Source: Aurantiacibacter xanthus (GTDB lineage Bacteria; Pseudomonadota; Alphaproteobacteria; Sphingomonadales; Sphingomonadaceae). Taken from it: 64,000 nt of DNA. Positions 1-64,000 of this stretch are shown piece by piece. The DNA is taken from NCBI RefSeq assembly GCF_003584015.1, contig NZ_QXFM01000114.1, forward strand, positions 1 to 64,000, written 5' to 3'. Each line of letters opens with the position of its first letter. Position 1 is the stretch's first letter. Under the pieces are notes generated by a model. It saw nothing but the letters and a program-made list of their open reading frames with translations, made no database searches and had not been told where the DNA came from. A program made the translations under genes and the position numbers.

Positions 1-232
1 GCGCGACCGCCCCGGTCAGGCCGGAAAGGCTCCACAGCAGGAAGCCGATGATCGCCACCGTCAGCGACGATGCCGCCAGTTCCTCAGGGCCCAGCCGGGC
101 GATGAAGATCACGTCGACCGCGTAGGTCAGCATCTGCAACAGATTGGCCAGCACGAGCGGCACCGCGAGGCGGGCCGTTGCGGCGCTTTCGGCTTTCCAG
201 CCGGGCGTAGGGGGGAGGGCAGTAGGTCTCAT
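1..232 (-). CDS. MATE family efflux transporter, N-terminal part (cut by window edge)
   Basis: The first 77 codons of a membrane transporter start at the ATG complementary to 230-232 and run off the left edge. After a short cytosolic lead, hydrophobic stretches such as [14 protein letters not shown] and [13 protein letters not shown] form the first two membrane segments. The string [16 protein letters not shown] is characteristic of the start of the MATE (multidrug and toxic compound extrusion, NorM/DinF) family, cation-coupled exporters of the inner membrane. Only the N-terminus is visible, so substrate and completeness cannot be judged. Its upstream region (233-405) is shared with the divergent cytochrome gene. 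Confidence 0.8.
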
Positions 233-405
233 GGCAAACAGCCGGCCCGGATAGGCCAGGATTGTTGCAAGAGAAATCACAAAAGCACGCCAGCGGGTGA
301 GTTTTGTCGCCAGCAGAGGTTTGCCGGACACAGTCAACGCACGGCCTCTTGCCCAAGGCACCCGTTGCCTTCTAAGTGCGCCAAACAGACGAAGGATTCC
401 TTTTC

Positions 406-984
406 ATGCGTATTTCGATTTCGCTTGCCACGGTTTCGCTTGCTGCTCTCGCTCTTGCTGCCTGTGGTGGCCCGCCCGAGAGCGCGGATGAGGCTGCCGT
501 TGAAGAGGTCGCGGCCGATAACGGTGCGGTCGACGAGGTCGAACTGACCCAGGCTGAGGGCGCCGCCGAGGCGGCCAATGCCGAGGCGACCGAAGCCGCT
601 GCCGAAGAACCCGCCGCGAGCGCAACGCCTTCGCCGACCCCGAGCGCTTCGGCCAGCGCGCGCCCTGCGGCTGCTCCGACGCAGGCTGCCGCCGCTGCCG
701 GTCCGCCCGACAGCTTCACGATCTGCACCGTGTGCCACTCGGTCTCGCCGGGCCAGAACATGGTCGGCCCCTCGCTCGCCGGTGTGGTCGGGCGCAAGGC
801 GGGCAGCGTTTCGGGCTTCGCCTACAGCGCGGGCATGAAGAGCAGCAACCTGACCTGGAACGAGGCGAACCTGCGTCGCTATCTCGTCGATCCGCACGCG
901 GTGGTGCCGGGTGGCTCGATGCCGGCGCCGGGCGTGAATGCCCAGCAGGCCGGCGAGATTGTGACCTATCTGAAATCTCTGTAA
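406..984 (+). CDS. Lipoprotein c-type cytochrome
   Basis: The 192-residue protein has a lipoprotein signal peptide ending LALAAC (Cys20 lipidated), then a long Ala/Glu/Pro-rich linker (about residues 21-100) and a single class-I cytochrome c domain. The heme motif CTVCH is at residues 107-111 and the likely axial Met is in GSMPAPG (Met172). It should be a periplasm-facing, membrane-anchored electron carrier. I chose the ATG at 406 over an in-frame ATG at 376 because GAAGGA lies 9 bases before it and the signal peptide then starts at residue 1. The flexible acidic linker resembles tethered cytochromes that shuttle between respiratory complexes; the partner is not evident from context. Confidence 0.85.
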   Translation: MRISISLATVSLAALALAACGGPPESADEAAVEEVAADNGAVDEVELTQAEGAAEAANAEATEAAAEEPAASATPSPTPSASASARPAAAPTQAAAAAGPPDSFTICTVCHSVSPGQNMVGPSLAGVVGRKAGSVSGFAYSAGMKSSNLTWNEANLRRYLVDPHAVVPGGSMPAPGVNAQQAGEIVTYLKSL

Positions 985-1033
985 GGGCAGGCGCGGCGGC
1001 CCTGGGTCGCCGCCCGGCCTTGCTGGCATACAA

Positions 1034-1063
1034 AAAGGGCGGCACCATCGGGTGCCGCCCTTT
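1034..1063. terminator. Bidirectional rho-independent terminator between cytochrome and rplL
   Basis: A perfect 13-bp stem (AAAGGGCGGCACC at 1034-1046, GGTGCCGCCCTTT at 1051-1063) surrounds a 4-base loop. On the minus strand it is followed by a run of T (complement of 1032-1036) and on the plus strand by TTTCTGTTT, so it can end both convergent units: the cytochrome gene and rplJL. Confidence 0.85.
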
Positions 1064-1122
1064 CTGTTTGATCCGGTTGGATCGAAGCGTAATCGCGGGG
1101 CGATTACTTCAGCGAGCCGAAA

Positions 1123-1497
1123 TTACTTCAGCTCGACGGTGCCGCCGGCAGCTTCGATCTTCGCCTTGATGTCTTCGGCTTCCGCCTTGTTCACGCCTTC
1201 CTTGATCGGCTTCGGCGCGCCTTCGACGAGCGCCTTGGCTTCGGTCAGGCCGAGGCCGGTCAGGGCGCGGACTTCCTTGATCACCTGGATCTTCTTGCCG
1301 CCGTCGCCGGTGAGGATGACGTCGAACTCGTCCTTCTCTTCAGCAGCCGGGGCATCGCCACCGGCAGCCGGGCCAGCCACAGCCACAGCAGCAGCGGCGC
1401 TGACGCCCCATGCTTCTTCCAGGGCCTTGGCAAGTTCAGCGGCTTCCATGACGGTCAGCGCGGACAGGTCTTCAACAAGCTTGGCAATATCGGCCAT
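1123..1497 (-). CDS. rplL: 50S ribosomal protein L7/L12
   Basis: The 124-residue protein matches bacterial L7/L12 throughout. It has an N-terminal dimerisation/L10-binding helix ([20 protein letters not shown]), an Ala/Gly/Pro hinge (about residues 34-52) and the C-terminal factor-binding domain with EKDEFDVIL and [21 protein letters not shown]. It forms the ribosomal stalk that recruits translational GTPases. It follows rplJ by 74 bases on the same strand and is presumably co-transcribed with it. Length is normal for the family. Confidence 0.97.
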
Positions 1498-1571
1498 TGT
1501 GCTTCACTCCAAATTGGGCGGGGCGAAAAAGGTACGCCCCAAGATGTTTCGTTTCGAAATGCGAGAACCGC

Positions 1572-2087
1572 TTATGCGGCGTCCTTGGCGGCGTAAGCGC
1601 CGGTGACGCGGGCAAGCAGCGATGCCGGTTCGTTGATGACGCGCACAACCTTGGTCGCAGGCGCATTGACGAGACCGACGATCTTGCCCCGCAGCTCGTC
1701 GAGGCTGGGCATTGCGGCGAGCGCCCTGACCCCTGCTTCATCGAGCTTCACTGCGCCCAGAGACCCGCCGACAATTTCAAGCTTGTCGTTGGTCTTGGCG
1801 AATTCCACCGCAGCCTTGGCAGCTGCAACCGGGTCGGTCGACCAGGCCAGACCCGTCGGGCCGGTGAGATACTCACCAATGCCTTCGTAGTCGGTGTCCT
1901 TCAGGGCGAGCTTGGCGAGGCGGTTCTTCGCAACCTTGTAGGACGCACCAGCATCACGCATCTTGTTGCGCAGGTCGGTGGTCTGTTCCACCGACAAGCC
2001 GAGGTTGCGGGTGACAACCACCACGCCGACCTCGTTGAAGACCGTGTTGAGCTGGGCGACCGCGTCGGCTTTCTGCGAACGATCCAT
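1572..2087 (-). CDS. rplJ: 50S ribosomal protein L10
   Basis: The 171-residue protein begins MDRSQKADAVAQLNTVFNE and carries the L10 core (VVVVTRNLGLSVEQ, KNRLAKLAL, LTGPTGLAW). It anchors L7/L12 dimers to 23S rRNA. A strong ribosome binding site (GAAGGAG) sits 6 bases before the ATG. L10 usually represses its own mRNA by binding the leader, and a leader of about 270 bases is available here. The gene pair rplJ-rplL is oriented away from rpoBC, which is not the arrangement found in most bacteria. Confidence 0.97.
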   Translation of the reverse strand: MDRSQKADAVAQLNTVFNEVGVVVVTRNLGLSVEQTTDLRNKMRDAGASYKVAKNRLAKLALKDTDYEGIGEYLTGPTGLAWSTDPVAAAKAAVEFAKTNDKLEIVGGSLGAVKLDEAGVRALAAMPSLDELRGKIVGLVNAPATKVVRVINEPASLLARVTGAYAAKDAA

Positions 2088-2360
2088 GCCTTACTCCTTC
2101 ACTATGGCCACGATCCCGCCGAAGCGAAGCCGTGACCGGCTCATACTTCCACACCGCTGGTGCGGCATGGTCTTACGTTTGCCCGATACGCTTAGCGCGA
2201 TCAGGCGAGTCCGTGATGGGGAAGGAGGAGCGCGAATGGCGCGAACGGAGCAGCCGCATGGGCTGGCCCGAAAATCTCTGTCCCCGTCTAGGCTGGAAAT
2301 TAAGACCGGCAGATCCCGGTCACCAACTGTCTCGGACGGATGACCACGCGAGGTGGTCGG
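2088..2360 (-). other. Long 5' leader of rplJL, candidate L10 autoregulatory region
   Basis: No coding sequence is supported between rplJ and the predicted promoter at 2367-2394. The transcript would have a leader of about 270 bases. In other bacteria the rplJ leader binds L10 or L10(L12)4 and controls translation. I did not resolve a specific L10-binding fold by eye, so the role is inferred from position and length. Confidence 0.4.
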
Positions 2361-2366
2361 GGCGGG

Positions 2367-2394
2367 CTCATAGAGAGATGGCGCAAAAGGTCAA
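2367..2394 (-). promoter_or_regulatory. Predicted sigma-70 promoter for rplJL
   Basis: On the minus strand TTGACC (complement of 2389-2394) and TATGAG (complement of 2367-2372) are separated by 16 bases, a good match to vegetative promoter elements, placed upstream of rplJ with no other gene between. Inferred from sequence only. Confidence 0.5.
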
Positions 2395-2436
2395 GCGATT
2401 CGGCTCGGGCGCGCCTGCACCGTAAAGTGCACGCCA

Positions 2437-2468
2437 AAGAAAAAGGCCCGCCTTCGTGGACGGGCCTT
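2437..2468 (-). terminator. Rho-independent terminator of the small lipoprotein gene
   Basis: An 8-bp stem AAGGCCCG/CGGGCCTT (2443-2450 with 2461-2468) and 10-base loop is followed on the minus strand by TTTTTC. It lies 57 bases after the stop of the lipoprotein gene and upstream of the rplJL promoter, so it insulates the two units. Confidence 0.75.
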
Positions 2469-2524
2469 CCTCTCCTGCAATTCGGCCAGCCGCAGCCTTG
2501 TGAGCGCGGCTGGCAAAAACCGGA

Positions 2525-2767
2525 TCACATGGTGTCAGCCTGGTCTTCCAGCTGTTCGGCCTTGCTGTCGACGGCGTCGGCCTGGGCTTCCATCCCGGCA
2601 TCGTCGAGCGCGTCGGCCTGTGCTTCGAGCGCTTCGGCCTGCTCGTCGATCACTTCGCCCTGCGCTTCCACGGCCTCTTCCTGCACGTCCTGAGCCTCTT
2701 CGGCGGGCGAACCGCCACAGGCGGCGACAAGCAGGACGGCGGGCGAGGCAAGCAAGATCTTCTTCAT
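2525..2767 (-). CDS. Small acidic lipoprotein, function unknown
   Basis: This 80-residue protein has a lipoprotein signal (MKKILLASPAVLLVAACGG, lipobox VAAC with Cys17), so the mature part is about 64 residues. The mature part is almost entirely acidic residues, Ala and Gln in heptad-like repeats (EAQGEVIDEQAEALEAQ), predicting one long amphipathic helix or coiled coil in the periplasm. AGGGG precedes the ATG by 7 bases. It resembles the many small helical lipoproteins of sphingomonads, but I recognise no named family. It lies alone between rplJL and rpoBC with its own terminator, so it is probably expressed separately. Confidence 0.75.
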   Translation of the reverse strand: MKKILLASPAVLLVAACGGSPAEEAQDVQEEAVEAQGEVIDEQAEALEAQADALDDAGMEAQADAVDSKAEQLEDQADTM

Positions 2768-2882
2768 GGCAATTCCCCTGATGGTTGGATTGCGGTGTAA
2801 CTATCGATTGCGCCAATCGTTCCAGGTTATAGCGAAACTGGCGAACGGCTCCTGCGCGTCCCTCACGAAGGTCCTGCTCTCC

Positions 2883-2911
2883 TTGACGGCGCGGGGCCTG
2901 CGCCCTATATC
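2883..2911 (+). promoter_or_regulatory. Predicted sigma-70 promoter of rpoBC
   Basis: TTGACG (2883-2888) and TATATC (2906-2911) are separated by exactly 17 bases. This is the best promoter in the 340-base stretch 2768-3107, which otherwise holds no gene I can support. It would give rpoB an untranslated leader of about 190 bases. Confidence 0.6.
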
Positions 2912-3107
2912 GCGGCCACACCGAAAGCTTCGAGCAAGGCGCGCCTTACGCGGGGGTGCGCATCGGAAGGAAGCTTCGGCAATCCGTGAGACCTGAGGGA
3001 ACGCTGCAATGCAGGCGCCGATAGCGGTGGCTGGCCTTGTGGCTTTTCGTCGTCTCATGGCCCTCCCGCCCGATTCGAAATTTCAAGGCAAGAGGCACAC
3101 CTCCCTT

Positions 3108-7277
<4,170 letters not shown>

Positions 7278-7350
7278 CAGGGAGCGGGCGGCACCGGTTG
7301 CCGCCCACCCCCATCGCCCCCTGTTTTTCCCCTCTCAAGGGAACTGAGAA

Positions 7351-11643
<4,293 letters not shown>

Positions 11644-11670
11644 GCCGCCCGCGAACCTCAAGACTTTGGA

Positions 11671-11704
11671 AGGCCCCGCCGGAGCGATCCGGCGGGGCCT
11701 TTTC
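11671..11704 (+). terminator. Rho-independent terminator of rpoBC
   Basis: A perfect 13-bp GC-rich stem (AGGCCCCGCCGGA at 11671-11683, TCCGGCGGGGCCT at 11688-11700) with a 4-base loop is followed by a short T run. It lies 27 bases after the rpoC stop. Confidence 0.9.
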
Positions 11705-11741
11705 GTTGGCGGGCGGGATGGCCAGTGCGCTATCAACGACT

Positions 11742-11760
11742 AATGCAAATCATTCGCATT
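11742..11760 (+). promoter_or_regulatory. Fur-type operator 1 (imperfect palindrome)
   Basis: The 19-base site AATGCAAATCATTCGCATT is a palindrome with one mismatch about a central C. It fits the 7-1-7 layout of Fur boxes (TG...AAT-N-ATT...CA). It lies 29 bases upstream of a second, perfect copy. Confidence 0.6.
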
Positions 11761-11788
11761 GCATCGCGAGTCTGGCTGGGTAGTATTG

Positions 11789-11805
11789 CTGCGAATCATT
11801 CGCAG
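11789..11805 (+). promoter_or_regulatory. Fur-type operator 2 (perfect palindrome) overlapping the ribosome binding site
   Basis: CTGCGAATCATTCGCAG is a perfect 17-base palindrome whose core TGCGAAT-C-ATTCGCA matches the Fur 7-1-7 pattern. Its right end runs into the AGGAG at 11804-11808 that serves the ATG at 11815, so a bound repressor would cover the start region. Two operators in tandem suggest iron-dependent repression of the following gene. Confidence 0.65.
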
Positions 11806-11814
11806 GAGACGAGC

Positions 11815-12249
11815 ATGCCGAAAACCCCATCCTCCGCCAGTGCCGCCACGCTTGAGCGGGTCGCCCGGCTGGCTCAGCCGGTTCCGCTTGCCAACCTGTC
11901 GTGGATCGCGCTGCGCACCGTTTCGGCCACGCGCCTGATCGCGGTCTGCGCGCGCGGAGGGCGCGATCCGCTGGTCGAGCTGACCCAGCGGCTGGGCGAT
12001 GTCACCACCGCGCGGGTGTTCCTCTACTTCGCCAACCTCGTCGGTGCCTACTGGCCCGAGGACGTGCAGGTGATGCGGCCCTGCTGCTGCATCCTCAGCC
12101 CCGACGAGATGACGCTGGCCCTGATGGCCGACTGCGCCGCGACGGGGCGCCGCGAAGAGTTCAGCGCCGTGCTCGATGGCTTCGTGCGGTCCGACCGGCA
12201 CGAAGAGCTGTACGACCGCACCACGGTGATGATCGCGCATCTGCAATGA
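11815..12249 (+). CDS. Hypothetical protein under probable Fur control
   Basis: The 144-residue soluble protein has no signal peptide or membrane segment and no family that I recognise. The ATG at 11815 is chosen because AGGAG precedes it by 6 bases. It is mostly helical with a hydrophobic middle (TARVFLYFANLVGAYWPEDVQ) and a striking Cys triplet in MRPCCCILSPDEM (about residues 88-90), which could bind metal or act in redox chemistry. The paired Fur-like operators upstream indicate an iron-starvation gene. The position between rpoC and gltX seems unrelated to function. It is about 40 bases from gltX on the same strand and may read through into it. Confidence 0.75.
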   Translation: MPKTPSSASAATLERVARLAQPVPLANLSWIALRTVSATRLIAVCARGGRDPLVELTQRLGDVTTARVFLYFANLVGAYWPEDVQVMRPCCCILSPDEMTLALMADCAATGRREEFSAVLDGFVRSDRHEELYDRTTVMIAHLQ

Positions 12250-12290
12250 GGCCGTGGCCTCGCCCGCACGAGACGCTATAGCGCAGGGCG

Positions 12291-13625
12291 ATGACCACCA
12301 CCCGCTTCGCTCCTTCGCCCACCGGCAACCTTCACGTCGGCAATATCCGCACCGCGCTCCACAACTGGATGCTGGCCAAGCGCGACGGCGGCAGGTTCCT
12401 GCTGCGGATCGACGATACCGATCAGGCGCGCTCGAAGGAGGCCTATGTCGATGGCATCCACGCCGATCTCGCCTGGCTCGGTTTGGTCCCCGATGGCGAG
12501 GAACGCCAGAGCGAACGGCTGGCGATCTACGAGGAGGCGTTCGAGCGCCTGCGCGCGGCGGGCCGGGTCTATCCGTGTTATGAGACCGCGCAGGAACTCG
12601 AAGTCCGCCGCAAGATCCAGCTCGGCCGCGGCCTGCCGCCGATCTACGACCGCGCCGCCCTCGCGCTGAGCGACGAAGAGTGCGCGGCGAAGGAAGCCGA
12701 GGGCATAGCCCCGCACTGGCGCTTCAGGCTCGACCATGCCGAGCCGATCGCCTGGGACGATGGCGTGCGCGGGGCGCAGAAATTCGATCCGGCGCTGTTG
12801 TCCGATCCGGTGATCCGTCGTGCCGATGGCTCGTGGCTCTATATGCTGCCGAGCTGCATCGACGATATCGAGATGGGCGTGACGCAGGTGCTGCGAGGCG
12901 AGGACCATGTCTCGAACACTGCCACCCAGATCCAGATGTTCACCGCGCTCGGCGCCACACCGCCCGCCTTCGCGCACGAGGCCCTGTTGGTGGGCAGCGA
13001 GGGCAAGTTGTCGAAGCGGCTCGGTTCGCTCGGCTGCGATGCCTTCCGCGAGCAGGGGATCGAGCCCGGTGCGCTGGTGGCGCTGCTGGCACGGCTGGGC
13101 ACCAGCCTGCCGGTCGAACCGCTGGCGGATCGGGCCGAGCTGCTCGCCAGCTTCGATCTCGCCACCTTCGGGCGTGCGCCTGCGCGGTTCGAGGAGGCGG
13201 AGCTGGCGCGGATCAACCACGGCATCGTCCACCAGCTCACCTATGCCGAGGTTGAAGAGCGCCTGCCCGAGGGGATGGGCGAGGCTGGCTGGCTGGCGAT
13301 TCGCCCCAACGTTGCCACCGTGGCCGAGGCTGCCGACTGGTGGAGCGTCGTGACCGGCCCGGTCGAACCCGGTGACCTGAGCGAGGAGGACCGCAGCTTC
13401 CTTGCCCGCGCCGCCGAACTGCTGGTCTGGAGCGAAACCCCCTGGGCCGATCTGACCGGCGCGCTCAAGGCCGAGACCGGTCGCAAGGGCAAGGCGCTGT
13501 TTCTCCCCTTGCGTCAGGCGCTTACGGGCCGCGCGCATGGCCCCGAGATGGCCGCGCTGCTGCCGCTGATCGGCGAAGAGGCGGCCCGCACGCGCCTCGC
13601 ACTCGCAGCAAAATCACAAGGCTAG
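12291..13625 (+). CDS. gltX: Glutamate--tRNA ligase
   Basis: The 444-residue class-I aminoacyl-tRNA synthetase charges tRNA-Glu (and, in many alphaproteobacteria with two copies, possibly tRNA-Gln). The HIGH-type motif is PSPTGNLHVGN (residues 8-18) and the KMSKS-type motif is KLSKR (residues 239-243). RIDDTDQARSKEAY is the conserved Glu/AMP pocket segment. The C-terminal helical anticodon-binding part is shorter than in E. coli GltX. This length suits the second type (GltX2) found in this class. The start codon is the ATG at 12291. Confidence 0.93.
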   Translation: MTTTRFAPSPTGNLHVGNIRTALHNWMLAKRDGGRFLLRIDDTDQARSKEAYVDGIHADLAWLGLVPDGEERQSERLAIYEEAFERLRAAGRVYPCYETAQELEVRRKIQLGRGLPPIYDRAALALSDEECAAKEAEGIAPHWRFRLDHAEPIAWDDGVRGAQKFDPALLSDPVIRRADGSWLYMLPSCIDDIEMGVTQVLRGEDHVSNTATQIQMFTALGATPPAFAHEALLVGSEGKLSKRLGSLGCDAFREQGIEPGALVALLARLGTSLPVEPLADRAELLASFDLATFGRAPARFEEAELARINHGIVHQLTYAEVEERLPEGMGEAGWLAIRPNVATVAEAADWWSVVTGPVEPGDLSEEDRSFLARAAELLVWSETPWADLTGALKAETGRKGKALFLPLRQALTGRAHGPEMAALLPLIGEEAARTRLALAAKSQG

Positions 13626-13681
13626 TTCGCAGACGCAGCGCAAAGGGGCTTGCAACGCGCTGAGCTTGGGTTATGTGGAGC

Positions 13682-13700
13682 GATGTTATAGCATTACATC
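13682..13700 (+). promoter_or_regulatory. Zur-like operator upstream of the His-rich TonB receptor
   Basis: The 19-base site GATGTTATAGCATTACATC is an interrupted inverted repeat (GATGT...ACATC, with TTATA/ATTA inside) resembling proteobacterial Zur boxes built on GTTATA-N-TATAAC. It ends 17 bases before the ATG of a receptor whose own sequence suggests zinc binding. Confidence 0.55.
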
Positions 13701-13717
13701 TGTCCAAGTGAGATCCC

Positions 13718-15898
13718 ATGAAGTCTATCCGGCTAGCCCTTTTCCTTTCCGCCGCCAGCCTTGCCGCCCCTGCGCTTGCCCAGGATGCCAAGCCCGCCGA
13801 AAAAACTGCCGGCGACGACTTCCATAATCGCGACATCAGCCGTGACACCATCGTGGTCAGCGCCGCCGGGCTGGAGCGGCTCGACGTGCTGGCGGGCACC
13901 TCGGTGCTGGAGGGCAATGCGCTGCAGCGCGATCTCGAAAGCCAGATCGGCGACACCATTGCCAAGCTGCCGGGTGTTTCGACCTCGGGTTTCGCCCCCG
14001 GTGCCTCGCGCCCGATCCTGCGCGGCCTTTCGGGCGAGCGCATCCGGGTGCTGACCGATGGCGTCGGCTCGATTGACGCTTCGGCGGTGTCTGACGACCA
14101 CTCGGGCACGGTCGATCCGCTGATCGCCAGCTCTATCGAGGTGCTGCGCGGCCCGGCAGCGCTGCTTTACGGCAGCCAGGCAATCGGCGGCGCGGTGAAC
14201 GTGATCACCAAGCGCATCCCGCCCTCGGTGCCCGACGAGCCGGTCCATGTCGACGGCATCGTCGGCGTCGACAGCGCCAGCGACCGGGTTGAAGGCGGTG
14301 CCTCGATCGACTTCGCGCTGGGCAAGGAAGTCGCCTTCCACATCGACGGCTCGTACCGCGAGACCGGCGATCTCGAAATTCCCGGCTTTGTCGCCACGCC
14401 CGCCTTGCGTGCGAAGCTGCTGGCACAGGCCGCCGAGGAAGAGGAAGAAGGCCACCTCGATGAAGCGGCGGAGTTCCGCGATGGTGCCAATGCCTCGGGC
14501 AAGCTGCCCAACAGCGCCACCCGGACCTCGACCGTGGGCGTGGGCCTTGCCTGGCATTCGGGCCAGAACATGTTCGGCATTTCGGCCGACTATTACGACA
14601 CCAACTACGGCATCCCCGGTCTTCCCGGCGTGGGCCACGTGCACGAGCACGGCGATGAAGACCACGGCGACGAGGACGATCACGATCACGATCACGAGGA
14701 GGAAGGCCCCGTCACCATCGGCATGCAGCGCTACCGCGTCGATGCGCGCGGCGCGCTCGATCTGGGCGAGGGCTTCTTCGATCTGGTCCAGGCCAAGTTC
14801 GGCTATTCCGACTATACCCACACCGAGTTCGAAGGCCGCGAAACCGGCACCAGGTTCGATGTCGAGGGCGTGGAAGGCCGGCTTGAGCTGGTGCAGAACA
14901 ACCGCAACGGCTGGGGCGGTTCGCTCGGCATGCAGTATTCGCACGTCGATTTCCGTGCCGATGGCGACGAGGCCTTCGTTGCGCCCAACACCACCGAGAA
15001 CTGGGCGCTGTTCGCGGTCCAGCAGTTCGATATCGGCAAGCTCGGCCTGCAGGCAGGCGCTCGCTACGAGCACTCGGCGGTCGATGTCGACTTCACCGAT
15101 GGCTCCAGCCTGTCGCGCGATTTCGATGCCTTCTCGGCTTCGGCCGGTGTCTCCTACGCGTTGATCGAGGGCTACGAGGACGACCTGCGGATCGGCATCA
15201 ACGGTTCGCGCGCCGAGCGCGCACCGGTGGCGCAGGAGCTGGTCGCCGATGGCCCGCACGTCGCCACGCAAGCCTATGAAATCGGCGATCCGACGCTCGA
15301 CACCGAAGTCGCCTGGGGGCTGGAGGGCTATGTCCGCGGTTCGATCGGGCGGGCGCTGGTCAGCGCCTCGGTCTATCACACCTGGTTCGACGGCTTCATC
15401 TATCTCGACGAAGCCGACCGCGCCCCGATTGGCGGGCTCGAAGTGTTCGAGTTCCTGCAGCAGGATGCCAGGCAATTTGGCGTCGAAGGGCAGGTTACGT
15501 TCCCGCTGATCGACGCCAACGGCTTCCGCCTGAACGCCGACCTGCGCGGCGACTATGTTCGCGCCACGCTGGACGACGGCAGCCCGGTTCCGCGCATCCC
15601 GCCGCTCAGCGCGCTGGCCGCACTGGAGGCACAGGTCGGCCACTTCGACATCCGCGGCGAGGTGGAAACCTTTGCCAAGCAGGACCGCGTGTCAGAGCAC
15701 GAGAGCCCGACCGACGGCTTCACCTTCGTCAATGCCTCGGTAGCCTGGCACCCGATCGAGGGGCAGCAGAACTTCACCTTGCTCGCGCAGGTCGACAACA
15801 TCTTCGATGTCGAAGGCCGTCGCCACACCAGCTTCACGAAGGAATATACTCCGCTCTCCGGGCGCAACTTCAAACTGAGCGCCCGGGTGAGCTTCTGA
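13718..15898 (+). CDS. TonB-dependent outer-membrane receptor, probable zinc uptake (ZnuD-like)
   Basis: The 726-residue protein has a Sec signal peptide ending ALAQD (about residue 22). A plug domain follows (IVVSAAGLERLDVLAGTS as the TonB-box region, GDTIAKLPGVSTS, ILRGLSGERIRVLTDG, VEVLRGPAALLYGSQAIGGAVN), then a 22-strand-type barrel ending in aromatic Phe. A surface loop at about residues 307-329 is packed with His, Asp and Glu (HEHGDEDHGDED...). This is typical of ZnuD-type zinc receptors, where such loops capture metal. With the Zur-like box upstream, zinc import across the outer membrane is the likely role. Other metals cannot be excluded. Confidence 0.88.
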   Translation: MKSIRLALFLSAASLAAPALAQDAKPAEKTAGDDFHNRDISRDTIVVSAAGLERLDVLAGTSVLEGNALQRDLESQIGDTIAKLPGVSTSGFAPGASRPILRGLSGERIRVLTDGVGSIDASAVSDDHSGTVDPLIASSIEVLRGPAALLYGSQAIGGAVNVITKRIPPSVPDEPVHVDGIVGVDSASDRVEGGASIDFALGKEVAFHIDGSYRETGDLEIPGFVATPALRAKLLAQAAEEEEEGHLDEAAEFRDGANASGKLPNSATRTSTVGVGLAWHSGQNMFGISADYYDTNYGIPGLPGVGHVHEHGDEDHGDEDDHDHDHEEEGPVTIGMQRYRVDARGALDLGEGFFDLVQAKFGYSDYTHTEFEGRETGTRFDVEGVEGRLELVQNNRNGWGGSLGMQYSHVDFRADGDEAFVAPNTTENWALFAVQQFDIGKLGLQAGARYEHSAVDVDFTDGSSLSRDFDAFSASAGVSYALIEGYEDDLRIGINGSRAERAPVAQELVADGPHVATQAYEIGDPTLDTEVAWGLEGYVRGSIGRALVSASVYHTWFDGFIYLDEADRAPIGGLEVFEFLQQDARQFGVEGQVTFPLIDANGFRLNADLRGDYVRATLDDGSPVPRIPPLSALAALEAQVGHFDIRGEVETFAKQDRVSEHESPTDGFTFVNASVAWHPIEGQQNFTLLAQVDNIFDVEGRRHTSFTKEYTPLSGRNFKLSARVSF

Positions 15899-15904
15899 AG
15901 TTCG

Positions 15905-15975
15905 ATGACACTAGCCTGATCTACCTTGCTCCCCTTCCCCAAGGGGAAGGGCTTCGAGGGTCGATGCTATGTCAT
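15905..15975 (-). repeat. Interspersed repeat, copy A (short form, inverted)
   Basis: Read on the minus strand this shows GATGACATAGCAT, AAGCCCTTCCCCTTGGGGAA, GGAGCAAGGTAGATCAGGCT and GTGTCATC in the same order as the other copies at 29743, 33131 and 37957. The middle (the second CCCC/GGGG hairpin arm) is deleted. It lies between two convergent genes and probably folds into a strong hairpin. Confidence 0.7.
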
Positions 15976-15989
15976 CAAGCTCAAAAGGC

Positions 15990-16280
15990 TTACTTCTGGG
16001 TGACGGAATCGCCCACCTGCTTCACGGTGTCGCCGACCTGATCGGCGGCACCGCTGACAGAGTTGGCGGCATCGGCCACGGCATTGTCCTTGGCGACTTC
16101 GGCACCGCTCATCTGGGTGACGAAGTAGCCGCCGATCAGCAGCGCAACCAGCAGCATCAGCGCAATCGCCCAGGTGCCGCCGCCCGACCGACGCGGCGCA
16201 TCGTCGCGCACGTAGGTGGTCGTGTGGCTATGGGTGTTGCCGGCCTCGTCGGTGGTGATCGTGGTGCGTTCTTCGCTCAT
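15990..16280 (-). CDS. Small single-span membrane protein, unknown function
   Basis: The 96-residue protein has a hydrophilic N-terminal third rich in Thr and His (TTITTDEAGNTHSHTTTYV), one membrane helix (about residues 36-56, WAIALMLLVALLIGGYFV) and an Ala/Val/Asp/Gln-rich C-terminal tail predicted helical (DAANSVSGAADQVGDTVKQ). Two adjacent ATGs exist (16283 and 16280). The inner one has the better spacing (7) from AAGGAG. No named family is recognised. The tail resembles YtxH/CsbD-like stress proteins only in composition. Confidence 0.75.
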   Translation of the reverse strand: MSEERTTITTDEAGNTHSHTTTYVRDDAPRRSGGGTWAIALMLLVALLIGGYFVTQMSGAEVAKDNAVADAANSVSGAADQVGDTVKQVGDSVTQK

Positions 16281-16340
16281 CATACAACTCCTTGATTGGA
16301 GGGATGAACGCTGGACGCAGGCTTCGGTTTCCCGAGGGCC

Positions 16341-16946
16341 TTACACCTCGTCGTAGTGGAACGGCGCGATCACGGCCCTGGGGTGCGCCTCATAGTCGAA
16401 GCTTGGCGGCAGGTCCGGCTCCAGCCCGTCGATCGAGCGCAGCAGCGGCACGCCGCCCTTGTGCCAGCCCTTCTCGTACTCGGCATAGAAGTTGATCACG
16501 CCGTGCAGCCTGGCGATCCGCCACTTGCCGCCCTCGCGAACATATTCGTTCTCGTAGGTGGCTTCGCCCCAGCGGCCCTCGCGCCCGATCCAGCCGATCA
16601 TGATGAAGGTGCGCCAGCGCGCCTTGGCCGTGCCCGCAGCGCTGTCGATATGGAGCACCGGCTGCAACTGCATGTGGTTGAACACTGCGCCGTCTTCGTA
16701 GGCGGGGAGCTGATGGAGATAGGCCCGCACCCGGTCCTGCCCGACATAGACCCCGCGTCCGGCGATCTCCAGCGTGCCATCCTTGGCGAAGAGGTCGGCC
16801 GCCTTGTCCCACAGCCCCTTGTCGACATAGTAGCCATAGGCGCATTGCAGGTTGATCAGCGCGCGATAGTCGTCGCCCTCCTGCACGCGCGCTTCGAGCG
16901 CCTCGATCCGGCTGAGCAGGTCGCCGAGGGTGGGTTGGCTGGCCAT
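16341..16946 (-). CDS. SnoaL-like / nuclear transport factor 2 fold protein
   Basis: The 201-residue protein has a short N-terminal helix (LGDLLSRIEALEARVQEGDDY) followed by a SnoaL-like cone fold. INLQCAYGYYVDKGLWDKAADLFAKDGTLEI is the usual opening helix and strand, and GKWRIARLHGVINF is the closing strand. Such domains act as isomerases, dehydratases or binding modules for hydrophobic ligands. The ATG at 16946 has GGGAGA upstream. The gene begins 13 bases after dcd ends and is probably co-transcribed. The substrate is unknown. Confidence 0.8.
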   Translation of the reverse strand: MASQPTLGDLLSRIEALEARVQEGDDYRALINLQCAYGYYVDKGLWDKAADLFAKDGTLEIAGRGVYVGQDRVRAYLHQLPAYEDGAVFNHMQLQPVLHIDSAAGTAKARWRTFIMIGWIGREGRWGEATYENEYVREGGKWRIARLHGVINFYAEYEKGWHKGGVPLLRSIDGLEPDLPPSFDYEAHPRAVIAPFHYDEV

Positions 16947-16959
16947 TGGTCTTCTCCCG

Positions 16960-17514
16960 TCAGAGCCGGGGCAGGGTGACGCCGCGCTGGCCCATATATT
17001 TGCCCGCCCGGTCGGCATAGGTCACTTCCGGGCGCTCGTTGCCCTGCAGGAACAGGAACTGGCAGGCGCCCTCGTTGGCGTAGATCTTCGCCGGCAGCGG
17101 GGTGGTGTTCGAGAATTCGAGCGTGACGTGACCTTCCCAGCCCGGTTCGAGCGGGGTGACGTTCACGATGATGCCGCAGCGGGCATAGGTGCTCTTGCCG
17201 AGGCAGATCACCAGCACGTCTTCGGGGATGCGGAAATATTCCACCGTGCGCGCCAGCGCGAAGGAGTTGGGCGGAATGATGCAGACCTCGGTCTCGCGGT
17301 CGACAAGGCTGTCGCCGTCGAAGTCCTTGGGATCGACCACCGCCGAGTTGACGTTGGTGAAGATCTTGAACTCGGGCGCCACCCGCGCGTCGTAGCCGAA
17401 CGAGCTGAGCCCGTAGGAGATGCAGCCATCGCGCCGCTGCGCTTCGACGAAGGGCTCGATCATGCCTTCGTTGAGCGCCTTGTCGCGAATCCATTTGTCC
17501 GAAAGAATTGCCAT
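16960..17514 (-). CDS. dcd: dCTP deaminase
   Basis: The 184-residue enzyme deaminates dCTP to dUTP, feeding dTMP synthesis. It starts [13 protein letters not shown] and shows the family motifs [18 protein letters not shown] and [15 protein letters not shown] with the catalytic Glu, plus the C-terminal [13 protein letters not shown] that closes over nucleotide. Length is typical of the trimeric Dcd. It is followed at once by the SnoaL-like gene and preceded by an MBL-fold gene on the same strand. Confidence 0.96.
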
Positions 17515-17570
17515 GGGCGAGGGATTCCCGTTTGTGCCGGGGCAGGCAAGGGCAGCGTGATTTTTACCCC

Positions 17571-18461
17571 CTATTCGCGCACCCAATCATAGCGAAAATG
17601 CTCGCCATCGCGCTGCACATGGCCCGCGCTGGTGCCGCGGAAGTGGGCGGGAAAACACATGATCTGCTCGTCGGCGGCGCGGGCCATCACCTCCTGTCGC
17701 ACGCGGCTGGCGGCGGCGGGGTCGGCGTCGAAGGCGAAGGGCAGGTCGAAGCGGATCATCTGGATCGGATGGTGGATCACGTCGCCCCAGAAGATCGCCG
17801 GAGCCCCGTCGGCCTGCGCGTTGACGATCACATTGCCCGGAGAATGGCCGAAGGCGGGTTCGAGCCAGACGCCGTTGCCGACCTCGCGGTGGGCGCAGAA
17901 ATCGGCCTCCACCAGCTCGCCTTGCCCCGCCTCCATTACCGGCAGGATCGAATCCTGAAACGCCTCGAAGTGGACCGCCTCGCCTTCGGGATTGGCCTTG
18001 AAATAGTCGTAGTCCTTCTGCCCGAAGACATAGCGCGCGTTGCGGAAGGTCGGCACCCAGTGGCCACTTTCGAGCCGGGTGTTCCAGCCGATGTGGTCGA
18101 AGTGCAGGTGCGTGCACATGACCATGTCGATGTCCTCCGGCTGGAACCCAGCCCGCGCGAGGTTGCCGAGATAGTCGGTGTCGAGCTGGTGGACCGCTTC
18201 GATTGAGCGGTTCTTGTGATTGCCATCGCAGGCGTCGACAAGGATACGCTTGCCATCGAGCTCGATCACCCAGGAATGGACGCCGAAGGTCATCAGGCAT
18301 TGTTCAGGATCGGGGTGGATTTCGCCCGGCGCATCGTACCAGCGGCGCATCCGGGTGATGTCCTCGGCGGTGACGCCGGGCAGGTTCATCAGCAGGGGCG
18401 TCGGGCTGTCCATCTCGTGGACCTTGTGCACGCGCATCCGGCCAAGCTCGATTGGCTTCAT
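17571..18461 (-). CDS. Metallo-beta-lactamase fold hydrolase
   Basis: The 296-residue protein carries the binuclear metal motif [10 protein letters not shown]. Downstream metal ligands lie in [10 protein letters not shown], the Asp in [11 protein letters not shown] and the His in CFPAHFRG. No signal peptide is seen, so it is cytosolic. The N-terminal part ([18 protein letters not shown], then [20 protein letters not shown]) resembles lactonase/quorum-quenching-like and dehalogenase-associated MBL enzymes of sphingomonads. The exact substrate cannot be assigned. It lies upstream of dcd with a gap of about 56 bases and is divergent from the Nmad3-like gene. Confidence 0.85.
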
Positions 18462-18528
18462 GGCAACTCTCTCTCCCGTTTTGCCCGCGAGGCTATCGTG
18501 TGGGGGCGAGCGGCGCTAGGGCTTTGCC

Positions 18529-19266
18529 ATGCGTATCGTGTTCAGCCGCAAGGGGTTCGACAGCGCTTCGGGCGGCGGGCCGTCGCCGATTGTGGCGGGC
18601 AGGCCGGTCACACTGCCGATCCCGGCGGGCGCTGGACTTTCGCGCACCACCTATGGCGCGCTGGGGCTGGGCGACCATGCGGCGAAGGCCAGCCGGGGCC
18701 GTCTCGGGGCGGGAAGCCTGTGCCACCACGATCCGATGTTCCTCAATGGCGGAAAGGTGCTGCTCGGCCAGTGCGGCGCGGCGCAGACGCACCTTGCCAA
18801 CCACGGTGTGAGGGCGGGCGATGTGTTCCTGTTCTTCGGCCTGTTCCGCGAGGAAGGTGGCAAGCCGCACCACCGCCTGTTCGGCTACCTGCGGGTGGAC
18901 GAGGTGCTGCCGCTGGCGGCGATGGACCCGGCCCGCAAAGCCGAGCTTGCCGCCCTGGGCTTCCCCCACGCGCTGGCACTGCACGCCAGCAGTGGCAACG
19001 ACACGCTCTATCGTGGGCGCGGCGGGCAGGCGTCGTATGCCAGCGATGCCCTGCGGCTGACCGAGCATGGCGCCTCGCCCACCAACTGGCGGGTGCCCGA
19101 ATGGCTCGCCAAGGTGGGCTTGTCCTATCATCACAACCCGGCCCGCTGGACCGAGCCGGGGCGGCTCAAAAGCGTCGCGCGGGGGCAGGAGTTCGTCGCC
19201 GATGTGGGTGAGCGCGCTGATGCCCGCCGCTGGCTGGAGGCCATCGTGGCCGAGATGGAGATCTAG
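18529..19266 (+). CDS. Nmad3-like (nucleotide modification associated domain 3) protein
   Basis: The 245-residue cytosolic protein begins MRIVFSRKGFDSASGGGPSPI, the opening I associate with the Nmad3 family. Members were proposed from gene-neighbourhood studies to act with nucleotide or DNA modification systems. Further features are HHDPMFLNGGKVLLGQCGAAQTHL, FFGLFREEGG and FGYLRVDEVL. No modification enzymes are visible nearby, so the cellular role here is open. It ends four bases into the end of the convergent plsC gene. Confidence 0.65.
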   Translation: MRIVFSRKGFDSASGGGPSPIVAGRPVTLPIPAGAGLSRTTYGALGLGDHAAKASRGRLGAGSLCHHDPMFLNGGKVLLGQCGAAQTHLANHGVRAGDVFLFFGLFREEGGKPHHRLFGYLRVDEVLPLAAMDPARKAELAALGFPHALALHASSGNDTLYRGRGGQASYASDALRLTEHGASPTNWRVPEWLAKVGLSYHHNPARWTEPGRLKSVARGQEFVADVGERADARRWLEAIVAEMEI

Positions 19267-19946
19267 TCGCTGTTGAGGCAGTTGATCGCGTCGAGCACCC
19301 GCGCTTCGATCTCTGCGCGTTCGAGCCCCGGCGCGATCGGCTCGCCGAAATGCACGGTGATCGTGCCCGGCCGCTTCCAGGTGCGGTGGTACAGCGGCCC
19401 GGAATTGACCGCCACCGGCACCACCGGCAGCTTCAGCATCTTGTAAAGCGCGGCAAAGCCCGATTGCAGCGGCGCGCGCGTGCCGTGCGGAACGCGGGTG
19501 CCCTCGGGGAAGATCACGATCGGGCGGCCCTGCGCCAGCGCGGCCTTCGTTTCCTTCATCATGCTGCGCAGGGCGCTGGCCCCGGCGTCGCGGCGCACCT
19601 CGATAATGCCATAGATCCGCGCCGCATGGCCCCAGCCGGGGATCGCAAACAGCTCGGCCTTGGCGAGGCCCGCCGGGTGGTCGAAGATCACCGGCATCTC
19701 GATGGCCTCGGCAAAGGCCTCGTGCTTGATCGCATAGAAGGCCAGACCCTCGGGCCGCTGGCCGGTCTCGACCACGCGGATGCCGAGCAACGCCAGGCAG
19801 CGCCGGTGCCAGTGCCCCCAGCTGTCGCAGATCGCGCGCAGTCGCTTGGGCCGGTCGAGATAGCTCACCGCCACCGCAGCGAGCACGAAGAGCGCCGAAC
19901 CGCCGTAAAAGGCGGCATAGAAGGCGATGTTGCGCAGATAGATCAT
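19263..19946 (-). CDS. 1-acyl-sn-glycerol-3-phosphate acyltransferase family protein
   Basis: The 227-residue membrane-bound acyltransferase has an N-terminal membrane anchor (about residues 8-28) and the two PlsC blocks. IKHEAFAEAIE stands where the family has H-X4-D/E (Glu in place of Asp), and FPEGTRVPHG is the glycerophosphate-binding motif. It should convert lysophosphatidate to phosphatidate. The ATG at 19946 overlaps the ydcF-like stop by 4 bases, so translation is coupled. It is the last gene of the ftsE-ftsX-ydcF-plsC minus-strand cluster. Confidence 0.88.
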   Translation of the reverse strand: MIYLRNIAFYAAFYGGSALFVLAAVAVSYLDRPKRLRAICDSWGHWHRRCLALLGIRVVETGQRPEGLAFYAIKHEAFAEAIEMPVIFDHPAGLAKAELFAIPGWGHAARIYGIIEVRRDAGASALRSMMKETKAALAQGRPIVIFPEGTRVPHGTRAPLQSGFAALYKMLKLPVVPVAVNSGPLYHRTWKRPGTITVHFGEPIAPGLERAEIEARVLDAINCLNSD

Positions 19947-20470
19947 CGGAACGGCGCTACCACGTAGGCGACGAGGAACTTGTTGTATTCGAGGAAGAAG
20001 GTCCACAGGCTCGCCTGCGAGCGGACCGCGTCGCGCACGATCACGATGCCCGGTGGCAGTTGCGCCGCCAGTTCCAGCGCGGCGCGGCGCATGTGCCAGT
20101 CCGCCGTCACCAGCACCAGCGAGCCATGCTTGTGCGTCGCCACCCAGTCCGCCGTTTCCAGCGCATTGCCGCGCGTATCGACCGCGATGTAGCCGAGCGT
20201 GATGCAGCACTCCATCAACTGCGGCTCGACCCGGTACTCGGCCTCGAACTCTTTTTCCTTCACCGAGGCATCGACCCCGGTGACGAGCATGCGTTCGACC
20301 GCGCCCGAGCGCAGCAAATCAAGCCCACGCGAAATCCGGCCGCCGCTGCCGGTCGGCACCACCACCGCATCGCCCTTCGCGGCGAGGTTTGGCTGCGGCA
20401 ACACGCCCGCAAACCACACGAACCCGCCAAGCCAGGCGAGCAGGACAAAGGCCATCAAACGTCGAATCAT
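19943..20470 (-). CDS. YdcF family (DUF218) protein
   Basis: The 175-residue protein has one N-terminal membrane segment (LMAFVLLAWLGGFVWFAGVL) and a periplasmic DUF218 domain: GDAVVVPTGSGGRISRGLDLL, RMLVTGV, NALETADWVATH, LVLVTADWHMRRAALEL. These proteins bind nucleotides or envelope precursors, and SanA/ElyC relatives influence the cell envelope. Its place between ftsX and plsC fits an envelope role. It ends in a 4-base overlap with plsC and begins 10 bases after ftsX. Confidence 0.88.
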   Translation of the reverse strand: MIRRLMAFVLLAWLGGFVWFAGVLPQPNLAAKGDAVVVPTGSGGRISRGLDLLRSGAVERMLVTGVDASVKEKEFEAEYRVEPQLMECCITLGYIAVDTRGNALETADWVATHKHGSLVLVTADWHMRRAALELAAQLPPGIVIVRDAVRSQASLWTFFLEYNKFLVAYVVAPFR

Positions 20471-20480
20471 CGCGCCTGCC

Positions 20481-21398
20481 TCATAGCTTGCGCCGCAAGG
20501 CTGTCAGCACCGTTGCACGGGCGGTGATCATGGCCAGAACCAGCGCGATCACCGGCACCGCCAGCAGCAGTCCCCAGTCGCCGAGCGACAGCCCCCCGCC
20601 AGCCACCAACCCGGAACCCAGCGCCGCAAACTGTGCGCCCAGCACCATCACCGCCGCCAGACCCAGCAGCAGCCCGGCAACCCCGCCGATGACCGCGTCG
20701 ATGCCGACCGAGCGCTGAAAGATCGCGGCGATCTGTCCGTCGGTGCCGCCGAGGTGATGGATCACTTCAATCGTATCACGGTTGCTGCCGAGCGCCGTGC
20801 GCGCGGCCAGCCACACCGCCGCCGCCGCTGTCAGCGCCAGCAGCGCTACCAGACCCAGCGCCAGCAGCTTGAGGCTGCGCAGCGCGTCGAACACCGGCCC
20901 CAGCCAGTTGGCCTGCGCATCGATCTGCGCCGCCGGAGCGACCTTCGCCATTTCGGCGCGCAGAGAGCTCAGCATCTGTGCCGAAACCTCGCCATCGAGC
21001 TGCGCGTCGATCAGGCTCGGGGTGGCCATGGCATCGTCATCGACCGCGCCTGCGCCGAGCCACGGTTCGAGCAATTGCGACAGCTCCTCCTGCGGCACCT
21101 GGTGGACTTCGGTCACGCGCGGGTCGGTTTCGAGGAAGGCGAGCGCGGCCTGCGTCTGCCGGGCGCGCTCGGCCGGAGCGCCTTCGACCACCTGCACGGT
21201 GATCCCCCCGGCGATTTCGGAGCGGGCATTTTCGGCGACATTGTCGAGCGCCAGCGCGGCGGCGGCGGCGATAACGGTCAGCGCGACCATGATCGCGATC
21301 ACCCAGGGCATCGGCCCGCCGATCCGCGCCTGCGGCAGCAGCCGCGCCGCTTCCCCCGGCATCAGCCGCCCAGCGCTCTCGAACAGCCGTCCCAGCAT
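20481..21398 (-). CDS. ftsX: Cell division protein FtsX
   Basis: The 305-residue permease-like protein has four membrane segments: one near residues 30-52, then three in the C-terminal half, with an extracytoplasmic domain between the first and second (VQVVEGAPAERARQTQAAL...TEVHQVPQEELSQLL). The last half has FtsX-type RDTIEVIHHLGGTDGQIAAIFQRS. With FtsE it controls cell-wall hydrolases at the division site. The ATG at 21398 shares one base with the ftsE stop (TGATG), so the two are coupled. Confidence 0.9.
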   Translation of the reverse strand: MLGRLFESAGRLMPGEAARLLPQARIGGPMPWVIAIMVALTVIAAAAALALDNVAENARSEIAGGITVQVVEGAPAERARQTQAALAFLETDPRVTEVHQVPQEELSQLLEPWLGAGAVDDDAMATPSLIDAQLDGEVSAQMLSSLRAEMAKVAPAAQIDAQANWLGPVFDALRSLKLLALGLVALLALTAAAAVWLAARTALGSNRDTIEVIHHLGGTDGQIAAIFQRSVGIDAVIGGVAGLLLGLAAVMVLGAQFAALGSGLVAGGGLSLGDWGLLLAVPVIALVLAMITARATVLTALRRKL

Positions 21399-22123
21399 CA
21401 GCGGGGCATCCCTTCGCGGCGCGGCGGATAGCGCAGCGCACCGGTCGGATCGGACAGCCGCCCCTTGTCGAGCCGCATGATCAGCGAATCGGGCACCTTG
21501 CGCAGCAGGTGGACATCGTGGGTGGCCACCACCACCGTGGTGCCGAGCCGGTTCAGCGCCTCGAACAGGCGCAGCAGCTTCACCGCCATTTCCGGGTCGA
21601 CGTTGCCGGTCGGTTCGTCGGCCACCAGCATTTCGGGCCGGGCGATCACCGCGCGGGCAATGGCGACGCGCTGCTGCTCTCCGCCCGAAAGCGTGGCGGG
21701 ATGCGCATCGGCGCGCTGGTCGAGACCGACCCATTCGAGCATGTCGGCCACCGGCTTTGCAATTTCGCGCTCGCTCATCCCGGCGATGCGCAAGGGCAGG
21801 GCGATGTTGTCGAAGGCGTTAAGATGGGGGACGAGGCGGAAGTCCTGAAACACCACCCCGATCCGGCGGCGCACTTCAGGGAGGCGCTGGCGCGGCAGGG
21901 TGATCATGTCGTTGCCGAACATCCGCACCACCCCGCGCGAGGGCCGCTGTGCGCAATAGAGCAGCTTGAGCATCGAGGTTTTCCCCGCGCCGCTGGCCCC
22001 GGTCAGGAAGTAGAAGCTGCCGGGGTAGAGCGTGAACGAGACATCGGACAGCACCTCGCGGTCGGTGCCATAGCGTAGCCCGACGTTGTCGAATTCGACG
22101 ATCGATCCCGCGCCCGTGCCCAT
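21398..22123 (-). CDS. ftsE: Cell division ATP-binding protein FtsE
   Basis: The 241-residue ABC ATPase has Walker A GASGAGKT, Q-loop VVFQDFRLVPHLNAFDNIALPLRIAG, signature LSGGEQQRVAIARA, Walker B MLVADEPTGNVD and the switch His in VVVATHD. It drives FtsX to regulate septal peptidoglycan hydrolysis. The gene opens the minus-strand cluster and is divergent from the zinc-ribbon/DUF3426 gene. Confidence 0.95.
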   Translation of the reverse strand: MGTGAGSIVEFDNVGLRYGTDREVLSDVSFTLYPGSFYFLTGASGAGKTSMLKLLYCAQRPSRGVVRMFGNDMITLPRQRLPEVRRRIGVVFQDFRLVPHLNAFDNIALPLRIAGMSEREIAKPVADMLEWVGLDQRADAHPATLSGGEQQRVAIARAVIARPEMLVADEPTGNVDPEMAVKLLRLFEALNRLGTTVVVATHDVHLLRKVPDSLIMRLDKGRLSDPTGALRYPPRREGMPR

Positions 22124-22265
22124 GCCCGCTAGCTAGGGCACGAGGGCGCAAACGGGAAGGGCGATTGGCGTGAGTGGCGGGAGATTTTCGGCGGGCGCTT
22201 GTGGAAAAACGCAGCCACGGGGCGGCCTGCCCTTGCGCGCTGGCCACATCAAGCCAATGCGGTGT

Positions 22266-22282
22266 ATGGAAAAGAATTCCAT
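22266..22282. promoter_or_regulatory. Inverted repeat between ftsE and the zinc-ribbon gene
   Basis: ATGGAA-AAGAA-TTCCAT is a perfect 6-5-6 inverted repeat, in the 177-base divergent region and 18 bases before the ATG at 22301. It could be an operator for either gene, but no regulator is implied by the sequence. Confidence 0.3.
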
Positions 22283-22300
22283 GCGAGTTAAAACAGTTTC

Positions 22301-23137
22301 ATGATTATCCAGTGTCCTGCCTGCTCCACGCGCTATGCGGTGCCGGACGATGCCATCGGCATCGAAGGCCGCACCGTGCGCTGCGCGAAATGTCGGCAGA
22401 GCTGGTTCCAGGACGGGCCGGAAGTGCTGCTCGACGATGCCGCGGCAGCGCCGCCGTCCGCTCCTGAGGAGGCGGCAGATCCGGCTCCTGCGGCAGTCGA
22501 ACCGCCAGCGGACCCTGAAACACCGCCTGTTCCCGCGCCTGCCTCCGAGGCCGAGCCGGCGCAGGCGCCCGTTGTGGCGGCTGTCTATGAGGACGAGCCG
22601 GGCTTCGTCGAAAAGCCCGCCGTGCGCACTGCCATGCCGCCGGCCGCGCCTGCGGGCTATGGCGCGGGCGAAAGCTCGCAATACGACCGCGAACCGCCGT
22701 TCCGCCGCCGCCGCAATCCGCTGCGGATGTGGAGCTGGGCTGCCGGTATCTTCGCGCTGGTGGCTGCCGGCCTGATCGTGGCGGTGAGTTTCTATGGCCT
22801 GCCCGAGTGGGTGCCGGTCAACCGGCCGACCTTCGCGATGTCGCCGCCGAACCTCCAGATCGATTTCCCGCCCGAACAGCAGGAACGGCGCGAACTGCCC
22901 AACGGCACCGAGTTTTTCGGCGCTTCGGGCACGATCACCAACATCGGCACGCAGGAGCAGGCCGTGCCCACGCTGCTGATCGTGCTGCGCGATGCGCGCG
23001 ACCGGATCGTCTATTCGTGGGAAGTGCCGCCGCCCAAGCGCCAGCTCGCTCCGGGGGAGAGCCTGACCGTGAACGAGGCGGTGACCGATGTGCCGCGTTC
23101 GGCGCGTGTAGCAGAAATCGGCTGGAAGCCCGAATAG
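22301..23137 (+). CDS. Zinc-ribbon (MJ0042 type) membrane protein with DUF3426 domain
   Basis: The 278-residue protein opens with a zinc ribbon (CPACSTRYAVPDDAI...RCAKCRQSWF, two CxxC pairs). A Pro/Ala/Glu-rich linker (about residues 45-130) and one membrane helix (WAAGIFALVAAGLIVAVSF, about residues 146-164) follow. The C-terminal DUF3426 domain lies in the periplasm (NGTEFFGASGTITNIGTQEQAVPTLLIVLRDARDR). Such proteins are common next to ftsEX in sphingomonads. The function is not established; a link between cytosolic metal or nucleic-acid sensing and the envelope is possible. No clear ribosome binding site is seen before the ATG. Confidence 0.85.
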   Translation: MIIQCPACSTRYAVPDDAIGIEGRTVRCAKCRQSWFQDGPEVLLDDAAAAPPSAPEEAADPAPAAVEPPADPETPPVPAPASEAEPAQAPVVAAVYEDEPGFVEKPAVRTAMPPAAPAGYGAGESSQYDREPPFRRRRNPLRMWSWAAGIFALVAAGLIVAVSFYGLPEWVPVNRPTFAMSPPNLQIDFPPEQQERRELPNGTEFFGASGTITNIGTQEQAVPTLLIVLRDARDRIVYSWEVPPPKRQLAPGESLTVNEAVTDVPRSARVAEIGWKPE

Positions 23138-23141
23138 GTGC

Positions 23142-23170
23142 TTGCAGCGCATATCGGGCTTTGCTAGTGG
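23142..23170 (+). promoter_or_regulatory. Predicted promoter of tRNA-Leu
   Basis: TTGCAG (23142-23147) and TAGTGG (23165-23170) are separated by 17 bases, 44 bases upstream of the mature tRNA. It starts just after the stop of the preceding gene. Confidence 0.5.
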
Positions 23171-23213
23171 CGCGCTCCTACCCGATGGGGCTTCGGCCCT
23201 TTCTTCCTGATGT

Positions 23214-23300
23214 GCGGTCGTGGCGGAACTGGTAGACGCGCAACGTTGAGGTCGTTGTGGGCGAAAGCCCGTGGAAGTTCGAGTCTTCTCGACCGCACCA
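23214..23300 (+). tRNA. tRNA-Leu (anticodon GAG)
   Basis: The 87-base gene folds as a class-II tRNA. The 7-bp acceptor stem is GCGGTCG/CGACCGC. The D-arm region contains GGTAGACGC, the anticodon stem is CAACG/CGTTG with loop TTGAGGT (anticodon GAG), the variable arm is GGGCGAAAGCCC, and the T-arm carries TTCGAGT. The 3' CCA is encoded (23298-23300). It reads CUC and CUU leucine codons. Confidence 0.95.
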
Positions 23301-23472
23301 GACAGTCCCTATCTTCTTGCTTCAAAGCGGGCCGAACCATAGCGGTGAAGCGCCCGGGCCGCTCCGCGGCGTCCGGGAAGGACGCGGTGCGGATGGCCGG
23401 GGTCGGCAGACTGCCGGAAGTTACGGGCGTTTCACTCATCCGAAATTCTTGTCGGCAAGCGCTGCTCTCCTT

Positions 23473-23814
23473 TCAATCTGATGCAGGCTGCTCGACCAGC
23501 TTGGCGGGGTCGAACAGCGGGTTCGGCTGGGCGCCACCGGGCCAACTGCGGAGATGGGCGGCGAAATCGGCCAGTCTCTTCCCGGACGGTTCGCCATCAT
23601 AGAGCTGTACCCACTCCTCGCCGATCAGCCGGGCGAGTTTGGGCATTGAGCCGAGCGCGGGCACCAGCACCGGTCGAGACCTCGCGCGCCGGCCGACCCG
23701 GCCTGCCGGCAATACTCCCACTAATAGCTGCCACTGCGGCGCCCTGAGCGCTGCCTTCTCCTCGGTATTGGCCGCCAAACCGGCAGAAATCCGTCGTTTT
23801 ATTGATGGAGTCAA
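23473..23814 (-). CDS. Doubtful ORF or gene remnant after tRNA-Leu
   Basis: The stretch 23301-23932 has no confident gene. This minus-strand frame (113 codons at most) has a protein-like C-terminal half (PKLARLIGEEWVQLYDGEPS, then ADFAAHLRSWPGG and NPLFDPAKLVEQPASD). Its N-terminal half is Arg/Val-rich and unlike a protein, with no ribosome binding site at the first ATG. It could be the 3' remnant of a larger gene lost by deletion next to the tRNA. The rest of the stretch shows only the motif and upstream region of the next gene. I do not recognise a family. Confidence 0.25.
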   Translation of the reverse strand: MTPSIKRRISAGLAANTEEKAALRAPQWQLLVGVLPAGRVGRRARSRPVLVPALGSMPKLARLIGEEWVQLYDGEPSGKRLADFAAHLRSWPGGAQPNPLFDPAKLVEQPASD

Positions 23815-23826
23815 AAAGGCTTTATT

Positions 23827-23839
23827 TTGATTTTGTCAA
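23827..23839. promoter_or_regulatory. TTGA-N5-TCAA motif upstream of TonB receptor
   Basis: TTGATTTTGTCAA is a short inverted repeat in an AT-rich patch 94 bases before the receptor ATG. The same core (TTGACTTTATCAA) recurs at 26470 upstream of the next transcription unit. The nearby MarR gene makes a shared operator plausible. Confidence 0.4.
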
Positions 23840-23932
23840 ATGTATGCTGCGAGTCGCGCTGACCAAGGCCCGGCAGCGACGGGGCAACTACGAATAATCG
23901 AATCAGGGCCGGAAAAACTTGGGGGAGAATCC

Positions 23933-26410
23933 ATGGCGTATCGCAATTCTGCGTTGGCCCGTGCGTGCCTGCTTGCCACCTGTGCAGCTGCAGGCCTGTC
24001 CGCACCGGCGCTCGGCCAGACGGCATCGGGCGGGGCAGCGGCAGACGGGGCCGCAAGCCAGCCGACCTTCGGCACGGCCATCGTCGTCACCGCCGAGCGG
24101 CGCGCGACCAACCTGCAGGACACACCACTTTCCATCGTCGCCGTGACCGAGGAATCGATCGAGGCAAAGGGTATCGAGAACCTGCAGGATCTCGCCACCT
24201 TCACGCCCAATCTCAACATCACCGGCGGGCGCGGTTCGGGCAATGCCAGCCCGCAGTTCTCGATCCGGGGCATCTCCGGCGGCGGGGGCGCGGCGGGCGA
24301 GCGCGGGGTCGGGCTCTATCTCGACGGGATCTACATCCCGCGCACCAACGGTTCGGTGCTGCGCGTGCTCGATATAGACCGGGTGGAGGTGCTGCGTGGT
24401 CCGCAGGGCACGCTGTTCGGCCGCAACTCGACCGGCGGCGCGATCCGCTATTTCACCAAGCGGCCCGAATTCGGCGAGACCAACGGCTATGTCCGCGCGA
24501 CCGTGGCCAACATGGATCGCTCCGAGGTGGTGGCTGCGCTCAACCTGCCGATCGGCGACATGGCCGCGTTGCGGGTTCAGGGCGCGCGGCTGGTGCAGGG
24601 CGGCTGGGTCGAGCGCGGGACGCAGGATCTCGGGCGCACCAAGGACTATATCGGCCGGGTCGACCTGCGGGTCGAGCCGAGCCATGATCTGATGATCGAC
24701 CTGGGCTTCGTCTATTCGGATTCCGAGGCCACCAGCTCGCCGCAGGTGTTCGAGGACTTCGACATGCGGCCCGGCATCGGCGAAGGTTTCTGGGAAGGCA
24801 ACTATGCCGACTGGGTCGGCGATGCTCTCATTGCGGCCGGTCAGGAGCGGCTGGCGGCCTACAACGACCCGCGCATCGTGCGCGGCGATTTTACCGCGCC
24901 GAGCATCTGCCTGCTCGACGACTTCGATCCCGACTGGGACGAGGCCTGCGAGCAGTTCACCAACACCACCTTCGTGCAGGGCAGCGCCAACATTGCCTAT
25001 GATCTGTCGGACAAGCTGACGATCACCAGCATCACGGGCATTTCCCACCTTGAGAACGAAAGCCGGGTCGACTGGCAGTTCCTCGGCACCGAGCAGCGCG
25101 ACAATGCGCTCGAATCGTCGGTGTTCTATCAGGAGCTGCAACTCAACGCCGAGCTGTTCGCGGGCGCGGTCGACCTCGTGTTTGGCGGCAGCTACTTCCA
25201 TGAGAAATCGTTCAGTGCCGCCGAGGTCAACACCCGGCGCGGCACCAGCGACACCCCGCGCGGCGGGCCCAACCGCAACGTGGGGCAGCCCAACGGCAAT
25301 ACCGATGCCGGCCTGTTCCACCGCGACGACATCGAGACCACGCAGAAGTCGGATTCGATTGGCCTGTTCGCCAGCGCCACCTGGCACATCACCGAAAGGC
25401 TCAACTTCACCGGCGGGCTGCGCTACGCCCATGACTACAAGGACTACGAGGAAACCGAGTATCCTTCGGCCGACTTCACGCCGGTCGCGGGCACCGATTC
25501 GACCACCGTCTGGAGCGACCACAGCTGGGACGAGGTCGACTGGCGCGGTTCGCTGGACTACCATCTGACCGATCACTGGATGTGGTACGCCACCGTGTCC
25601 AAGGCCTATAAGGCGGGCTCCTACAGCGGCGTCGGCATCGCTTCGGAGGTGGCGGGTGAACTGCAAAGCGGTGATTTCCTCCAGCCAATCGCGCCCGAAC
25701 GGGTGGTGAGCTATGAAACCGGCATGCGGATCGAGGCCTTCGGCGGGCGCCTGCGCTTCAACCCGACCGCCTTCTATATGCAATGGTCGAACCGTCAGGC
25801 AGCGCGGCAGGTGCAATGCGCCGGTGAGCCGAACTGTCCCGATCCGCCAGGCTTCCGCATCGAGGTGTCCAACACCGGCGATGTCGATCTCTATGGTGTG
25901 GAGCTGGACGCGCAGGCCTATCTGACCGAGAACTTCTGGTTTGACGGCTCGTTCGGCTACACCGGCTACGATCTGAAGAACGAGGACGCGAACGGCGGGC
26001 CGAACCTCTATCCGGGGCCGCCGGAGATCAGCTTCAATGTCGGCGCGAACTATGCGGGCGACATCGGGCCGGGCAGGCTCTCGTTTAACGCGAACTATGC
26101 CTACACCGCCGACCAGCCGACGCACCCGACCGAAACCGGCGATTCGGCCTATCGTCTGCCGGCCATCGAACTGGTCAATGCGCGCATCCGATTCCAGCCG
26201 CACAATGCGCCGGTTTCGATCAGCCTGTTCGCGAACAACCTCTTCGACAACACCTATCCGACCTACGGCACCCGTTTCGGCGGCGGCTACTGGGATCGCG
26301 GCGGGCCTATTCCCTCGCTTCCCGCGGATGCCAAGCACGAACGCTCGGCGGTGTTCGTGGTGCGCGGGAAGCCGCGCGAAGTGGGGCTGACGCTGCAGTA
26401 CGACTTCTGA
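23933..26410 (+). CDS. TonB-dependent outer-membrane receptor (large, sphingomonad type)
   Basis: The 825-residue receptor has a Sec signal peptide (ending LGQTASGG, about residue 29). The TonB-box/plug start is IVVTAERRATNLQDTPLSI, with plug motifs FTPNLNITGGRGSGNASPQFSIRGI cut here only in description, VEVLRGPQGTLFGRNSTGGAI, and a barrel that ends LTLQYDF. The ATG at 23933 follows GGGGGAGA by 4-6 bases. This subfamily is greatly expanded in sphingomonads and is linked to uptake of hydrophobic or aromatic substrates and plant or steroid compounds rather than only iron. Its neighbours (secreted DUF6152 proteins, MarR, pobA) point to an organic substrate. Confidence 0.9.
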   Translation: MAYRNSALARACLLATCAAAGLSAPALGQTASGGAAADGAASQPTFGTAIVVTAERRATNLQDTPLSIVAVTEESIEAKGIENLQDLATFTPNLNITGGRGSGNASPQFSIRGISGGGGAAGERGVGLYLDGIYIPRTNGSVLRVLDIDRVEVLRGPQGTLFGRNSTGGAIRYFTKRPEFGETNGYVRATVANMDRSEVVAALNLPIGDMAALRVQGARLVQGGWVERGTQDLGRTKDYIGRVDLRVEPSHDLMIDLGFVYSDSEATSSPQVFEDFDMRPGIGEGFWEGNYADWVGDALIAAGQERLAAYNDPRIVRGDFTAPSICLLDDFDPDWDEACEQFTNTTFVQGSANIAYDLSDKLTITSITGISHLENESRVDWQFLGTEQRDNALESSVFYQELQLNAELFAGAVDLVFGGSYFHEKSFSAAEVNTRRGTSDTPRGGPNRNVGQPNGNTDAGLFHRDDIETTQKSDSIGLFASATWHITERLNFTGGLRYAHDYKDYEETEYPSADFTPVAGTDSTTVWSDHSWDEVDWRGSLDYHLTDHWMWYATVSKAYKAGSYSGVGIASEVAGELQSGDFLQPIAPERVVSYETGMRIEAFGGRLRFNPTAFYMQWSNRQAARQVQCAGEPNCPDPPGFRIEVSNTGDVDLYGVELDAQAYLTENFWFDGSFGYTGYDLKNEDANGGPNLYPGPPEISFNVGANYAGDIGPGRLSFNANYAYTADQPTHPTETGDSAYRLPAIELVNARIRFQPHNAPVSISLFANNLFDNTYPTYGTRFGGGYWDRGGPIPSLPADAKHERSAVFVVRGKPREVGLTLQYDF

Positions 26411-26469
26411 TCGCAGACTTGCCGGGGGCGCTCTCCCAAAGTTCTCAGCCCCCGGCAAACCAGCCATTA

Positions 26470-26482
26470 TTGACTTTATCAA
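26470..26482. promoter_or_regulatory. TTGA-N5-TCAA motif upstream of the secreted-protein operon
   Basis: TTGACTTTATCAA repeats the motif found at 23827, here 44 bases before the TTG start at 26527 and 60 bases after the receptor stop. It could also serve in part as a -35 element (TTGACT), though no good -10 follows. Confidence 0.4.
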
Positions 26483-26526
26483 ATAGGCATTTCACAAGGG
26501 TGCCGAGAGTTCAACGGGAGTGTCCT

Positions 26527-27441
26527 TTGATCCGCAATCAGCCCATCGCTGCCGTCCTTCTGGCCAGTGCGCTGGCTCTGGCCCCGGCCTTTTCTGCGCT
26601 CGCGCAGGAAGACGCTGCGCCCGTTCAGCCCGAAGTGACGCGCGAATATGTCCCGCTCTCGCCCGAGCGGCTGGAGGCCATGGTGCCCAAGCACCCCGGC
26701 TATCTCGGTGCGCTCGCCCCGGAAAACCTTGCGAAAGAGCGTCCCGCGCCGCCGTTCGACCTGACCGGCACCTGGTTCGTCGACCTGTCGGGCGGCTTTG
26801 CCCACTTCCTGTTCGGCCCGCCCTATCCGCGCTTCGGGCCTGAGGGGATCGAGGCGCTGATCGAGGCGCCCAAGGCGCAGGCCCGCAACGAGACTTATCG
26901 CGACGCCATCGGCCAGTGTTACCCGCCGGGCATGCCGATGATCATGACGCGCGTGTGGCCGCATGCCTTCATCCAGCTGCCCACCGCGATCTACATGATT
27001 TCCGGCTTCAACAACTCGGTCCGCACGATCTTCCTCGACGGGCGCAACTTCTCCGATCCCGATTTCGTGGTGCCCGGCTACAACGGCGAGAGCATCGGCC
27101 ATTTCGAGGGCGATACGCTGGTGGTCCACACCAGGTATCTCGAACCGTCGAACCACTACATCGACCACGGCATTCCGATCTCCGATCAGTTCGAGATCAT
27201 CGAACGCATCCGTATGCTCGAGGGCGGCACGGTGATGGAGGTCGAATACGAGCTGATCGACCCGCAGATGTGGGAGGGCGAGTGGAAGAGCACCAAGCGC
27301 TTCAACCGCGCGGACTACACCGACATCAACGAGAGCAACTGCATCCTCGCCTATAACGAAAACCTCCCCGGCACCGACCTCGGCAGCGAGGTCGCGGAGG
27401 AGCGGGGCCAAAGCGACATCGAAGGAACAGGTAATGACTGA
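26527..27441 (+). CDS. Secreted protein of unknown function, paralogue of the one at 28318
   Basis: The 304-residue protein has a Sec signal peptide ending FSALAQ. The start is a TTG at 26527, chosen because CGGGAG lies 6 bases upstream and the signal peptide then begins at residue 1. The mature part has GTWFVDLSGG, a Cys in GQCYPPGMPMIM, RTIFLDGRNFSDPDF, ESIGHFEGDTLVVHTRYLE and ISDQFEIIERIRML. The same pattern (CxPPGxPxIM, RTIxxDGR, SIGHxExxxLVVxT, SDQFxxxERI) occurs in the protein at 28318, so they are paralogues. It overlaps the next gene by 8 bases. The role is unknown; association with DUF6152 proteins and a receptor suggests periplasmic handling of an imported compound. Confidence 0.85.
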   Translation: MIRNQPIAAVLLASALALAPAFSALAQEDAAPVQPEVTREYVPLSPERLEAMVPKHPGYLGALAPENLAKERPAPPFDLTGTWFVDLSGGFAHFLFGPPYPRFGPEGIEALIEAPKAQARNETYRDAIGQCYPPGMPMIMTRVWPHAFIQLPTAIYMISGFNNSVRTIFLDGRNFSDPDFVVPGYNGESIGHFEGDTLVVHTRYLEPSNHYIDHGIPISDQFEIIERIRMLEGGTVMEVEYELIDPQMWEGEWKSTKRFNRADYTDINESNCILAYNENLPGTDLGSEVAEERGQSDIEGTGND

Positions 27442-27868
27442 CAAGCTCACGCTGGCCGCCTGCGCCGGCGCAGCTCTGGCCGCAACGGCACTTGGTGCGC
27501 TGGCCCCACACTCTGCTCTGGCGCATCACAGCTTCGCCATGTTCGATCAGCGCAAGGTGATGACCATCGAAGGCACGGTGCACGAGTTCCAGTGGACCAA
27601 CCCGCACGCCTTCATCGAGTTGGATGCCCGCAACGCGCAGGGGCGCACCACCCGCTATTCGATCGAGCTGAACAGCCCGAACAACCTCACCCGTCAGGGG
27701 TGGCGGCGCAACTCGCTGCGCCCCGGCGAAGTGATCAGCCTGCGCATGGCGCCGCTGCGCAACGGCAGCCCCGGCGGGCTGTTTCTCGATCTCACCAAGG
27801 CCGACGGCACCGTGCTCGATTCCGGCCTGCCGAAGAACGGCGCGGCCGTGAACGTGCCGCAGCTCTGA
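27434..27868 (+). CDS. DUF6152 family secreted protein (first of two)
   Basis: The 144-residue protein has a signal peptide ending SALAHHS, followed directly by HHSFAMFD, then TIEGTVHEFQWTNPHAFIELD, LNSPNNLTRQGWRRNSL and PLRNGSPGGLFL. The HHS-x-x-MFD and W-x-NPHAFI motifs define the DUF6152 family as I know it. The paired His right after the cleavage site could bind a metal. It is translationally coupled to the upstream secreted protein and 19 bases from the second copy. Confidence 0.88.
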   Translation: MTDKLTLAACAGAALAATALGALAPHSALAHHSFAMFDQRKVMTIEGTVHEFQWTNPHAFIELDARNAQGRTTRYSIELNSPNNLTRQGWRRNSLRPGEVISLRMAPLRNGSPGGLFLDLTKADGTVLDSGLPKNGAAVNVPQL

Positions 27869-27887
27869 TTCAAGGGAACCTCCGGTC

Positions 27888-28280
27888 ATGAAAAAGTTCG
27901 CATTGCTTCTGCCGCTTGCCGCCCCCCTCCTCGCGCTGGGTGCGCTGGGTCCGGCGGCGATCCCGGCCAGCGCGCACCATTCCTATTCGATGTTCGACAT
28001 GCAGAAGACCATCGTGCTCGACGCCACCGTCACCCAGTTCCGCTGGCAGAACCCGCATGCCTTCATCGCGGTCGAGGTCGACGAGGATGGCACCAAGCAG
28101 CGCTGGTCGATCGAGATGACCAGCCCCAACAATCTGGTCCAGAGCGGCTGGCGCCGCACCTCGCTGCGCACGGGCGACAAGATCCGGCTTTGGGTCCATC
28201 CGCTGCGCTCGGGCGCGCGCGGGGCGAGCTATATCGGCGTGCGCCTGCCCGATGGCAGCACGCTGGGAGACGTCGGCTGA
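27888..28280 (+). CDS. DUF6152 family secreted protein (second of two)
   Basis: The 130-residue protein has a signal peptide ending IPASAHHS and the same motifs as the previous gene (HHSYSMFD, ATVTQFRWQNPHAFIAVE, SPNNLVQSGWRRTSL, HPLRSGARGASYI). The two copies are clearly duplicates that have diverged. AGGGAAC lies upstream of the ATG. They may form a heteromer or serve the two larger paralogues separately. Confidence 0.88.
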   Translation: MKKFALLLPLAAPLLALGALGPAAIPASAHHSYSMFDMQKTIVLDATVTQFRWQNPHAFIAVEVDEDGTKQRWSIEMTSPNNLVQSGWRRTSLRTGDKIRLWVHPLRSGARGASYIGVRLPDGSTLGDVG

Positions 28281-28317
28281 TGGCCATGAGGCCACGGCCT
28301 GGGGGAGAGACATACCA

Positions 28318-29115
28318 ATGAACACCTGCCGCGCTGCCCTCGCAGCCTGCATCGCCCTGACACTGGTTCAACCGGCTTCCGCGCAGCTGGACGCTTCACC
28401 CGGTTCCCCTGTGCCCGAAGGGCTCAGCGAGGGGGAGGGCGCACCCTATCCCAAGGGCCACTATGCCGCGCTCGACCAGTTGCCCGACTGGGGCGGGATC
28501 TGGTTCATTCAGCGCCGCGCACCGGGCAGCGGGCCGCCGCCGCAGCCGGTGCTGAAGGGCAAGTATAACGAGGCACGCGAAGCCTGGCGCGCCGAGGTCG
28601 CCGCGAATGAGGGGGTCGAGCGGCTCGAACGCTCCAATTGTTCGCCGCCGGGTCTGCCGCGCATCATGCAGCTGCCGCAATACCCCTACGAGTTTCTGTT
28701 CACCCCTGGTCGCGTCACCATCAACCAGGAGGCCTGGATGCAGACCCGCACGATCTGGACCGACGGGCGCGGGCATCCCGAAGATCCCGATCCCACCTTT
28801 CACGGCCATTCGATCGGGCACTGGGAGGATGGTGCGCTGGTGGTCGATACTATCGGCATTTCCGACCTGCTCGAAGTGGGCGATGGCGGCCGCCATTCGG
28901 ACCAGTTCCATCTTACCGAGCGGATCTATCTCTCGCCCGATAACCCGGACCTGCTGATCAACGAGATGCGGATGGAAGACCCGGAGGCCTTTGCCGAGCC
29001 GTTCGAGGTCACGCTCAGCTATCGGCGCGACCGCAATGGCACGCTGATCGAGTTCCAGTGCTCTGAGAACGACCGCAACCCGGTCGATGAGAACGGGAAC
29101 ACGCTTTATCTCTAG
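28318..29115 (+). CDS. Secreted protein of unknown function, paralogue of the one at 26527
   Basis: The 265-residue protein has a signal peptide ending QPASAQLD. The ATG at 28318 is preceded by GGGGGAGA. The mature domain has WGGIWFIQRR, NCSPPGLPRIMQLPQYPYEF, RTIWTDGRGHPEDPDPTFHG, HSIGHWEDGALVVDTIGIS and HSDQFHLTERIYLS, aligned in order with motifs of the 26527 protein. It closes the four-gene set large-DUF6152-DUF6152-large. Function unknown. Confidence 0.85.
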   Translation: MNTCRAALAACIALTLVQPASAQLDASPGSPVPEGLSEGEGAPYPKGHYAALDQLPDWGGIWFIQRRAPGSGPPPQPVLKGKYNEAREAWRAEVAANEGVERLERSNCSPPGLPRIMQLPQYPYEFLFTPGRVTINQEAWMQTRTIWTDGRGHPEDPDPTFHGHSIGHWEDGALVVDTIGISDLLEVGDGGRHSDQFHLTERIYLSPDNPDLLINEMRMEDPEAFAEPFEVTLSYRRDRNGTLIEFQCSENDRNPVDENGNTLYL

Positions 29116-29178
29116 GCGCTCGCCTTGCGGGTGCGGTGGACATTGCGTCGCAGCATTGGCTGATCTAGCCTTTGTCCG

Positions 29179-29745
29179 ATGACACAAGTGACAGCACCAT
29201 CCGTCGGCATCTCGGAATCGGCGGAGCTTTCCTCCACAGAGGACCACCGCGACGAGAGCGGGCGCTTTGCGATCATGCGCGAGCTGACCTCGATGCGCAT
29301 GATCAAGCTTTACAGCCTGCTGCGGCGTTCGGGCATGCTCGCGCGGCGGCGCCAGTTCGGCATGAACGAAACCGACTGGTGGATTCTGGCGCAGGTCGGT
29401 GAGTTTGCGCCGCTCTCGCTTAACGGTCTGGCCGAGCGGCTGGGGCAGGATCGCGGGCAGCTCAGCCGCGCGGTGAAAAGCCTTGTCCAGCGCGGCCTGC
29501 TCCGGCGCGATCGCAAGCCCGGCGGGCCCGAGATCGAGATTGCCCTCGCGCCCGAGGGACAGCGGATTTACCGCGATATGATCGAACTCGTGATCGAGCG
29601 TGACCGCGAGCTGACCGAGGGTTTCGCGCCCGAGTCCATTGAGGTGCTGCGCGGGCTGGTTGAAGAGATGATCGTCCGCGCCGAAGCGATGCTGGCGGAA
29701 GAAAAGCGGCTGGCGGCGCTCGATGCCGAGCGCGCCGACGGCTAG
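29179..29745 (+). CDS. MarR family transcriptional regulator
   Basis: The 188-residue regulator has a winged helix: WWILAQVGEFAPLSLNGLAERLGQDRGQLSRAVKSLVQRGLLRRDRKPGGPEIEIALAPEG, with the recognition helix around DRGQLSRAVKSL. A long C-terminal helix serves dimerisation. An extended N-terminal tail of about 35 residues precedes the domain. MarR proteins respond to aromatic or phenolic ligands and bind short palindromes. It is the likely regulator of the receptor/DUF6152 cluster. Its TAG stop is the first triplet of repeat copy B. Confidence 0.92.
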   Translation: MTQVTAPSVGISESAELSSTEDHRDESGRFAIMRELTSMRMIKLYSLLRRSGMLARRRQFGMNETDWWILAQVGEFAPLSLNGLAERLGQDRGQLSRAVKSLVQRGLLRRDRKPGGPEIEIALAPEGQRIYRDMIELVIERDRELTEGFAPESIEVLRGLVEEMIVRAEAMLAEEKRLAALDAERADG

Positions 29746-29870
29746 AGCGGGATGACTTAGCATTGATTAGCCAAAGCCCTTCCCCTTGGGGAAGGGTTGG
29801 GATGGGGGTTCCACGCGAGCGCCTAGCCCCACCCCCAGCCCCTCCCCAAGGGGAGGGGAGCAAGGTGGGC
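29743..29870 (+). repeat. Interspersed repeat, copy B
   Basis: It starts with the 12-base end TAGAGCGGGATG (29743-29754), whose TAG is the marR stop. AAGCCCTTCCCCTTGGGGAA, GGGTTGGGATGGGGG, CCCCACCCCCAGCCCCTCCC and AAGGGGAGGGGAGCAAGGTGG follow. Two internal hairpins (CCCTTCCCC/GGGGAAGGG and CCCCTCCCC/GGGGAGGGG) are evident. The right terminal end is missing; the sequence runs into the convergent pobA stop. Confidence 0.8.
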
Positions 29871-29871
29871 C

Positions 29872-31041
29872 CTAAACCGGCAGCCCCACGTAGTTTTCGG
29901 CGATGCTGGTCTGCGCCGCGCGGCTGGTGGCGATGTAGTCCAGCTCGGCCACCTGCATCGCGCGTTCGAACGGGCCATCCTCGGGGAAGCGGTGCATCAG
30001 CTTGGTCAGCGTCCAGCTGAACCGCTCGGACTTCCACACCCGCGCCAGCGCCGTATCCGAATAGGCGACGATGCCCTCGTTGCTGGACTTGTTGAAGAAG
30101 CCGGTGAGTGCGGCGGCGGCATAGTGCACGTCGCTGGCCGCGAGGTTCAGGCCCTTGGCCCCGGTCGGCGGCACGATATGCGCGCTGTCGCCGCACAGCA
30201 GCAGCGAGCCGTGGCGCATCGGCGCAAAGACGAAGGACCGCAGCGGGGCGATGCTCTTCTCGATTGCCGGGCCGCGGGTGATATGGGCGGCGGCGTCAGG
30301 GCCGAGGCGGATCGCCAGCTCGTCCCACAGCCGGTCGTCGCTCCAATCCTCGACCTTGTCGGTCAGCGGCACGTCGACATAGTAGCGGCTGCGCGTGTTC
30401 GACCGCATCGAGGCGAGGGCGAAGCCGCGTTCGTGGTTGGCGTAGATCAGCTCGTGGTTGCACGGCGGAACATCGGCGAGAATGCCGAGCCAGCCGAACG
30501 GATAGACCCGCTCGAACTCCTGCCCGACGCTGGCGGGAATGGCCTTGCGGCTGGGGCCGTGGAAGCCGTCGCACCCGGCGATGAAGCGGGCGTCGATCCG
30601 GTGCTGGGTGCCGTCGCTGGTGTAGGTGACATAGGGCGCGTCGCTCTCGACATCGTGCAGCGCGACATCGGCGGCCTCGTAGATCACTTCGAGGTCGCGT
30701 TCGGGGGCGGCGTCCATCAGGTCGCGGGTCAGTTCGGTCTGGCCGTAGACCATCACCCGGTTGCCGACGAGGTCCGCCATGTCGATGTGGATCAGCCGTT
30801 CGCCGTCAGCGAGGTTGACCCCGTCGTGCCACAGCCCCTCGGCCTTCATCCGCGCGTCGAGCCCGAGCCGCTCCATCAGCGAAACCGTGATCGTCTCCAG
30901 CACGCCCGCACGGATGCGACCGAGCACATAGTCGGGAGTCTGGCGTTCGAGCACCACGCAGTCGACGCCCTCGGCGCGCAGCAGGTGGCCGAGCAGCAGA
31001 CCGGCGGGACCGGCACCGATGATGCAGACTTGCGTTTTCAT
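29872..31041 (-). CDS. pobA: 4-hydroxybenzoate 3-monooxygenase
   Basis: The 389-residue flavoprotein hydroxylates 4-hydroxybenzoate to protocatechuate using NADPH and oxygen, opening the protocatechuate branch. It shows the FAD-binding GAGPAGLLLG near the N-terminus, RIRAGVLE (substrate/NADPH region), DGFHGPSR and the second FAD motif LLCGDSAHIVPPTGAKGLNLA. I place the start at MKTQ (31041), as in known PobA. An in-frame ATG four codons earlier (31053) is possible. It is divergent from an AraC-family gene. The protocatechuate ring-cleavage genes are not in this window. Confidence 0.95.
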   Translation of the reverse strand: MKTQVCIIGAGPAGLLLGHLLRAEGVDCVVLERQTPDYVLGRIRAGVLETITVSLMERLGLDARMKAEGLWHDGVNLADGERLIHIDMADLVGNRVMVYGQTELTRDLMDAAPERDLEVIYEAADVALHDVESDAPYVTYTSDGTQHRIDARFIAGCDGFHGPSRKAIPASVGQEFERVYPFGWLGILADVPPCNHELIYANHERGFALASMRSNTRSRYYVDVPLTDKVEDWSDDRLWDELAIRLGPDAAAHITRGPAIEKSIAPLRSFVFAPMRHGSLLLCGDSAHIVPPTGAKGLNLAASDVHYAAAALTGFFNKSSNEGIVAYSDTALARVWKSERFSWTLTKLMHRFPEDGPFERAMQVAELDYIATSRAAQTSIAENYVGLPV

Positions 31042-31162
31042 GATCGAGGGCATCCTGTTTTTGCGTTCTTTCCTGTCTGACTAGGCTGGCGGGATAAAGA
31101 GCCAAGGCCAGATCCAGCAAACAACTTGGACTTTTCGCCGAAACTGGCGCAGGGTGGCGCTT

Positions 31163-32044
31163 GTGAACGCGCAGCTGCCGCCCCCTTTCTTCCTTTATGG
31201 CGAGCCGCCGCGCGCGGCTGATCCCGATTTTCTGCATGTCGAGGATCTGGCCGTGCGCTCGCGCCCCAGCGGCTGGCGCATTGCCACACACCGGCACGCC
31301 GATCTCAACCACCTGATCCTGATCACCGAGGGCGGCGGCGCGACGCTTTACGAAGGACAGGAACAGAGCTTCACCGCGCCGAGTCTGCTGGTGGTGCCCG
31401 CCGGGACGGTGCACGGCTTCTCGTGGGCGCGCGGGACGCAAGGGCGAGTGCTCACTATCGCCACGGTGCAGCTCGAACAGGTGCTGAGCCTGTGGCCCGA
31501 GGGCGCGCCACTGTTTGCCGCTCCGCGTGCCGTGGCGTTGGAGCCCGCAGAAAGCGCCGAGCTGGCCTCCACCGTCGCCCAGATCGCGCGCGAATGCACC
31601 TGGCACGCACTTGGACAAACTGCCGCCGTGCAGGCGCTGCTACAACTGGCGCTGGTGCGCGCCGCGCGCGCTGCCGAGCGCAGCGGCGCGGCTTCGGAGG
31701 CTTCCGGCAGGCAGGTGCGGCTGGTGGCACGTTTCCGCCAGCTGGTGGAGGAGCGTTATCGCCAGCGCGAGCCGGTGGCCGCCTACGCCCGCGCACTGGG
31801 CGTGAGCGAGACGGCGCTGCGCGATGCCTGCGCCGCGCAAGGCCTCTCGCCCACGCAGATTCGTGACGAACGCGCCGTGCTTGAAGCGCAGCGGCTGCTC
31901 GCCTTCTCGGCGGTGAGCGTGGCCGAGATCGGCGCCAGCATCGGTCTTGCCGACCCGGCCTATTTCTCGCGCTTCTTCCGCCGCCTGTGCGGAGTCTCGC
32001 CCGGGCAATGGCGCGCCCGCCTCGCGCGGCGCAAGCCCGGCTAG
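31163..32044 (+). CDS. pobR: AraC family regulator of pobA (PobR type)
   Basis: The 293-residue protein has an N-terminal cupin-like sensor (HRHADLNHLILITEGGGATLYEGQ, LLVVPAGTVHGFSW) and a C-terminal pair of helix-turn-helix motifs (EPVAAYARALGVSETALRDACAAQGL and SVAEIGASIGLADPAYFSRFFRRLCGVSPGQWR). The GTG at 31163 has AGGG 8 bases upstream; a GTG at 31154 is the alternative. Being divergent from pobA, it is expected to activate pobA in response to 4-hydroxybenzoate, as AraC-type PobR proteins do. Confidence 0.85.
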   Translation: MNAQLPPPFFLYGEPPRAADPDFLHVEDLAVRSRPSGWRIATHRHADLNHLILITEGGGATLYEGQEQSFTAPSLLVVPAGTVHGFSWARGTQGRVLTIATVQLEQVLSLWPEGAPLFAAPRAVALEPAESAELASTVAQIARECTWHALGQTAAVQALLQLALVRAARAAERSGAASEASGRQVRLVARFRQLVEERYRQREPVAAYARALGVSETALRDACAAQGLSPTQIRDERAVLEAQRLLAFSAVSVAEIGASIGLADPAYFSRFFRRLCGVSPGQWRARLARRKPG

Positions 32045-32146
32045 CCCCGCCAGCAGAATTGCTTGGGGGAAGCGGCCATGCGGCTTGCTTGAATTGCCTG
32101 CGGGCTGGACCTAGGTCGGGCAGCAGGAAAAGGGATTCGAACAGAC

Positions 32147-33118
32147 ATGGCCACCCACACCACCCGTATGCTCATCATCGGTTCCGGCCCGGCCGGCTAT
32201 TCCGCCGCGATCTATGGCGCGCGCGCGGGGATGCAGCCGATCGTGGTGCAGGGGCTCCAGCCCGGCGGGCAGCTCACCATCACCACCGATGTCGAGAACT
32301 ATCCCGGCTTTGCCGACGTGATCCAGGGCCCCTGGCTGATGGAGCAGATGCAGAAACAGGCCGAGCATGTCGGCACCCGCATGATGTGGGACACCATCGT
32401 CGAGGTCGACCTCGAAAATGGTTCGCCGTTCCGCGCCGTGGGCGACAGCGGTGACGAATATGTCGGCGACGTGCTGGTGATCGCCACCGGCGCGCAGGCC
32501 AAGTGGCTGGGCGTTCCGGGCGAGCAGGAACTGGGCGGCAAGGGCGTTTCGGCCTGCGCCACCTGCGACGGGTTCTTCTATCGCGGCAAGAAGGTGGCCG
32601 TGATCGGCGGCGGCAACACGGCGGTGGAAGAGGCGCTCTACCTCACCAACCACTCCGACGACGTGACGCTGATCCACCGCCGCGACGAACTGCGCAGTGA
32701 GAAGATCCTGCAGGATCGCCTGTTTGCATCCGACAAGATCACGCCCTTGTGGAACAAGGCGGTCGAGAGCTTCGAGGCGGGCGAGGATGGCAAGCTGCAT
32801 CACCTTAACCTCGTCGACACCGTGACAGGCGAGAAATCGACGCTGGAGGTTGACGGGGCCTTCGTCGCCATCGGCCATGCGCCCTCGACCGAGCTGTTCA
32901 AGGGCAAGCTGGAGACCGACGCGGGCGGCTATCTCGTCACCGAGCCGGGTACGCCGAAGACCGCCATCCCCGGCGTCTTCGCGGCGGGCGACGTGATGGA
33001 CCACACCTATCGTCAGGCGGTGACGGCGGCGGGCACCGGCTGCATGGCCGCGCTCGATGCCGAGCGGTTCCTCGCCACGCTGGAACATGCCGCCAAGGAA
33101 GCGCAGGCGGCGGAATAG
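32147..33118 (+). CDS. trxB: Thioredoxin-disulfide reductase
   Basis: The 323-residue flavoenzyme reduces thioredoxin with NADPH. It has FAD motif GSGPAGYSAAIYGARAG, redox site CATCDG (Cys137, Cys140), NADPH motif VIGGGNTAVEEALYL followed by HRRDELRSEK, and the C-terminal FAD contact GVFAAGDVMDHTYRQAVTAAGTGC. It lies alone on the plus strand, 102 bases after pobR. Confidence 0.96.
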   Translation: MATHTTRMLIIGSGPAGYSAAIYGARAGMQPIVVQGLQPGGQLTITTDVENYPGFADVIQGPWLMEQMQKQAEHVGTRMMWDTIVEVDLENGSPFRAVGDSGDEYVGDVLVIATGAQAKWLGVPGEQELGGKGVSACATCDGFFYRGKKVAVIGGGNTAVEEALYLTNHSDDVTLIHRRDELRSEKILQDRLFASDKITPLWNKAVESFEAGEDGKLHHLNLVDTVTGEKSTLEVDGAFVAIGHAPSTELFKGKLETDAGGYLVTEPGTPKTAIPGVFAAGDVMDHTYRQAVTAAGTGCMAALDAERFLATLEHAAKEAQAAE

Positions 33119-33130
33119 GCGAAAGCCTGT

Positions 33131-33258
33131 CAAAGCCCTTCCCCTTGGGGAAGGGTTGGGATGGGGGGCCACACGCCAGCCAGCGTCGAGCCCCCACCCC
33201 CGGCCCCTCCCCAAGGGGAGGGGAGCAAGAGGGATCAGACTAACGGCATCCCGCTCTA
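33131..33258 (-). repeat. Interspersed repeat, copy C
   Basis: On the plus strand it carries AAAGCCCTTCCCCTTGGGGA, GGGTTGGGATGGGG, CCCCACCCCCGGCCCCTCCC, GGGGAGGGGAGCAAG and GATCAGACTAACGG, then the end CATCCCGCTCTA (33247-33258). That end is the reverse complement of the TAGAGCGGGATG end of copies B and D, so the element has 12-bp terminal inverted repeats. The TAG formed on the minus strand at 33256-33258 is the stop of the adjacent dehydrogenase gene. Confidence 0.8.
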
Positions 33259-34164
33259 ATCGTGGTCCTTGCGCCCGAAGTCGGGGCGGGCGTCGTCCTG
33301 CCCGATGGCGACGATCCCGCGCCGGATCGCGCGGGTGCGGGTGAACCAGTCGAACATGGTCTCGCCGTCCTCGGCACGGATCGCCTCGCGCATCAGGGCG
33401 AGGTCGGTCAGGAACCGGTCGAGCATCTCCAGCACCGCCTCGCGGTTGTTCAGGAACACGTCGCGCCACATGGTCGGGTCGGAGGCGGCGATGCGGGTGA
33501 AATCGCGGAAGCCACCGGCGGAGAACTTGATCACCTCGCTGCGGGTCACCTGCTCAAGGTCGCTCGCGGTGCCGACGATGGTGTAGGCGATGAGGTGCGG
33601 GATGTGGCTGGTGACGGCGAGCACGCGGTCGTGATGGCCTGCATCCATCGTCTCGACCAGCGCGCCCAAATCCTCCCAGAAGGTGACCAGTGCGGCGACC
33701 TTCGCGGGATCGGCACCCTCGGGCGGGGTGACGATGCACCAGCGGCGGTGGAACAGCGAGGCAAAGCCCGCATCCGGCCCCGATTCCTCGGTCCCGGCCA
33801 CCGGGTGTGCGGGGATCACGTGATGATGCGGCAAGGCTTCGCTCAGCGCGCTGTAGGTCGATTCCTTGGACGAGCCGACATCGCTGACGATGGTATCCTC
33901 GCCCAGGGCCGGGGCGATCGCGCGCGCGGCCTCGCCCATTGCGCCCACCGGCACGCACAGGATCACCAGATCGGCCTTTTCGACCGCTTCCACCGGCCTA
34001 TCGGCGACGACTGCGGTCAGCCCCCGCTCCCGCGCCCTCGCACGCACATCGGGGTCGGCGTCGTAGCCAGCGGTGGCGACGCCCGGCAGGTGTTTCTGCA
34101 CCGCCAGACCGATCGATCCGCCAAGCAGGCCGAGACCGATAATCGCGACGCGTTCGATGGTCAT
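33256..34164 (-). CDS. tyrC: Prephenate/arogenate (cyclohexadienyl) dehydrogenase
   Basis: The 302-residue NAD-dependent enzyme makes the tyrosine precursor. It has the Rossmann motif [51 protein letters not shown] (active-site His and Gly-rich loop) and SHIPHLIAY. Its first four bases overlap the hisC stop (ATGA), so the pair is co-translated. This hisC-tyrC order is common in alphaproteobacteria, where the aminotransferase can also act on aromatic substrates. The stop TAG is the end of repeat copy C. Confidence 0.94.
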
Positions 34165-35255
34165 TGCGAGCCCTCTGCCGCCGTGTGCGCTGCCGCCCGC
34201 AGCGCTGCCGCAATCGCCTGCATCTGGTCGGCGGTGCCGATGGTGATGCGCAGCGCCTGCGGCAGGCCCTGTCCCGGCAGGTGGCGCACGATAAAGCCCG
34301 CCTCGTCGATAGCGGCCATGGCATCGGTGGCGGTGAGCGCGCCCTCGAACAGCACCAGCACGAAGTTGGCCTCGCTCGGCACCACGCGCAGGCCCGCGTT
34401 GCCGAGCGCCGTCAGCTCATCGCAGAAAGCAGCGCGCACGGCGGTGTTGTGCTCGCGCGTGGCAATGACAAAGGCCTGATCGTCAAGCGCGGCCAGCGTC
34501 ACCGCCTGGGCGACGGAATTGACGTTGAACGGACCGCGCAGGCGGTTGAGCGCGCCGATGATTTCCGGCGCGCCATAGCCCCAGCCGACCCGCTCGCCCG
34601 CGAGGCCATAGACCTTGGCGAAGGTGCGCGTGACCAGCACGTTGGCCGCGCGGGTGGCCAGCTCGATGCCGCCATCGTCGTTTTCGGGCGCGACATATTC
34701 GGCATAGGCCTGATCGAGCACCAGCAGCACATGCGGCGGCAGGCCTGCGTGCAGGCGTGCCAGTTCCTCGCGGGTCAGATAAGTGCCGGTCGGATTGTTG
34801 GGGTTGGCGAGGAACACCACCCTGGTGCGCGGGGTGACCGTGGCGAGCAGCGCATCGATATCGGTGCCGTAGTCGGCATCTGGGGCTTCGACCGGTTCCG
34901 CCCCGCAGCGCCTTGCGGCGATTTCATACAGCGTGAAGCCGTAGCGCACGTAGAGCACCTCGTCGCCCGGCCCGGCAAAGGCGCTGGCGGCGATGGTCAG
35001 CAGCTCGCCCGAGCCGGTGCCGCAGACGATGCGCGCGGGGTCGATCCCGTGCAGTTCGCCCAGCTTCGTGCGCAGCGCGGTGCTGTCGGGGTCGGGATAG
35101 ACCGACGGCGCCGGCGCGGTGGCGCGCGCGGCGAGCGCCGCCGGGCTGGTGCCGAGCGGGTTCTCATTGGCCGAGAGCTTGATGCGCGGCTTGCCATCCG
35201 CCCCGCCGGACTTGCCGGGAACATAGGCGTGAATGGCGGCGATATTCGGCTTCAT
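34161..35255 (-). CDS. hisC: Histidinol-phosphate / aromatic aminotransferase
   Basis: The 364-residue PLP enzyme (class II aminotransferase) has [52 protein letters not shown] and the PLP lysine in [18 protein letters not shown]. It serves histidine synthesis and, coupled to tyrC, probably also aromatic amino acids. I use the ATG at 35255 ([11 protein letters not shown]); an ATG at 35300 is in frame, but neither has a clear ribosome binding site. It is divergent from metX. Confidence 0.9.
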
Positions 35256-35385
35256 CTGCGGCCGATCGGGGGTAGCTTCCTGAGTCACGCCACGGCGCAT
35301 AGCCGCAGCGGGCGGCGAATGACAGCCAGTGATTGGCCGCACCCGATTGACAGCGGCGGGGCGCTTCGACAGGGATCGGGGCACG

Positions 35386-36489
35386 ATGGCCACTTTGTCT
35401 GATCTGACTCTCAACCGGCTGGCGCTGTCCGCTCCGCTTCCGCTCGATAGCGGGCGCGACCTGCCGGGCGTCGAACTCGCTTACGAGACCTATGGCGAAC
35501 TGGCGGCGGACAAGAGCAATGCCATCCTGCTGTTTCACGCGCTGACGATGGATCAGTTCGTGGCGAGCGAAAACCCGCTGACGGGCAAGCCGGGCTGGTG
35601 GCAGGCTTCGGTCGGGCCGGGCAAGGTGATCGACACCGACCGCTTCTTCGTGATTTGCGCCAATGTGATCGGCGGCTGCATGGGCTCGACCGGGCCTTCG
35701 AGCATCGGGCCCGAAGGCAAGCCCTGGGGCATGGAGTTCCCGGTCATCACCATCCGCGACATGGTCCGCGCACAGGTGGCCATGCTCGACCAGCTCGGGA
35801 TCGGACGGCTGCACGCGGTGGTCGGCGGGTCGATGGGCGGGATGCAGGCGCTGAGCTTTGCCGCCAATTATCCGGACCGGGCCGGGCGCGTGCTGGCGAT
35901 TGCCACCACCGCGCGGCATTCGGCGCAGAACATCGCCTTTCACGAGGTCGGGCGGCAGGCGATCATGGCCGATCCCGAGTGGCAGGGCGGTGCTTACTAC
36001 GAAGGCGGCAAGGGCCCGGAGAAGGGCCTCTCCGTGGCGCGCATGGCCGCGCATATCACCTATCTCTCCGAAGCGGGGCTGACCGAGAAGTTCGGCCGCC
36101 GCCTGCAGGATCGCGACAGCAAGACCTTCGGGTTCGATGCCGATTTCCAGATCGAGAGCTATCTGCGCTATCAGGGGCTGAGCTTCACCAATCGGTTCGA
36201 CGCCAACTCCTACCTCTACATCACCCGCGCGATGGACTATTTCGACCTCGCCGAGGAGCACGGCGGGATGCTGGCGGATGCCTTCCGCCAGAGCGACGCG
36301 CGCTTCTGCCTGATCAGTTTCGACACCGACTGGCTCTATACCACCTCTGATATGCGTGAGGTGGTCCACGCGCTGAACGCGGTGGCGGCGCCGGTGAGTT
36401 TCGTCGAGCTGTCCGCGCCGTTCGGGCACGACAGCTTCCTGCTCGACGTGCCCGCGCTTGACCGGGTGATGAAGGGGTTTCTCGAATGA
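35386..36489 (+). CDS. metX: Homoserine O-acyltransferase (MetX family)
   Basis: The 367-residue alpha/beta hydrolase-fold enzyme acylates homoserine for methionine synthesis. It has [30 protein letters not shown], the nucleophile in [10 protein letters not shown], and the catalytic Asp and His in FDTDWLYTT and FGHDSFLLD. The start at 35386 (MATLSDLTL) lacks a clear Shine-Dalgarno; TTGACA lies 34 bases upstream, so the transcript may be short-leadered. I looked for a SAM-II riboswitch and saw none. It overlaps the next gene by 4 bases. Confidence 0.95.
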
Positions 36490-36935
36490 CCGCGCTGCCC
36501 GAAGGCTATGAGCTGACCGCCGATCAGAGCCGGATCGACGCGAAGGCCGCGCATGCCTATCTGGCGCGGTCGTACTGGTCGCCGGGTGTGGCGCTGGACC
36601 TGATCGAGCGGGCGCTGGCCAACAGCCTGTGCGTGGCGGTGTTCCATGACGGCGAGCAGATCGCCTTCGCCCGCGTGATCAGCGACAAGGCGACCTTCGC
36701 CTGGCTGGCTGATGTCCATGTGCTGGAAGAGCATCGCGGCAAGGGCATTTCGAAAGCGATGGTCGCGGCCTTGCTGGCGCACCCTGAGTTGCAGGGCCTG
36801 CGCCGCTGGGCATTGAGTACGCTCGACGCGCACGAGCTTTATCGCGGCTTCGGCTGGGACACGCCCGCCTATCCCGAACGGCTGATGGAGCGGATGGCAC
36901 CCGGTGCCCATGCTCCGCCGGTGGTGCAGGCATGA
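36486..36935 (+). CDS. GNAT family N-acetyltransferase
   Basis: The 149-residue protein has a GNAT fold: [42 protein letters not shown] contains the acetyl-CoA-binding R/Q-x-x-G-x-G/A motif (HRGKGISK), and LYRGFGWD is the usual C-terminal Tyr segment. It overlaps metX and metW by 4 bases on each side, so it is translated within the methionine operon. The acceptor is unknown. Confidence 0.9.
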
Positions 36936-37519
36936 CCCTGCGCGCCGACCTCGCCAAGATCGCCGAGCTGGTTCCGGCCGGTGTGCGCGTGCTCGACGTG
37001 GGCTGCGGCGATGGCGAGCTGATGGCTGAACTGCGCGATGCCAAGGGCGTCGACGCGCGCGGGATGGAGATCGACGCCGCCGAAGTCGAGAAGGCTGTCG
37101 CGCGCGGGCTCAGCGTGGTGCAGGGCGATGCCAACCGCGACCTTGCCGACTACCCCGATCAGGCTTTCGATGTCGCGATTCTCAGCCAGACCTTGCAAAC
37201 TGCCGAGCGGCCCGACTGGTTGCTCGAACAGCTTTTGCGGGTGGGCAAGGTGGCCTTCGTCAGCTTTCCCAACTTCGCCTATTGGCGGATGCGGTTGAGT
37301 CTATTGTGGACCGGCAGGATGCCCAATTCGCGGCACTTGCCGGCGAACTGGTACGAGACTGCGAACATCCACCACACCACCATTTTCGACTTTCTGGAGC
37401 TGGCCGGTGAGCGTGGAATTCGCGTGGAGGGCAGCTGGTTCTTTGCCGCCGGGCGCGAGATCGGCGGCGCGAATGCCAACTGGCGCGCCGAACATGCGGT
37501 GTTTCAACTGAGCCGTTAG
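36932..37519 (+). CDS. metW: Methionine biosynthesis protein MetW
   Basis: The 195-residue methyltransferase-like protein shows VLDVGCGDGELMAEL (SAM motif I), GMEIDAAEV, VVQGDANRDLADYPDQAFDVAILSQTLQ, and VSFPNFAYWRMRLSLLWTGRMP, the hallmark of MetW. It works with MetX, probably stabilising or stimulating it. It is the third gene of metX-GNAT-metW with 4-base overlap. Confidence 0.95.
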   Translation: MTLRADLAKIAELVPAGVRVLDVGCGDGELMAELRDAKGVDARGMEIDAAEVEKAVARGLSVVQGDANRDLADYPDQAFDVAILSQTLQTAERPDWLLEQLLRVGKVAFVSFPNFAYWRMRLSLLWTGRMPNSRHLPANWYETANIHHTTIFDFLELAGERGIRVEGSWFFAAGREIGGANANWRAEHAVFQLSR

Positions 37520-37536
37520 CCAAGGGAGCCAAGGCC

Positions 37537-37959
37537 ATGTCAGAAGCCGAGAACTTTGCCGGATCGTGCCTGTGCGGCGCCGTGAAATTCACCGCGCAGA
37601 TCGCGCAGCGCGAGATGGCGGTTTGCCATTGCTCGATGTGCCGCAAGTGGTCGGGCGGAATGTTCTTCGCCGCCGAGGCCGAGCGGATCACCTTCGAGGA
37701 CGAGGCTCAGCTGGGCGTCTATTCGTCGTCGGACTGGGGCGAGCGGTGCTTCTGCAAGACCTGCGGGACCACGCTGATGTGGCGCGGCAAGGATGGCAGC
37801 CATACGGCTCTCGCGGTCCCGACCCTCGACCGCGCCCCGGAGTTCGCGCTGACGACGCAGATCTTCATCGACGAAAAGCCGGAGGCCTACGATCTGGCGC
37901 AGACCACCAACAATCTGACCGGGGCCGAGGTCTTCGCGATGTTCGCGCCGCCGAATTAG
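37537..37959 (+). CDS. GFA family (glutathione-dependent formaldehyde-activating-like) protein
   Basis: The 140-residue zinc protein has GSCLCGAVKF, CHCSMCRKWSGG and RCFCKTCGTTLMWRG, the Cys pattern of the GFA/CENP-V fold. Such proteins bind two zinc ions; formaldehyde/glutathione activity is known for Gfa but not for most members. AAGGGAGCC precedes the ATG by 9 bases, 17 bases after metW. Its TAG stop is the first triplet of repeat copy D. Confidence 0.9.
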   Translation: MSEAENFAGSCLCGAVKFTAQIAQREMAVCHCSMCRKWSGGMFFAAEAERITFEDEAQLGVYSSSDWGERCFCKTCGTTLMWRGKDGSHTALAVPTLDRAPEFALTTQIFIDEKPEAYDLAQTTNNLTGAEVFAMFAPPN

Positions 37960-38094
37960 AGCGGGATGACATAGTATTGACTCGCAAAGCCCTTCCCCTG
38001 CGGGGAAGGGTTGGGATGGGGTTTCACGCTAACCACCGCCGAGCCCCCACCCCCAGCCCCTCCCCAAGGGGAGGGGAGCAAGGTGGATCAGGCT
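37957..38094 (+). repeat. Interspersed repeat, copy D, interrupted by the prophage end
   Basis: It begins with TAGAGCGGGATG (37957-37968, TAG being the upstream stop) and continues ACATAGTATTGA, AAAGCCCTTCCCC, GGGGAAGGGTTGGGATGGGG, CCCCACCCCCAGCCCCTCCC, AAGGGGAGGGGAGCAAGGTGG and ATCAGGCT. Copies A and C go on with AGTGTCATC or AACGGCATCCCGCTCTA; this copy switches after GGCT at 38094 to unrelated sequence starting TGTAGC. The missing end is best explained by prophage insertion. Confidence 0.8.
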
Positions 38095-38174
38095 TGTAGC
38101 GCGGCGGAAGCTTTTAGAGTCTTTGACAAGAGCTTTTAGAGCAGAAGCTTCGTTGTTTTGAGCGTCTCGTAAGA
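38095..38174. repeat. Prophage right end with 22-base tandem sites (candidate transposase-binding sites)
   Basis: From TGTAGC at 38095 the sequence holds AGCTTTTAGAG at 38109-38119 and again at 38131-38141, exactly 22 bases apart. A weaker third form (TTGTTTTGAGCG) lies around 38153. Mu-type transposases bind repeated sites of about 22 bases at the phage ends, and Mu-family ends begin with 5'-TG. The rest of 38175-38247 up to the fibre gene shows nothing I can name. Confidence 0.5.
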
Positions 38175-38247
38175 TGCGCCAAAGAACCTCCTAACATCCT
38201 CTCAAAGGAACCTTGTACCTGCCGATAGGGCTGGGAGGGGGTGGCGC

Positions 38248-40215
38248 TCACGGCAGCACCGCTGTCCACGCTTGCATCTGCTCATCGGTCGGCGCGGTGT
38301 CAAAAATCACAAGCCGCCGGATGTAACCAGCTATGTTCGTCGTGCCCGATCCATTCGACCCCAAATCTTTGTGATCAAGGGTGGTATAAGCCCCGAACCC
38401 TGTGCGTGAATAAATAGGGCCGCCATTCGCGCAAAGCCGTACTCCGGTCGTATCGGTATCCACGAACATCATTGCCTTGTTTGTCAGTGGTGCCGTTGGG
38501 TCCACCGTCAGCCGGTTGGTGTCAGCAGCGGTCACTAGGGTTTTTCCGCCATCGTCTGTGCTTGCTGAAATTACCCCATCGGAATTGACCTTGATGATCT
38601 GGCCGAACAGAAATCCTGAAGGCTTCTGCGTGTCCCACTCGATGTAGACACCCCACGACGCGCCTGAGGCTAGAAAATCCATAAGGCCCGATGATTTCGG
38701 AGTGGTACTGCCGCCTTCAGTTGAGGTAGATGGGCGGTCGTAAAGGCGGCGGCGCGCCGTACCCGACATATCCCAAGGCGACAGTTCGTAGGGTGATAGG
38801 TCGCTGGTGACGAAGGCTACTGCGATTTGATCGCCTGACGTGCCCAGACGGAAACCAAACGAGGGGTCTGTCACCGTCGCCAAGGGAAGGCCATATCTTC
38901 CCCATCCGTCATAGCGAGGTTTATTGAGAGTGATCTCGGTCCAGTTCGCGCCTCCGTCTAGCGTCATCTCAACCGTCCCGGTTCCTGTAATCCGCTTGAT
39001 GTCGGCATAAAGGTTGCGGGTGCTCTCAGCCAAAGTCACCGGATACAGGACTGTTCCGCCATCCGCCGTCGCCGTTAGCCGGGTTGCGCTGTTCGTGCGG
39101 TTCGCCCGATTGGTTTCATTCGCCACAGCCGTGATGCCCGTCTTGATCCAGGCAGCATTGGTAAGATCATTCGTCCAAAGTATAGGCTGTTCGCCATTGT
39201 TGACGATTGGCTCGACCAGAATTCCTCGTGACGAAGTGCGAAGAGTCGTTGAGGATGCAAAGCGCCGCAGCGATCCATCCGCATTCTCTGCATAGACAGG
39301 CAGGCTTTGTGACACGAGTTGCCGGAAAAAGCGACCATCGTTCGAGCTGGTGTTGTTGTCAGGCTGGATCGGGAAAACAGCAGGGTTGGAAGGAATGGGC
39401 GCGGACGCATAGGTCAGGATTTCCCCATCCGCCGATTGAGTCCAGTCGATGTCGTAGCGCGCTCCCTGGGCCGGGAAGGAAAGTGGGGCGACGCCTTCCG
39501 CCTCTGTCGTGAAGCCGTCCGACGTCGCAATCGCGCTGTCATTGCCCGCGTCGTCACGGTGCAAGAAGTGCGTGTAATAGGTCGTCTCGGCGCTCAGCCC
39601 GCTATTGCTGATGTTCTGTGTGCCGGTGGCGCTGACGGCCTGAGAGCCTGCCGCAACCGCACCCACGCCCGCCTTGAGGTTCGCCGCGCTCGGGGGTGTC
39701 GGGCTGGTCGAGATGAACCAGTAGAGCGTGCCGTTGCCCTCATTGGTGCTGACAGAGCCCGTCATGGCGTCGGTGCCGTTGGCAGCATCGGTCGGGCTGG
39801 AAAGCGTTGGGGCAATCACATCGCCCGCATCGGCAAGCGTCGTCGAAGTAAAGGTATCCGACACCCCGCCGATGGTCAGCGTCGTATTGACCGCCGTTTC
39901 GTAGCTGGCGCTGCTGGTGTGCCGCACCCGAAAGGTGTCGCCGTTCTGCGCCGTGCCAGCGCTGCTGGTGTAGGAGCCGCCATTCTTCGAATAGGTGCCG
40001 CCCGCTACCGACACAGCGACTGAAACGCCGGTGCCGAGCCCCGCCACCGTGATCAGGTTCGAAGTCTGTTGTGCGGAAAAGCCCGCGCCGGTCGCATCGG
40101 TGAAGTTAAAGGCGTCGGGCGTCTCGTCCACGGGAGTGGAGGCTTCAAGGGTCGCGATGCGCGCCTCAAATGCCGCAAGGGTAGCGGCAATGGTGTCGGT
40201 CGGGTTGTAGGTCAT
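38248..40215 (-). CDS. Phage tail fibre / receptor-binding protein
   Basis: The 655-residue protein starts with a short heptad helix (TIAATLAAFEARIATLEAST) that would trimerise and attach to the tail. Two beta-rich Ig/fibronectin-like repeats (about residues 35-130 and 135-240) follow, then a large variable C-terminal region ending in RRLVIFDTAPTDEQMQAWTAV, like a lectin/laminin-G-type domain. It is Thr/Ser/Gly-rich with local GC lower than the neighbours, consistent with a host-range module. It is the last gene before the phage end and overlaps the upstream gene by 4 bases. Confidence 0.75.
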   Translation of the reverse strand: MTYNPTDTIAATLAAFEARIATLEASTPVDETPDAFNFTDATGAGFSAQQTSNLITVAGLGTGVSVAVSVAGGTYSKNGGSYTSSAGTAQNGDTFRVRHTSSASYETAVNTTLTIGGVSDTFTSTTLADAGDVIAPTLSSPTDAANGTDAMTGSVSTNEGNGTLYWFISTSPTPPSAANLKAGVGAVAAGSQAVSATGTQNISNSGLSAETTYYTHFLHRDDAGNDSAIATSDGFTTEAEGVAPLSFPAQGARYDIDWTQSADGEILTYASAPIPSNPAVFPIQPDNNTSSNDGRFFRQLVSQSLPVYAENADGSLRRFASSTTLRTSSRGILVEPIVNNGEQPILWTNDLTNAAWIKTGITAVANETNRANRTNSATRLTATADGGTVLYPVTLAESTRNLYADIKRITGTGTVEMTLDGGANWTEITLNKPRYDGWGRYGLPLATVTDPSFGFRLGTSGDQIAVAFVTSDLSPYELSPWDMSGTARRRLYDRPSTSTEGGSTTPKSSGLMDFLASGASWGVYIEWDTQKPSGFLFGQIIKVNSDGVISASTDDGGKTLVTAADTNRLTVDPTAPLTNKAMMFVDTDTTGVRLCANGGPIYSRTGFGAYTTLDHKDLGSNGSGTTNIAGYIRRLVIFDTAPTDEQMQAWTAVLP

Positions 40216-41132
40216 TCTGCGGCCTCCATAGCGGTCAAACGGCCATCAAGTTCGTCAGCCCAGGCGATGAAGCCGACCACCTGATCACCTCGTAGGTTGC
40301 TGTTGCTGAGCGTGTTGTAGATGGTTGCCACGGCGCTCACGCCGCCAACGCTCGCCTCGGTCGCCCCCCAGTCCTCCACGGACAAGTCCCAGCGTGTCTG
40401 TGCCGGATTTCGTCGCTCGTAGGACTTGAGGTTCACCAGCTTGCAGTAGTGGATACGGTAGCCCTGGCCGGGGCTCGCCTGCGGGTCTTCGACCACGAGC
40501 AGCGGCTTCGTCGAACCGCAGATCAACTGAAGGATGTAGAGCTGCTCGGTTTCCTCGGGACTGAGGTCCTGCAAAGTCCATTCGAACGCGCCCTTACGCA
40601 CCCCTTCCACCACCGCGAAGCCGCCATCGGGTAGCGGTGTCGCGGTGCCGGTATCGATGACCTTTCGCCCGGCTCCCCAGGTCATATTGTACTGCGGCAT
40701 GAAGGCTTTCCCGATCACCTGGCAACCGATCGAGACGGGCTGCTCACCAGCCTTCTGGGTCAGCGCTATTCTGAGGTATCGGACATTGACCGCCGAACCA
40801 TGCCAGAGAGCGTTGGTTAGTTTCGGTGCCTGGCCGGGGCTGTCGACGGCGCGCAGGGCACTGTCGGCCATCACGGCAAACTCGCCGTGGCCGTCCAGCC
40901 CCCCGCTAATGCTCCATCGGGCATCGGCGTGCGCGCCATAGACGTGCCCCAGGAGGACGGTATCGATCGTGACCACTGCCCCCAGATCGACGTCGATCGT
41001 GGCGGCGGTGCCAGCGGCGCTGTCGAGCCAGACTTCCTTCGGGTCTGCGGTCAGCAGGTTGGCCGCGCCCGAGCCGCGCGAGGCGGTCAGCGTGGCCGGG
41101 GCGATCGGTGCAACCATGATCAGATTGGCCAT
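40212..41132 (-). CDS. Phage tail protein with discoidin-like N-terminal domain
   Basis: The 306-residue protein has a discoidin/F5-F8-type galactose-binding-like N-terminal part (WLDSAAGTAATIDVDLGAVVTIDTVLLGHVYG, then VRYLRIALTQ, about residues 30-135). A second domain (about 145-260, WTLQDLSPEETEQLYIL, LVVEDPQ, KLVNLKSYERRNPAQTRWDLSVEDWG) resembles siphovirus distal-tail proteins. It probably lies at the tail tip and may bind surface glycans. One-base overlap with the upstream gene. Confidence 0.65.
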   Translation of the reverse strand: MANLIMVAPIAPATLTASRGSGAANLLTADPKEVWLDSAAGTAATIDVDLGAVVTIDTVLLGHVYGAHADARWSISGGLDGHGEFAVMADSALRAVDSPGQAPKLTNALWHGSAVNVRYLRIALTQKAGEQPVSIGCQVIGKAFMPQYNMTWGAGRKVIDTGTATPLPDGGFAVVEGVRKGAFEWTLQDLSPEETEQLYILQLICGSTKPLLVVEDPQASPGQGYRIHYCKLVNLKSYERRNPAQTRWDLSVEDWGATEASVGGVSAVATIYNTLSNSNLRGDQVVGFIAWADELDGRLTAMEAAE

Positions 41133-41503
41133 CAGAGCCTCCTCAGCACGGTGACCTTTGAGAGGCCCGTGGAATGGTCGTCAGAGGCACCGGCGACGAA
41201 CACGTCCACGCTCGCAGGGTAGCTGTCATCGTCGCAGGTCAGCGTGATCACCCGGCCAATCCGCTGCACCCATTTGCCCTGCAGCTCGACGGTATCCTTT
41301 ACGAGCGGGCCTTCGAGGAAGGCGAGCTGGCGCTGCGCCTCCGCTTCCGCGTCGGATCGGTTGGCAAGCGTGGTGGCACGCTCCGAGCTTGACGCGAGGT
41401 CGCCCCACTTTGCCTGGGTCACGGCGTCCTGGCGCACGGCCCACAGGCTCTCGGCCGAGAGCCACTGCGCAAACTGCGGATCGACTGCCGGAGCTGTTGC
41501 CAT
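41132..41503 (-). CDS. Phage hypothetical protein (tail region)
   Basis: The 123-residue protein has a helical N-terminal half (FAQWLSAESLWAVRQDAVTQ, ATTLANRSDAEAEAQRQLAF) and a beta-rich C-terminal half (GRVITLTCDDDSYPASVDVFVAGASDDHSTG). No family is recognised. It is coupled by one-base overlaps to both tail neighbours and is likely structural or a tail assembly factor. Confidence 0.7.
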   Translation of the reverse strand: MATAPAVDPQFAQWLSAESLWAVRQDAVTQAKWGDLASSSERATTLANRSDAEAEAQRQLAFLEGPLVKDTVELQGKWVQRIGRVITLTCDDDSYPASVDVFVAGASDDHSTGLSKVTVLRRL

Positions 41504-42048
41504 CAGCCGTTCCAGTCCACCGTGGCCGCCTGAAGAATATCGCAGATGTTATCGCCAGCCTGGACGGCGATCTTGCTGGCAACCCGCAGCGCTTCGATCC
41601 GCGCCTCCGCTGCAGTGACTTCGCTCGATCGGGCCAGAACTTCCGAGCGCACCTGCGACACGGGAACGGCCGAACCAGAGATGGCACTGCGAGCCTCTGC
41701 CTCGGCGACCATGAAAGGATAAAGCGCAGGATCGGCTTCATCAGCACCGGCCGCCCAGCTCTGCGCTTCCGCGAGCTTTTGGGCATAGCGGCGATCCTGC
41801 CCCGCTATATCTGTCACATTGGACTTGAAGATTGCGGCAGCTTCCATATCGACCTTGCTGCGCAGATAGGTCTTCAATCTGCTGAAATCGGGTGTCTCTG
41901 CATAAGGATTTAGGATCAGCCCATCGGGCAGAATGAGTGCTGCCCGCCCATCCTCGACCGGCTGCATTTCCGCTTCCCGATCGCTGGGTGCAACGCCAAT
42001 CGCGACGATCTGACCAGTGGTGGTGTCATAATGTACCCAGGTGCTCAT
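41503..42048 (-). CDS. Phage tail-associated protein, possible fibre assembly factor
   Basis: The 181-residue protein begins MSTWVHYDTTTGQIVAIGVAP, like the N-terminal strands of tail-fibre assembly proteins. A helical C-terminal part follows (LKTYLRSKVDMEAAAIFKSN, AEAEARSAISGSAVPVSQVR) resembling DUF4376-type segments. It overlaps the tail-tip gene by 4 bases. The assignment is from layout and composition only. Confidence 0.6.
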   Translation of the reverse strand: MSTWVHYDTTTGQIVAIGVAPSDREAEMQPVEDGRAALILPDGLILNPYAETPDFSRLKTYLRSKVDMEAAAIFKSNVTDIAGQDRRYAQKLAEAQSWAAGADEADPALYPFMVAEAEARSAISGSAVPVSQVRSEVLARSSEVTAAEARIEALRVASKIAVQAGDNICDILQAATVDWNG

Positions 42049-44609
42049 CTTTTGCGTTCCTCGACCTCGAGAATGGTGTTGCTCATGTGGGAAAAATTGG
42101 TCGTCGCTCCGTTGAAAAGCGTCGTCCTGAACGAGATCGTGTGAGAACCGGCAGAGAGCCCGGCGACGACGGCCTTGTAGGCTTCGGTTGACCAGGTTGT
42201 GTCGTCGCCTGCGGGCCAGGTCGTGCTTGACCAGACCACTGTGCCACCAACGTAAATGTAATTGGTTCGGCGGGCGTTATCCTGCAGCCGCGCATTGGAA
42301 TGCACCGTTATCTTGAGAACGCTGTCAGCCTCATCTTTGGTGACGGTGAGCGAGGCGATCGTTACCTGCACGTTGTTGTTGATATAGATAAGGCCGGTTT
42401 CGACGTAGTTGATCTTAGTGACCGCATCGAACCCGATCTTGCTTGTCCCGACTTGCAGGTTTCCGATCTTGGCGTTCGTCACCTCAAGGTTGCCGATTTT
42501 GACACCCGTGATCGCACCGTTGGCCAGTTCGTTATTGCCCACCGATCCCGGCGGCAGGCTTCCCCCGAATTGCGCGCTGCCGTTCTTGTCTACCCAGAAG
42601 ACCCCGGAGCCCTTCGACACGTTTGCCGGGCTGGACGGGGTCGGTCCGGCCCAGAGCAGCAGGTCGTTGGAAGTGCCGAAGTTATGCCCCATCAGCACGC
42701 TGTTGCTGGGGCCCCGATTCCAGAGAATGCCGCCAACCCATGTCAGGCCGTAGCCGCCGCTGGGGCTGGTGACGCTGAAGACGTCGGCAAGCACGGCAAA
42801 TGCCCCGGTCTGCCCATTGTTGTTGAGCGCGACCCCGGTGACATGGCCGTTGACGTTGACGGTCACACTCCAGCGGCCAAAGAGGGTCGCCACGTTCCCA
42901 TTGAGGGTGGTGATCGCGGTTGTCTGCTGCGAGATCGACACGCCATGTGAGGCGACCGTCGTGTTGAGCGAGGCGAAGGATGTTTCGAGCGTGGCGAGGG
43001 CCGACGCCTGTGACGATACGCTGGCGCTGAGGGTGCCGATCGTATCGGACTGGTCGGCGACAATGCTTGCGGTCAGATTGTACGAATCGAGCGCGGCTGC
43101 GGCTGCATCGGTGGCAATCACCTGCTGGGTGGATGCAACCGTCGCGCTGGCAGCGGCGTCTCCAGCATGCGAGGCAGCCAACGCCGCACTCTCGGCCGCT
43201 CCCGCCGTATCGCCGTAGGTTGCGAAGAGATCGGCGATTTGCGCTTCGGCCGCAGCGACGGCAATCTCGGCCGCTGTCACGTCGGCCTGCAAATCAGCAA
43301 GGTCGCTTACGGCCTGCGCCACCTGGCTGGCGGGTACGCCGTTCACATTTTCCGTGTCTTTCGACGTATTGTCGCCCGTCACGTCCGCGCCCGGCTGAGC
43401 CGGTTTCAGATCCTCGATCGGCGTGCCGTCGCCATAGAGCACGATCGCAGCCAGGCTGCTGCGCGGCATCACCAACTCGTTGCGCCGATAGCCGAGGCGG
43501 CGTGTGCCCATCGGGCTGAAGCTGGCAACGCGGCTGGCCTTCACGATCCGCGCACTGGCGACAGGTGCGCCCCAGGCCCACTCGCGAATGGAAATCGTGC
43601 CTGCCGCCTCGATCACCCACAGCAGCGACACATTGCCCAGCAACTGATCGAGCACGGACGCTGCGGTGACGGTCTCGTCCTTCAGCAGCCATCCGGCCGG
43701 TGCAGGCCGCAGGATGGTCGCTTGCGCCACGTTTCCGGCAGTGAAGGCCGGGCCTCCTGCAGCGGCAACGATGCGCTCGGCAAGCTCGGCGCTGGTCTCG
43801 ACATAGCCCGACCCGACCTCGCCCCTGATATCGGCCGTGATGGCGCGGGCATGGGCCGACCACCACTTTACGCAGGCGATACTCGGGGCGACGACACCGC
43901 CGCCCTGCGGCGCTTCAGCCGCCTGCAGTGCCGCGAACGTCGCCTCAGCACTGCCCTGCCACCCGAGCAAGGTCAGGCTCGCCGCTGCCGCGCCCCGGTC
44001 GCGCACGGCGTCGAAGGCATGCAGAGGGCGGGAAGGATCGGCAAAACACCAGATGTTATTCGCCGGATCGAGCGGCTCGCCCGGCACGTTCCACACCGCG
44101 CCGAGCGACCGCTGCTTGATCCGGCCAGCCCAGTCGGCTGGCCCTTCCAGCCCACCAGTACCGGCGAAGCGATCGGTCAGCAGCGGCTTCTTGAGGTCGG
44201 CTGCCGGATCGGAGAACTGGATCGTCATCACGCCATCGGCGATCGGCGTCTCCAGCACCTTGCCGGTCAGCACCACGGGAGGCAGCTCACCCTCGGTCGG
44301 CTCCGGCCCGATCCGCATGGTGATCGCGGCATCCTTCCAGAGAAAGGCGGCCATCTCCGCCAGGTCGGCCTTGCTGCTCGGCGACCAGCGCACCTCGCTG
44401 GCCGCAGGCACCGCGCCGGTTCCGAACTCGCCGTTTTCGAAGTCGAGCGCGGTCACGATCGTGGGCAGCTTTGCGATCCCGGCGCGCCAATGATGGCCAC
44501 CGTAATGGTACGGTTTGATCCCGCCGCCACCAGCCAGGCGCACGGTCTCGGTCGCCCCGGTAGATACGCGGCGAGGGCTCGCTTCGATGAGGATAAGCGG
44601 CGCGCCCAT
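42045..44609 (-). CDS. Phage tail tip / host specificity protein (DUF1983-type C-terminus)
   Basis: The 854-residue protein has an N-terminal tail-hub-like half (to about residue 430: FENGEFGTGAVPAASEVRWS, WVIEAAGTISIREWAWG, RRLGYRRNELVMPRSSLAA). A long Ala/Ser/Thr helical stretch (about 435-580, ADVTAAEIAVAAAEAQIADL, SVSSQASALATLETSF) forms a coiled coil. A central-fibre domain (LFGRWSVTVNVNGHVTGVAL, FSVTSPSGG, VFWVDKNGSAQFGG) follows, like the DUF1983 part of lambda gpJ-type proteins. The C-terminal 200 residues are beta-rich. It should form the tail tip and contact the receptor. Confidence 0.78.
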   Translation of the reverse strand: MGAPLILIEASPRRVSTGATETVRLAGGGGIKPYHYGGHHWRAGIAKLPTIVTALDFENGEFGTGAVPAASEVRWSPSSKADLAEMAAFLWKDAAITMRIGPEPTEGELPPVVLTGKVLETPIADGVMTIQFSDPAADLKKPLLTDRFAGTGGLEGPADWAGRIKQRSLGAVWNVPGEPLDPANNIWCFADPSRPLHAFDAVRDRGAAAASLTLLGWQGSAEATFAALQAAEAPQGGGVVAPSIACVKWWSAHARAITADIRGEVGSGYVETSAELAERIVAAAGGPAFTAGNVAQATILRPAPAGWLLKDETVTAASVLDQLLGNVSLLWVIEAAGTISIREWAWGAPVASARIVKASRVASFSPMGTRRLGYRRNELVMPRSSLAAIVLYGDGTPIEDLKPAQPGADVTGDNTSKDTENVNGVPASQVAQAVSDLADLQADVTAAEIAVAAAEAQIADLFATYGDTAGAAESAALAASHAGDAAASATVASTQQVIATDAAAAALDSYNLTASIVADQSDTIGTLSASVSSQASALATLETSFASLNTTVASHGVSISQQTTAITTLNGNVATLFGRWSVTVNVNGHVTGVALNNNGQTGAFAVLADVFSVTSPSGGYGLTWVGGILWNRGPSNSVLMGHNFGTSNDLLLWAGPTPSSPANVSKGSGVFWVDKNGSAQFGGSLPPGSVGNNELANGAITGVKIGNLEVTNAKIGNLQVGTSKIGFDAVTKINYVETGLIYINNNVQVTIASLTVTKDEADSVLKITVHSNARLQDNARRTNYIYVGGTVVWSSTTWPAGDDTTWSTEAYKAVVAGLSAGSHTISFRTTLFNGATTNFSHMSNTILEVEERKR

Positions 44610-47600
44610 CAGGACGTCCGCGCGAGCCGTGCCAGCGCGGCGTAATCATCGCCGGAGCCACCATTCCGCGCGATCTGCTCCAGCCAGGCGTTCATGGCCT
44701 TCTGTTCGGCCAGCATGCGGGCGTTCTGGTCATTGTTCTCGTCCAGCGCGGCATTGGTGGTGGCCAGTGCCGGGTCGCTGCTCTTCTGCGCATCGCTGAT
44801 CCGCTGATTGGCAGCAGCGATCACGTCACGCGCACTATCGAGAATGAAGGCGTTGTCGTTGGCGAAGCCGCCCGTCGTTCCGTAAACCTCTTCCGAGACC
44901 CGGTTGAGCTGTTCGAGCAGCTCGGCCAGCCGGTCGGCTGCACCATCCTGCCCGGCTTGCGCTGCCGCCTTGGCGAGATCGATCTCGCCCAGCAGGGCAT
45001 CACGCCGATCGACAGCGGAGCCTTCGAACAGGTCCCCGCTGGTCATCCGCGTGATGAGGTCCTGCAGGGAACCGACCTGTCCAGCGAGCAGCTGATCGGT
45101 CAGCGCCAGCCGGTCGGCAGCATTGCGCTTCTCCAGCGCCACGACATCGAGGCCGTATTTTCGGGCGATGCTAAGACGCTCTGCGGCGACACTTTCGAAG
45201 TCGCTAAGAGCCTGCGCGAGGGCGTCGGTCGGACCGGCCAGCAACTTCTCGATATCGCGAACCTTCAGCGCCTCTTCGAGCCCGGCCTCGATATCCTTGG
45301 AGGACTTCAGCGCCGTCTGAACCGCCTCCGAAACGCCCGTGATCGCGCCGTCTCCGATCGCATCGGCAAAGGCGGCCGCAAGAGCAGCTTGCGGATCGGT
45401 GCCGTTGTAAAGCGCACCGCTGGGACGCTTGGCCCCGGCGTCGAAGCTGGCTGAGCTGCCGACGCGGAAATAGTCTTCGCGCTGGCCGATCGAGACCGAG
45501 AAAGACCCGATCTGGGCACCCAGTGCATCGGCGACCTTGAGCAGTCCGGCATCGAGCGTGTCCGCCAGCGTTTGTACGTTGCTAAGCAGCTCGCCGCGTG
45601 CCTGGGTGCGCCCGCCAATGCCGGTCACTCCGAGGTTGGCATCGTCGACGTTGCCGAACAGGCTGCCCACCACGCTGCCGAGGATCGAGCCGATGATGTC
45701 CCCGCCGGGAATGCCGGTCATACCACCGATTGCGCCGCCGATCTGCGCGCCTTCGCGAGAGCCGCCAAGCCCCAGCGCGTCGCTGAGCATCGCGACGTTA
45801 GAGCCGGTCTTCGCGCCCGAAAGGCCCTTCGCCAGCCCTTCGGCAATCGACTTGTTCAACGCACCGCCGAACAGGCTGTCACCGATCTCGCCATCGAGAA
45901 GGCCTTGGACCCCGCCCAGCACCGCGCCGGTCTCGCCGCCCGTGAAATAGCCCTTCATGGCTCCGGCGAACGCGCCGGAGAGCTGGCCGAAGAACTCGAC
46001 CCCGAACAGATTGTCGAGCTGATCGGTCAGCGTGTTCGCCATCCCCAACGTCAGCTTGTCGAGGAAGGCGTCGGGATCGATCCCCGCGACGCCGCGCTCC
46101 AGGCGGCGGGCGCTGACGACGATTTCGTCGGTGTTGTCGGCGGTCTCCTGCTGCGCGCGATCGGGGGTGTTTGCCGTAGCATTCCGCGCAAAGGGCGCGA
46201 ATGCAGCGGCAAAGCCAGTACTGGTGCTCCCGCGTGCGCCGCTGTTGTCATTCGCGGCGCGGCCACCGATCAGCCCATCGATCCGCGCCGAGGCGGCCGA
46301 CATCGTCTCGGCCAGATCGGTCGCGGCCTGGCCTGCCTTCTCGGTGCCTGCCTGCATGATGTCGACGCCGGTTGCGATGCCGGTGTTCTGTCGCACATAG
46401 TCGTCCAGTTCGCGCAGCATCGGGCCGAACAGCTGCTCGGTCAGCAGCTTGCCCTGCAGCCCGGCAATGTTGTCCTTGAACGAGGATAGGAAATCGCCCG
46501 CACCCGCCTTGCCGCTGAGCAGCGCCTCAAGGTCATTGCGAACTGTGCCGATGCTACCCGAATAGGCGGCGATCAACTCCTGCCGCTGCGCCAGCGCCTC
46601 GTTGAGCTCGCGCTCGGCCCTGACATTGTCGAGGATCGCCCGCCGCTGATCCTCGGTCACTTGTCCGACCCGATCCTGCAGCTGGTAGATCTGTTCGAGC
46701 GCGCGCGCCTCGTCCTCGCGCCCGGCAAGGATCAGCTCGCCGATATCTTCCTGCCGTCGGCTGGCCTCGATCAAATCGTTGAATGGGCGCAGCAGGCTTT
46801 GCTCGATCGCCTGGCGCGCAGCACCGGCGCTGGCGATCATGCCCTCGAAGCCCTCGGGCTTGCGCTTGCTCAGGTCGGCGACGATGTCGTCGAGCTGGCG
46901 AGTGGCCTGTGCAGCCTGAGACAGCAGTTGCGGCTGTTCACCGAATCGTTCGTTGATCCGGGCGATCTGTTCGGCGGCGCGCTTGCCAAATTCCGCGGTC
47001 TTTTTGAGTTCGCGCTCGGCGGCGTTCGATGAAGAGCGGGTCCGCGAGCGTGGGGCATTCCCTTCACGCCGAAGCTCAGGTGCGAGCTGCCCGCTTTCGA
47101 GAGACTGTTCGATGAGATCAGCCATCTCTCGGTTGCGCTCGGCCGTAAGCTTGTCGACCACTGCCTGCGCGAGCTCCGTGCGGCTGACGCCCGTGCCGCT
47201 CAAGTCCATGCTCTCGATCTGGCGTAGCGCGGCCCGGTTGCTCAAAACGCCAGCTTCTACCAGCTCCAGCATGCCCCTTACACTTGCTGCATTGTTTCCG
47301 CTCGACGACGCAACACCCTGCAAGTCGTTGGCCTGCAGCTCGAAGAAGCTAGGATTGGCCGTTTGCGCATCTGCCAAAGTGCTGCGCGAACTTGCCTCTT
47401 TTTCGAGCGCGTCTTTGCGCAGATTCATTGCCGTCAGCTGCGCATTGACGATCAGCAGCTCGTTCTGAGCTTTGATCCTGCCGCTGGTGAGGTCGAATAT
47501 GCCGCCGAGGGCCGATTGCGCGGCACCAAGCGCATCCGCGCCAACCTCCGCTGCTTTTGCGGCTTCCTCCGCCTCCCACAGGCCATCCACGAGATTGGCC

Positions 47601-48169
47601 AGCATGCTGGCACCGACGAAAACGGCCGCACCCCAAGGTCCGGCGAGGAAGCTCGCGAACCCTGAGAACCGCCCGCCCATCTGCGAAACGGCATCGGCCA
47701 CCTGTGCGCCCTGCAAGGCGATGATCGAACCGAGGTTGACGCCCGGCATCTGCGCCATGACGGCGACGTCCTGGATTTGGCGACCGAAGTTTACATAGCC
47801 AGCGCGGGCCTGCCTCACGCTTACGCCGGATCTGTTCAACGCCTCGTCCGATGCCCGCAGCGCGTTGACGGTGTCGCGGTGCTCCTTCTCGACCAGGCCG
47901 AGCGCGGTCTTCGTCTCCAGCAGCTCGCGGTTGTACTGCTCCAGGCTGATCTCGCCCGCCTTGTAGGCCGCGCGCGTCTGATCAGTCTGCTGCTTGGCGC
48001 GGGCCTGCGCCCCGGCCACCTTCTCGATCGACCTGTCGACCTTGTCGTAGGCCTGAGCGAGCTGGGCGGCGTTCTTCTCCGCGCCGTCCATGGCACTGTC
48101 GAACTTGTCCAGCGCCTGTTCGGCCCCACTGGCATCGCCCGTCAGGATAAAGCTGGTTTGCAGTGCCAT
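44609..48169 (-). CDS. Phage tail tape measure protein
   Basis: The 1186-residue protein sets tail length. The N-terminal quarter is coiled coil (AEKNAAQLAQAYDKVDRSIE, ISLEQYNRELLETKTALGLV). A tape-measure core with hydrophobic segment FLAGPWGAAVFVGASMLANL (about residues 177-196) follows, then more helical repeats and a Gly-rich hydrophobic block (GGAIGGMTGIPGGDIIGSIL, about residues 810-830). Its ATG shares a base with the stop of the frameshifted chaperone frame (TGATG), the lambda GT-H arrangement. Confidence 0.9.
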   Translation of the reverse strand: MALQTSFILTGDASGAEQALDKFDSAMDGAEKNAAQLAQAYDKVDRSIEKVAGAQARAKQQTDQTRAAYKAGEISLEQYNRELLETKTALGLVEKEHRDTVNALRASDEALNRSGVSVRQARAGYVNFGRQIQDVAVMAQMPGVNLGSIIALQGAQVADAVSQMGGRFSGFASFLAGPWGAAVFVGASMLANLVDGLWEAEEAAKAAEVGADALGAAQSALGGIFDLTSGRIKAQNELLIVNAQLTAMNLRKDALEKEASSRSTLADAQTANPSFFELQANDLQGVASSSGNNAASVRGMLELVEAGVLSNRAALRQIESMDLSGTGVSRTELAQAVVDKLTAERNREMADLIEQSLESGQLAPELRREGNAPRSRTRSSSNAAERELKKTAEFGKRAAEQIARINERFGEQPQLLSQAAQATRQLDDIVADLSKRKPEGFEGMIASAGAARQAIEQSLLRPFNDLIEASRRQEDIGELILAGREDEARALEQIYQLQDRVGQVTEDQRRAILDNVRAERELNEALAQRQELIAAYSGSIGTVRNDLEALLSGKAGAGDFLSSFKDNIAGLQGKLLTEQLFGPMLRELDDYVRQNTGIATGVDIMQAGTEKAGQAATDLAETMSAASARIDGLIGGRAANDNSGARGSTSTGFAAAFAPFARNATANTPDRAQQETADNTDEIVVSARRLERGVAGIDPDAFLDKLTLGMANTLTDQLDNLFGVEFFGQLSGAFAGAMKGYFTGGETGAVLGGVQGLLDGEIGDSLFGGALNKSIAEGLAKGLSGAKTGSNVAMLSDALGLGGSREGAQIGGAIGGMTGIPGGDIIGSILGSVVGSLFGNVDDANLGVTGIGGRTQARGELLSNVQTLADTLDAGLLKVADALGAQIGSFSVSIGQREDYFRVGSSASFDAGAKRPSGALYNGTDPQAALAAAFADAIGDGAITGVSEAVQTALKSSKDIEAGLEEALKVRDIEKLLAGPTDALAQALSDFESVAAERLSIARKYGLDVVALEKRNAADRLALTDQLLAGQVGSLQDLITRMTSGDLFEGSAVDRRDALLGEIDLAKAAAQAGQDGAADRLAELLEQLNRVSEEVYGTTGGFANDNAFILDSARDVIAAANQRISDAQKSSDPALATTNAALDENNDQNARMLAEQKAMNAWLEQIARNGGSGDDYAALARLARTS

Positions 48170-48543
48170 CAGTCGCTCTCGATCACGCCGTTAAGCCGGT
48201 TGCGCGCCGCGCCTTCCATCGCCTGCAGGTCGGCCCACAGCGGCGGCTCGGAGGTGATCCCGCGACCGCTCAGGGCTACGCTCACGCTCGCGTAATCGAG
48301 CCCCTGATAGTAGACCTGACCACCGGCCATCGGGATCGTCCTCCATTGCGTGGTGCAAGCGAGGAAGGCCTGCAGGCTGGGCCAGTTCTCCGGCCAGACC
48401 TCGAACTCGCACCGTTCACCGCCCCGCGCCCTGATCGCTGCGACCGCCTCGGGCGGAGCGCCGAGCACCTCGGCATCCTTGGCCGCCTGCGACCAGTCCG
48501 CCTGCTTGCCGCCGCCCGCCCAGTGGCGGGCGGCATCCCTCAG
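48169..48543 (-). CDS. Tail assembly chaperone, -1 frame extension (DUF1799), lambda gpT-like part
   Basis: This reading frame has 124 sense codons (LRDAARHWAGGGKQADWSQA..., then VLGAPPEAVAAIRARGG, FEVWPENWPSLQAFLACTTQW) and matches the DUF1799 family. It has no ATG; the first possible start (GTG complementary to 48466-48468) would remove the conserved first 25 residues. It is reached by a -1 shift at the slippery heptamer 48543-48549 from the upstream chaperone frame, giving a 234-residue fusion like lambda gpGT. Independent start at the GTG is the alternative. Confidence 0.8.
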   Translation of the reverse strand: MRDAARHWAGGGKQADWSQAAKDAEVLGAPPEAVAAIRARGGERCEFEVWPENWPSLQAFLACTTQWRTIPMAGGQVYYQGLDYASVSVALSGRGITSEPPLWADLQAMEGAARNRLNGVIESD

Positions 48544-48872
48544 TTTCCCACGCGCGTCTTGGAAACCGCCTTCAGGTAGGTCTGCAGAACGGCGGCGCTG
48601 ACGTAGGACTTGCCCGCCAGCTGGTCGCGCAGGTTGTCCGAGTAGGGCACGGGCGTCTTCTTATCCTCGCCCACCAGATCATCGCCCCAGCCTTTCCACA
48701 CGGCCTTGACCATGCCGAGCTCGCCCTTCTCGCGGTTGATCGCCTGCAGTTCCTCGTGGTCGATCACTTCGAACCTGGCGGTGAAGGTCTGCTCATCGTG
48801 CCCGCCGTCGACGGGCACCATGACGGGGACGATGTGCGAGAAAGTGGGGTTGCCTTTGGTGACTACAAACAT
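48540..48872 (-). CDS. Tail assembly chaperone, lambda gpG-like
   Basis: The 110-residue protein (MFVVTKGNPTFSHIVPVMVP start; HDEQTFTARFEVIDHEELQA; LKAVSKTRVGN end) sits between the major tail protein and the tape measure protein, the usual place of the tail assembly chaperone that coats the tape measure. It ends at TGA directly after a slippery heptamer, so a fraction should be extended into the DUF1799 frame. Confidence 0.82.
   Translation of the reverse strand: MFVVTKGNPTFSHIVPVMVPVDGGHDEQTFTARFEVIDHEELQAINREKGELGMVKAVWKGWGDDLVGEDKKTPVPYSDNLRDQLAGKSYVSAAVLQTYLKAVSKTRVGN
48543..48549 (-). promoter_or_regulatory. Programmed -1 ribosomal frameshift site (GGGAAAC)
   Basis: On the minus strand the codons are GTG GGA AAC TGA, so G-GGA-AAC forms a canonical X-XXY-YYZ slippery heptamer immediately before the zero-frame stop at 48540-48542. 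Slipping back one base continues CTG AGG GAT GCC into the DUF1799 frame. Lambda uses GGGAAAG at the same place in its G/GT genes. Confidence 0.8.
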
Positions 48873-48887
48873 GATCCGAATTGCCTC

Positions 48888-49817
48888 TTAGGTGAGAGTG
48901 AGCGTCCACTGGTCGTTGGCGACCGTGGGCAGCGGCGTGAAATCGAGCGGCCATTCGACGATGCCCTGCTGCTGCTCGTATCCGCTCGGCCGCTTCTGCT
49001 GCGCTGCCGGCACATCGAGCGTGACGATCTTCCCGGCAGCCGTGCCGTGCACCAGCTTGATTTCCTGCCGCGTGCCCGCATTGGCGATCGCGAACGGGTT
49101 GTAAGTGTCGAGCGAAACCGCCTCGACCTGCGCGCGCAGGGTCTCGGCCTTGTCGACGATCAGGATCGCCTCCTGGCCGATCAGGAACCGGCGCTGCACA
49201 TCGTTGCCGAGGTTGAGCGTCAGGTCGCGCAGGACAAAGTCGCTGCCGCCGATCGTGAAGGTCGGCGTGTTGGCGTTGGTGGCCACCTGCGGGTCGGCGA
49301 AGGCGGAATAGTCCACAGCAGGTGCCGCAGCGGTCGTCGGCACCGTGAACAGGCCGGTCATAGTGCAGCTCAGCATCGGGATGCCCTGTGCCGAGACCTT
49401 CAGCTCGGCCGTGCCGCGCGCACCAAGGATGACATGGCGGGTGGTGCCGATCGCGAAGTAAAGGCACGCGCTCTCGCCGATCCCGGTGATCGGGTTGTAG
49501 GTGACGCTGTTGCCGGGATCGATCGTCTCGGCCACGTTCATCGCGCGCAGCAGCGGCCCCCAGGCGGGCGGCGTGCCCGCCGTGCCGGAGCCGACCAGTT
49601 CAAGGTCAAAGGTCAGAACGGCATGGATACCGACCGGAATGGTGGGATTGGCACCGAAGTTCGGCTTGTCGTTCGCCCGCTCGACGTCTTCGCCCTCCAT
49701 CGGGCGCAGCGTCACGTTGCTGGCGAGGATGGCGTTGGCCGCGCCCGTCGGCACCGCATCGACGCCGTAGGATGTTTCGAGCTTCGCCAGGAACGTCTTC
49801 GATTTCCAGAACAGCAT
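48888..49817 (-). CDS. Phage major tail tube protein
   Basis: The 309-residue protein has the tail-tube N-terminus KTFLAKLETSYGVDAVPTGA, then ASNVTLRPMEGEDVERAN, IPVGIHAVLTFDLELVGSGT, GARGTAELKVSAQGIPMLSC and TYNPITGIGESACLYFAIGT. It is the tube subunit of a non-contractile tail; no sheath protein is present nearby. It lies 15 bases upstream of the chaperone gene. Confidence 0.85.
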   Translation of the reverse strand: MLFWKSKTFLAKLETSYGVDAVPTGAANAILASNVTLRPMEGEDVERANDKPNFGANPTIPVGIHAVLTFDLELVGSGTAGTPPAWGPLLRAMNVAETIDPGNSVTYNPITGIGESACLYFAIGTTRHVILGARGTAELKVSAQGIPMLSCTMTGLFTVPTTAAAPAVDYSAFADPQVATNANTPTFTIGGSDFVLRDLTLNLGNDVQRRFLIGQEAILIVDKAETLRAQVEAVSLDTYNPFAIANAGTRQEIKLVHGTAAGKIVTLDVPAAQQKRPSGYEQQQGIVEWPLDFTPLPTVANDQWTLTLT

Positions 49818-49985
49818 CTATTTGCCCTCCTCTTCGCTGTGCGTATCGGTCTGCGGTTTCGCGGCCTCGCTCGCCGTTGCCGCGTCGGCCAGCACGGCCG
49901 GGCTGTTGTCCTTCAGCGTGCCATTCTTCTGGCGCACGAAGCTACCGGCGCGCTGCGGCAGAACGGGCTTCTTGCTCTTCGTCAT
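49818..49985 (-). CDS. Small phage protein (55 residues)
   Basis: An open frame from the ATG at 49985 to a TAG at 49818 encodes 55 residues. It starts MTKSKKPVLPQRAGSFVRQK with a basic N-terminus and has an acidic Ser/Glu-rich C-terminus (THSEEEGK). Its start overlaps the terminator-like gene upstream by 4 bases (ATGA) and its stop abuts the major tail gene, so it fits the operon without gaps. Function unknown. Confidence 0.7.
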   Translation of the reverse strand: MTKSKKPVLPQRAGSFVRQKNGTLKDNSPAVLADAATASEAAKPQTDTHSEEEGK

Positions 49986-50422
49986 CGTGTGATCCTCAGT
50001 TGGTCGTTGAGCTGGAAATCGATCTGGAACACGAGCACGCCGTTCTTCGCGCCGACCAGATCGGCCTGAGCGAGCTGAAACACGCCGACCGCGTCATCCG
50101 GCCCCCATCCGGCCACTGCATCGATCACGTCGCCCACCATCGGGCTCATGTCGCGCAAGGCCTGATCGCCGCGCGGATCGCTCTGGAAGCGGTCCATCAG
50201 CACCACGGCCACCCCCTCGCTGTAATGCTGGCGAAACATGCCCGCAGCGACGTCAGCCTGCCCGCCGATCAGCCCGCCAAACGACACGAATGCGGCAGGC
50301 GTCACCTGCGGCAAGCGATCCTTCTCGACCAGGTCGGCAAAGTCGGCCGCGTTGCCGATCCGGCTCAAAACGGGGATGTGCGCAATCAGTCGCTCGCGCA
50401 CGGCATCGAGGCGCAGGATCAT
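49982..50422 (-). CDS. Mu gp37-like protein, probable tail terminator/neck
   Basis: The 146-residue protein (RERLIAHIPVLSRIGNAADF, VSFGGLIGGQADVAAGMFRQ, VVLMDRFQSDPRGDQALRDM, GVLVFQIDFQLNDQLRI) has the size, fold pattern and position of Mu gp37/tail-terminator proteins that cap the tail tube. It overlaps the DUF1320 gene by 4 bases. Confidence 0.72.
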   Translation of the reverse strand: MILRLDAVRERLIAHIPVLSRIGNAADFADLVEKDRLPQVTPAAFVSFGGLIGGQADVAAGMFRQHYSEGVAVVLMDRFQSDPRGDQALRDMSPMVGDVIDAVAGWGPDDAVGVFQLAQADLVGAKNGVLVFQIDFQLNDQLRITR

Positions 50423-50847
50423 ACAAACCCCGTCAGGTTCTCGTTGCTGAAGGGGCGCGCCCGATCGGTGGTCTTCACGCCGCCGTCGTTCCGTGCTGCA
50501 GGTTCCACGCCTTCGAGCGGCAGCCGCACCGCGCCGCTGGCGATATCGCGCAGCGTGCGCATCGCCTGCTCGTAATCCTTCACGATCTTGGCGTCGGGCT
50601 CGTAGCGGTGCAGCTTGTAGATCGCGATCGAGCTGGCGAGGTCCACCAGCATCGGCGGCACCTCGGCCAGAGGCAGGCGATACTTGCCCGCCAGATAGCC
50701 GTCGATCACCGCGTCCGCATCGATCAGCGCACGCGTCACCACCTCGGCGTCGATCGCACCGGCCGGCACCTCGCCGCGATCGGTAAGCTCGATCAGCATG
50801 CGGGTGTCGAACCGGTCTGCAAGGATGGCTTGGGTGGCGTAGGTCAT
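50419..50847 (-). CDS. DUF1320 (Mu gp36-like) head completion protein
   Basis: The 142-residue protein begins MTYATQAILADRFDTRMLIELTDRG cut here for description and continues ALIDADAVIDGYLAGKYRLP and LVDLASSIAIYKLHR. These are the DUF1320 hallmarks (helical head-tail connector, gp36 of Mu). It connects the portal vertex to the tail and precedes the gp37-like gene. Confidence 0.88.
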   Translation of the reverse strand: MTYATQAILADRFDTRMLIELTDRGEVPAGAIDAEVVTRALIDADAVIDGYLAGKYRLPLAEVPPMLVDLASSIAIYKLHRYEPDAKIVKDYEQAMRTLRDIASGAVRLPLEGVEPAARNDGGVKTTDRARPFSNENLTGFV

Positions 50848-50853
50848 GTCAGG

Positions 50854-51120
50854 CTAGGCCTTGTTCTCATCGTTCGGCAGAGCGATCCGCTCGGGGCGGA
50901 ACACGCTGCGATTGAGCGCCATGAAGCCCTGCTCTAGATGGTTGCGCGCGATCGCCAGCCAGCGGTTATCGTAGCGCGTTTCAGTGATGCCGATATCGAA
51001 CATCACGTCGATCTCGCGCAGCAGCCGCTCTTCCACTTCCTTGAAGTGGTTGACCAGCTCGATCCGGTCAGCGCTCTGGTTCGTGTAACCGGCGACGGGG
51101 AGGGGAGCACGATCAGCCAT
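50854..51120 (-). CDS. Acb2/Tad1 hairpin-domain protein, probable anti-CBASS / cyclic nucleotide sponge
   Basis: The 88-residue protein (ATG at 51120) has a helix RIELVNHFKEVEERLLREID followed after a turn by YDNRWLAIARNHLEQGFMAL and NRSVFRP. This two-helix hairpin with the (D/N)xRWLAIARxxLxxGFMALxRxV motif is what I know from the Acb2/Tad1 family. Family members bind cyclic di- and trinucleotides and so block CBASS (and related) defence. It lies inside the head-tail gene block between the HHH protein (8-base overlap) and DUF1320, so it would be made late. A purely structural role cannot be excluded. Confidence 0.75.
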   Translation of the reverse strand: MADRAPLPVAGYTNQSADRIELVNHFKEVEERLLREIDVMFDIGITETRYDNRWLAIARNHLEQGFMALNRSVFRPERIALPNDENKA

Positions 51121-51595
51121 GGTCTTCGCCCTCAATAACGACGCTCAGGCGCGGATCGGTGTAGATCGCGTCGAACTCCGCCTCATGAAGCTCATCGAGC
51201 GGGATGCGCACCGGCTCCGCGCCGAACAGGCGACCAGCACGGCGGCGACCACGCTTGGGACCGGTGACCACGATCGACTTCGCTTCGTCCTGAGTTGACG
51301 GTGGCGGTGGCGGTGGCGGTGGCGAAGGAGGTGCTGGCGACGGCGCAGGCGTGGGAGCGGCCTGAGGCTCCACAGTCGACGCGGGTGTCGATGTTGGCGT
51401 GGCCGAGGTCAGCACCTTGGCCGCATCGATCCACGCGACAAGCTCATCGGCGAAGTTCGCCAGGCTCTCGACCTTGGCCAGCTCCTTGGCATCGGCGGCG
51501 GCAAGCGCCGGGACACCATTGATCCCGGCCGCCTGCAGCTTCTTCTCCGTCGCCGGGCCGATCCCGGCGATATCGGTCAGCTTATGCTCGCCCAT
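51113..51595 (-). CDS. Phage protein with helix-hairpin-helix domain and polyproline linker (Mu gp35 position)
   Basis: The 160-residue protein (ATG at 51595) has a helix-hairpin-helix DNA-binding motif (LTDIAGIGPATEKKLQAAGI) in its first 60 residues. A Thr/Pro linker including eight consecutive Pro follows (about residues 80-108), then a small C-terminal domain (RAGRLFGAEPVRIPLDELHE, IYTDPRLSVVIEG). It occupies the place of Mu gp35 between the major head protein and gp36. It may contact DNA at the connector. I do not know a characterised homologue. Confidence 0.7.
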   Translation of the reverse strand: MGEHKLTDIAGIGPATEKKLQAAGINGVPALAAADAKELAKVESLANFADELVAWIDAAKVLTSATPTSTPASTVEPQAAPTPAPSPAPPSPPPPPPPPSTQDEAKSIVVTGPKRGRRRAGRLFGAEPVRIPLDELHEAEFDAIYTDPRLSVVIEGEDHG

Positions 51596-51597
51596 GA

Positions 51598-52497
51598 TCA
51601 GGCCAGCCACGGCACGACCAGCAGCTCGGCCGTGCCCTTCCATTCGTTGGTTTCGCCACCGGCGGCGTTCTCGCTGTTGAGCAGCTTGAGGCCAGCGCTT
51701 TCGAGCGAGGGCGGCACCACCAGAAGGTTGCCCTTGAGGCCCAGCGGGCGGCCATAGTCGCCCTTCATGCTCGAAAGGGCAGCGCGGGCCGTGCCATAGT
51801 TGGCGGCGTTGAGCGTCTGTTTGGAGCCCCAGGCCATCTGCCAGAAGCCGAAGCCGAAGTTCATCCGGGCATCGACGCCGTAGATGAACTCCTTGCGATC
51901 GAAGACGTTGTCGTCCGTCTCCTTGTCCTTCGCCACCAGCAAGCCGAAGTCGCGCCGCACCTGCTTGATCAGCGGCTTGAGCGAGCGCGAGGTGTCGAGC
52001 AGGAACCATGGCGTACCAGAGCCGCCGTCGGTATTGGCGACCGATTGCGGCTCACCCGCCGCGTCGAGCACCGGGTGATCGGTGTCGAAGAAATTCTGGC
52101 CGTCGTAGCATTCGGTGGTGAAGCCTGCCTTCAGCAGGTCCCACACCATCTGCTCGGGATCGAGCACGGTGGCCTCGCCGATGCCTTCGAACAGCGTGGC
52201 ATAGTGGCCGAGATTGTCGGTCTCGATGTCGTCCTTGTCGACACCGATGGTCAGCTCGAACGCCTTCTCCTTGATCGCATAGTCATGCTCGGAGATGTTC
52301 TGGACGACGCGATCGCCGATCCATTCGCGGACCTTGGGCATCTTGCCCAGCCAGCCGTACTTCTGCTCCTTCTGCGTTGCACGCACGACGGTAGCGATGC
52401 GCTTGGCCATGGCTGCAGGTGCGCCATCGATGCCCCGCTGCATGGCGGCCGAATAGCCGGTGCGGAGCGCTGCCAGATTGGCACTGTTGATCTTCAT
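51598..52497 (-). CDS. Mu-like major head (capsid) protein, gpT family
   Basis: The 299-residue protein starts MKINSANLAALRTGYSAAMQ and has MAKRIATVVRATQKEQKYGW, MPKVREWIGDRVVQNISEHD, YAIKEKAFELTIGVDKDDIE, FDTDHPVLD and a GLKGNLLVVPPSLE strand. These are characteristic of Mu gpT capsid proteins (HK97-like fold). AAGGGG precedes the ATG. Confidence 0.93.
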   Translation of the reverse strand: MKINSANLAALRTGYSAAMQRGIDGAPAAMAKRIATVVRATQKEQKYGWLGKMPKVREWIGDRVVQNISEHDYAIKEKAFELTIGVDKDDIETDNLGHYATLFEGIGEATVLDPEQMVWDLLKAGFTTECYDGQNFFDTDHPVLDAAGEPQSVANTDGGSGTPWFLLDTSRSLKPLIKQVRRDFGLLVAKDKETDDNVFDRKEFIYGVDARMNFGFGFWQMAWGSKQTLNAANYGTARAALSSMKGDYGRPLGLKGNLLVVPPSLESAGLKLLNSENAAGGETNEWKGTAELLVVPWLA

Positions 52498-52511
52498 GTC
52501 CTGGGACCCCT

Positions 52512-52916
52512 TTAGATTTCGATCCAGACGCCCTGGGCGTCCACATCGTAGATCTTCCCGGCAGCCGAACGCGTGTTCGTGCCGTTGGTGAGCGCGACGG
52601 TTTCATCGTCGACGACGTAAGCCGTCTTGCCGATGTCCTCCGGGCCGATTTCGTCCGCCGCCGCGCTGTTGCCGAAGCGGTAGACGCCACGGCGCACGTT
52701 AATGGTCTTGTCGCCAGCAGCGCCCGCGCTGTTGTCGACGTACTCCTCGGCGCGGCCGACGGCGGTCAGCGTGGTTGCCGTGGAACCGGGCACGGCGGTG
52801 CCAGCGGCGTTGAGGCACACCAGGGCACCGGCATAGATCGTCGTCGCGGCGGCGACGTTGAACTGGCGGAGATCGCCCTCCTTGCGGGGCGTGTTGCGGT
52901 CAGCGGCAAGAGCCAT
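52512..52916 (-). CDS. Phage head decoration / structural cement protein
   Basis: The 134-residue beta-rich protein (RKEGDLRQFNVAAATTIYAG, ALVCLNAAGTAVPGS, GAAGDKTINVRRGVYRFGNS, DIGKTAYVVDDETVAL) resembles capsid decoration proteins found between the protease/scaffold and major head genes of Mu-like phages. One-base overlap (TGATG) with the protease stop. Confidence 0.75.
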   Translation of the reverse strand: MALAADRNTPRKEGDLRQFNVAAATTIYAGALVCLNAAGTAVPGSTATTLTAVGRAEEYVDNSAGAAGDKTINVRRGVYRFGNSAAADEIGPEDIGKTAYVVDDETVALTNGTNTRSAAGKIYDVDAQGVWIEI

Positions 52917-53506
52917 CAGAGGGCCTCCTCGTTCTCGCCCAGCTCAGCGGCACGGGCTTTCTTGAAGCCTTCGGGATCGATGCCCATCAGCGCGATGGCC
53001 TGAGCGTCGGCGTCGTCGAGTTCGGCGGATCGGGCAGGCTTGCTGCCGCCAAGGTTGATCCGGCCCCCAAGCGCGGGCTTGGCGCCGATCAGCTTCTCGG
53101 TCCGCGCCGGGTTTTCCATGTGCATGGCGATGTAGTCGTCACGCATGGCCTTCACGCCGGGGCGTCCCTCGGCGATCGCACTGTCGACAAAGGCCGTTGC
53201 GGCGGTGCGGGCCTGAGCGGCCTCCATTTCGTCGAGCTTGGTGTGGGCGGCGTCGAGCCGCGACTGCAGCGCCGTGATCGTGCCGTCGTTGCCGTCATCG
53301 GCCGACAACTTGCCGATCCCGGCAATGATCGTTTCGGCGCTCGCCCCATCGGCGAGGCCCAGAGCCTTGCCGATCGGCAAGAGTGCAGACTGGACCGCCT
53401 CTTCGGTGGTTGCGCTCAGCGCCTTTTTCATCGCCGCTGCGACATCATCGTCGCTGGCGTTCTCATCGAGGCCGAGGGCGGCGATGAGCATCATCTTCCA
53501 GTCCAT
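52916..53506 (-). CDS. Nested scaffold protein (Mu gpZ equivalent), in-frame internal start in gpI
   Basis: An internal ATG at 53506 (MDWKMMLIAALGLDENASDD) is preceded by a perfect AGGAGG at 53515-53520 with 8-base spacing, much better than the site of the full gene. Translation from it yields the 196-residue C-terminal part alone, helical and lacking the protease residues. Mu makes its scaffold gpZ from an internal start in gene I in the same way. Confidence 0.75.
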   Translation of the reverse strand: MDWKMMLIAALGLDENASDDDVAAAMKKALSATTEEAVQSALLPIGKALGLADGASAETIIAGIGKLSADDGNDGTITALQSRLDAAHTKLDEMEAAQARTAATAFVDSAIAEGRPGVKAMRDDYIAMHMENPARTEKLIGAKPALGGRINLGGSKPARSAELDDADAQAIALMGIDPEGFKKARAAELGENEEAL

Positions 53507-53980
53507 GCTGGTTTCCTCCTGGTTAAGGGCGGTGAGCCCTTCGAGATTGGGTTGGTTGACGAGGCTGGCGCGCCGGATGGCGACAATCCGCTTGTCCTTG
53601 GTGTGCGCGATCACCGGTGAAATGCCGGAATATGCCTTTTCGCGGCGCAGCTGGCGGCCAGCGTCGTTCCACTCGACCTCGCCCCAGATACCGTCCTCGC
53701 GCAGCTGCAGTGCCACGATCCAGCCGCGTGCCGGAGCGGGAAGCCCCTTGGGCGCGGCAAGATCAGTGGAGTGGTTTTCATCCAGCACCAGGCGTCCGCC
53801 CGGCGCGAGGCTTTTCGACATCAGCGCATGATAGTCCTCCACCACATAAGGTCCGCGACGGTCGGCAGTGTTGACCACGCCCCCGGCCGGAAGCAGGTGG
53901 ACCCACTCCTTGCCGGTTTCGTCGCTCGGTTCGCCCAAGGCGAATGCCGAACACAGCGCGATCTGATTGCTCGTTCCCAT
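52916..53980 (-). CDS. Mu-like head maturation protease, gpI family
   Basis: The 354-residue protein has an N-terminal protease half: EWVHLLPAGGVVNTADRRGP, DENHSTDLAAPKGLPAPARG and AYSGISPVIAHTKDKRIVAI match Mu gpI, with the catalytic His in ENHS and Ser in YSGIS. A C-terminal scaffold half (DWKMMLIAALGLDENASDDD, helical) follows. The start ATG at 53980 lacks a good ribosome binding site. A second, strong start lies inside the gene at 53506. Confidence 0.92.
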   Translation of the reverse strand: MGTSNQIALCSAFALGEPSDETGKEWVHLLPAGGVVNTADRRGPYVVEDYHALMSKSLAPGGRLVLDENHSTDLAAPKGLPAPARGWIVALQLREDGIWGEVEWNDAGRQLRREKAYSGISPVIAHTKDKRIVAIRRASLVNQPNLEGLTALNQEETSMDWKMMLIAALGLDENASDDDVAAAMKKALSATTEEAVQSALLPIGKALGLADGASAETIIAGIGKLSADDGNDGTITALQSRLDAAHTKLDEMEAAQARTAATAFVDSAIAEGRPGVKAMRDDYIAMHMENPARTEKLIGAKPALGGRINLGGSKPARSAELDDADAQAIALMGIDPEGFKKARAAELGENEEAL

Positions 53981-54015
53981 GCCGAGCGTGATGGCGCAGG
54001 CGATGCGCGCATCCC

Positions 54016-54035
54016 ATGCCCGCCACGGCGGGCAT
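54016..54035. other. Hairpin in the gap upstream of the protease gene
   Basis: ATGCCCGCC (54016-54024) pairs with GGCGGGCAT (54027-54035). It sits in the 157-base gap between the virion morphogenesis gene and gpI (53981-54137), with no T run, so it is not a standard terminator. It may influence transcript stability or protease expression. Nothing else is apparent in this gap. Confidence 0.35.
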
Positions 54036-54137
54036 CATGGTGCAATCTGGGGGAAATCAGGCGGAAAGTGTGAATCGGCCCGATGCGACTGGTGCCACGA
54101 TCAGGGCGTAGAGATCAATCGTTCGTCGCGCCTTCGC

Positions 54138-54629
54138 TCACTGATCGAGCGCTTTCTCTAGCCATTCCTCGACGATGTCGATCACGTTCTCGTTGTCCTC
54201 GCGCCCCATTCCCAGCCACTGGCGAGCAGGGATGCGCCCCCACGGGATCGGGCGGCCGCGCGAGTTGGTGCCAAACGCGCCCTTGGCCGCGCCCTGGTCC
54301 ATCACCCGCGAATTGATCTGGTTCGAACCGATCACCACGCCATGCTGGTTGGCAAAGCTGGCAATGGTCCGCGAGAGCAGCTTCGAAGGGCCGATTAGCG
54401 GCTTTCTAAGCGATCCGTAACCGAGCGCCTTGTAGCGTGCGAGCGTTGCTTGGCTCTTCGGTGCCCAGACAACGCCATCAGGCGTCTTGCCGTCCACGAA
54501 GCGCCGCCGGTGCCGTTCGAGCAGATACTCGCGGATATCCTCGTAGACCGGCGTCATGTTCGCCAGCTGCGCGGCGGCGCGGCGGATCACCTCGCGAGAG
54601 GCCCCTGCATTGAACTGGACGCCAAACAT
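54138..54629 (-). CDS. Phage virion morphogenesis protein (Mu gpG family)
   Basis: The 163-residue protein (IRRAAAQLANMTPVYEDIRE, RHRRRFVDGKTPDGVVWAPK, KPLIGPSKLLSRTIASFANQ, GVVIGSNQ, GRPIPWGRIPARQWLGM) has all the marks of the virion morphogenesis / tail completion family. GGGGAAA lies upstream of the ATG. It follows the MuF-like gene after 91 bases. Confidence 0.92.
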   Translation of the reverse strand: MFGVQFNAGASREVIRRAAAQLANMTPVYEDIREYLLERHRRRFVDGKTPDGVVWAPKSQATLARYKALGYGSLRKPLIGPSKLLSRTIASFANQHGVVIGSNQINSRVMDQGAAKGAFGTNSRGRPIPWGRIPARQWLGMGREDNENVIDIVEEWLEKALDQ

Positions 54630-54631
54630 CG

Positions 54632-54712
54632 CTATTTCCCCTCAGGTCGATGGCATTGCCCACCGGGGTCTAGAGCTACCGGGACGTTTCGGACGTTTGG
54701 GAACAGGGCCAT
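54632..54712 (-). CDS. Possible tiny phage ORF (26 residues)
   Basis: An ATG at 54712 opens a 26-codon frame (MALFPNVRNVPVALDPGGQC start) that ends 2 bases before the morphogenesis gene. It fills most of the 91-base gap. It has no good ribosome binding site and could be chance or a decayed gene. Confidence 0.25.
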   Translation of the reverse strand: MALFPNVRNVPVALDPGGQCHRPEGK

Positions 54713-54720
54713 CGGCTAGT

Positions 54721-55989
54721 TTACCTCGCATATTTGACCACGTAGAACGTCTTGAGCATCAAGGTGCGCGTCCCGCCGCGCAGCTCGAACACGGCTTCGT
54801 AGACCTTCCCGGCAATCGTCTTCCGGAACAGCGCGCGAGGCAGGCCCTTGTGCTCATCTCCGCCCGATAGGATTGCATCAGGCTGTTCGACCAGCTCCGG
54901 CAGCAATGCAAAATCCACTGGTGTGATCGTGATCGCGCTTTTCCCCGACGGCCCGTGCTCGCTGCGAATGTGGCGGGTGCCATTCCGGTCGATGGCGAAG
55001 TCGAAGCCCGTCTTTCTGATCGCTTCGGTGCCCAGCGCCTCGTTGATCTGCGCAACGTGGCCGCTGCGCGCCATGCCCAGCGTCCGCGTCGGCTGCACGG
55101 GGGCCATGTCCTCTGTGCCCGCATCCGTGCGATCAAACACACGCTGCGCGTAGCGCCGCAGATCGTCCCTTGTGCTCGGCAAGGCACGGTATGCCCGACT
55201 GAGCTGGTCTGAGGTCTCAGCGGGCAGCTCTTCGAGGAAGGCCGTGGCGATGCGATTGTCCCAGCTGCCGACCTTGGCGGCCAGTGCCTGCACCTTCTCC
55301 GAAACACTATCGCCGGGCGCGTAATCCCAGTTCTTGCCTATCCCCACCGGGGCACCGGTCTTCGGATCGATGGCCTGCCAGTCCTTCGGCAGTGTCTTGC
55401 CCGGCTTGCCACCAAGGCGCTTCGCCGCGCGCTCCGAGCTTGCGCCGAGCACGTAGCAGCTGCAGCCCCAGTCGCTCGGCGGATAGTGCGTGCGCCAGAA
55501 CAGGTGAGCAGGGTTAAGCATAAGCCCGTCCCAGTCGAGGTGCTGCGGTCGCGGCTCCTGGCTGCCGCCGTGGCGATAGACCCAGATCGGGAAGTTGCCC
55601 GCCTTCAGCTGCGCCAGCCGCCCGGCCGCGTAGCTGGTCATGGCGTTGGTGGTCAGGATCGTACGAACACGCCACGCCTCGCCGCGCACGCTGCCCTCAC
55701 CGGTCCAGCCGGTCCACCCGTTGCGGCGGACGATATCGCGAAAGTCGGCGCGGAACTCTTCCAGCCCGCGCCCTTCTGAAATCGCCTTGTCGACGGCGGC
55801 TGCCAGATCGCTCAGCAGGTCAGCCTTCGCCGCACCTGCCACCATGAACGCACTGTCATGTTCGGAGCGCTTCAGATCGTCCCATGCCTGCGTCGGCACC
55901 TGATTGCCGAGCTTGCTGCGAAAGAACGCGATCTGCTCGGTAAAGGGGCGCTGAAACGCTCCTGAGACCGCGCTCGGATGATCGCTCAC
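54721..55989 (-). CDS. MuF-type minor head protein with C-terminal BECR-like nuclease domain
   Basis: The 422-residue protein has the MuF/SPP1 gp7-like head morphogenesis domain (about residues 10-190: EEFRADFRDIVRRNGWTGWT, AYAAGRLAQLKAGNFPIWVY with slight variation, HLFWRTHYPPSDWGCSCYV). The C-terminal domain (about 300-420) contains GTRHIRSEHGPSGKSAITIT, LLPELVEQPDAILSGGDEHK, GKVYEAVFELRGGTRTLMLK and TFYVVKY. The last part fits phage BECR-fold (barnase-EndoU-colicin-RelE) nuclease domains of the PBECR type, with His in HIRSEHG as a likely catalytic residue. It would be packaged and could act in the infected cell. Confidence 0.8.
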   Translation of the reverse strand: MSDHPSAVSGAFQRPFTEQIAFFRSKLGNQVPTQAWDDLKRSEHDSAFMVAGAAKADLLSDLAAAVDKAISEGRGLEEFRADFRDIVRRNGWTGWTGEGSVRGEAWRVRTILTTNAMTSYAAGRLAQLKAGNFPIWVYRHGGSQEPRPQHLDWDGLMLNPAHLFWRTHYPPSDWGCSCYVLGASSERAAKRLGGKPGKTLPKDWQAIDPKTGAPVGIGKNWDYAPGDSVSEKVQALAAKVGSWDNRIATAFLEELPAETSDQLSRAYRALPSTRDDLRRYAQRVFDRTDAGTEDMAPVQPTRTLGMARSGHVAQINEALGTEAIRKTGFDFAIDRNGTRHIRSEHGPSGKSAITITPVDFALLPELVEQPDAILSGGDEHKGLPRALFRKTIAGKVYEAVFELRGGTRTLMLKTFYVVKYAR

Positions 55990-57545
55990 GCGCTTTCGTC
56001 CAGAAGGTCCGAACGTCCGGCCAGATGCGAGACAGTCATGGCCTGAGCAAGTGCGGTACCGAGCTGCTCGGTCGAGACTTCAGGAAAGCCGGACGCGAGC
56101 ATCTCGCGCAGCTCGCCGAGGTCGGCAGCCTTGCTCATCATCGCTTCGATCGTGTCGACCATAGCCGCGACTGCGCCTTCAGCTCCGGCCGCCGCTGCCT
56201 CTGCGGCCTGCCGGGCCGGATGTTTGGCGGGGCGATCATCACGCGCTTGCAGAGCCGTCATGGCTGGCGCTTCCGGGGCGGACTGAGTTTGGGCCGGTCG
56301 GAGCAGTTCGTCGTCATCTTCCGGATCGGCAAGCCCGAACTTGTCGCGGATTTCGGCCTGCTTCACCCGCAGGCCCATCGGCACCAGTTGCGCAAGGCTG
56401 CTGGAGAGCAGCTGCAGGTCTTCCTGCTTTGGCCGCGCGATCACGAGGCGCGGATAGCCGACATCGCCGGTGGGAGGCCCGAATTCGAGATCCATCCATG
56501 GGCGGATCAGGTCGCGGTTGAGCGTTCCCGAGAGCCCCTTGCAGTCGGCGGTCTCGATATCCTCCTGCACCTCGCGGTGCTCCTGGCTCACCGCGTGCCC
56601 GCCGCTCACCGCGTCGGTGGTGGTGGTCTGGCCCAGCACCGCCTTCGACATCTGCCGATCGAGCCAGTCCGCGCGCTTCTCATAAAGATCGCTGCCCGTG
56701 CCGACATTCTTGGCCTCGACGAAATCCATCGACATGCCCTCGGGGATGATCGCCGCGCAGTCCCCGGCAATGTTCGCCACCGCCCGGAACAGCGTATCCT
56801 TGTCCTCGCTGCTCGCGCCGGGTCCGAACTTTCCGAGCCTGAGGGGCTGGCCATAGGTCTGGGTGAACACGGCCCAGTCGCGCATGGTGTAGGCCTTGAA
56901 CATCCAGTTCCACGTCGCGAGGCGGGCGATGCCTGATCGCACAGGCAGCCCGGACTTCGCCTTCACCTCGTGTCGGATGAACTTGAACGCTGGCAGCGGT
57001 TCGTCCTGGCCGTGGCCGTCGATCCCGCCGCGTAGCAGCGGTGTCACGCCGTCCCGGTCTGGGCGGAACCAGCGGGCATCGCGCCATTCGAGGCTGGAGG
57101 GCTGGTATTGGCCCTCACTGAAGTCCCAGACGATCTCGGTAAACGACAGCCCTTTGCCGACGGCATCGAGAATGTCGAACAGCTCGCCCGACAGCTCATC
57201 CCGCTTGAGCCAGGTGCGGACCAGATCGGCACGGCGCACGTCCTCGGCTCCGTCGCTCGCCGCTTCCACGGTGATGTCGACCTGACTGACGCTGCGCTTG
57301 CGTGTGGCAAGCACGCCAGCATAGTGCAGATCACGCTCCTCGATCTGCTCGGCGAGCTCGAAATAGCTGAGCGGCTCGCCCATATCGGCCTCGCGCAGAA
57401 TGCGGGCGAGCCGCACTGGCGTAAGCCCGTCGCCGGGGTAGCCGGTCACTGGCTGTCGAACACCCGCGAGGGTCGGCCCCGACACCTCTCGCTGCAGCAA
57501 TTGCTTCTTCAGTGGGTTGCCCCACCGGTCGACCAGGCCGGTCAT
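55986..57545 (-). CDS. Mu gp29-like portal protein (DUF935)
   Basis: The 519-residue protein has the DUF935 portal signature: ILREADMGEPLSYFELAEQI, EERDLHYAGVLATRKRSVSQ, GKGLSFTEIVWDFSEGQYQP, WRDARWFRPDRDG, RLATWNWMFKAYTMRDWAVF. It forms the portal ring for DNA entry. AAAGGAG lies 8 bases upstream of the ATG. It overlaps the MuF gene by 4 bases and the tiny ORF upstream by 3-4 bases. Confidence 0.93.
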   Translation of the reverse strand: MTGLVDRWGNPLKKQLLQREVSGPTLAGVRQPVTGYPGDGLTPVRLARILREADMGEPLSYFELAEQIEERDLHYAGVLATRKRSVSQVDITVEAASDGAEDVRRADLVRTWLKRDELSGELFDILDAVGKGLSFTEIVWDFSEGQYQPSSLEWRDARWFRPDRDGVTPLLRGGIDGHGQDEPLPAFKFIRHEVKAKSGLPVRSGIARLATWNWMFKAYTMRDWAVFTQTYGQPLRLGKFGPGASSEDKDTLFRAVANIAGDCAAIIPEGMSMDFVEAKNVGTGSDLYEKRADWLDRQMSKAVLGQTTTTDAVSGGHAVSQEHREVQEDIETADCKGLSGTLNRDLIRPWMDLEFGPPTGDVGYPRLVIARPKQEDLQLLSSSLAQLVPMGLRVKQAEIRDKFGLADPEDDDELLRPAQTQSAPEAPAMTALQARDDRPAKHPARQAAEAAAAGAEGAVAAMVDTIEAMMSKAADLGELREMLASGFPEVSTEQLGTALAQAMTVSHLAGRSDLLDESA

Positions 57546-57643
57546 TGGCCCACTCCTTTCATCTGAATAGCCGCCAGAGCCGATTTAAGACGGGTTAAGA
57601 GGGCGGGTGCGGGCATTTTGGCGGTGAGGGGGCGCGAAGCCAT
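57542..57643 (-). CDS. Tiny ORF (33 residues) coupled between terminase and portal genes
   Basis: The ATG at 57643 shares a base with the terminase stop (TGATG) and the TGA at 57542-57544 overlaps the portal ATG (ATGA). The 33-residue product begins MASRPLTAKMPAPALLTRLK and is basic and helical. Exact coupling at both ends and full use of the gap favour a real coding sequence, or at least a coupling leader for the portal gene. Function unknown. Confidence 0.45.
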   Translation of the reverse strand: MASRPLTAKMPAPALLTRLKSALAAIQMKGVGQ

Positions 57644-59355
57644 CAGAAAGCCCCTCCTGCGCCGAATATGGAGCCGAGCGGCCTGCGCCACCATTCGCGA
57701 CCGCTTTCTCGGCTGTCGAAATCGCTGTCAGGGTCGCCGAACGGGTCGCCGGTTGACCGTCCCACGGCGCGATAGTCGTAGGCAGTCTCGTTGGGGTTCA
57801 TCGTGGCCGCATGGAAGTTCCAGAGCGCCACCGCGTTATCGCCATGGCGCTTGCCGCCGTCGGTGCCTTCCTCGCGCACCGACTTCGGCATTCGGGCCAC
57901 GCCCCCGATCATTTTCAGCTGGCGCAGATCGTCGCGGGTGTCCTTATCGGCAGGGATCAGGATCGTGCCGTCCTCGAATGCCGCGCGGAAGAGCGGTCCG
58001 TACTGGCGGCTCCATACAAGGCTCGGCATCAGCTCGACGATCCGCTCCGGGCCTAGCTTCTGCGCCGCCTCCTGCGCCAGCGCCATGCCGTTGCCGTTGG
58101 CATCGAGCACGCCGCCGCCGAAGCGGCCATAGTGACCAATCTGCTCGACCAGCCAGAACAGCGCCTGCTTCTGCTGGTCGTAAGGGCATCGATCCAGTTC
58201 GAGGATCATCGGCACGTGCCGCTTCAGCTGCTCATCGACAAAGCCAATCGGGTAGGAGCTGCGATCCTGCCGCATGGCGAAGTCGCCGCCGAGGAACCAT
58301 GTGAGGCTTTGGCCGCGATAACGATCGAGCGCCGGGGCCACCTCGCGCTCAAGCCAGGCGAGCATGTCCGCGCGGCGCTGGGCTTCCGGCCAGTGCACGA
58401 AGTCCGGCTTGCCAGCAGTGGCGATCGGCGGAGCCCATCGCGCCACCTTGTAGCTTTGATCGGTGCAGGCCTCGATCCAGGCGAGCGGCAGCAGCGTGCC
58501 TTCGCCTTCGCGCGGGATCGCATCGAGCTCCTCGCGCATCGCTTCCACGCGGCTGCCATAGCTCTTGCGAATGCGGCGATACCATTCGGCCTTGCCTTCC
58601 GCCGTCGGTGTCCAGCCCCGGATCAGGCAGACCCGCTCATAGAGGCCATTCGCCACGGCATCGTCGAAGGTCGCGCGGTGGATCGAGTACTCGTACTTGC
58701 CCTCGCGGCTCTCCTTAACCAGCTCGTTAAAGGCATTCAAATTGCCGTTATGCGTGCTGATAATGCGGATCGTGCCGCCCCAGATCAGCATCGCGTTACA
58801 AGCATCGATCACGGCCGCCACGTCGCGGTGGAAGGCCGCTTCATCGATCACCACGCGCCCCTGCAGGCCGCGAATGTTCGCCGGGCTGGATGAAAGGCCG
58901 ACGATCTGAAACTCGCTGGCGAAGCGGATGCGATAGGCGTTGATGTACTTGCTCTCGCCGTCGGGCTGCCGGTCCTCGAACAGGAACTCGTGCACCGAGA
59001 CCAGTTCCTTGGCCACACTGGTGGCGAACCGCGCGCAGGTGGCGACGAACTCCAGGCCCTTGTCCTTCGTGTCGCCGATGTAGAACGTGTTGTCGCCACC
59101 GGCGCTGCGCGAGGCGGCCGCGATCAGCGTGGAATCGAGCGCCTCGGCAAAGGTAAAGCCGGTGCGGCGGCCTTTCTCGGCCAGCTTCAGCGGCGAATGA
59201 TCGGCCACCCATTCACGCTGGTGCGCCATCAGGATGCCTTCGGCCAGCGGGTCCATGCCCTCGGGCGGCAGCTGGCCCGGCATAAGATCATCGATCGGCG
59301 AACGCGGTGGTGCTTGGTCGGCGGTGGGGAGGAAGTCGGTGTCGGTCTGGTTCAT
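57643..59355 (-). CDS. Phage terminase large subunit (Mu gp28-like)
   Basis: The 570-residue packaging motor has a variant Walker A (LAEKGRRTGFTFAEAL), a Walker B region (GRVVIDEAAFH), ISTHNG coupling motif, and an RNase H-like nuclease half (FLGGDFAMRQDRSSYPIGFV, GGGVLDANGNGMALAQEAAQ, with Asp residues). It packages DNA headful-fashion in Mu-like phages. It begins 4 bases into the gene upstream. Confidence 0.92.
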   Translation of the reverse strand: MNQTDTDFLPTADQAPPRSPIDDLMPGQLPPEGMDPLAEGILMAHQREWVADHSPLKLAEKGRRTGFTFAEALDSTLIAAASRSAGGDNTFYIGDTKDKGLEFVATCARFATSVAKELVSVHEFLFEDRQPDGESKYINAYRIRFASEFQIVGLSSSPANIRGLQGRVVIDEAAFHRDVAAVIDACNAMLIWGGTIRIISTHNGNLNAFNELVKESREGKYEYSIHRATFDDAVANGLYERVCLIRGWTPTAEGKAEWYRRIRKSYGSRVEAMREELDAIPREGEGTLLPLAWIEACTDQSYKVARWAPPIATAGKPDFVHWPEAQRRADMLAWLEREVAPALDRYRGQSLTWFLGGDFAMRQDRSSYPIGFVDEQLKRHVPMILELDRCPYDQQKQALFWLVEQIGHYGRFGGGVLDANGNGMALAQEAAQKLGPERIVELMPSLVWSRQYGPLFRAAFEDGTILIPADKDTRDDLRQLKMIGGVARMPKSVREEGTDGGKRHGDNAVALWNFHAATMNPNETAYDYRAVGRSTGDPFGDPDSDFDSRESGREWWRRPLGSIFGAGGAF

Positions 59356-59690
59356 GCCAGCTCATCCCACCAATCACAGAGCGAGACCGGGCCATCGGTC
59401 GCGATCCAGCCATGTGATTTCAGTGTGCGTAGCAGTCGCTGTGCCTCGCCATCGGTGAACCTGTACCGGTTCCAACACCAGTTCCCGACCCACTCAGTGG
59501 TTGGGCTGGCAAGCTTGAAGACTTTCCGGTGCAGACGAATTTTTCGACCCGTGAGCACGGTGAATTTGACCGGCTTGCCCCAGGGCGGTTCGATCGTCAT
59601 TCCGCCGCAGCACGCTGCGGCTACCCTTCCGGCGAACAGCCCGTTGTCGGGATCGTTGCAGGCAAGGTCGATGGCGGCGAAACGGCTCAT
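59352..59690 (-). CDS. Phage hypothetical protein
   Basis: The 112-residue protein has AVDLACNDP-like opening (FAAIDLACNDPDNGLFAGRV), a Cys pair in AACCGGM, a basic strand (VLTGRKIRLHRKVFKL) and a Trp-rich middle and end (WVGNWCWNRYRF, LCDWWDELA). No family recognised. It overlaps neighbours on both sides by 4 bases, so it is part of the late operon. Confidence 0.65.
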   Translation of the reverse strand: MSRFAAIDLACNDPDNGLFAGRVAAACCGGMTIEPPWGKPVKFTVLTGRKIRLHRKVFKLASPTTEWVGNWCWNRYRFTDGEAQRLLRTLKSHGWIATDGPVSLCDWWDELA

Positions 59691-59953
59691 AGCGGCCCCA
59701 CCACGTCAAAGCTCTCAACCTGCCAGCCGTCGAACCGGTAGCAAATCGAGAGCCGCATGCCGTTGGCGAATTCGGCCGTCAGGTAGCGCCGCGCGTCCTG
59801 CTGGTCGTAGTAAACCGACGCTTGCAGAGGATCGCCCCACGCCGGGAGCACCTCCTGGCACTCGCGCCGCAGCCGTGCGCCGAGGCCTGCGAGCTCGGGT
59901 TCATCGCGACGCCACTCACGCGGCACGCCTGCGGGCCAATCACGGCCGCTCAT
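59687..59953 (-). CDS. Phage hypothetical protein
   Basis: The 88-residue protein (GVPREWRRDEPELAGLGARL, ASVYYDQQDARRYLTAEF, MRLSICYRFDGWQVESFDVV) has no recognised domain. It overlaps both neighbours by 4 bases and is probably a true small late gene. Confidence 0.6.
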   Translation of the reverse strand: MSGRDWPAGVPREWRRDEPELAGLGARLRRECQEVLPAWGDPLQASVYYDQQDARRYLTAEFANGMRLSICYRFDGWQVESFDVVGPL

Positions 59954-60624
59954 GCAATCGCCAGAGGAGGCATTTCAGCGTCCACTCCTCGGTGCAACTC
60001 CACCTGCGAGCCGCTCGCCAAACCGTTCCAGTAGTCGTTCTCAGCAGCCCGCCCGGTCTTCGCAGCAGAGCGGGAATCGACACCGACAAGCTGAGGGTGG
60101 CGCTCGGCGAGATATTGGTCGATCACGGCGTCTTGGGGCAGCTGCGGGGCCAAACGGGCGATCTTGCTGTAAACAGCGAGGGTCCATGCCTCGCAGTAAA
60201 CGTCGGCTCGCCGCCGCTTGTTCGCGGTTTTGCAGCGGCTCAATTTGGCTGCGATATAGTCTCGGCGTGCGCGCTTCAGCTGCCGGAAAAGCACTGCGAA
60301 GGCGTAGGAGGCAATCTCTGCTGAAACGCCGCGCCCGACGAACGTGCGGTCGCCGCCCTCATTGATAAACGACACGACGCCGAACGCTCGTTGTACAGCG
60401 GCGCACAGGTAGGTTTCCCATACAGGCGGCCGTTGCGTTCTGCTTGCTCGCGATGTGGCCTCCTCGATGTCGGCCATTTGCAGCATTTCGAAGCTGATGC
60501 CGTTCTCGTCCATCAGGGCTTTGGCCTTGGCCAAGGCAGCGGCTGCCTCGTACTCGTTGGATGAGCCGGCGAGTGCAAAGCACTTCTGAATTTTGGCGAG
60601 GAGCTGCTTATCCATGCCGCTCAC
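59950..60624 (-). CDS. DUF2786 domain protein
   Basis: The 224-residue protein opens with DUF2786 (DKQLLAKIQKCFALAGSSNE, YEAAAALAKAKALMDENGIS), followed by a conserved C-terminal region (YLCAAVQRAFGVVSFINEG, GVSAEIASYAFAVLFRQLKR, ARRDYIAAKLSR, EAWTLAVYSKIARLAP). It is frequent in Mu-like phages, function unknown. The GTG at 60624 overlaps the previous stop and has GAGG 7 bases upstream; an ATG at 60615 is the alternative. Confidence 0.82.
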   Translation of the reverse strand: MSGMDKQLLAKIQKCFALAGSSNEYEAAAALAKAKALMDENGISFEMLQMADIEEATSRASRTQRPPVWETYLCAAVQRAFGVVSFINEGGDRTFVGRGVSAEIASYAFAVLFRQLKRARRDYIAAKLSRCKTANKRRRADVYCEAWTLAVYSKIARLAPQLPQDAVIDQYLAERHPQLVGVDSRSAAKTGRAAENDYWNGLASGSQVELHRGVDAEMPPLAIA

Positions 60625-61217
60625 TTCTTCGCCTCGCGTACCCCGAGGAAATCACGCCGCAGCTGCTCGATGCGCTCGGGCGAAAGCCCGGCTTCGCGCG
60701 CCATCTCCTCGGCCTTGTCGGCTGCCTGCTCGATCTGCTTGCTGACGCGGGCTTCGAGCTGCTTGCGATATTCGTCCGAGGCGCGCTGCGCGTTCACGGC
60801 GCTTTGCAGCGCGCGGCCCAGCTCCATGATGTTCTTCGAATCGACCTCGCCCTCTTCGAGCATCTGGAACATCGCCAGCTTGAGCATTTCGGCCACGGCA
60901 ACCGTCACCTGATCGGGGCCGTCGCTGCCGAGGCTGGTCACCAGCTCGCCCGAAATTCGCTGCACCTCGTCCAGCTTGCGGAACTGGATGGCCTTGCGCA
61001 CGGCGTAGCGGCTGAAGGCACCTTTGCTGATCGGCTCCAACCCTTTGTCCATCAGCCGTTCGTTGAACTCGGCGAGGATGACGGTCTGCGGAAGCTTCCG
61101 GTCGCGCAGCTTCTCCAGCGCCCACACGACATCGGCCTCGGCCTCTTCGGGCAGCAAGTCGATCGACGACAGCCGCCCCCGGCCGCGCTGCGAGCCCGAT
61201 GCGCGTTCCTCGCTCAT
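60621..61217 (-). CDS. DUF3486 (Mu gp27-like), probable small terminase
   Basis: The 198-residue protein has RGRLSSIDLLPEEAEADVVW, ALEKLRDRKLPQTVILAEFN and ISKGAFSRYAVRKAIQFRKL, the DUF3486 signature, with a long charged C-terminal helix. In Mu, gp27/gp26-type proteins assist packaging. The ATG at 61217 overlaps the upstream stop by one base. Confidence 0.88.
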   Translation of the reverse strand: MSEERASGSQRGRGRLSSIDLLPEEAEADVVWALEKLRDRKLPQTVILAEFNERLMDKGLEPISKGAFSRYAVRKAIQFRKLDEVQRISGELVTSLGSDGPDQVTVAVAEMLKLAMFQMLEEGEVDSKNIMELGRALQSAVNAQRASDEYRKQLEARVSKQIEQAADKAEEMAREAGLSPERIEQLRRDFLGVREAKK

Positions 61218-61537
61218 CAGCTGGCGTCCCTCGGCCGGGTGACGCCCGCGAGGATCGAACGCTGCGCCACATGGTGCTGGCCGGGGGCGAGAATGCGCGC
61301 GATCGGGATCGCCCCGGCGCTGATCACCTCGACCGCGCCGAGATCGGCCAGGAGGTTCAGCTGGGTCGCCAGCCACTCGGGCGTGCGATCGATGCCATAG
61401 CGTGCGCGCAGGAGACTGCGCAGCGAGACCGCGTTGAGATGGCCGTCAGTCTGGGCATCAAGCTCGACCAGGATAAACAGTCGCGCATCTGCCGCCAGCT
61501 GCTCGTGAACACCCGAAAGGCTCTGGCTCAGGCTCAT
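61217..61537 (-). CDS. Mu gp26-like phage protein
   Basis: The 106-residue protein (DARLFILVELDAQTDGHLNA, SLRSLLRARYGIDRTPEWLA, TQLNLLADLGAVEVISAG) looks like a small winged-helix protein and stands in the Mu gp26 position just before DUF3486. It may bind DNA or the packaging complex. Confidence 0.72.
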   Translation of the reverse strand: MSLSQSLSGVHEQLAADARLFILVELDAQTDGHLNAVSLRSLLRARYGIDRTPEWLATQLNLLADLGAVEVISAGAIPIARILAPGQHHVAQRSILAGVTRPRDAS

Positions 61538-61881
61538 ACGTCCATCCCTTTCTTCACGATCGCGTCATAAAGCCGGTCGACCTGCCGCGAAGTGTGCTGG
61601 ATCATCGGCTGTTGGCTGGCCACTGCCTCGCCCAGCTTGCTCACCTTGGTGTCGTGAATCTTCAGCTGGTCTTCGAGCCGCTCTATGTCGACCTTGCTGG
61701 CCGATCGGTGCTCGATCTCGGTGACGCGATTTTTGATCGAGGTGACCTGGCCTCTCATGCTGGCGACCTCGCGCTGCAGCTCCCCGGTGCCGACCGGATT
61801 GGCCGCACCACCGCGCCGGATCGCCACGCCGATACCCAGCAGGATAAAGGCGATGATCGCGATTTGCAGCCATTCACTCAT
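61534..61881 (-). CDS. DUF2730 (Mu gp25-like) membrane-anchored coiled-coil protein
   Basis: The 115-residue protein (ATG at 61881) has an N-terminal membrane helix (LQIAIIAFILLGIGVAIRRG) and a long coiled coil (ELQREVASMRGQVTSIKNRV, KVDIERLEDQLKIHDTKVSK), the DUF2730 layout. It overlaps neighbours by 4 and 8 bases. In Mu-like phages it lies with the lysis genes and may aid host takeover or lysis. Confidence 0.82.
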   Translation of the reverse strand: MSEWLQIAIIAFILLGIGVAIRRGGAANPVGTGELQREVASMRGQVTSIKNRVTEIEHRSASKVDIERLEDQLKIHDTKVSKLGEAVASQQPMIQHTSRQVDRLYDAIVKKGMDV

Positions 61882-62443
61882 ACCTGTCACCTTGTTCACT
61901 GTTGCGCCGAACAGGGCGGTTGCGGCGATATCCGCCTCCGCCGTTGGCCGACATCTCTTCAAATTCATCGGAAGGATCGAAGGGCTCGGCTTCTGCGGTG
62001 CTGCGGTCTTCGTCGGGAAGGCCGATCAAGCCGCCGATCCGACGCCGCACAGCGCGAAAGCCTGCGCTGACCAGCTCCTTCAGTTCCTTGCCCAGCAGTT
62101 CGATCAGCGAGTATCCGGAAAAGCCGAGGCCGATCGCCACCACGAAGGCGAACAACCAGCGCGGGCGCATCTCGATCACCCACAGCTCGACCACCACCAG
62201 CATGATGGCCGACACGAGAACGAACTGGCCCAGGCTGAGCTTGCTCTCCTCACGCCGCGCGAGCGGACGGGCGGCGAGCACACCGAAAGCGGCGAGCAGC
62301 GCAGTCACCACCGGCACCTCGACGCCGCCGAGGTCGAGCGCGATGTACGCAGCCTCGGGCACGGGATTGAGCACTGCACTCACGGCCATTGCCGGAAGCC
62401 AGCCTGCGGCGAACTTGCCTGCTGAGACACCTGAAATAATCAT
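61874..62443 (-). CDS. Phage multi-span membrane protein, holin candidate
   Basis: The 189-residue protein (ATG at 62443) has about three membrane helices (VPVVTALLAAFGVLAARP, LGQFVLVSAIMLVVVELWVI, LFAFVVAIGLGFSGYSLIEL) followed by a charged C-terminal tail (DEDRSTAEAEPFDPSDEFEE). Membrane topology and position next to endolysin and spanin genes suggest a holin or lysis regulator. I know no exact family. Confidence 0.6.
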   Translation of the reverse strand: MIISGVSAGKFAAGWLPAMAVSAVLNPVPEAAYIALDLGGVEVPVVTALLAAFGVLAARPLARREESKLSLGQFVLVSAIMLVVVELWVIEMRPRWLFAFVVAIGLGFSGYSLIELLGKELKELVSAGFRAVRRRIGGLIGLPDEDRSTAEAEPFDPSDEFEEMSANGGGGYRRNRPVRRNSEQGDRYE

Positions 62444-62649
62444 CGGCGCTCGTGATCCTCCTGGCAGTCGAAGCAGCGCCGCGCGTTGGGCATGGCCATG
62501 CGCCGGGCGACATCGATGGGATCGCCGCAATCGCAGCAGTGCTCTTCACCGCGCCCGGAAAGGCTGGCACGCACCATGGCAATGCGCCGGTCGCGCTGCT
62601 CTTCCTCGAACAACTCCGAGGCTTCGAGTGTGCGGTTATTGCCCTGCAT
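62440..62649 (-). CDS. TraR/DksA-type C4 zinc finger protein
   Basis: The 69-residue protein has a helix (EEEQRDRRIAMVRASLSG) and the zinc finger HCCDCGDPIDVARRMAMPNA followed by RRCFDCQEDHERR. Short TraR-like proteins bind RNA polymerase in the secondary channel and alter promoter choice without needing ppGpp. Phages commonly carry them in this position. It overlaps the spanin gene by 14 bases. Confidence 0.9.
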   Translation of the reverse strand: MQGNNRTLEASELFEEEQRDRRIAMVRASLSGRGEEHCCDCGDPIDVARRMAMPNARRCFDCQEDHERR

Positions 62650-63415
62650 CGAAGGTCTCCGGCATGGGGGCGGGCTGTGTGATGATCGGAGCCACAGGCA
62701 CCGTTGATTGCCTCTCCACCCAGCTGATCAGCGCATCGAGCTGGACGGCCTGCTCGCTGGCGATGAGCCGCTCTTCGAGGCTCATGTTGCCGGTGCAGAT
62801 ATCCGCGCCGCTCAATTCGTCGGGCCAGTCGAGGCCGGATCGGGCGGCAGGAAATCCATGATCCGCGGACGCTGCATCAGTGCTGGTGGCGGCATCGCCG
62901 GGCTGGGGCAGATCAGCTGCTGAGGCACCGCCGTGATCGGCCGCATCGGTTGCTCGTCTTTCGGCTGCAGCGCGCAGCCGCCGCTCAGCAGCAGCAGCGC
63001 GGGAGCGCAGCGCCGCAACCCGTTGCTGGTATTCATCGGTGGCCTCCTGTGTGATGGCTTCCTGCTCGGCTTTGACCCGCGCGACGTTGGCATGAGCTGC
63101 GGCGGTCGCCGCCAGCACTGCGGACTGAAACCTGCCGATAGTCTTGGCATGGGCAGCGCGCTCGGCCTGCACCTGGTTTCGGGCTTCCTTCAGCTTGGCC
63201 TCGGTGCCCTTGTGTGCGGCGCGTTCCTTGCTCAGGTCACTGCGCATTGCCGGATCGACCAGCAGCCAGTGGCACAGTGCCACGAACCAGCCGACCACCA
63301 GCGGGCCATTGCGCCAGTCCGCCACCATCCATTTCAGGATCGCCTTAAGAGCGTCCGAAGCGACCTTCAGGACGCCTGTTGCCTTGAGCGTTAGCCAGGT
63401 GAAAATGCCGGTCAC
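62636..63415 (-). CDS. Rz-like inner-membrane spanin
   Basis: The 259-residue protein starts at the GTG at 63415, four bases after the endolysin stop. It has a hydrophobic segment (NGPLVVGWFVALCHWLLV, about residues 37-54) and then a long Ala/Arg/Glu coiled coil (KERAAHKGTEAKLKEARNQV, DEYQQRVAALRSRAAAAERR). The last 80 residues are extended. This is the plan of i-spanin Rz, somewhat longer than usual, and a lipoprotein frame resembling Rz1 is embedded within it. Confidence 0.75.
   Translation of the reverse strand: MTGIFTWLTLKATGVLKVASDALKAILKWMVADWRNGPLVVGWFVALCHWLLVDPAMRSDLSKERAAHKGTEAKLKEARNQVQAERAAHAKTIGRFQSAVLAATAAAHANVARVKAEQEAITQEATDEYQQRVAALRSRAAAAERRLRAAAERRATDAADHGGASAADLPQPGDAATSTDAASADHGFPAARSGLDWPDELSGADICTGNMSLEERLIASEQAVQLDALISWVERQSTVPVAPIITQPAPMPETFDAGQ
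62812..63036 (-). CDS. Rz1-like outer-membrane spanin lipoprotein, embedded in the Rz gene
   Basis: In another frame inside the Rz-like gene an ATG at 63036 is preceded by a perfect AGGAGG with 6-base spacing. The 74-residue product begins MNTSNGLRRCAPALLLLSGG, with lipidation Cys just after (LSGGC). A Pro-rich mature part (CPSPAMPPPALMQRP, MDFLPPDPASTGP) follows, as in Rz1 proteins. Rz and Rz1 join to fuse inner and outer membranes at lysis. Most annotation programs would miss it. Confidence 0.75.
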   Translation of the reverse strand: MNTSNGLRRCAPALLLLSGGCALQPKDEQPMRPITAVPQQLICPSPAMPPPALMQRPRIMDFLPPDPASTGPTN

Positions 63416-63419
63416 CGCG

Positions 63420-64000
63420 TCAGCCCTCAGCGTGGCGGCCGAGCTGCTCGGCGCGCCGCAGCCAGCCCTTGAGAAACCGTTGCTGGCGCGCGTCGCGCCG
63501 CACGATCGCAACGTAGCGGTCGGCGGCGGCCTGGCGGTAAGCCTTCACGATGTCTGCAAGCAGGCCGCGCGCGATGAAGCCGTCGAGATATCTTTGGGTT
63601 CGGAACCCGACCACGCCGTCGACCACGAGAGGCGTCTGGCGGAAGTGGTGCTCGGCGACCACCTTGTTGAGCGCGCGCTGCAACAGCTTGCGGGCAGCAA
63701 CATTCCCGCCGTTCACGCCTTGGTCGAACATCATCTCCCCGATTGGGCGCGGCATGTTCTCGCAGCGCAGCACCTTCCAGAAGCACCGCTCATAGAGCTC
63801 GGCCGCATCGAGCACGGTCAGCTTGCGGATATCCTGCGCGTCGATGTCGCCGTCGAAATCAAGGTCGAAGTCGGCGAAGCCATCGCCGTCGAGATCGATC
63901 TTGCCCGCCGATTTCAGGAACCGCAGCGAGATGCCGTATTTGGTCGCGCCGCCGCGATCGACCGGGTCGTCTACAAACTCGCCTTCCACACCGAGCAAAT
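63420..64000 (-). CDS. Phage endolysin, GH108 N-acetylmuramidase (N-terminus outside window)
   Basis: At least 192 residues are visible. EGEFVDDPVDRGGATKYGIS holds the catalytic Glu region of glycoside hydrolase family 108. The C-terminal peptidoglycan-binding part reads RCENMPRPIGEMMFDQGVNG, RALNKVVAEHHF, DGVVGFRTQRYLDGF. Between them DLDGDGFADFDLDFDGDIDA provides two Ca-binding-loop-like DxDxDG segments. The first few codons lie past the right edge. It cleaves peptidoglycan at lysis and is followed by Rz/Rz1. Confidence 0.88.
   Translation of the reverse strand, partial: LLGVEGEFVDDPVDRGGATKYGISLRFLKSAGKIDLDGDGFADFDLDFDGDIDAQDIRKLTVLDAAELYERCFWKVLRCENMPRPIGEMMFDQGVNGGNVAARKLLQRALNKVVAEHHFRQTPLVVDGVVGFRTQRYLDGFIARGLLADIVKAYRQAAADRYVAIVRRDARQQRFLKGWLRRAEQLGRHAEG

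What the first reader, a model, noticed from the sequence alone, without database searches (positions are those of the whole stretch)
50854..51120. Probable Acb2/Tad1 cyclic-nucleotide sponge in the prophage head-tail operon
The 88-residue protein has the helical hairpin with RWLAIAR and GFMALNR motifs typical of proteins that sequester CBASS signals. In characterised phages such proteins protect against CBASS. Here it is embedded in the structural block with overlapping starts, so it would be expressed late or be carried along with virion genes.
Basis: partly seen in the sequence, partly recalled or inferred. Interest (0 to 1): 0.7.

Follow-up and report, generated by a model that had tools for sequence, protein, structure and literature searches.

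The report
Phage sponge for bacterial alarm signals
A dormant virus in this bacterium carries, between its shell and tail genes, a small protein of a known family that soaks up the chemical alarm signal bacteria use against viruses, and the same genome holds an alarm system of that kind; the protein type is known, its recurring place in the virus is the more telling part.

Summary
The 88-residue ORF at 50854-51120 (-) matches Pfam Acb2_Tad1_hairpin (61.5 bits, cut-off 27, E 8.8e-17). A profile of 49 sequences matches three distinct PDB sequences, all Acb2; the AlphaFold model finds nine Acb2 chains at Foldseek probability 1.00, the next match at 0.23. It is Acb2-type: a bare hairpin without Tad1's beta-sheet domain. 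Residues aligned to Acb2 pocket positions (Y12, K27, R53, F74) are each kept in 121-122 of 125 loci.

It sits in a Mu-like prophage between a gp35-like gene and gp36, behind the major head protein. JBD67, whose acb2 was studied experimentally, has its copy in the same slot, as do 45 of 125 selected loci. In a class sample only 3 of 29 gp36 loci carry a recognised hairpin there, so it looks like accessory cargo.

The same genome carries a CdnG-E2-HNH-SAVED CBASS operon; the effector's best match, AsCap5, answers 3',2'-cGAMP.

Ligand binding, hexamer and anti-CBASS activity could not be tested. New member of a known kind.

The parts
50854..51120 (-). Acb2-type hairpin protein, 88 aa: predicted cyclic-oligonucleotide sponge
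   Evidence: Pfam PF24729 61.5 bits; PDB profile hits 8h2j/8ixz p26 and 7uq2 Vs.4 only; AF2 model pLDDT 88.1, helices 17-46 and 52-74, Foldseek Acb2 prob 1.00
51113..51120 (-). 8-base overlap of the upstream gene's end with the acb2 start
   Evidence: sequence
51113..51595 (-). gp35-like protein, 160 aa, helix-hairpin-helix at N terminus, weak FluMu_N at C terminus
   Evidence: HHH_5 30.8 bits, FluMu_N E 0.0027 below cut-off
51598..52497 (-). Mu-like major head subunit gpT
   Evidence: PF10124 391 bits
52916..53980 (-). Mu-like I protease/scaffold
   Evidence: PF10123 141 bits
50419..50847 (-). Mu Gp36 family protein, next gene downstream
   Evidence: PF07030 123.4 bits
49982..50422 (-). tail terminator
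   Evidence: PF23840 85.5 bits
48888..49817 (-). tail tube protein
   Evidence: PF18906 50.7 bits

Best explanation
The gene encodes an Acb2-type sponge. Shown: family membership, hairpin fold of the monomer, retention of residues aligned to known Acb2 pocket positions, place in the head-tail gene block. Inferred: the protein assembles into a hexamer, is made from the same transcript as the head and tail genes when the prophage is induced or infects, binds cyclic dinucleotides between protomers (and perhaps cyclic trinucleotides at the trimer interface) without cutting them, and so keeps CBASS effectors from firing before virions are finished. In this host the likely opponent is the resident CdnG-E2-Cap5 operon and the likely ligand 3',2'-cGAMP.
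For: PF24729 61.5 bits; profile search of the PDB hits only Acb2 sequences, 8h2j E 7.9e-11 and T4 Vs.4 E 1.5e-6; Foldseek top nine chains all Acb2/Vs.4 at probability 1.00, next 0.23. Y12, K27, R53 align with Y11, K26, R67 of PaMx33 Acb2, F74 with the Vs.4 phenylalanine of the RAVFQPE stretch, which I equate with F82, reported to stack on bound cyclic dinucleotides (passages of PMC12657218); the four are kept in 121, 121, 122 and 122 of 125 loci. JBD67 has a PF24729 protein (59.6 bits) between its capsid region and a PF07030 gene and its acb2 deletion is described as CBASS-sensitive (passages of PMC13083879). Host CBASS: SAVED E 2.4e-45, CD-NTase, E2 and HNH-SAVED models, AsCap5 7rwk E 4.2e-134, motif residues present; AsCap5 is activated by 3',2'-cGAMP (passages of PMC8568899) and Acb2 is said to sequester 3',2'-cGAMP (passages of PMC12043709).
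Against: No binding or activity test was possible. The protein is only about 30% identical to PaMx33 Acb2 (23 of 78 aligned residues), TM-scores are moderate (0.66-0.71, rmsd 3.6-4.1) and the loop between the helices is shorter, so ligand choice could differ. In the host's family, PF24729 and SAVED co-occur only in this genome (1 of 397; Fisher p 0.25). The family name covers many hairpins whose function was never tested.
Confidence: 0.85

Rival explanations
1. It is a virion or assembly part (a connector-type helper between head and tail genes) that merely shares the hairpin fold.
For: It lies between gp35-like and gp36 genes with an 8-base overlap and the position recurs in 45 of 125 loci; four of four viral contigs found with the window's own gp36 carry one there, one of them being the window's own prophage.
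Against: In a class sample 26 of 29 gp36 places have no recognised hairpin in the slot, and relatives occur outside such blocks: 77 of 125 loci, for instance beside DNA polymerase or helicase genes in Caulobacter and Brevundimonas phages.
Confidence: 0.06
2. It is a sponge, but for another nucleotide signal: glycocyclic ADP-ribose of Thoeris, or a signal not yet described.
For: PF24729 joins Acb2 and the Tad1 hairpin; in a Rhizobium phage the relative lies right behind a gene annotated as TIR-domain protein.
Against: It lacks the beta-sheet domain described for Tad1; the model is all-helical; the profile hit no Tad1 chain (E up to 10); no ThsB_TIR and no mCpol match in the host genome.
Confidence: 0.06
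3. It is a decayed remnant carried along in a dormant prophage.
For: Prophages decay, and function was not tested.
Against: Open frame, pocket-aligned residues kept, third-position bias of differences, flanking genes open.
Confidence: 0.03

Closest known systems
Acb2 of Pseudomonas phages PaMx33/PaP2 (p26; PDB 8h2j, 8h2x, 8ixz)
   Same: Hairpin family PF24729, about 90 residues, Y-K-R positions aligned, same fold by Foldseek
   Different: 23 of 78 aligned residues identical, shorter inter-helix loop, different C-terminal stretch; in PaMx33 the gene lies next to replication genes and a terminator, not in a Mu-like head block
Acb2 of Mu-like Pseudomonas phage JBD67 (gp38)
   Same: Same slot: capsid region, small gene, Acb2, PF07030 gene; acb2 deletion studied (passages of PMC13083879)
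   Different: 24 of 78 aligned residues identical and a much longer loop; on the tree it groups with PaMx33, not with the alphaproteobacterial set
RcapMu44 and RcWaterboi gp42 of Rhodobacter capsulatus Mu-like phages
   Same: Same slot and same subfamily, 46-50% identical; RcapMu44 carries the depositor's note 'similar to cyclic-nucleotide binding domain'
   Different: Longer C-terminal tail; RcapMu44 has isoleucine where R53 is otherwise kept
T4 Vs.4 (Acb2, PDB 7uq2)
   Same: Profile hit E 1.5e-6 and Foldseek probability 1.00; shares the aligned aromatic of RSVF/RAVF
   Different: Longer inter-helix loop; phage T4 context (recalled)
Tad1
   Same: Shares the PF24729 hairpin name
   Different: [quoted passage not shown] absent here

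Membership tests
Acb2 | Sequence match to the PF24729 hairpin over its length | tested here: met
   61.5 bits, profile 1-58 of 58, cut-off 27
Acb2 | Small stand-alone protein of helices only, two long antiparallel helices | tested here: met
   88 aa; AF2 helices 17-46, 52-74, short 82-86; no strand
Acb2 | Closest solved structures are Acb2 | tested here: met
   Sequence profile and Foldseek
Acb2 | Residues at the cyclic-dinucleotide pocket positions (Y11, K26 of PaMx33; Y8, F82 of T4) and at R67 | tested here: met
   Y12, K27, R53, F74 in window, 115 of 125 loci keep all four; roles of K26 and R67 are recalled, Y8 and F82 from passages. Y12 conservation is partly built in by the search pattern
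Acb2 | Compact homo-hexamer | not testable with these tools
   Only monomers can be predicted
Acb2 | Binds and releases cyclic oligonucleotides unchanged | not testable with these tools
   Needs ITC, gel shift or HPLC
Acb2 | Protects phage from CBASS | not testable with these tools
   Needs plaque or induction assays
[quoted passage not shown]
   No strand in the model; hairpin starts at residue 17
Tad1 | Sequence match to a solved Tad1 | tested here: not met
   Profile against the PDB at E up to 10 gave three sequences, none Tad1

The most novel reading that the evidence does not exclude
The gap between the gp35-like gene and gp36 of Mu-like phages is a recurrent home for hairpin sponges, filled more than once in evolution (an alphaproteobacterial subfamily, the JBD67 subfamily, and two more divergent hairpins in loci L155 and L159). 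The placement ties the dose of the sponge to that of the capsid, whose gene has been linked to escape from CBASS, so the antidote rises together with the suspected trigger.
Probability: 0.3. Interest if true: 0.6.

Novelty: new member of a known kind. Interest (0 to 1): 0.4.

Why it matters
It adds an alphaproteobacterial Mu-like branch to the known anti-CBASS sponges, turns an unnamed gene of model phages such as RcapMu into a testable counter-defence gene, and pairs a prophage sponge with a CdnG-Cap5 operon in one genome, so that a specific ligand (3',2'-cGAMP) can be tested. If the shared slot was filled independently, it would suggest that linking the sponge to capsid expression is favoured.

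Tried and rejected
Tad1 membership: rejected, no beta-sheet domain and no Tad1 match.

Virion part: disfavoured. My first count rested on my own profiles, which missed divergent hairpins; a check of all 26 other genomes with PF24729 itself found two more in the slot (G538 and G659, the loci L155 and L159) and left 26 of 29 gp36 places without one. Hits in G772 and G563 lie elsewhere in those genomes.

Enrichment of CBASS with the sponge: weak. SMODS over the cut-off in 7 of 40 genomes holding a relative against 14 of 384 in a class sample without the window's own genome, Fisher p 0.0017. The sets differ in taxonomy, genome size and source, and two weak SMODS hits in the window's own genome proved to be HEPN-nucleotidyltransferases, so single hits need checking. 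In the host's family the co-occurrence is 1 genome, p 0.25.

One or several origins of the slot: unresolved. Holding all slot members together is marginally rejected (p-AU 0.048), holding the alphaproteobacterial ones together is not (0.165). About 81 columns for 90 rows, 40 of 77 non-slot loci drawn, the window's IMG/VR copy left out, L144 and L155 also left out.

Papers: Huiting 2023 and Li 2024 are not held, so I cannot say whether the JBD67 position was remarked on there. Searches for Acb2 with Mu-like, prophage and anti-CBASS and with prophage and transposable phage returned 0 papers.

Full report
What is there. The ORF at 50854-51120 on the minus strand encodes 88 residues starting at ATG. 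It overlaps the upstream gene by 8 bases and ends six bases before the next start. All neighbours that I scanned run the same way and are Mu-like: protease I, gpT major head subunit, a gp35-like helix-hairpin-helix protein, then this gene, Mu Gp36, tail terminator, tail tube, DUF1799. MuF and virion-morphogenesis genes were recognised by similarity to RcapMu. An ORF list suggests that the prophage spans roughly 38.2-75.1 kb of the 114 kb contig; early genes were named by eye only and its ends were not mapped.

What it is. Pfam PF24729 matches over its whole length at 61.5 bits. A single-sequence search of the PDB gave p26 (E 5.8e-4 and 6.5e-4) and a weak Vs.4 (0.25); a 49-sequence profile gave p26 at 7.9e-11 and 8.5e-11 and Vs.4 at 1.5e-6, and nothing else up to E 10. 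AlphaFold2 with those 49 sequences gave mean pLDDT 88.1, pTM 0.70, two long helices. Foldseek against the PDB: 215 matches up to E 10, three at E up to 0.001; ranks 1-9 are Acb2 or Vs.4 chains at probability 1.00, TM 0.66-0.71, rmsd 3.6-4.1; rank 10 has probability 0.23. In the viral library the best match is L7TP98 at TM 0.82 and 43% identity, unnamed there; several weaker rows are called Acb2/Tad1 hairpin proteins.

Pocket positions. Y12, K27 and R53 align with Y11, K26 and R67 of PaMx33 Acb2. F74 aligns with the Vs.4 phenylalanine of RAVFQPE; allowing for one extra residue in the PDB chain I equate it with F82, described as stacking on the bound dinucleotide, as Y8 is described as needed for binding (passages of PMC12657218). 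The roles of K26 and R67 are recalled, not read. Across 125 loci the four are kept in 121, 121, 122 and 122, all four in 115. The loci were fetched with patterns that include the Y12 and the F66-N70 stretches, so Y12 conservation is partly built in; K27, R53 and F74 lie outside the patterns.

Relatives and position. I used 126 loci: 80 viral contigs (the best 80 of 180), 40 genome contigs, five phage records and one same-family genome. 125 carry the protein by my profile; the miss is L145. In 45 of 125 a gp36 gene lies just downstream (34 adjoining, 11 with a larger gap of up to about 350 bases), 77 lack it nearby, 3 are cut off. These 45 hold 41 distinct domain sequences, include the window's own copy (L026), and L019 and L106 have the same sequence. 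RcapMu and RcWaterboi show the same order, and so do the gammaproteobacterial phages AV002 and JBD67. By contrast relatives in Caulobacter, Brevundimonas and Rhizobium phages lie outside such blocks, as does PaMx33.

Accessory or structural? In 385 genomes of the class, 27 have 29 gp36 places. My profiles found the hairpin beside gp36 in 1 of 29, the window's own. PF24729 itself, run over the 26 other genomes, found it in 4 genomes at E up to 0.001, beside gp36 in two, G538 and G659 (62.5 and 27.7 bits on the proteins). So 3 of 29 are occupied. Against this, all four viral contigs found with the window's gp36 have the gene there, one being the window's own prophage. I read this as cargo long kept in some lineages and absent in most.

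One slot, several origins? On the tree JBD67 and AV002 group with PaMx33, apart from the alphaproteobacterial set (branch support 94), and slot and non-slot members interleave in poorly resolved forks: 17 changes against a shuffled mean of 30.6, of which well-supported branches force only two. One clade for all slot members: p-AU 0.048; for the alphaproteobacterial ones: 0.165. Two origins are likely, more are possible.

The opponent. The genome (146 contigs, 99.86% complete) has one SAVED gene and one clear CD-NTase on contig C73. The operon reads CD-NTase (469 aa), E2-like (231 aa), HNH-SAVED (385 aa), in overlapping order. Best PDB matches: CD-NTase 7ljn E 3.4e-48 and CdnG 8hsb; E2 8hsb_B E 2e-7; effector 7rwk E 4.2e-134. 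7RWK is AsCap5 of Asticcacaulis, part of a type II (short) CdnG-Cap5 system that uses 3',2'-cGAMP (passages of PMC8568899). Motifs GSS...DEFDID and HI/NLMLLC/HH are present. Acb2 is reported to sequester 3',2'-cGAMP (passages of PMC12043709). No mCpol (Panoptes) and no ThsB_TIR match was found. The CD-NTase product is predicted by kinship only; if it were another dinucleotide the pairing could fail.

How general is the pairing? In the family sample PF24729 is in 10 of 397 genomes and SAVED in 11 of 397; only the window's genome has both (p 0.25). SMODS is over cut-off in 7 of 40 genomes with a relative and 15 of 385 in the class sample, 14 of 384 without the window's genome (p 0.0017), with the confounders named under Tried and rejected.

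How it most likely works. Reviews describe Acb2 as a hexamer holding three dinucleotides between protomers and trinucleotides at a separate site, active in induction rather than in lysogeny (passages of PMC12043709). [quoted passage not shown] Placed behind gpT, the sponge would rise together with capsid. That step is inference.

Verdict. An Acb2 family member beyond reasonable doubt; sponge function very likely; its action on the resident CBASS plausible and directly testable.

Noticed in passing
L011 (host contig C73) 6976-8244: A PD-Lambda-2_B-like defence protein (PADLOC E 1.3e-111) sits next to the CBASS operon, on a contig that also carries transposase-like and conjugation-like genes (named by eye).
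   Followed up: partly
L008 1408-2346 and L009 1342-2331 (host contigs C116, C130): Two similar proteins with a nucleotidyltransferase and a HEPN domain score near the SMODS cut-off without being CBASS cyclases.
   Followed up: partly
L004 4444-4983: In Rhizobium phage RHph_X2_26 a gene annotated TIR domain-containing protein lies directly upstream of the Acb2 relative.
   Followed up: no
L155 1185-1478 and L159 1914-2132: Divergent PF24729 hairpins (62.5 and 27.7 bits) stand directly upstream of gp36 in two other genomes of the class.
   Followed up: partly
L002 6001-6291: RcapMu44 has isoleucine at the position of R53, kept in 122 of 125 loci; its near twin in RcWaterboi keeps arginine.
   Followed up: no
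phage records: Several Pseudomonas phage records label the Acb2 gene or its neighbour 'NAD/FAD-utilizing enzyme', probably a misannotation.
   Followed up: no
L011 2509-3327: A T6SS Tle1-like phospholipase-domain gene (PF09994, 239 bits) lies just beyond the CBASS effector gene; its part in the operon is unknown.
   Followed up: no
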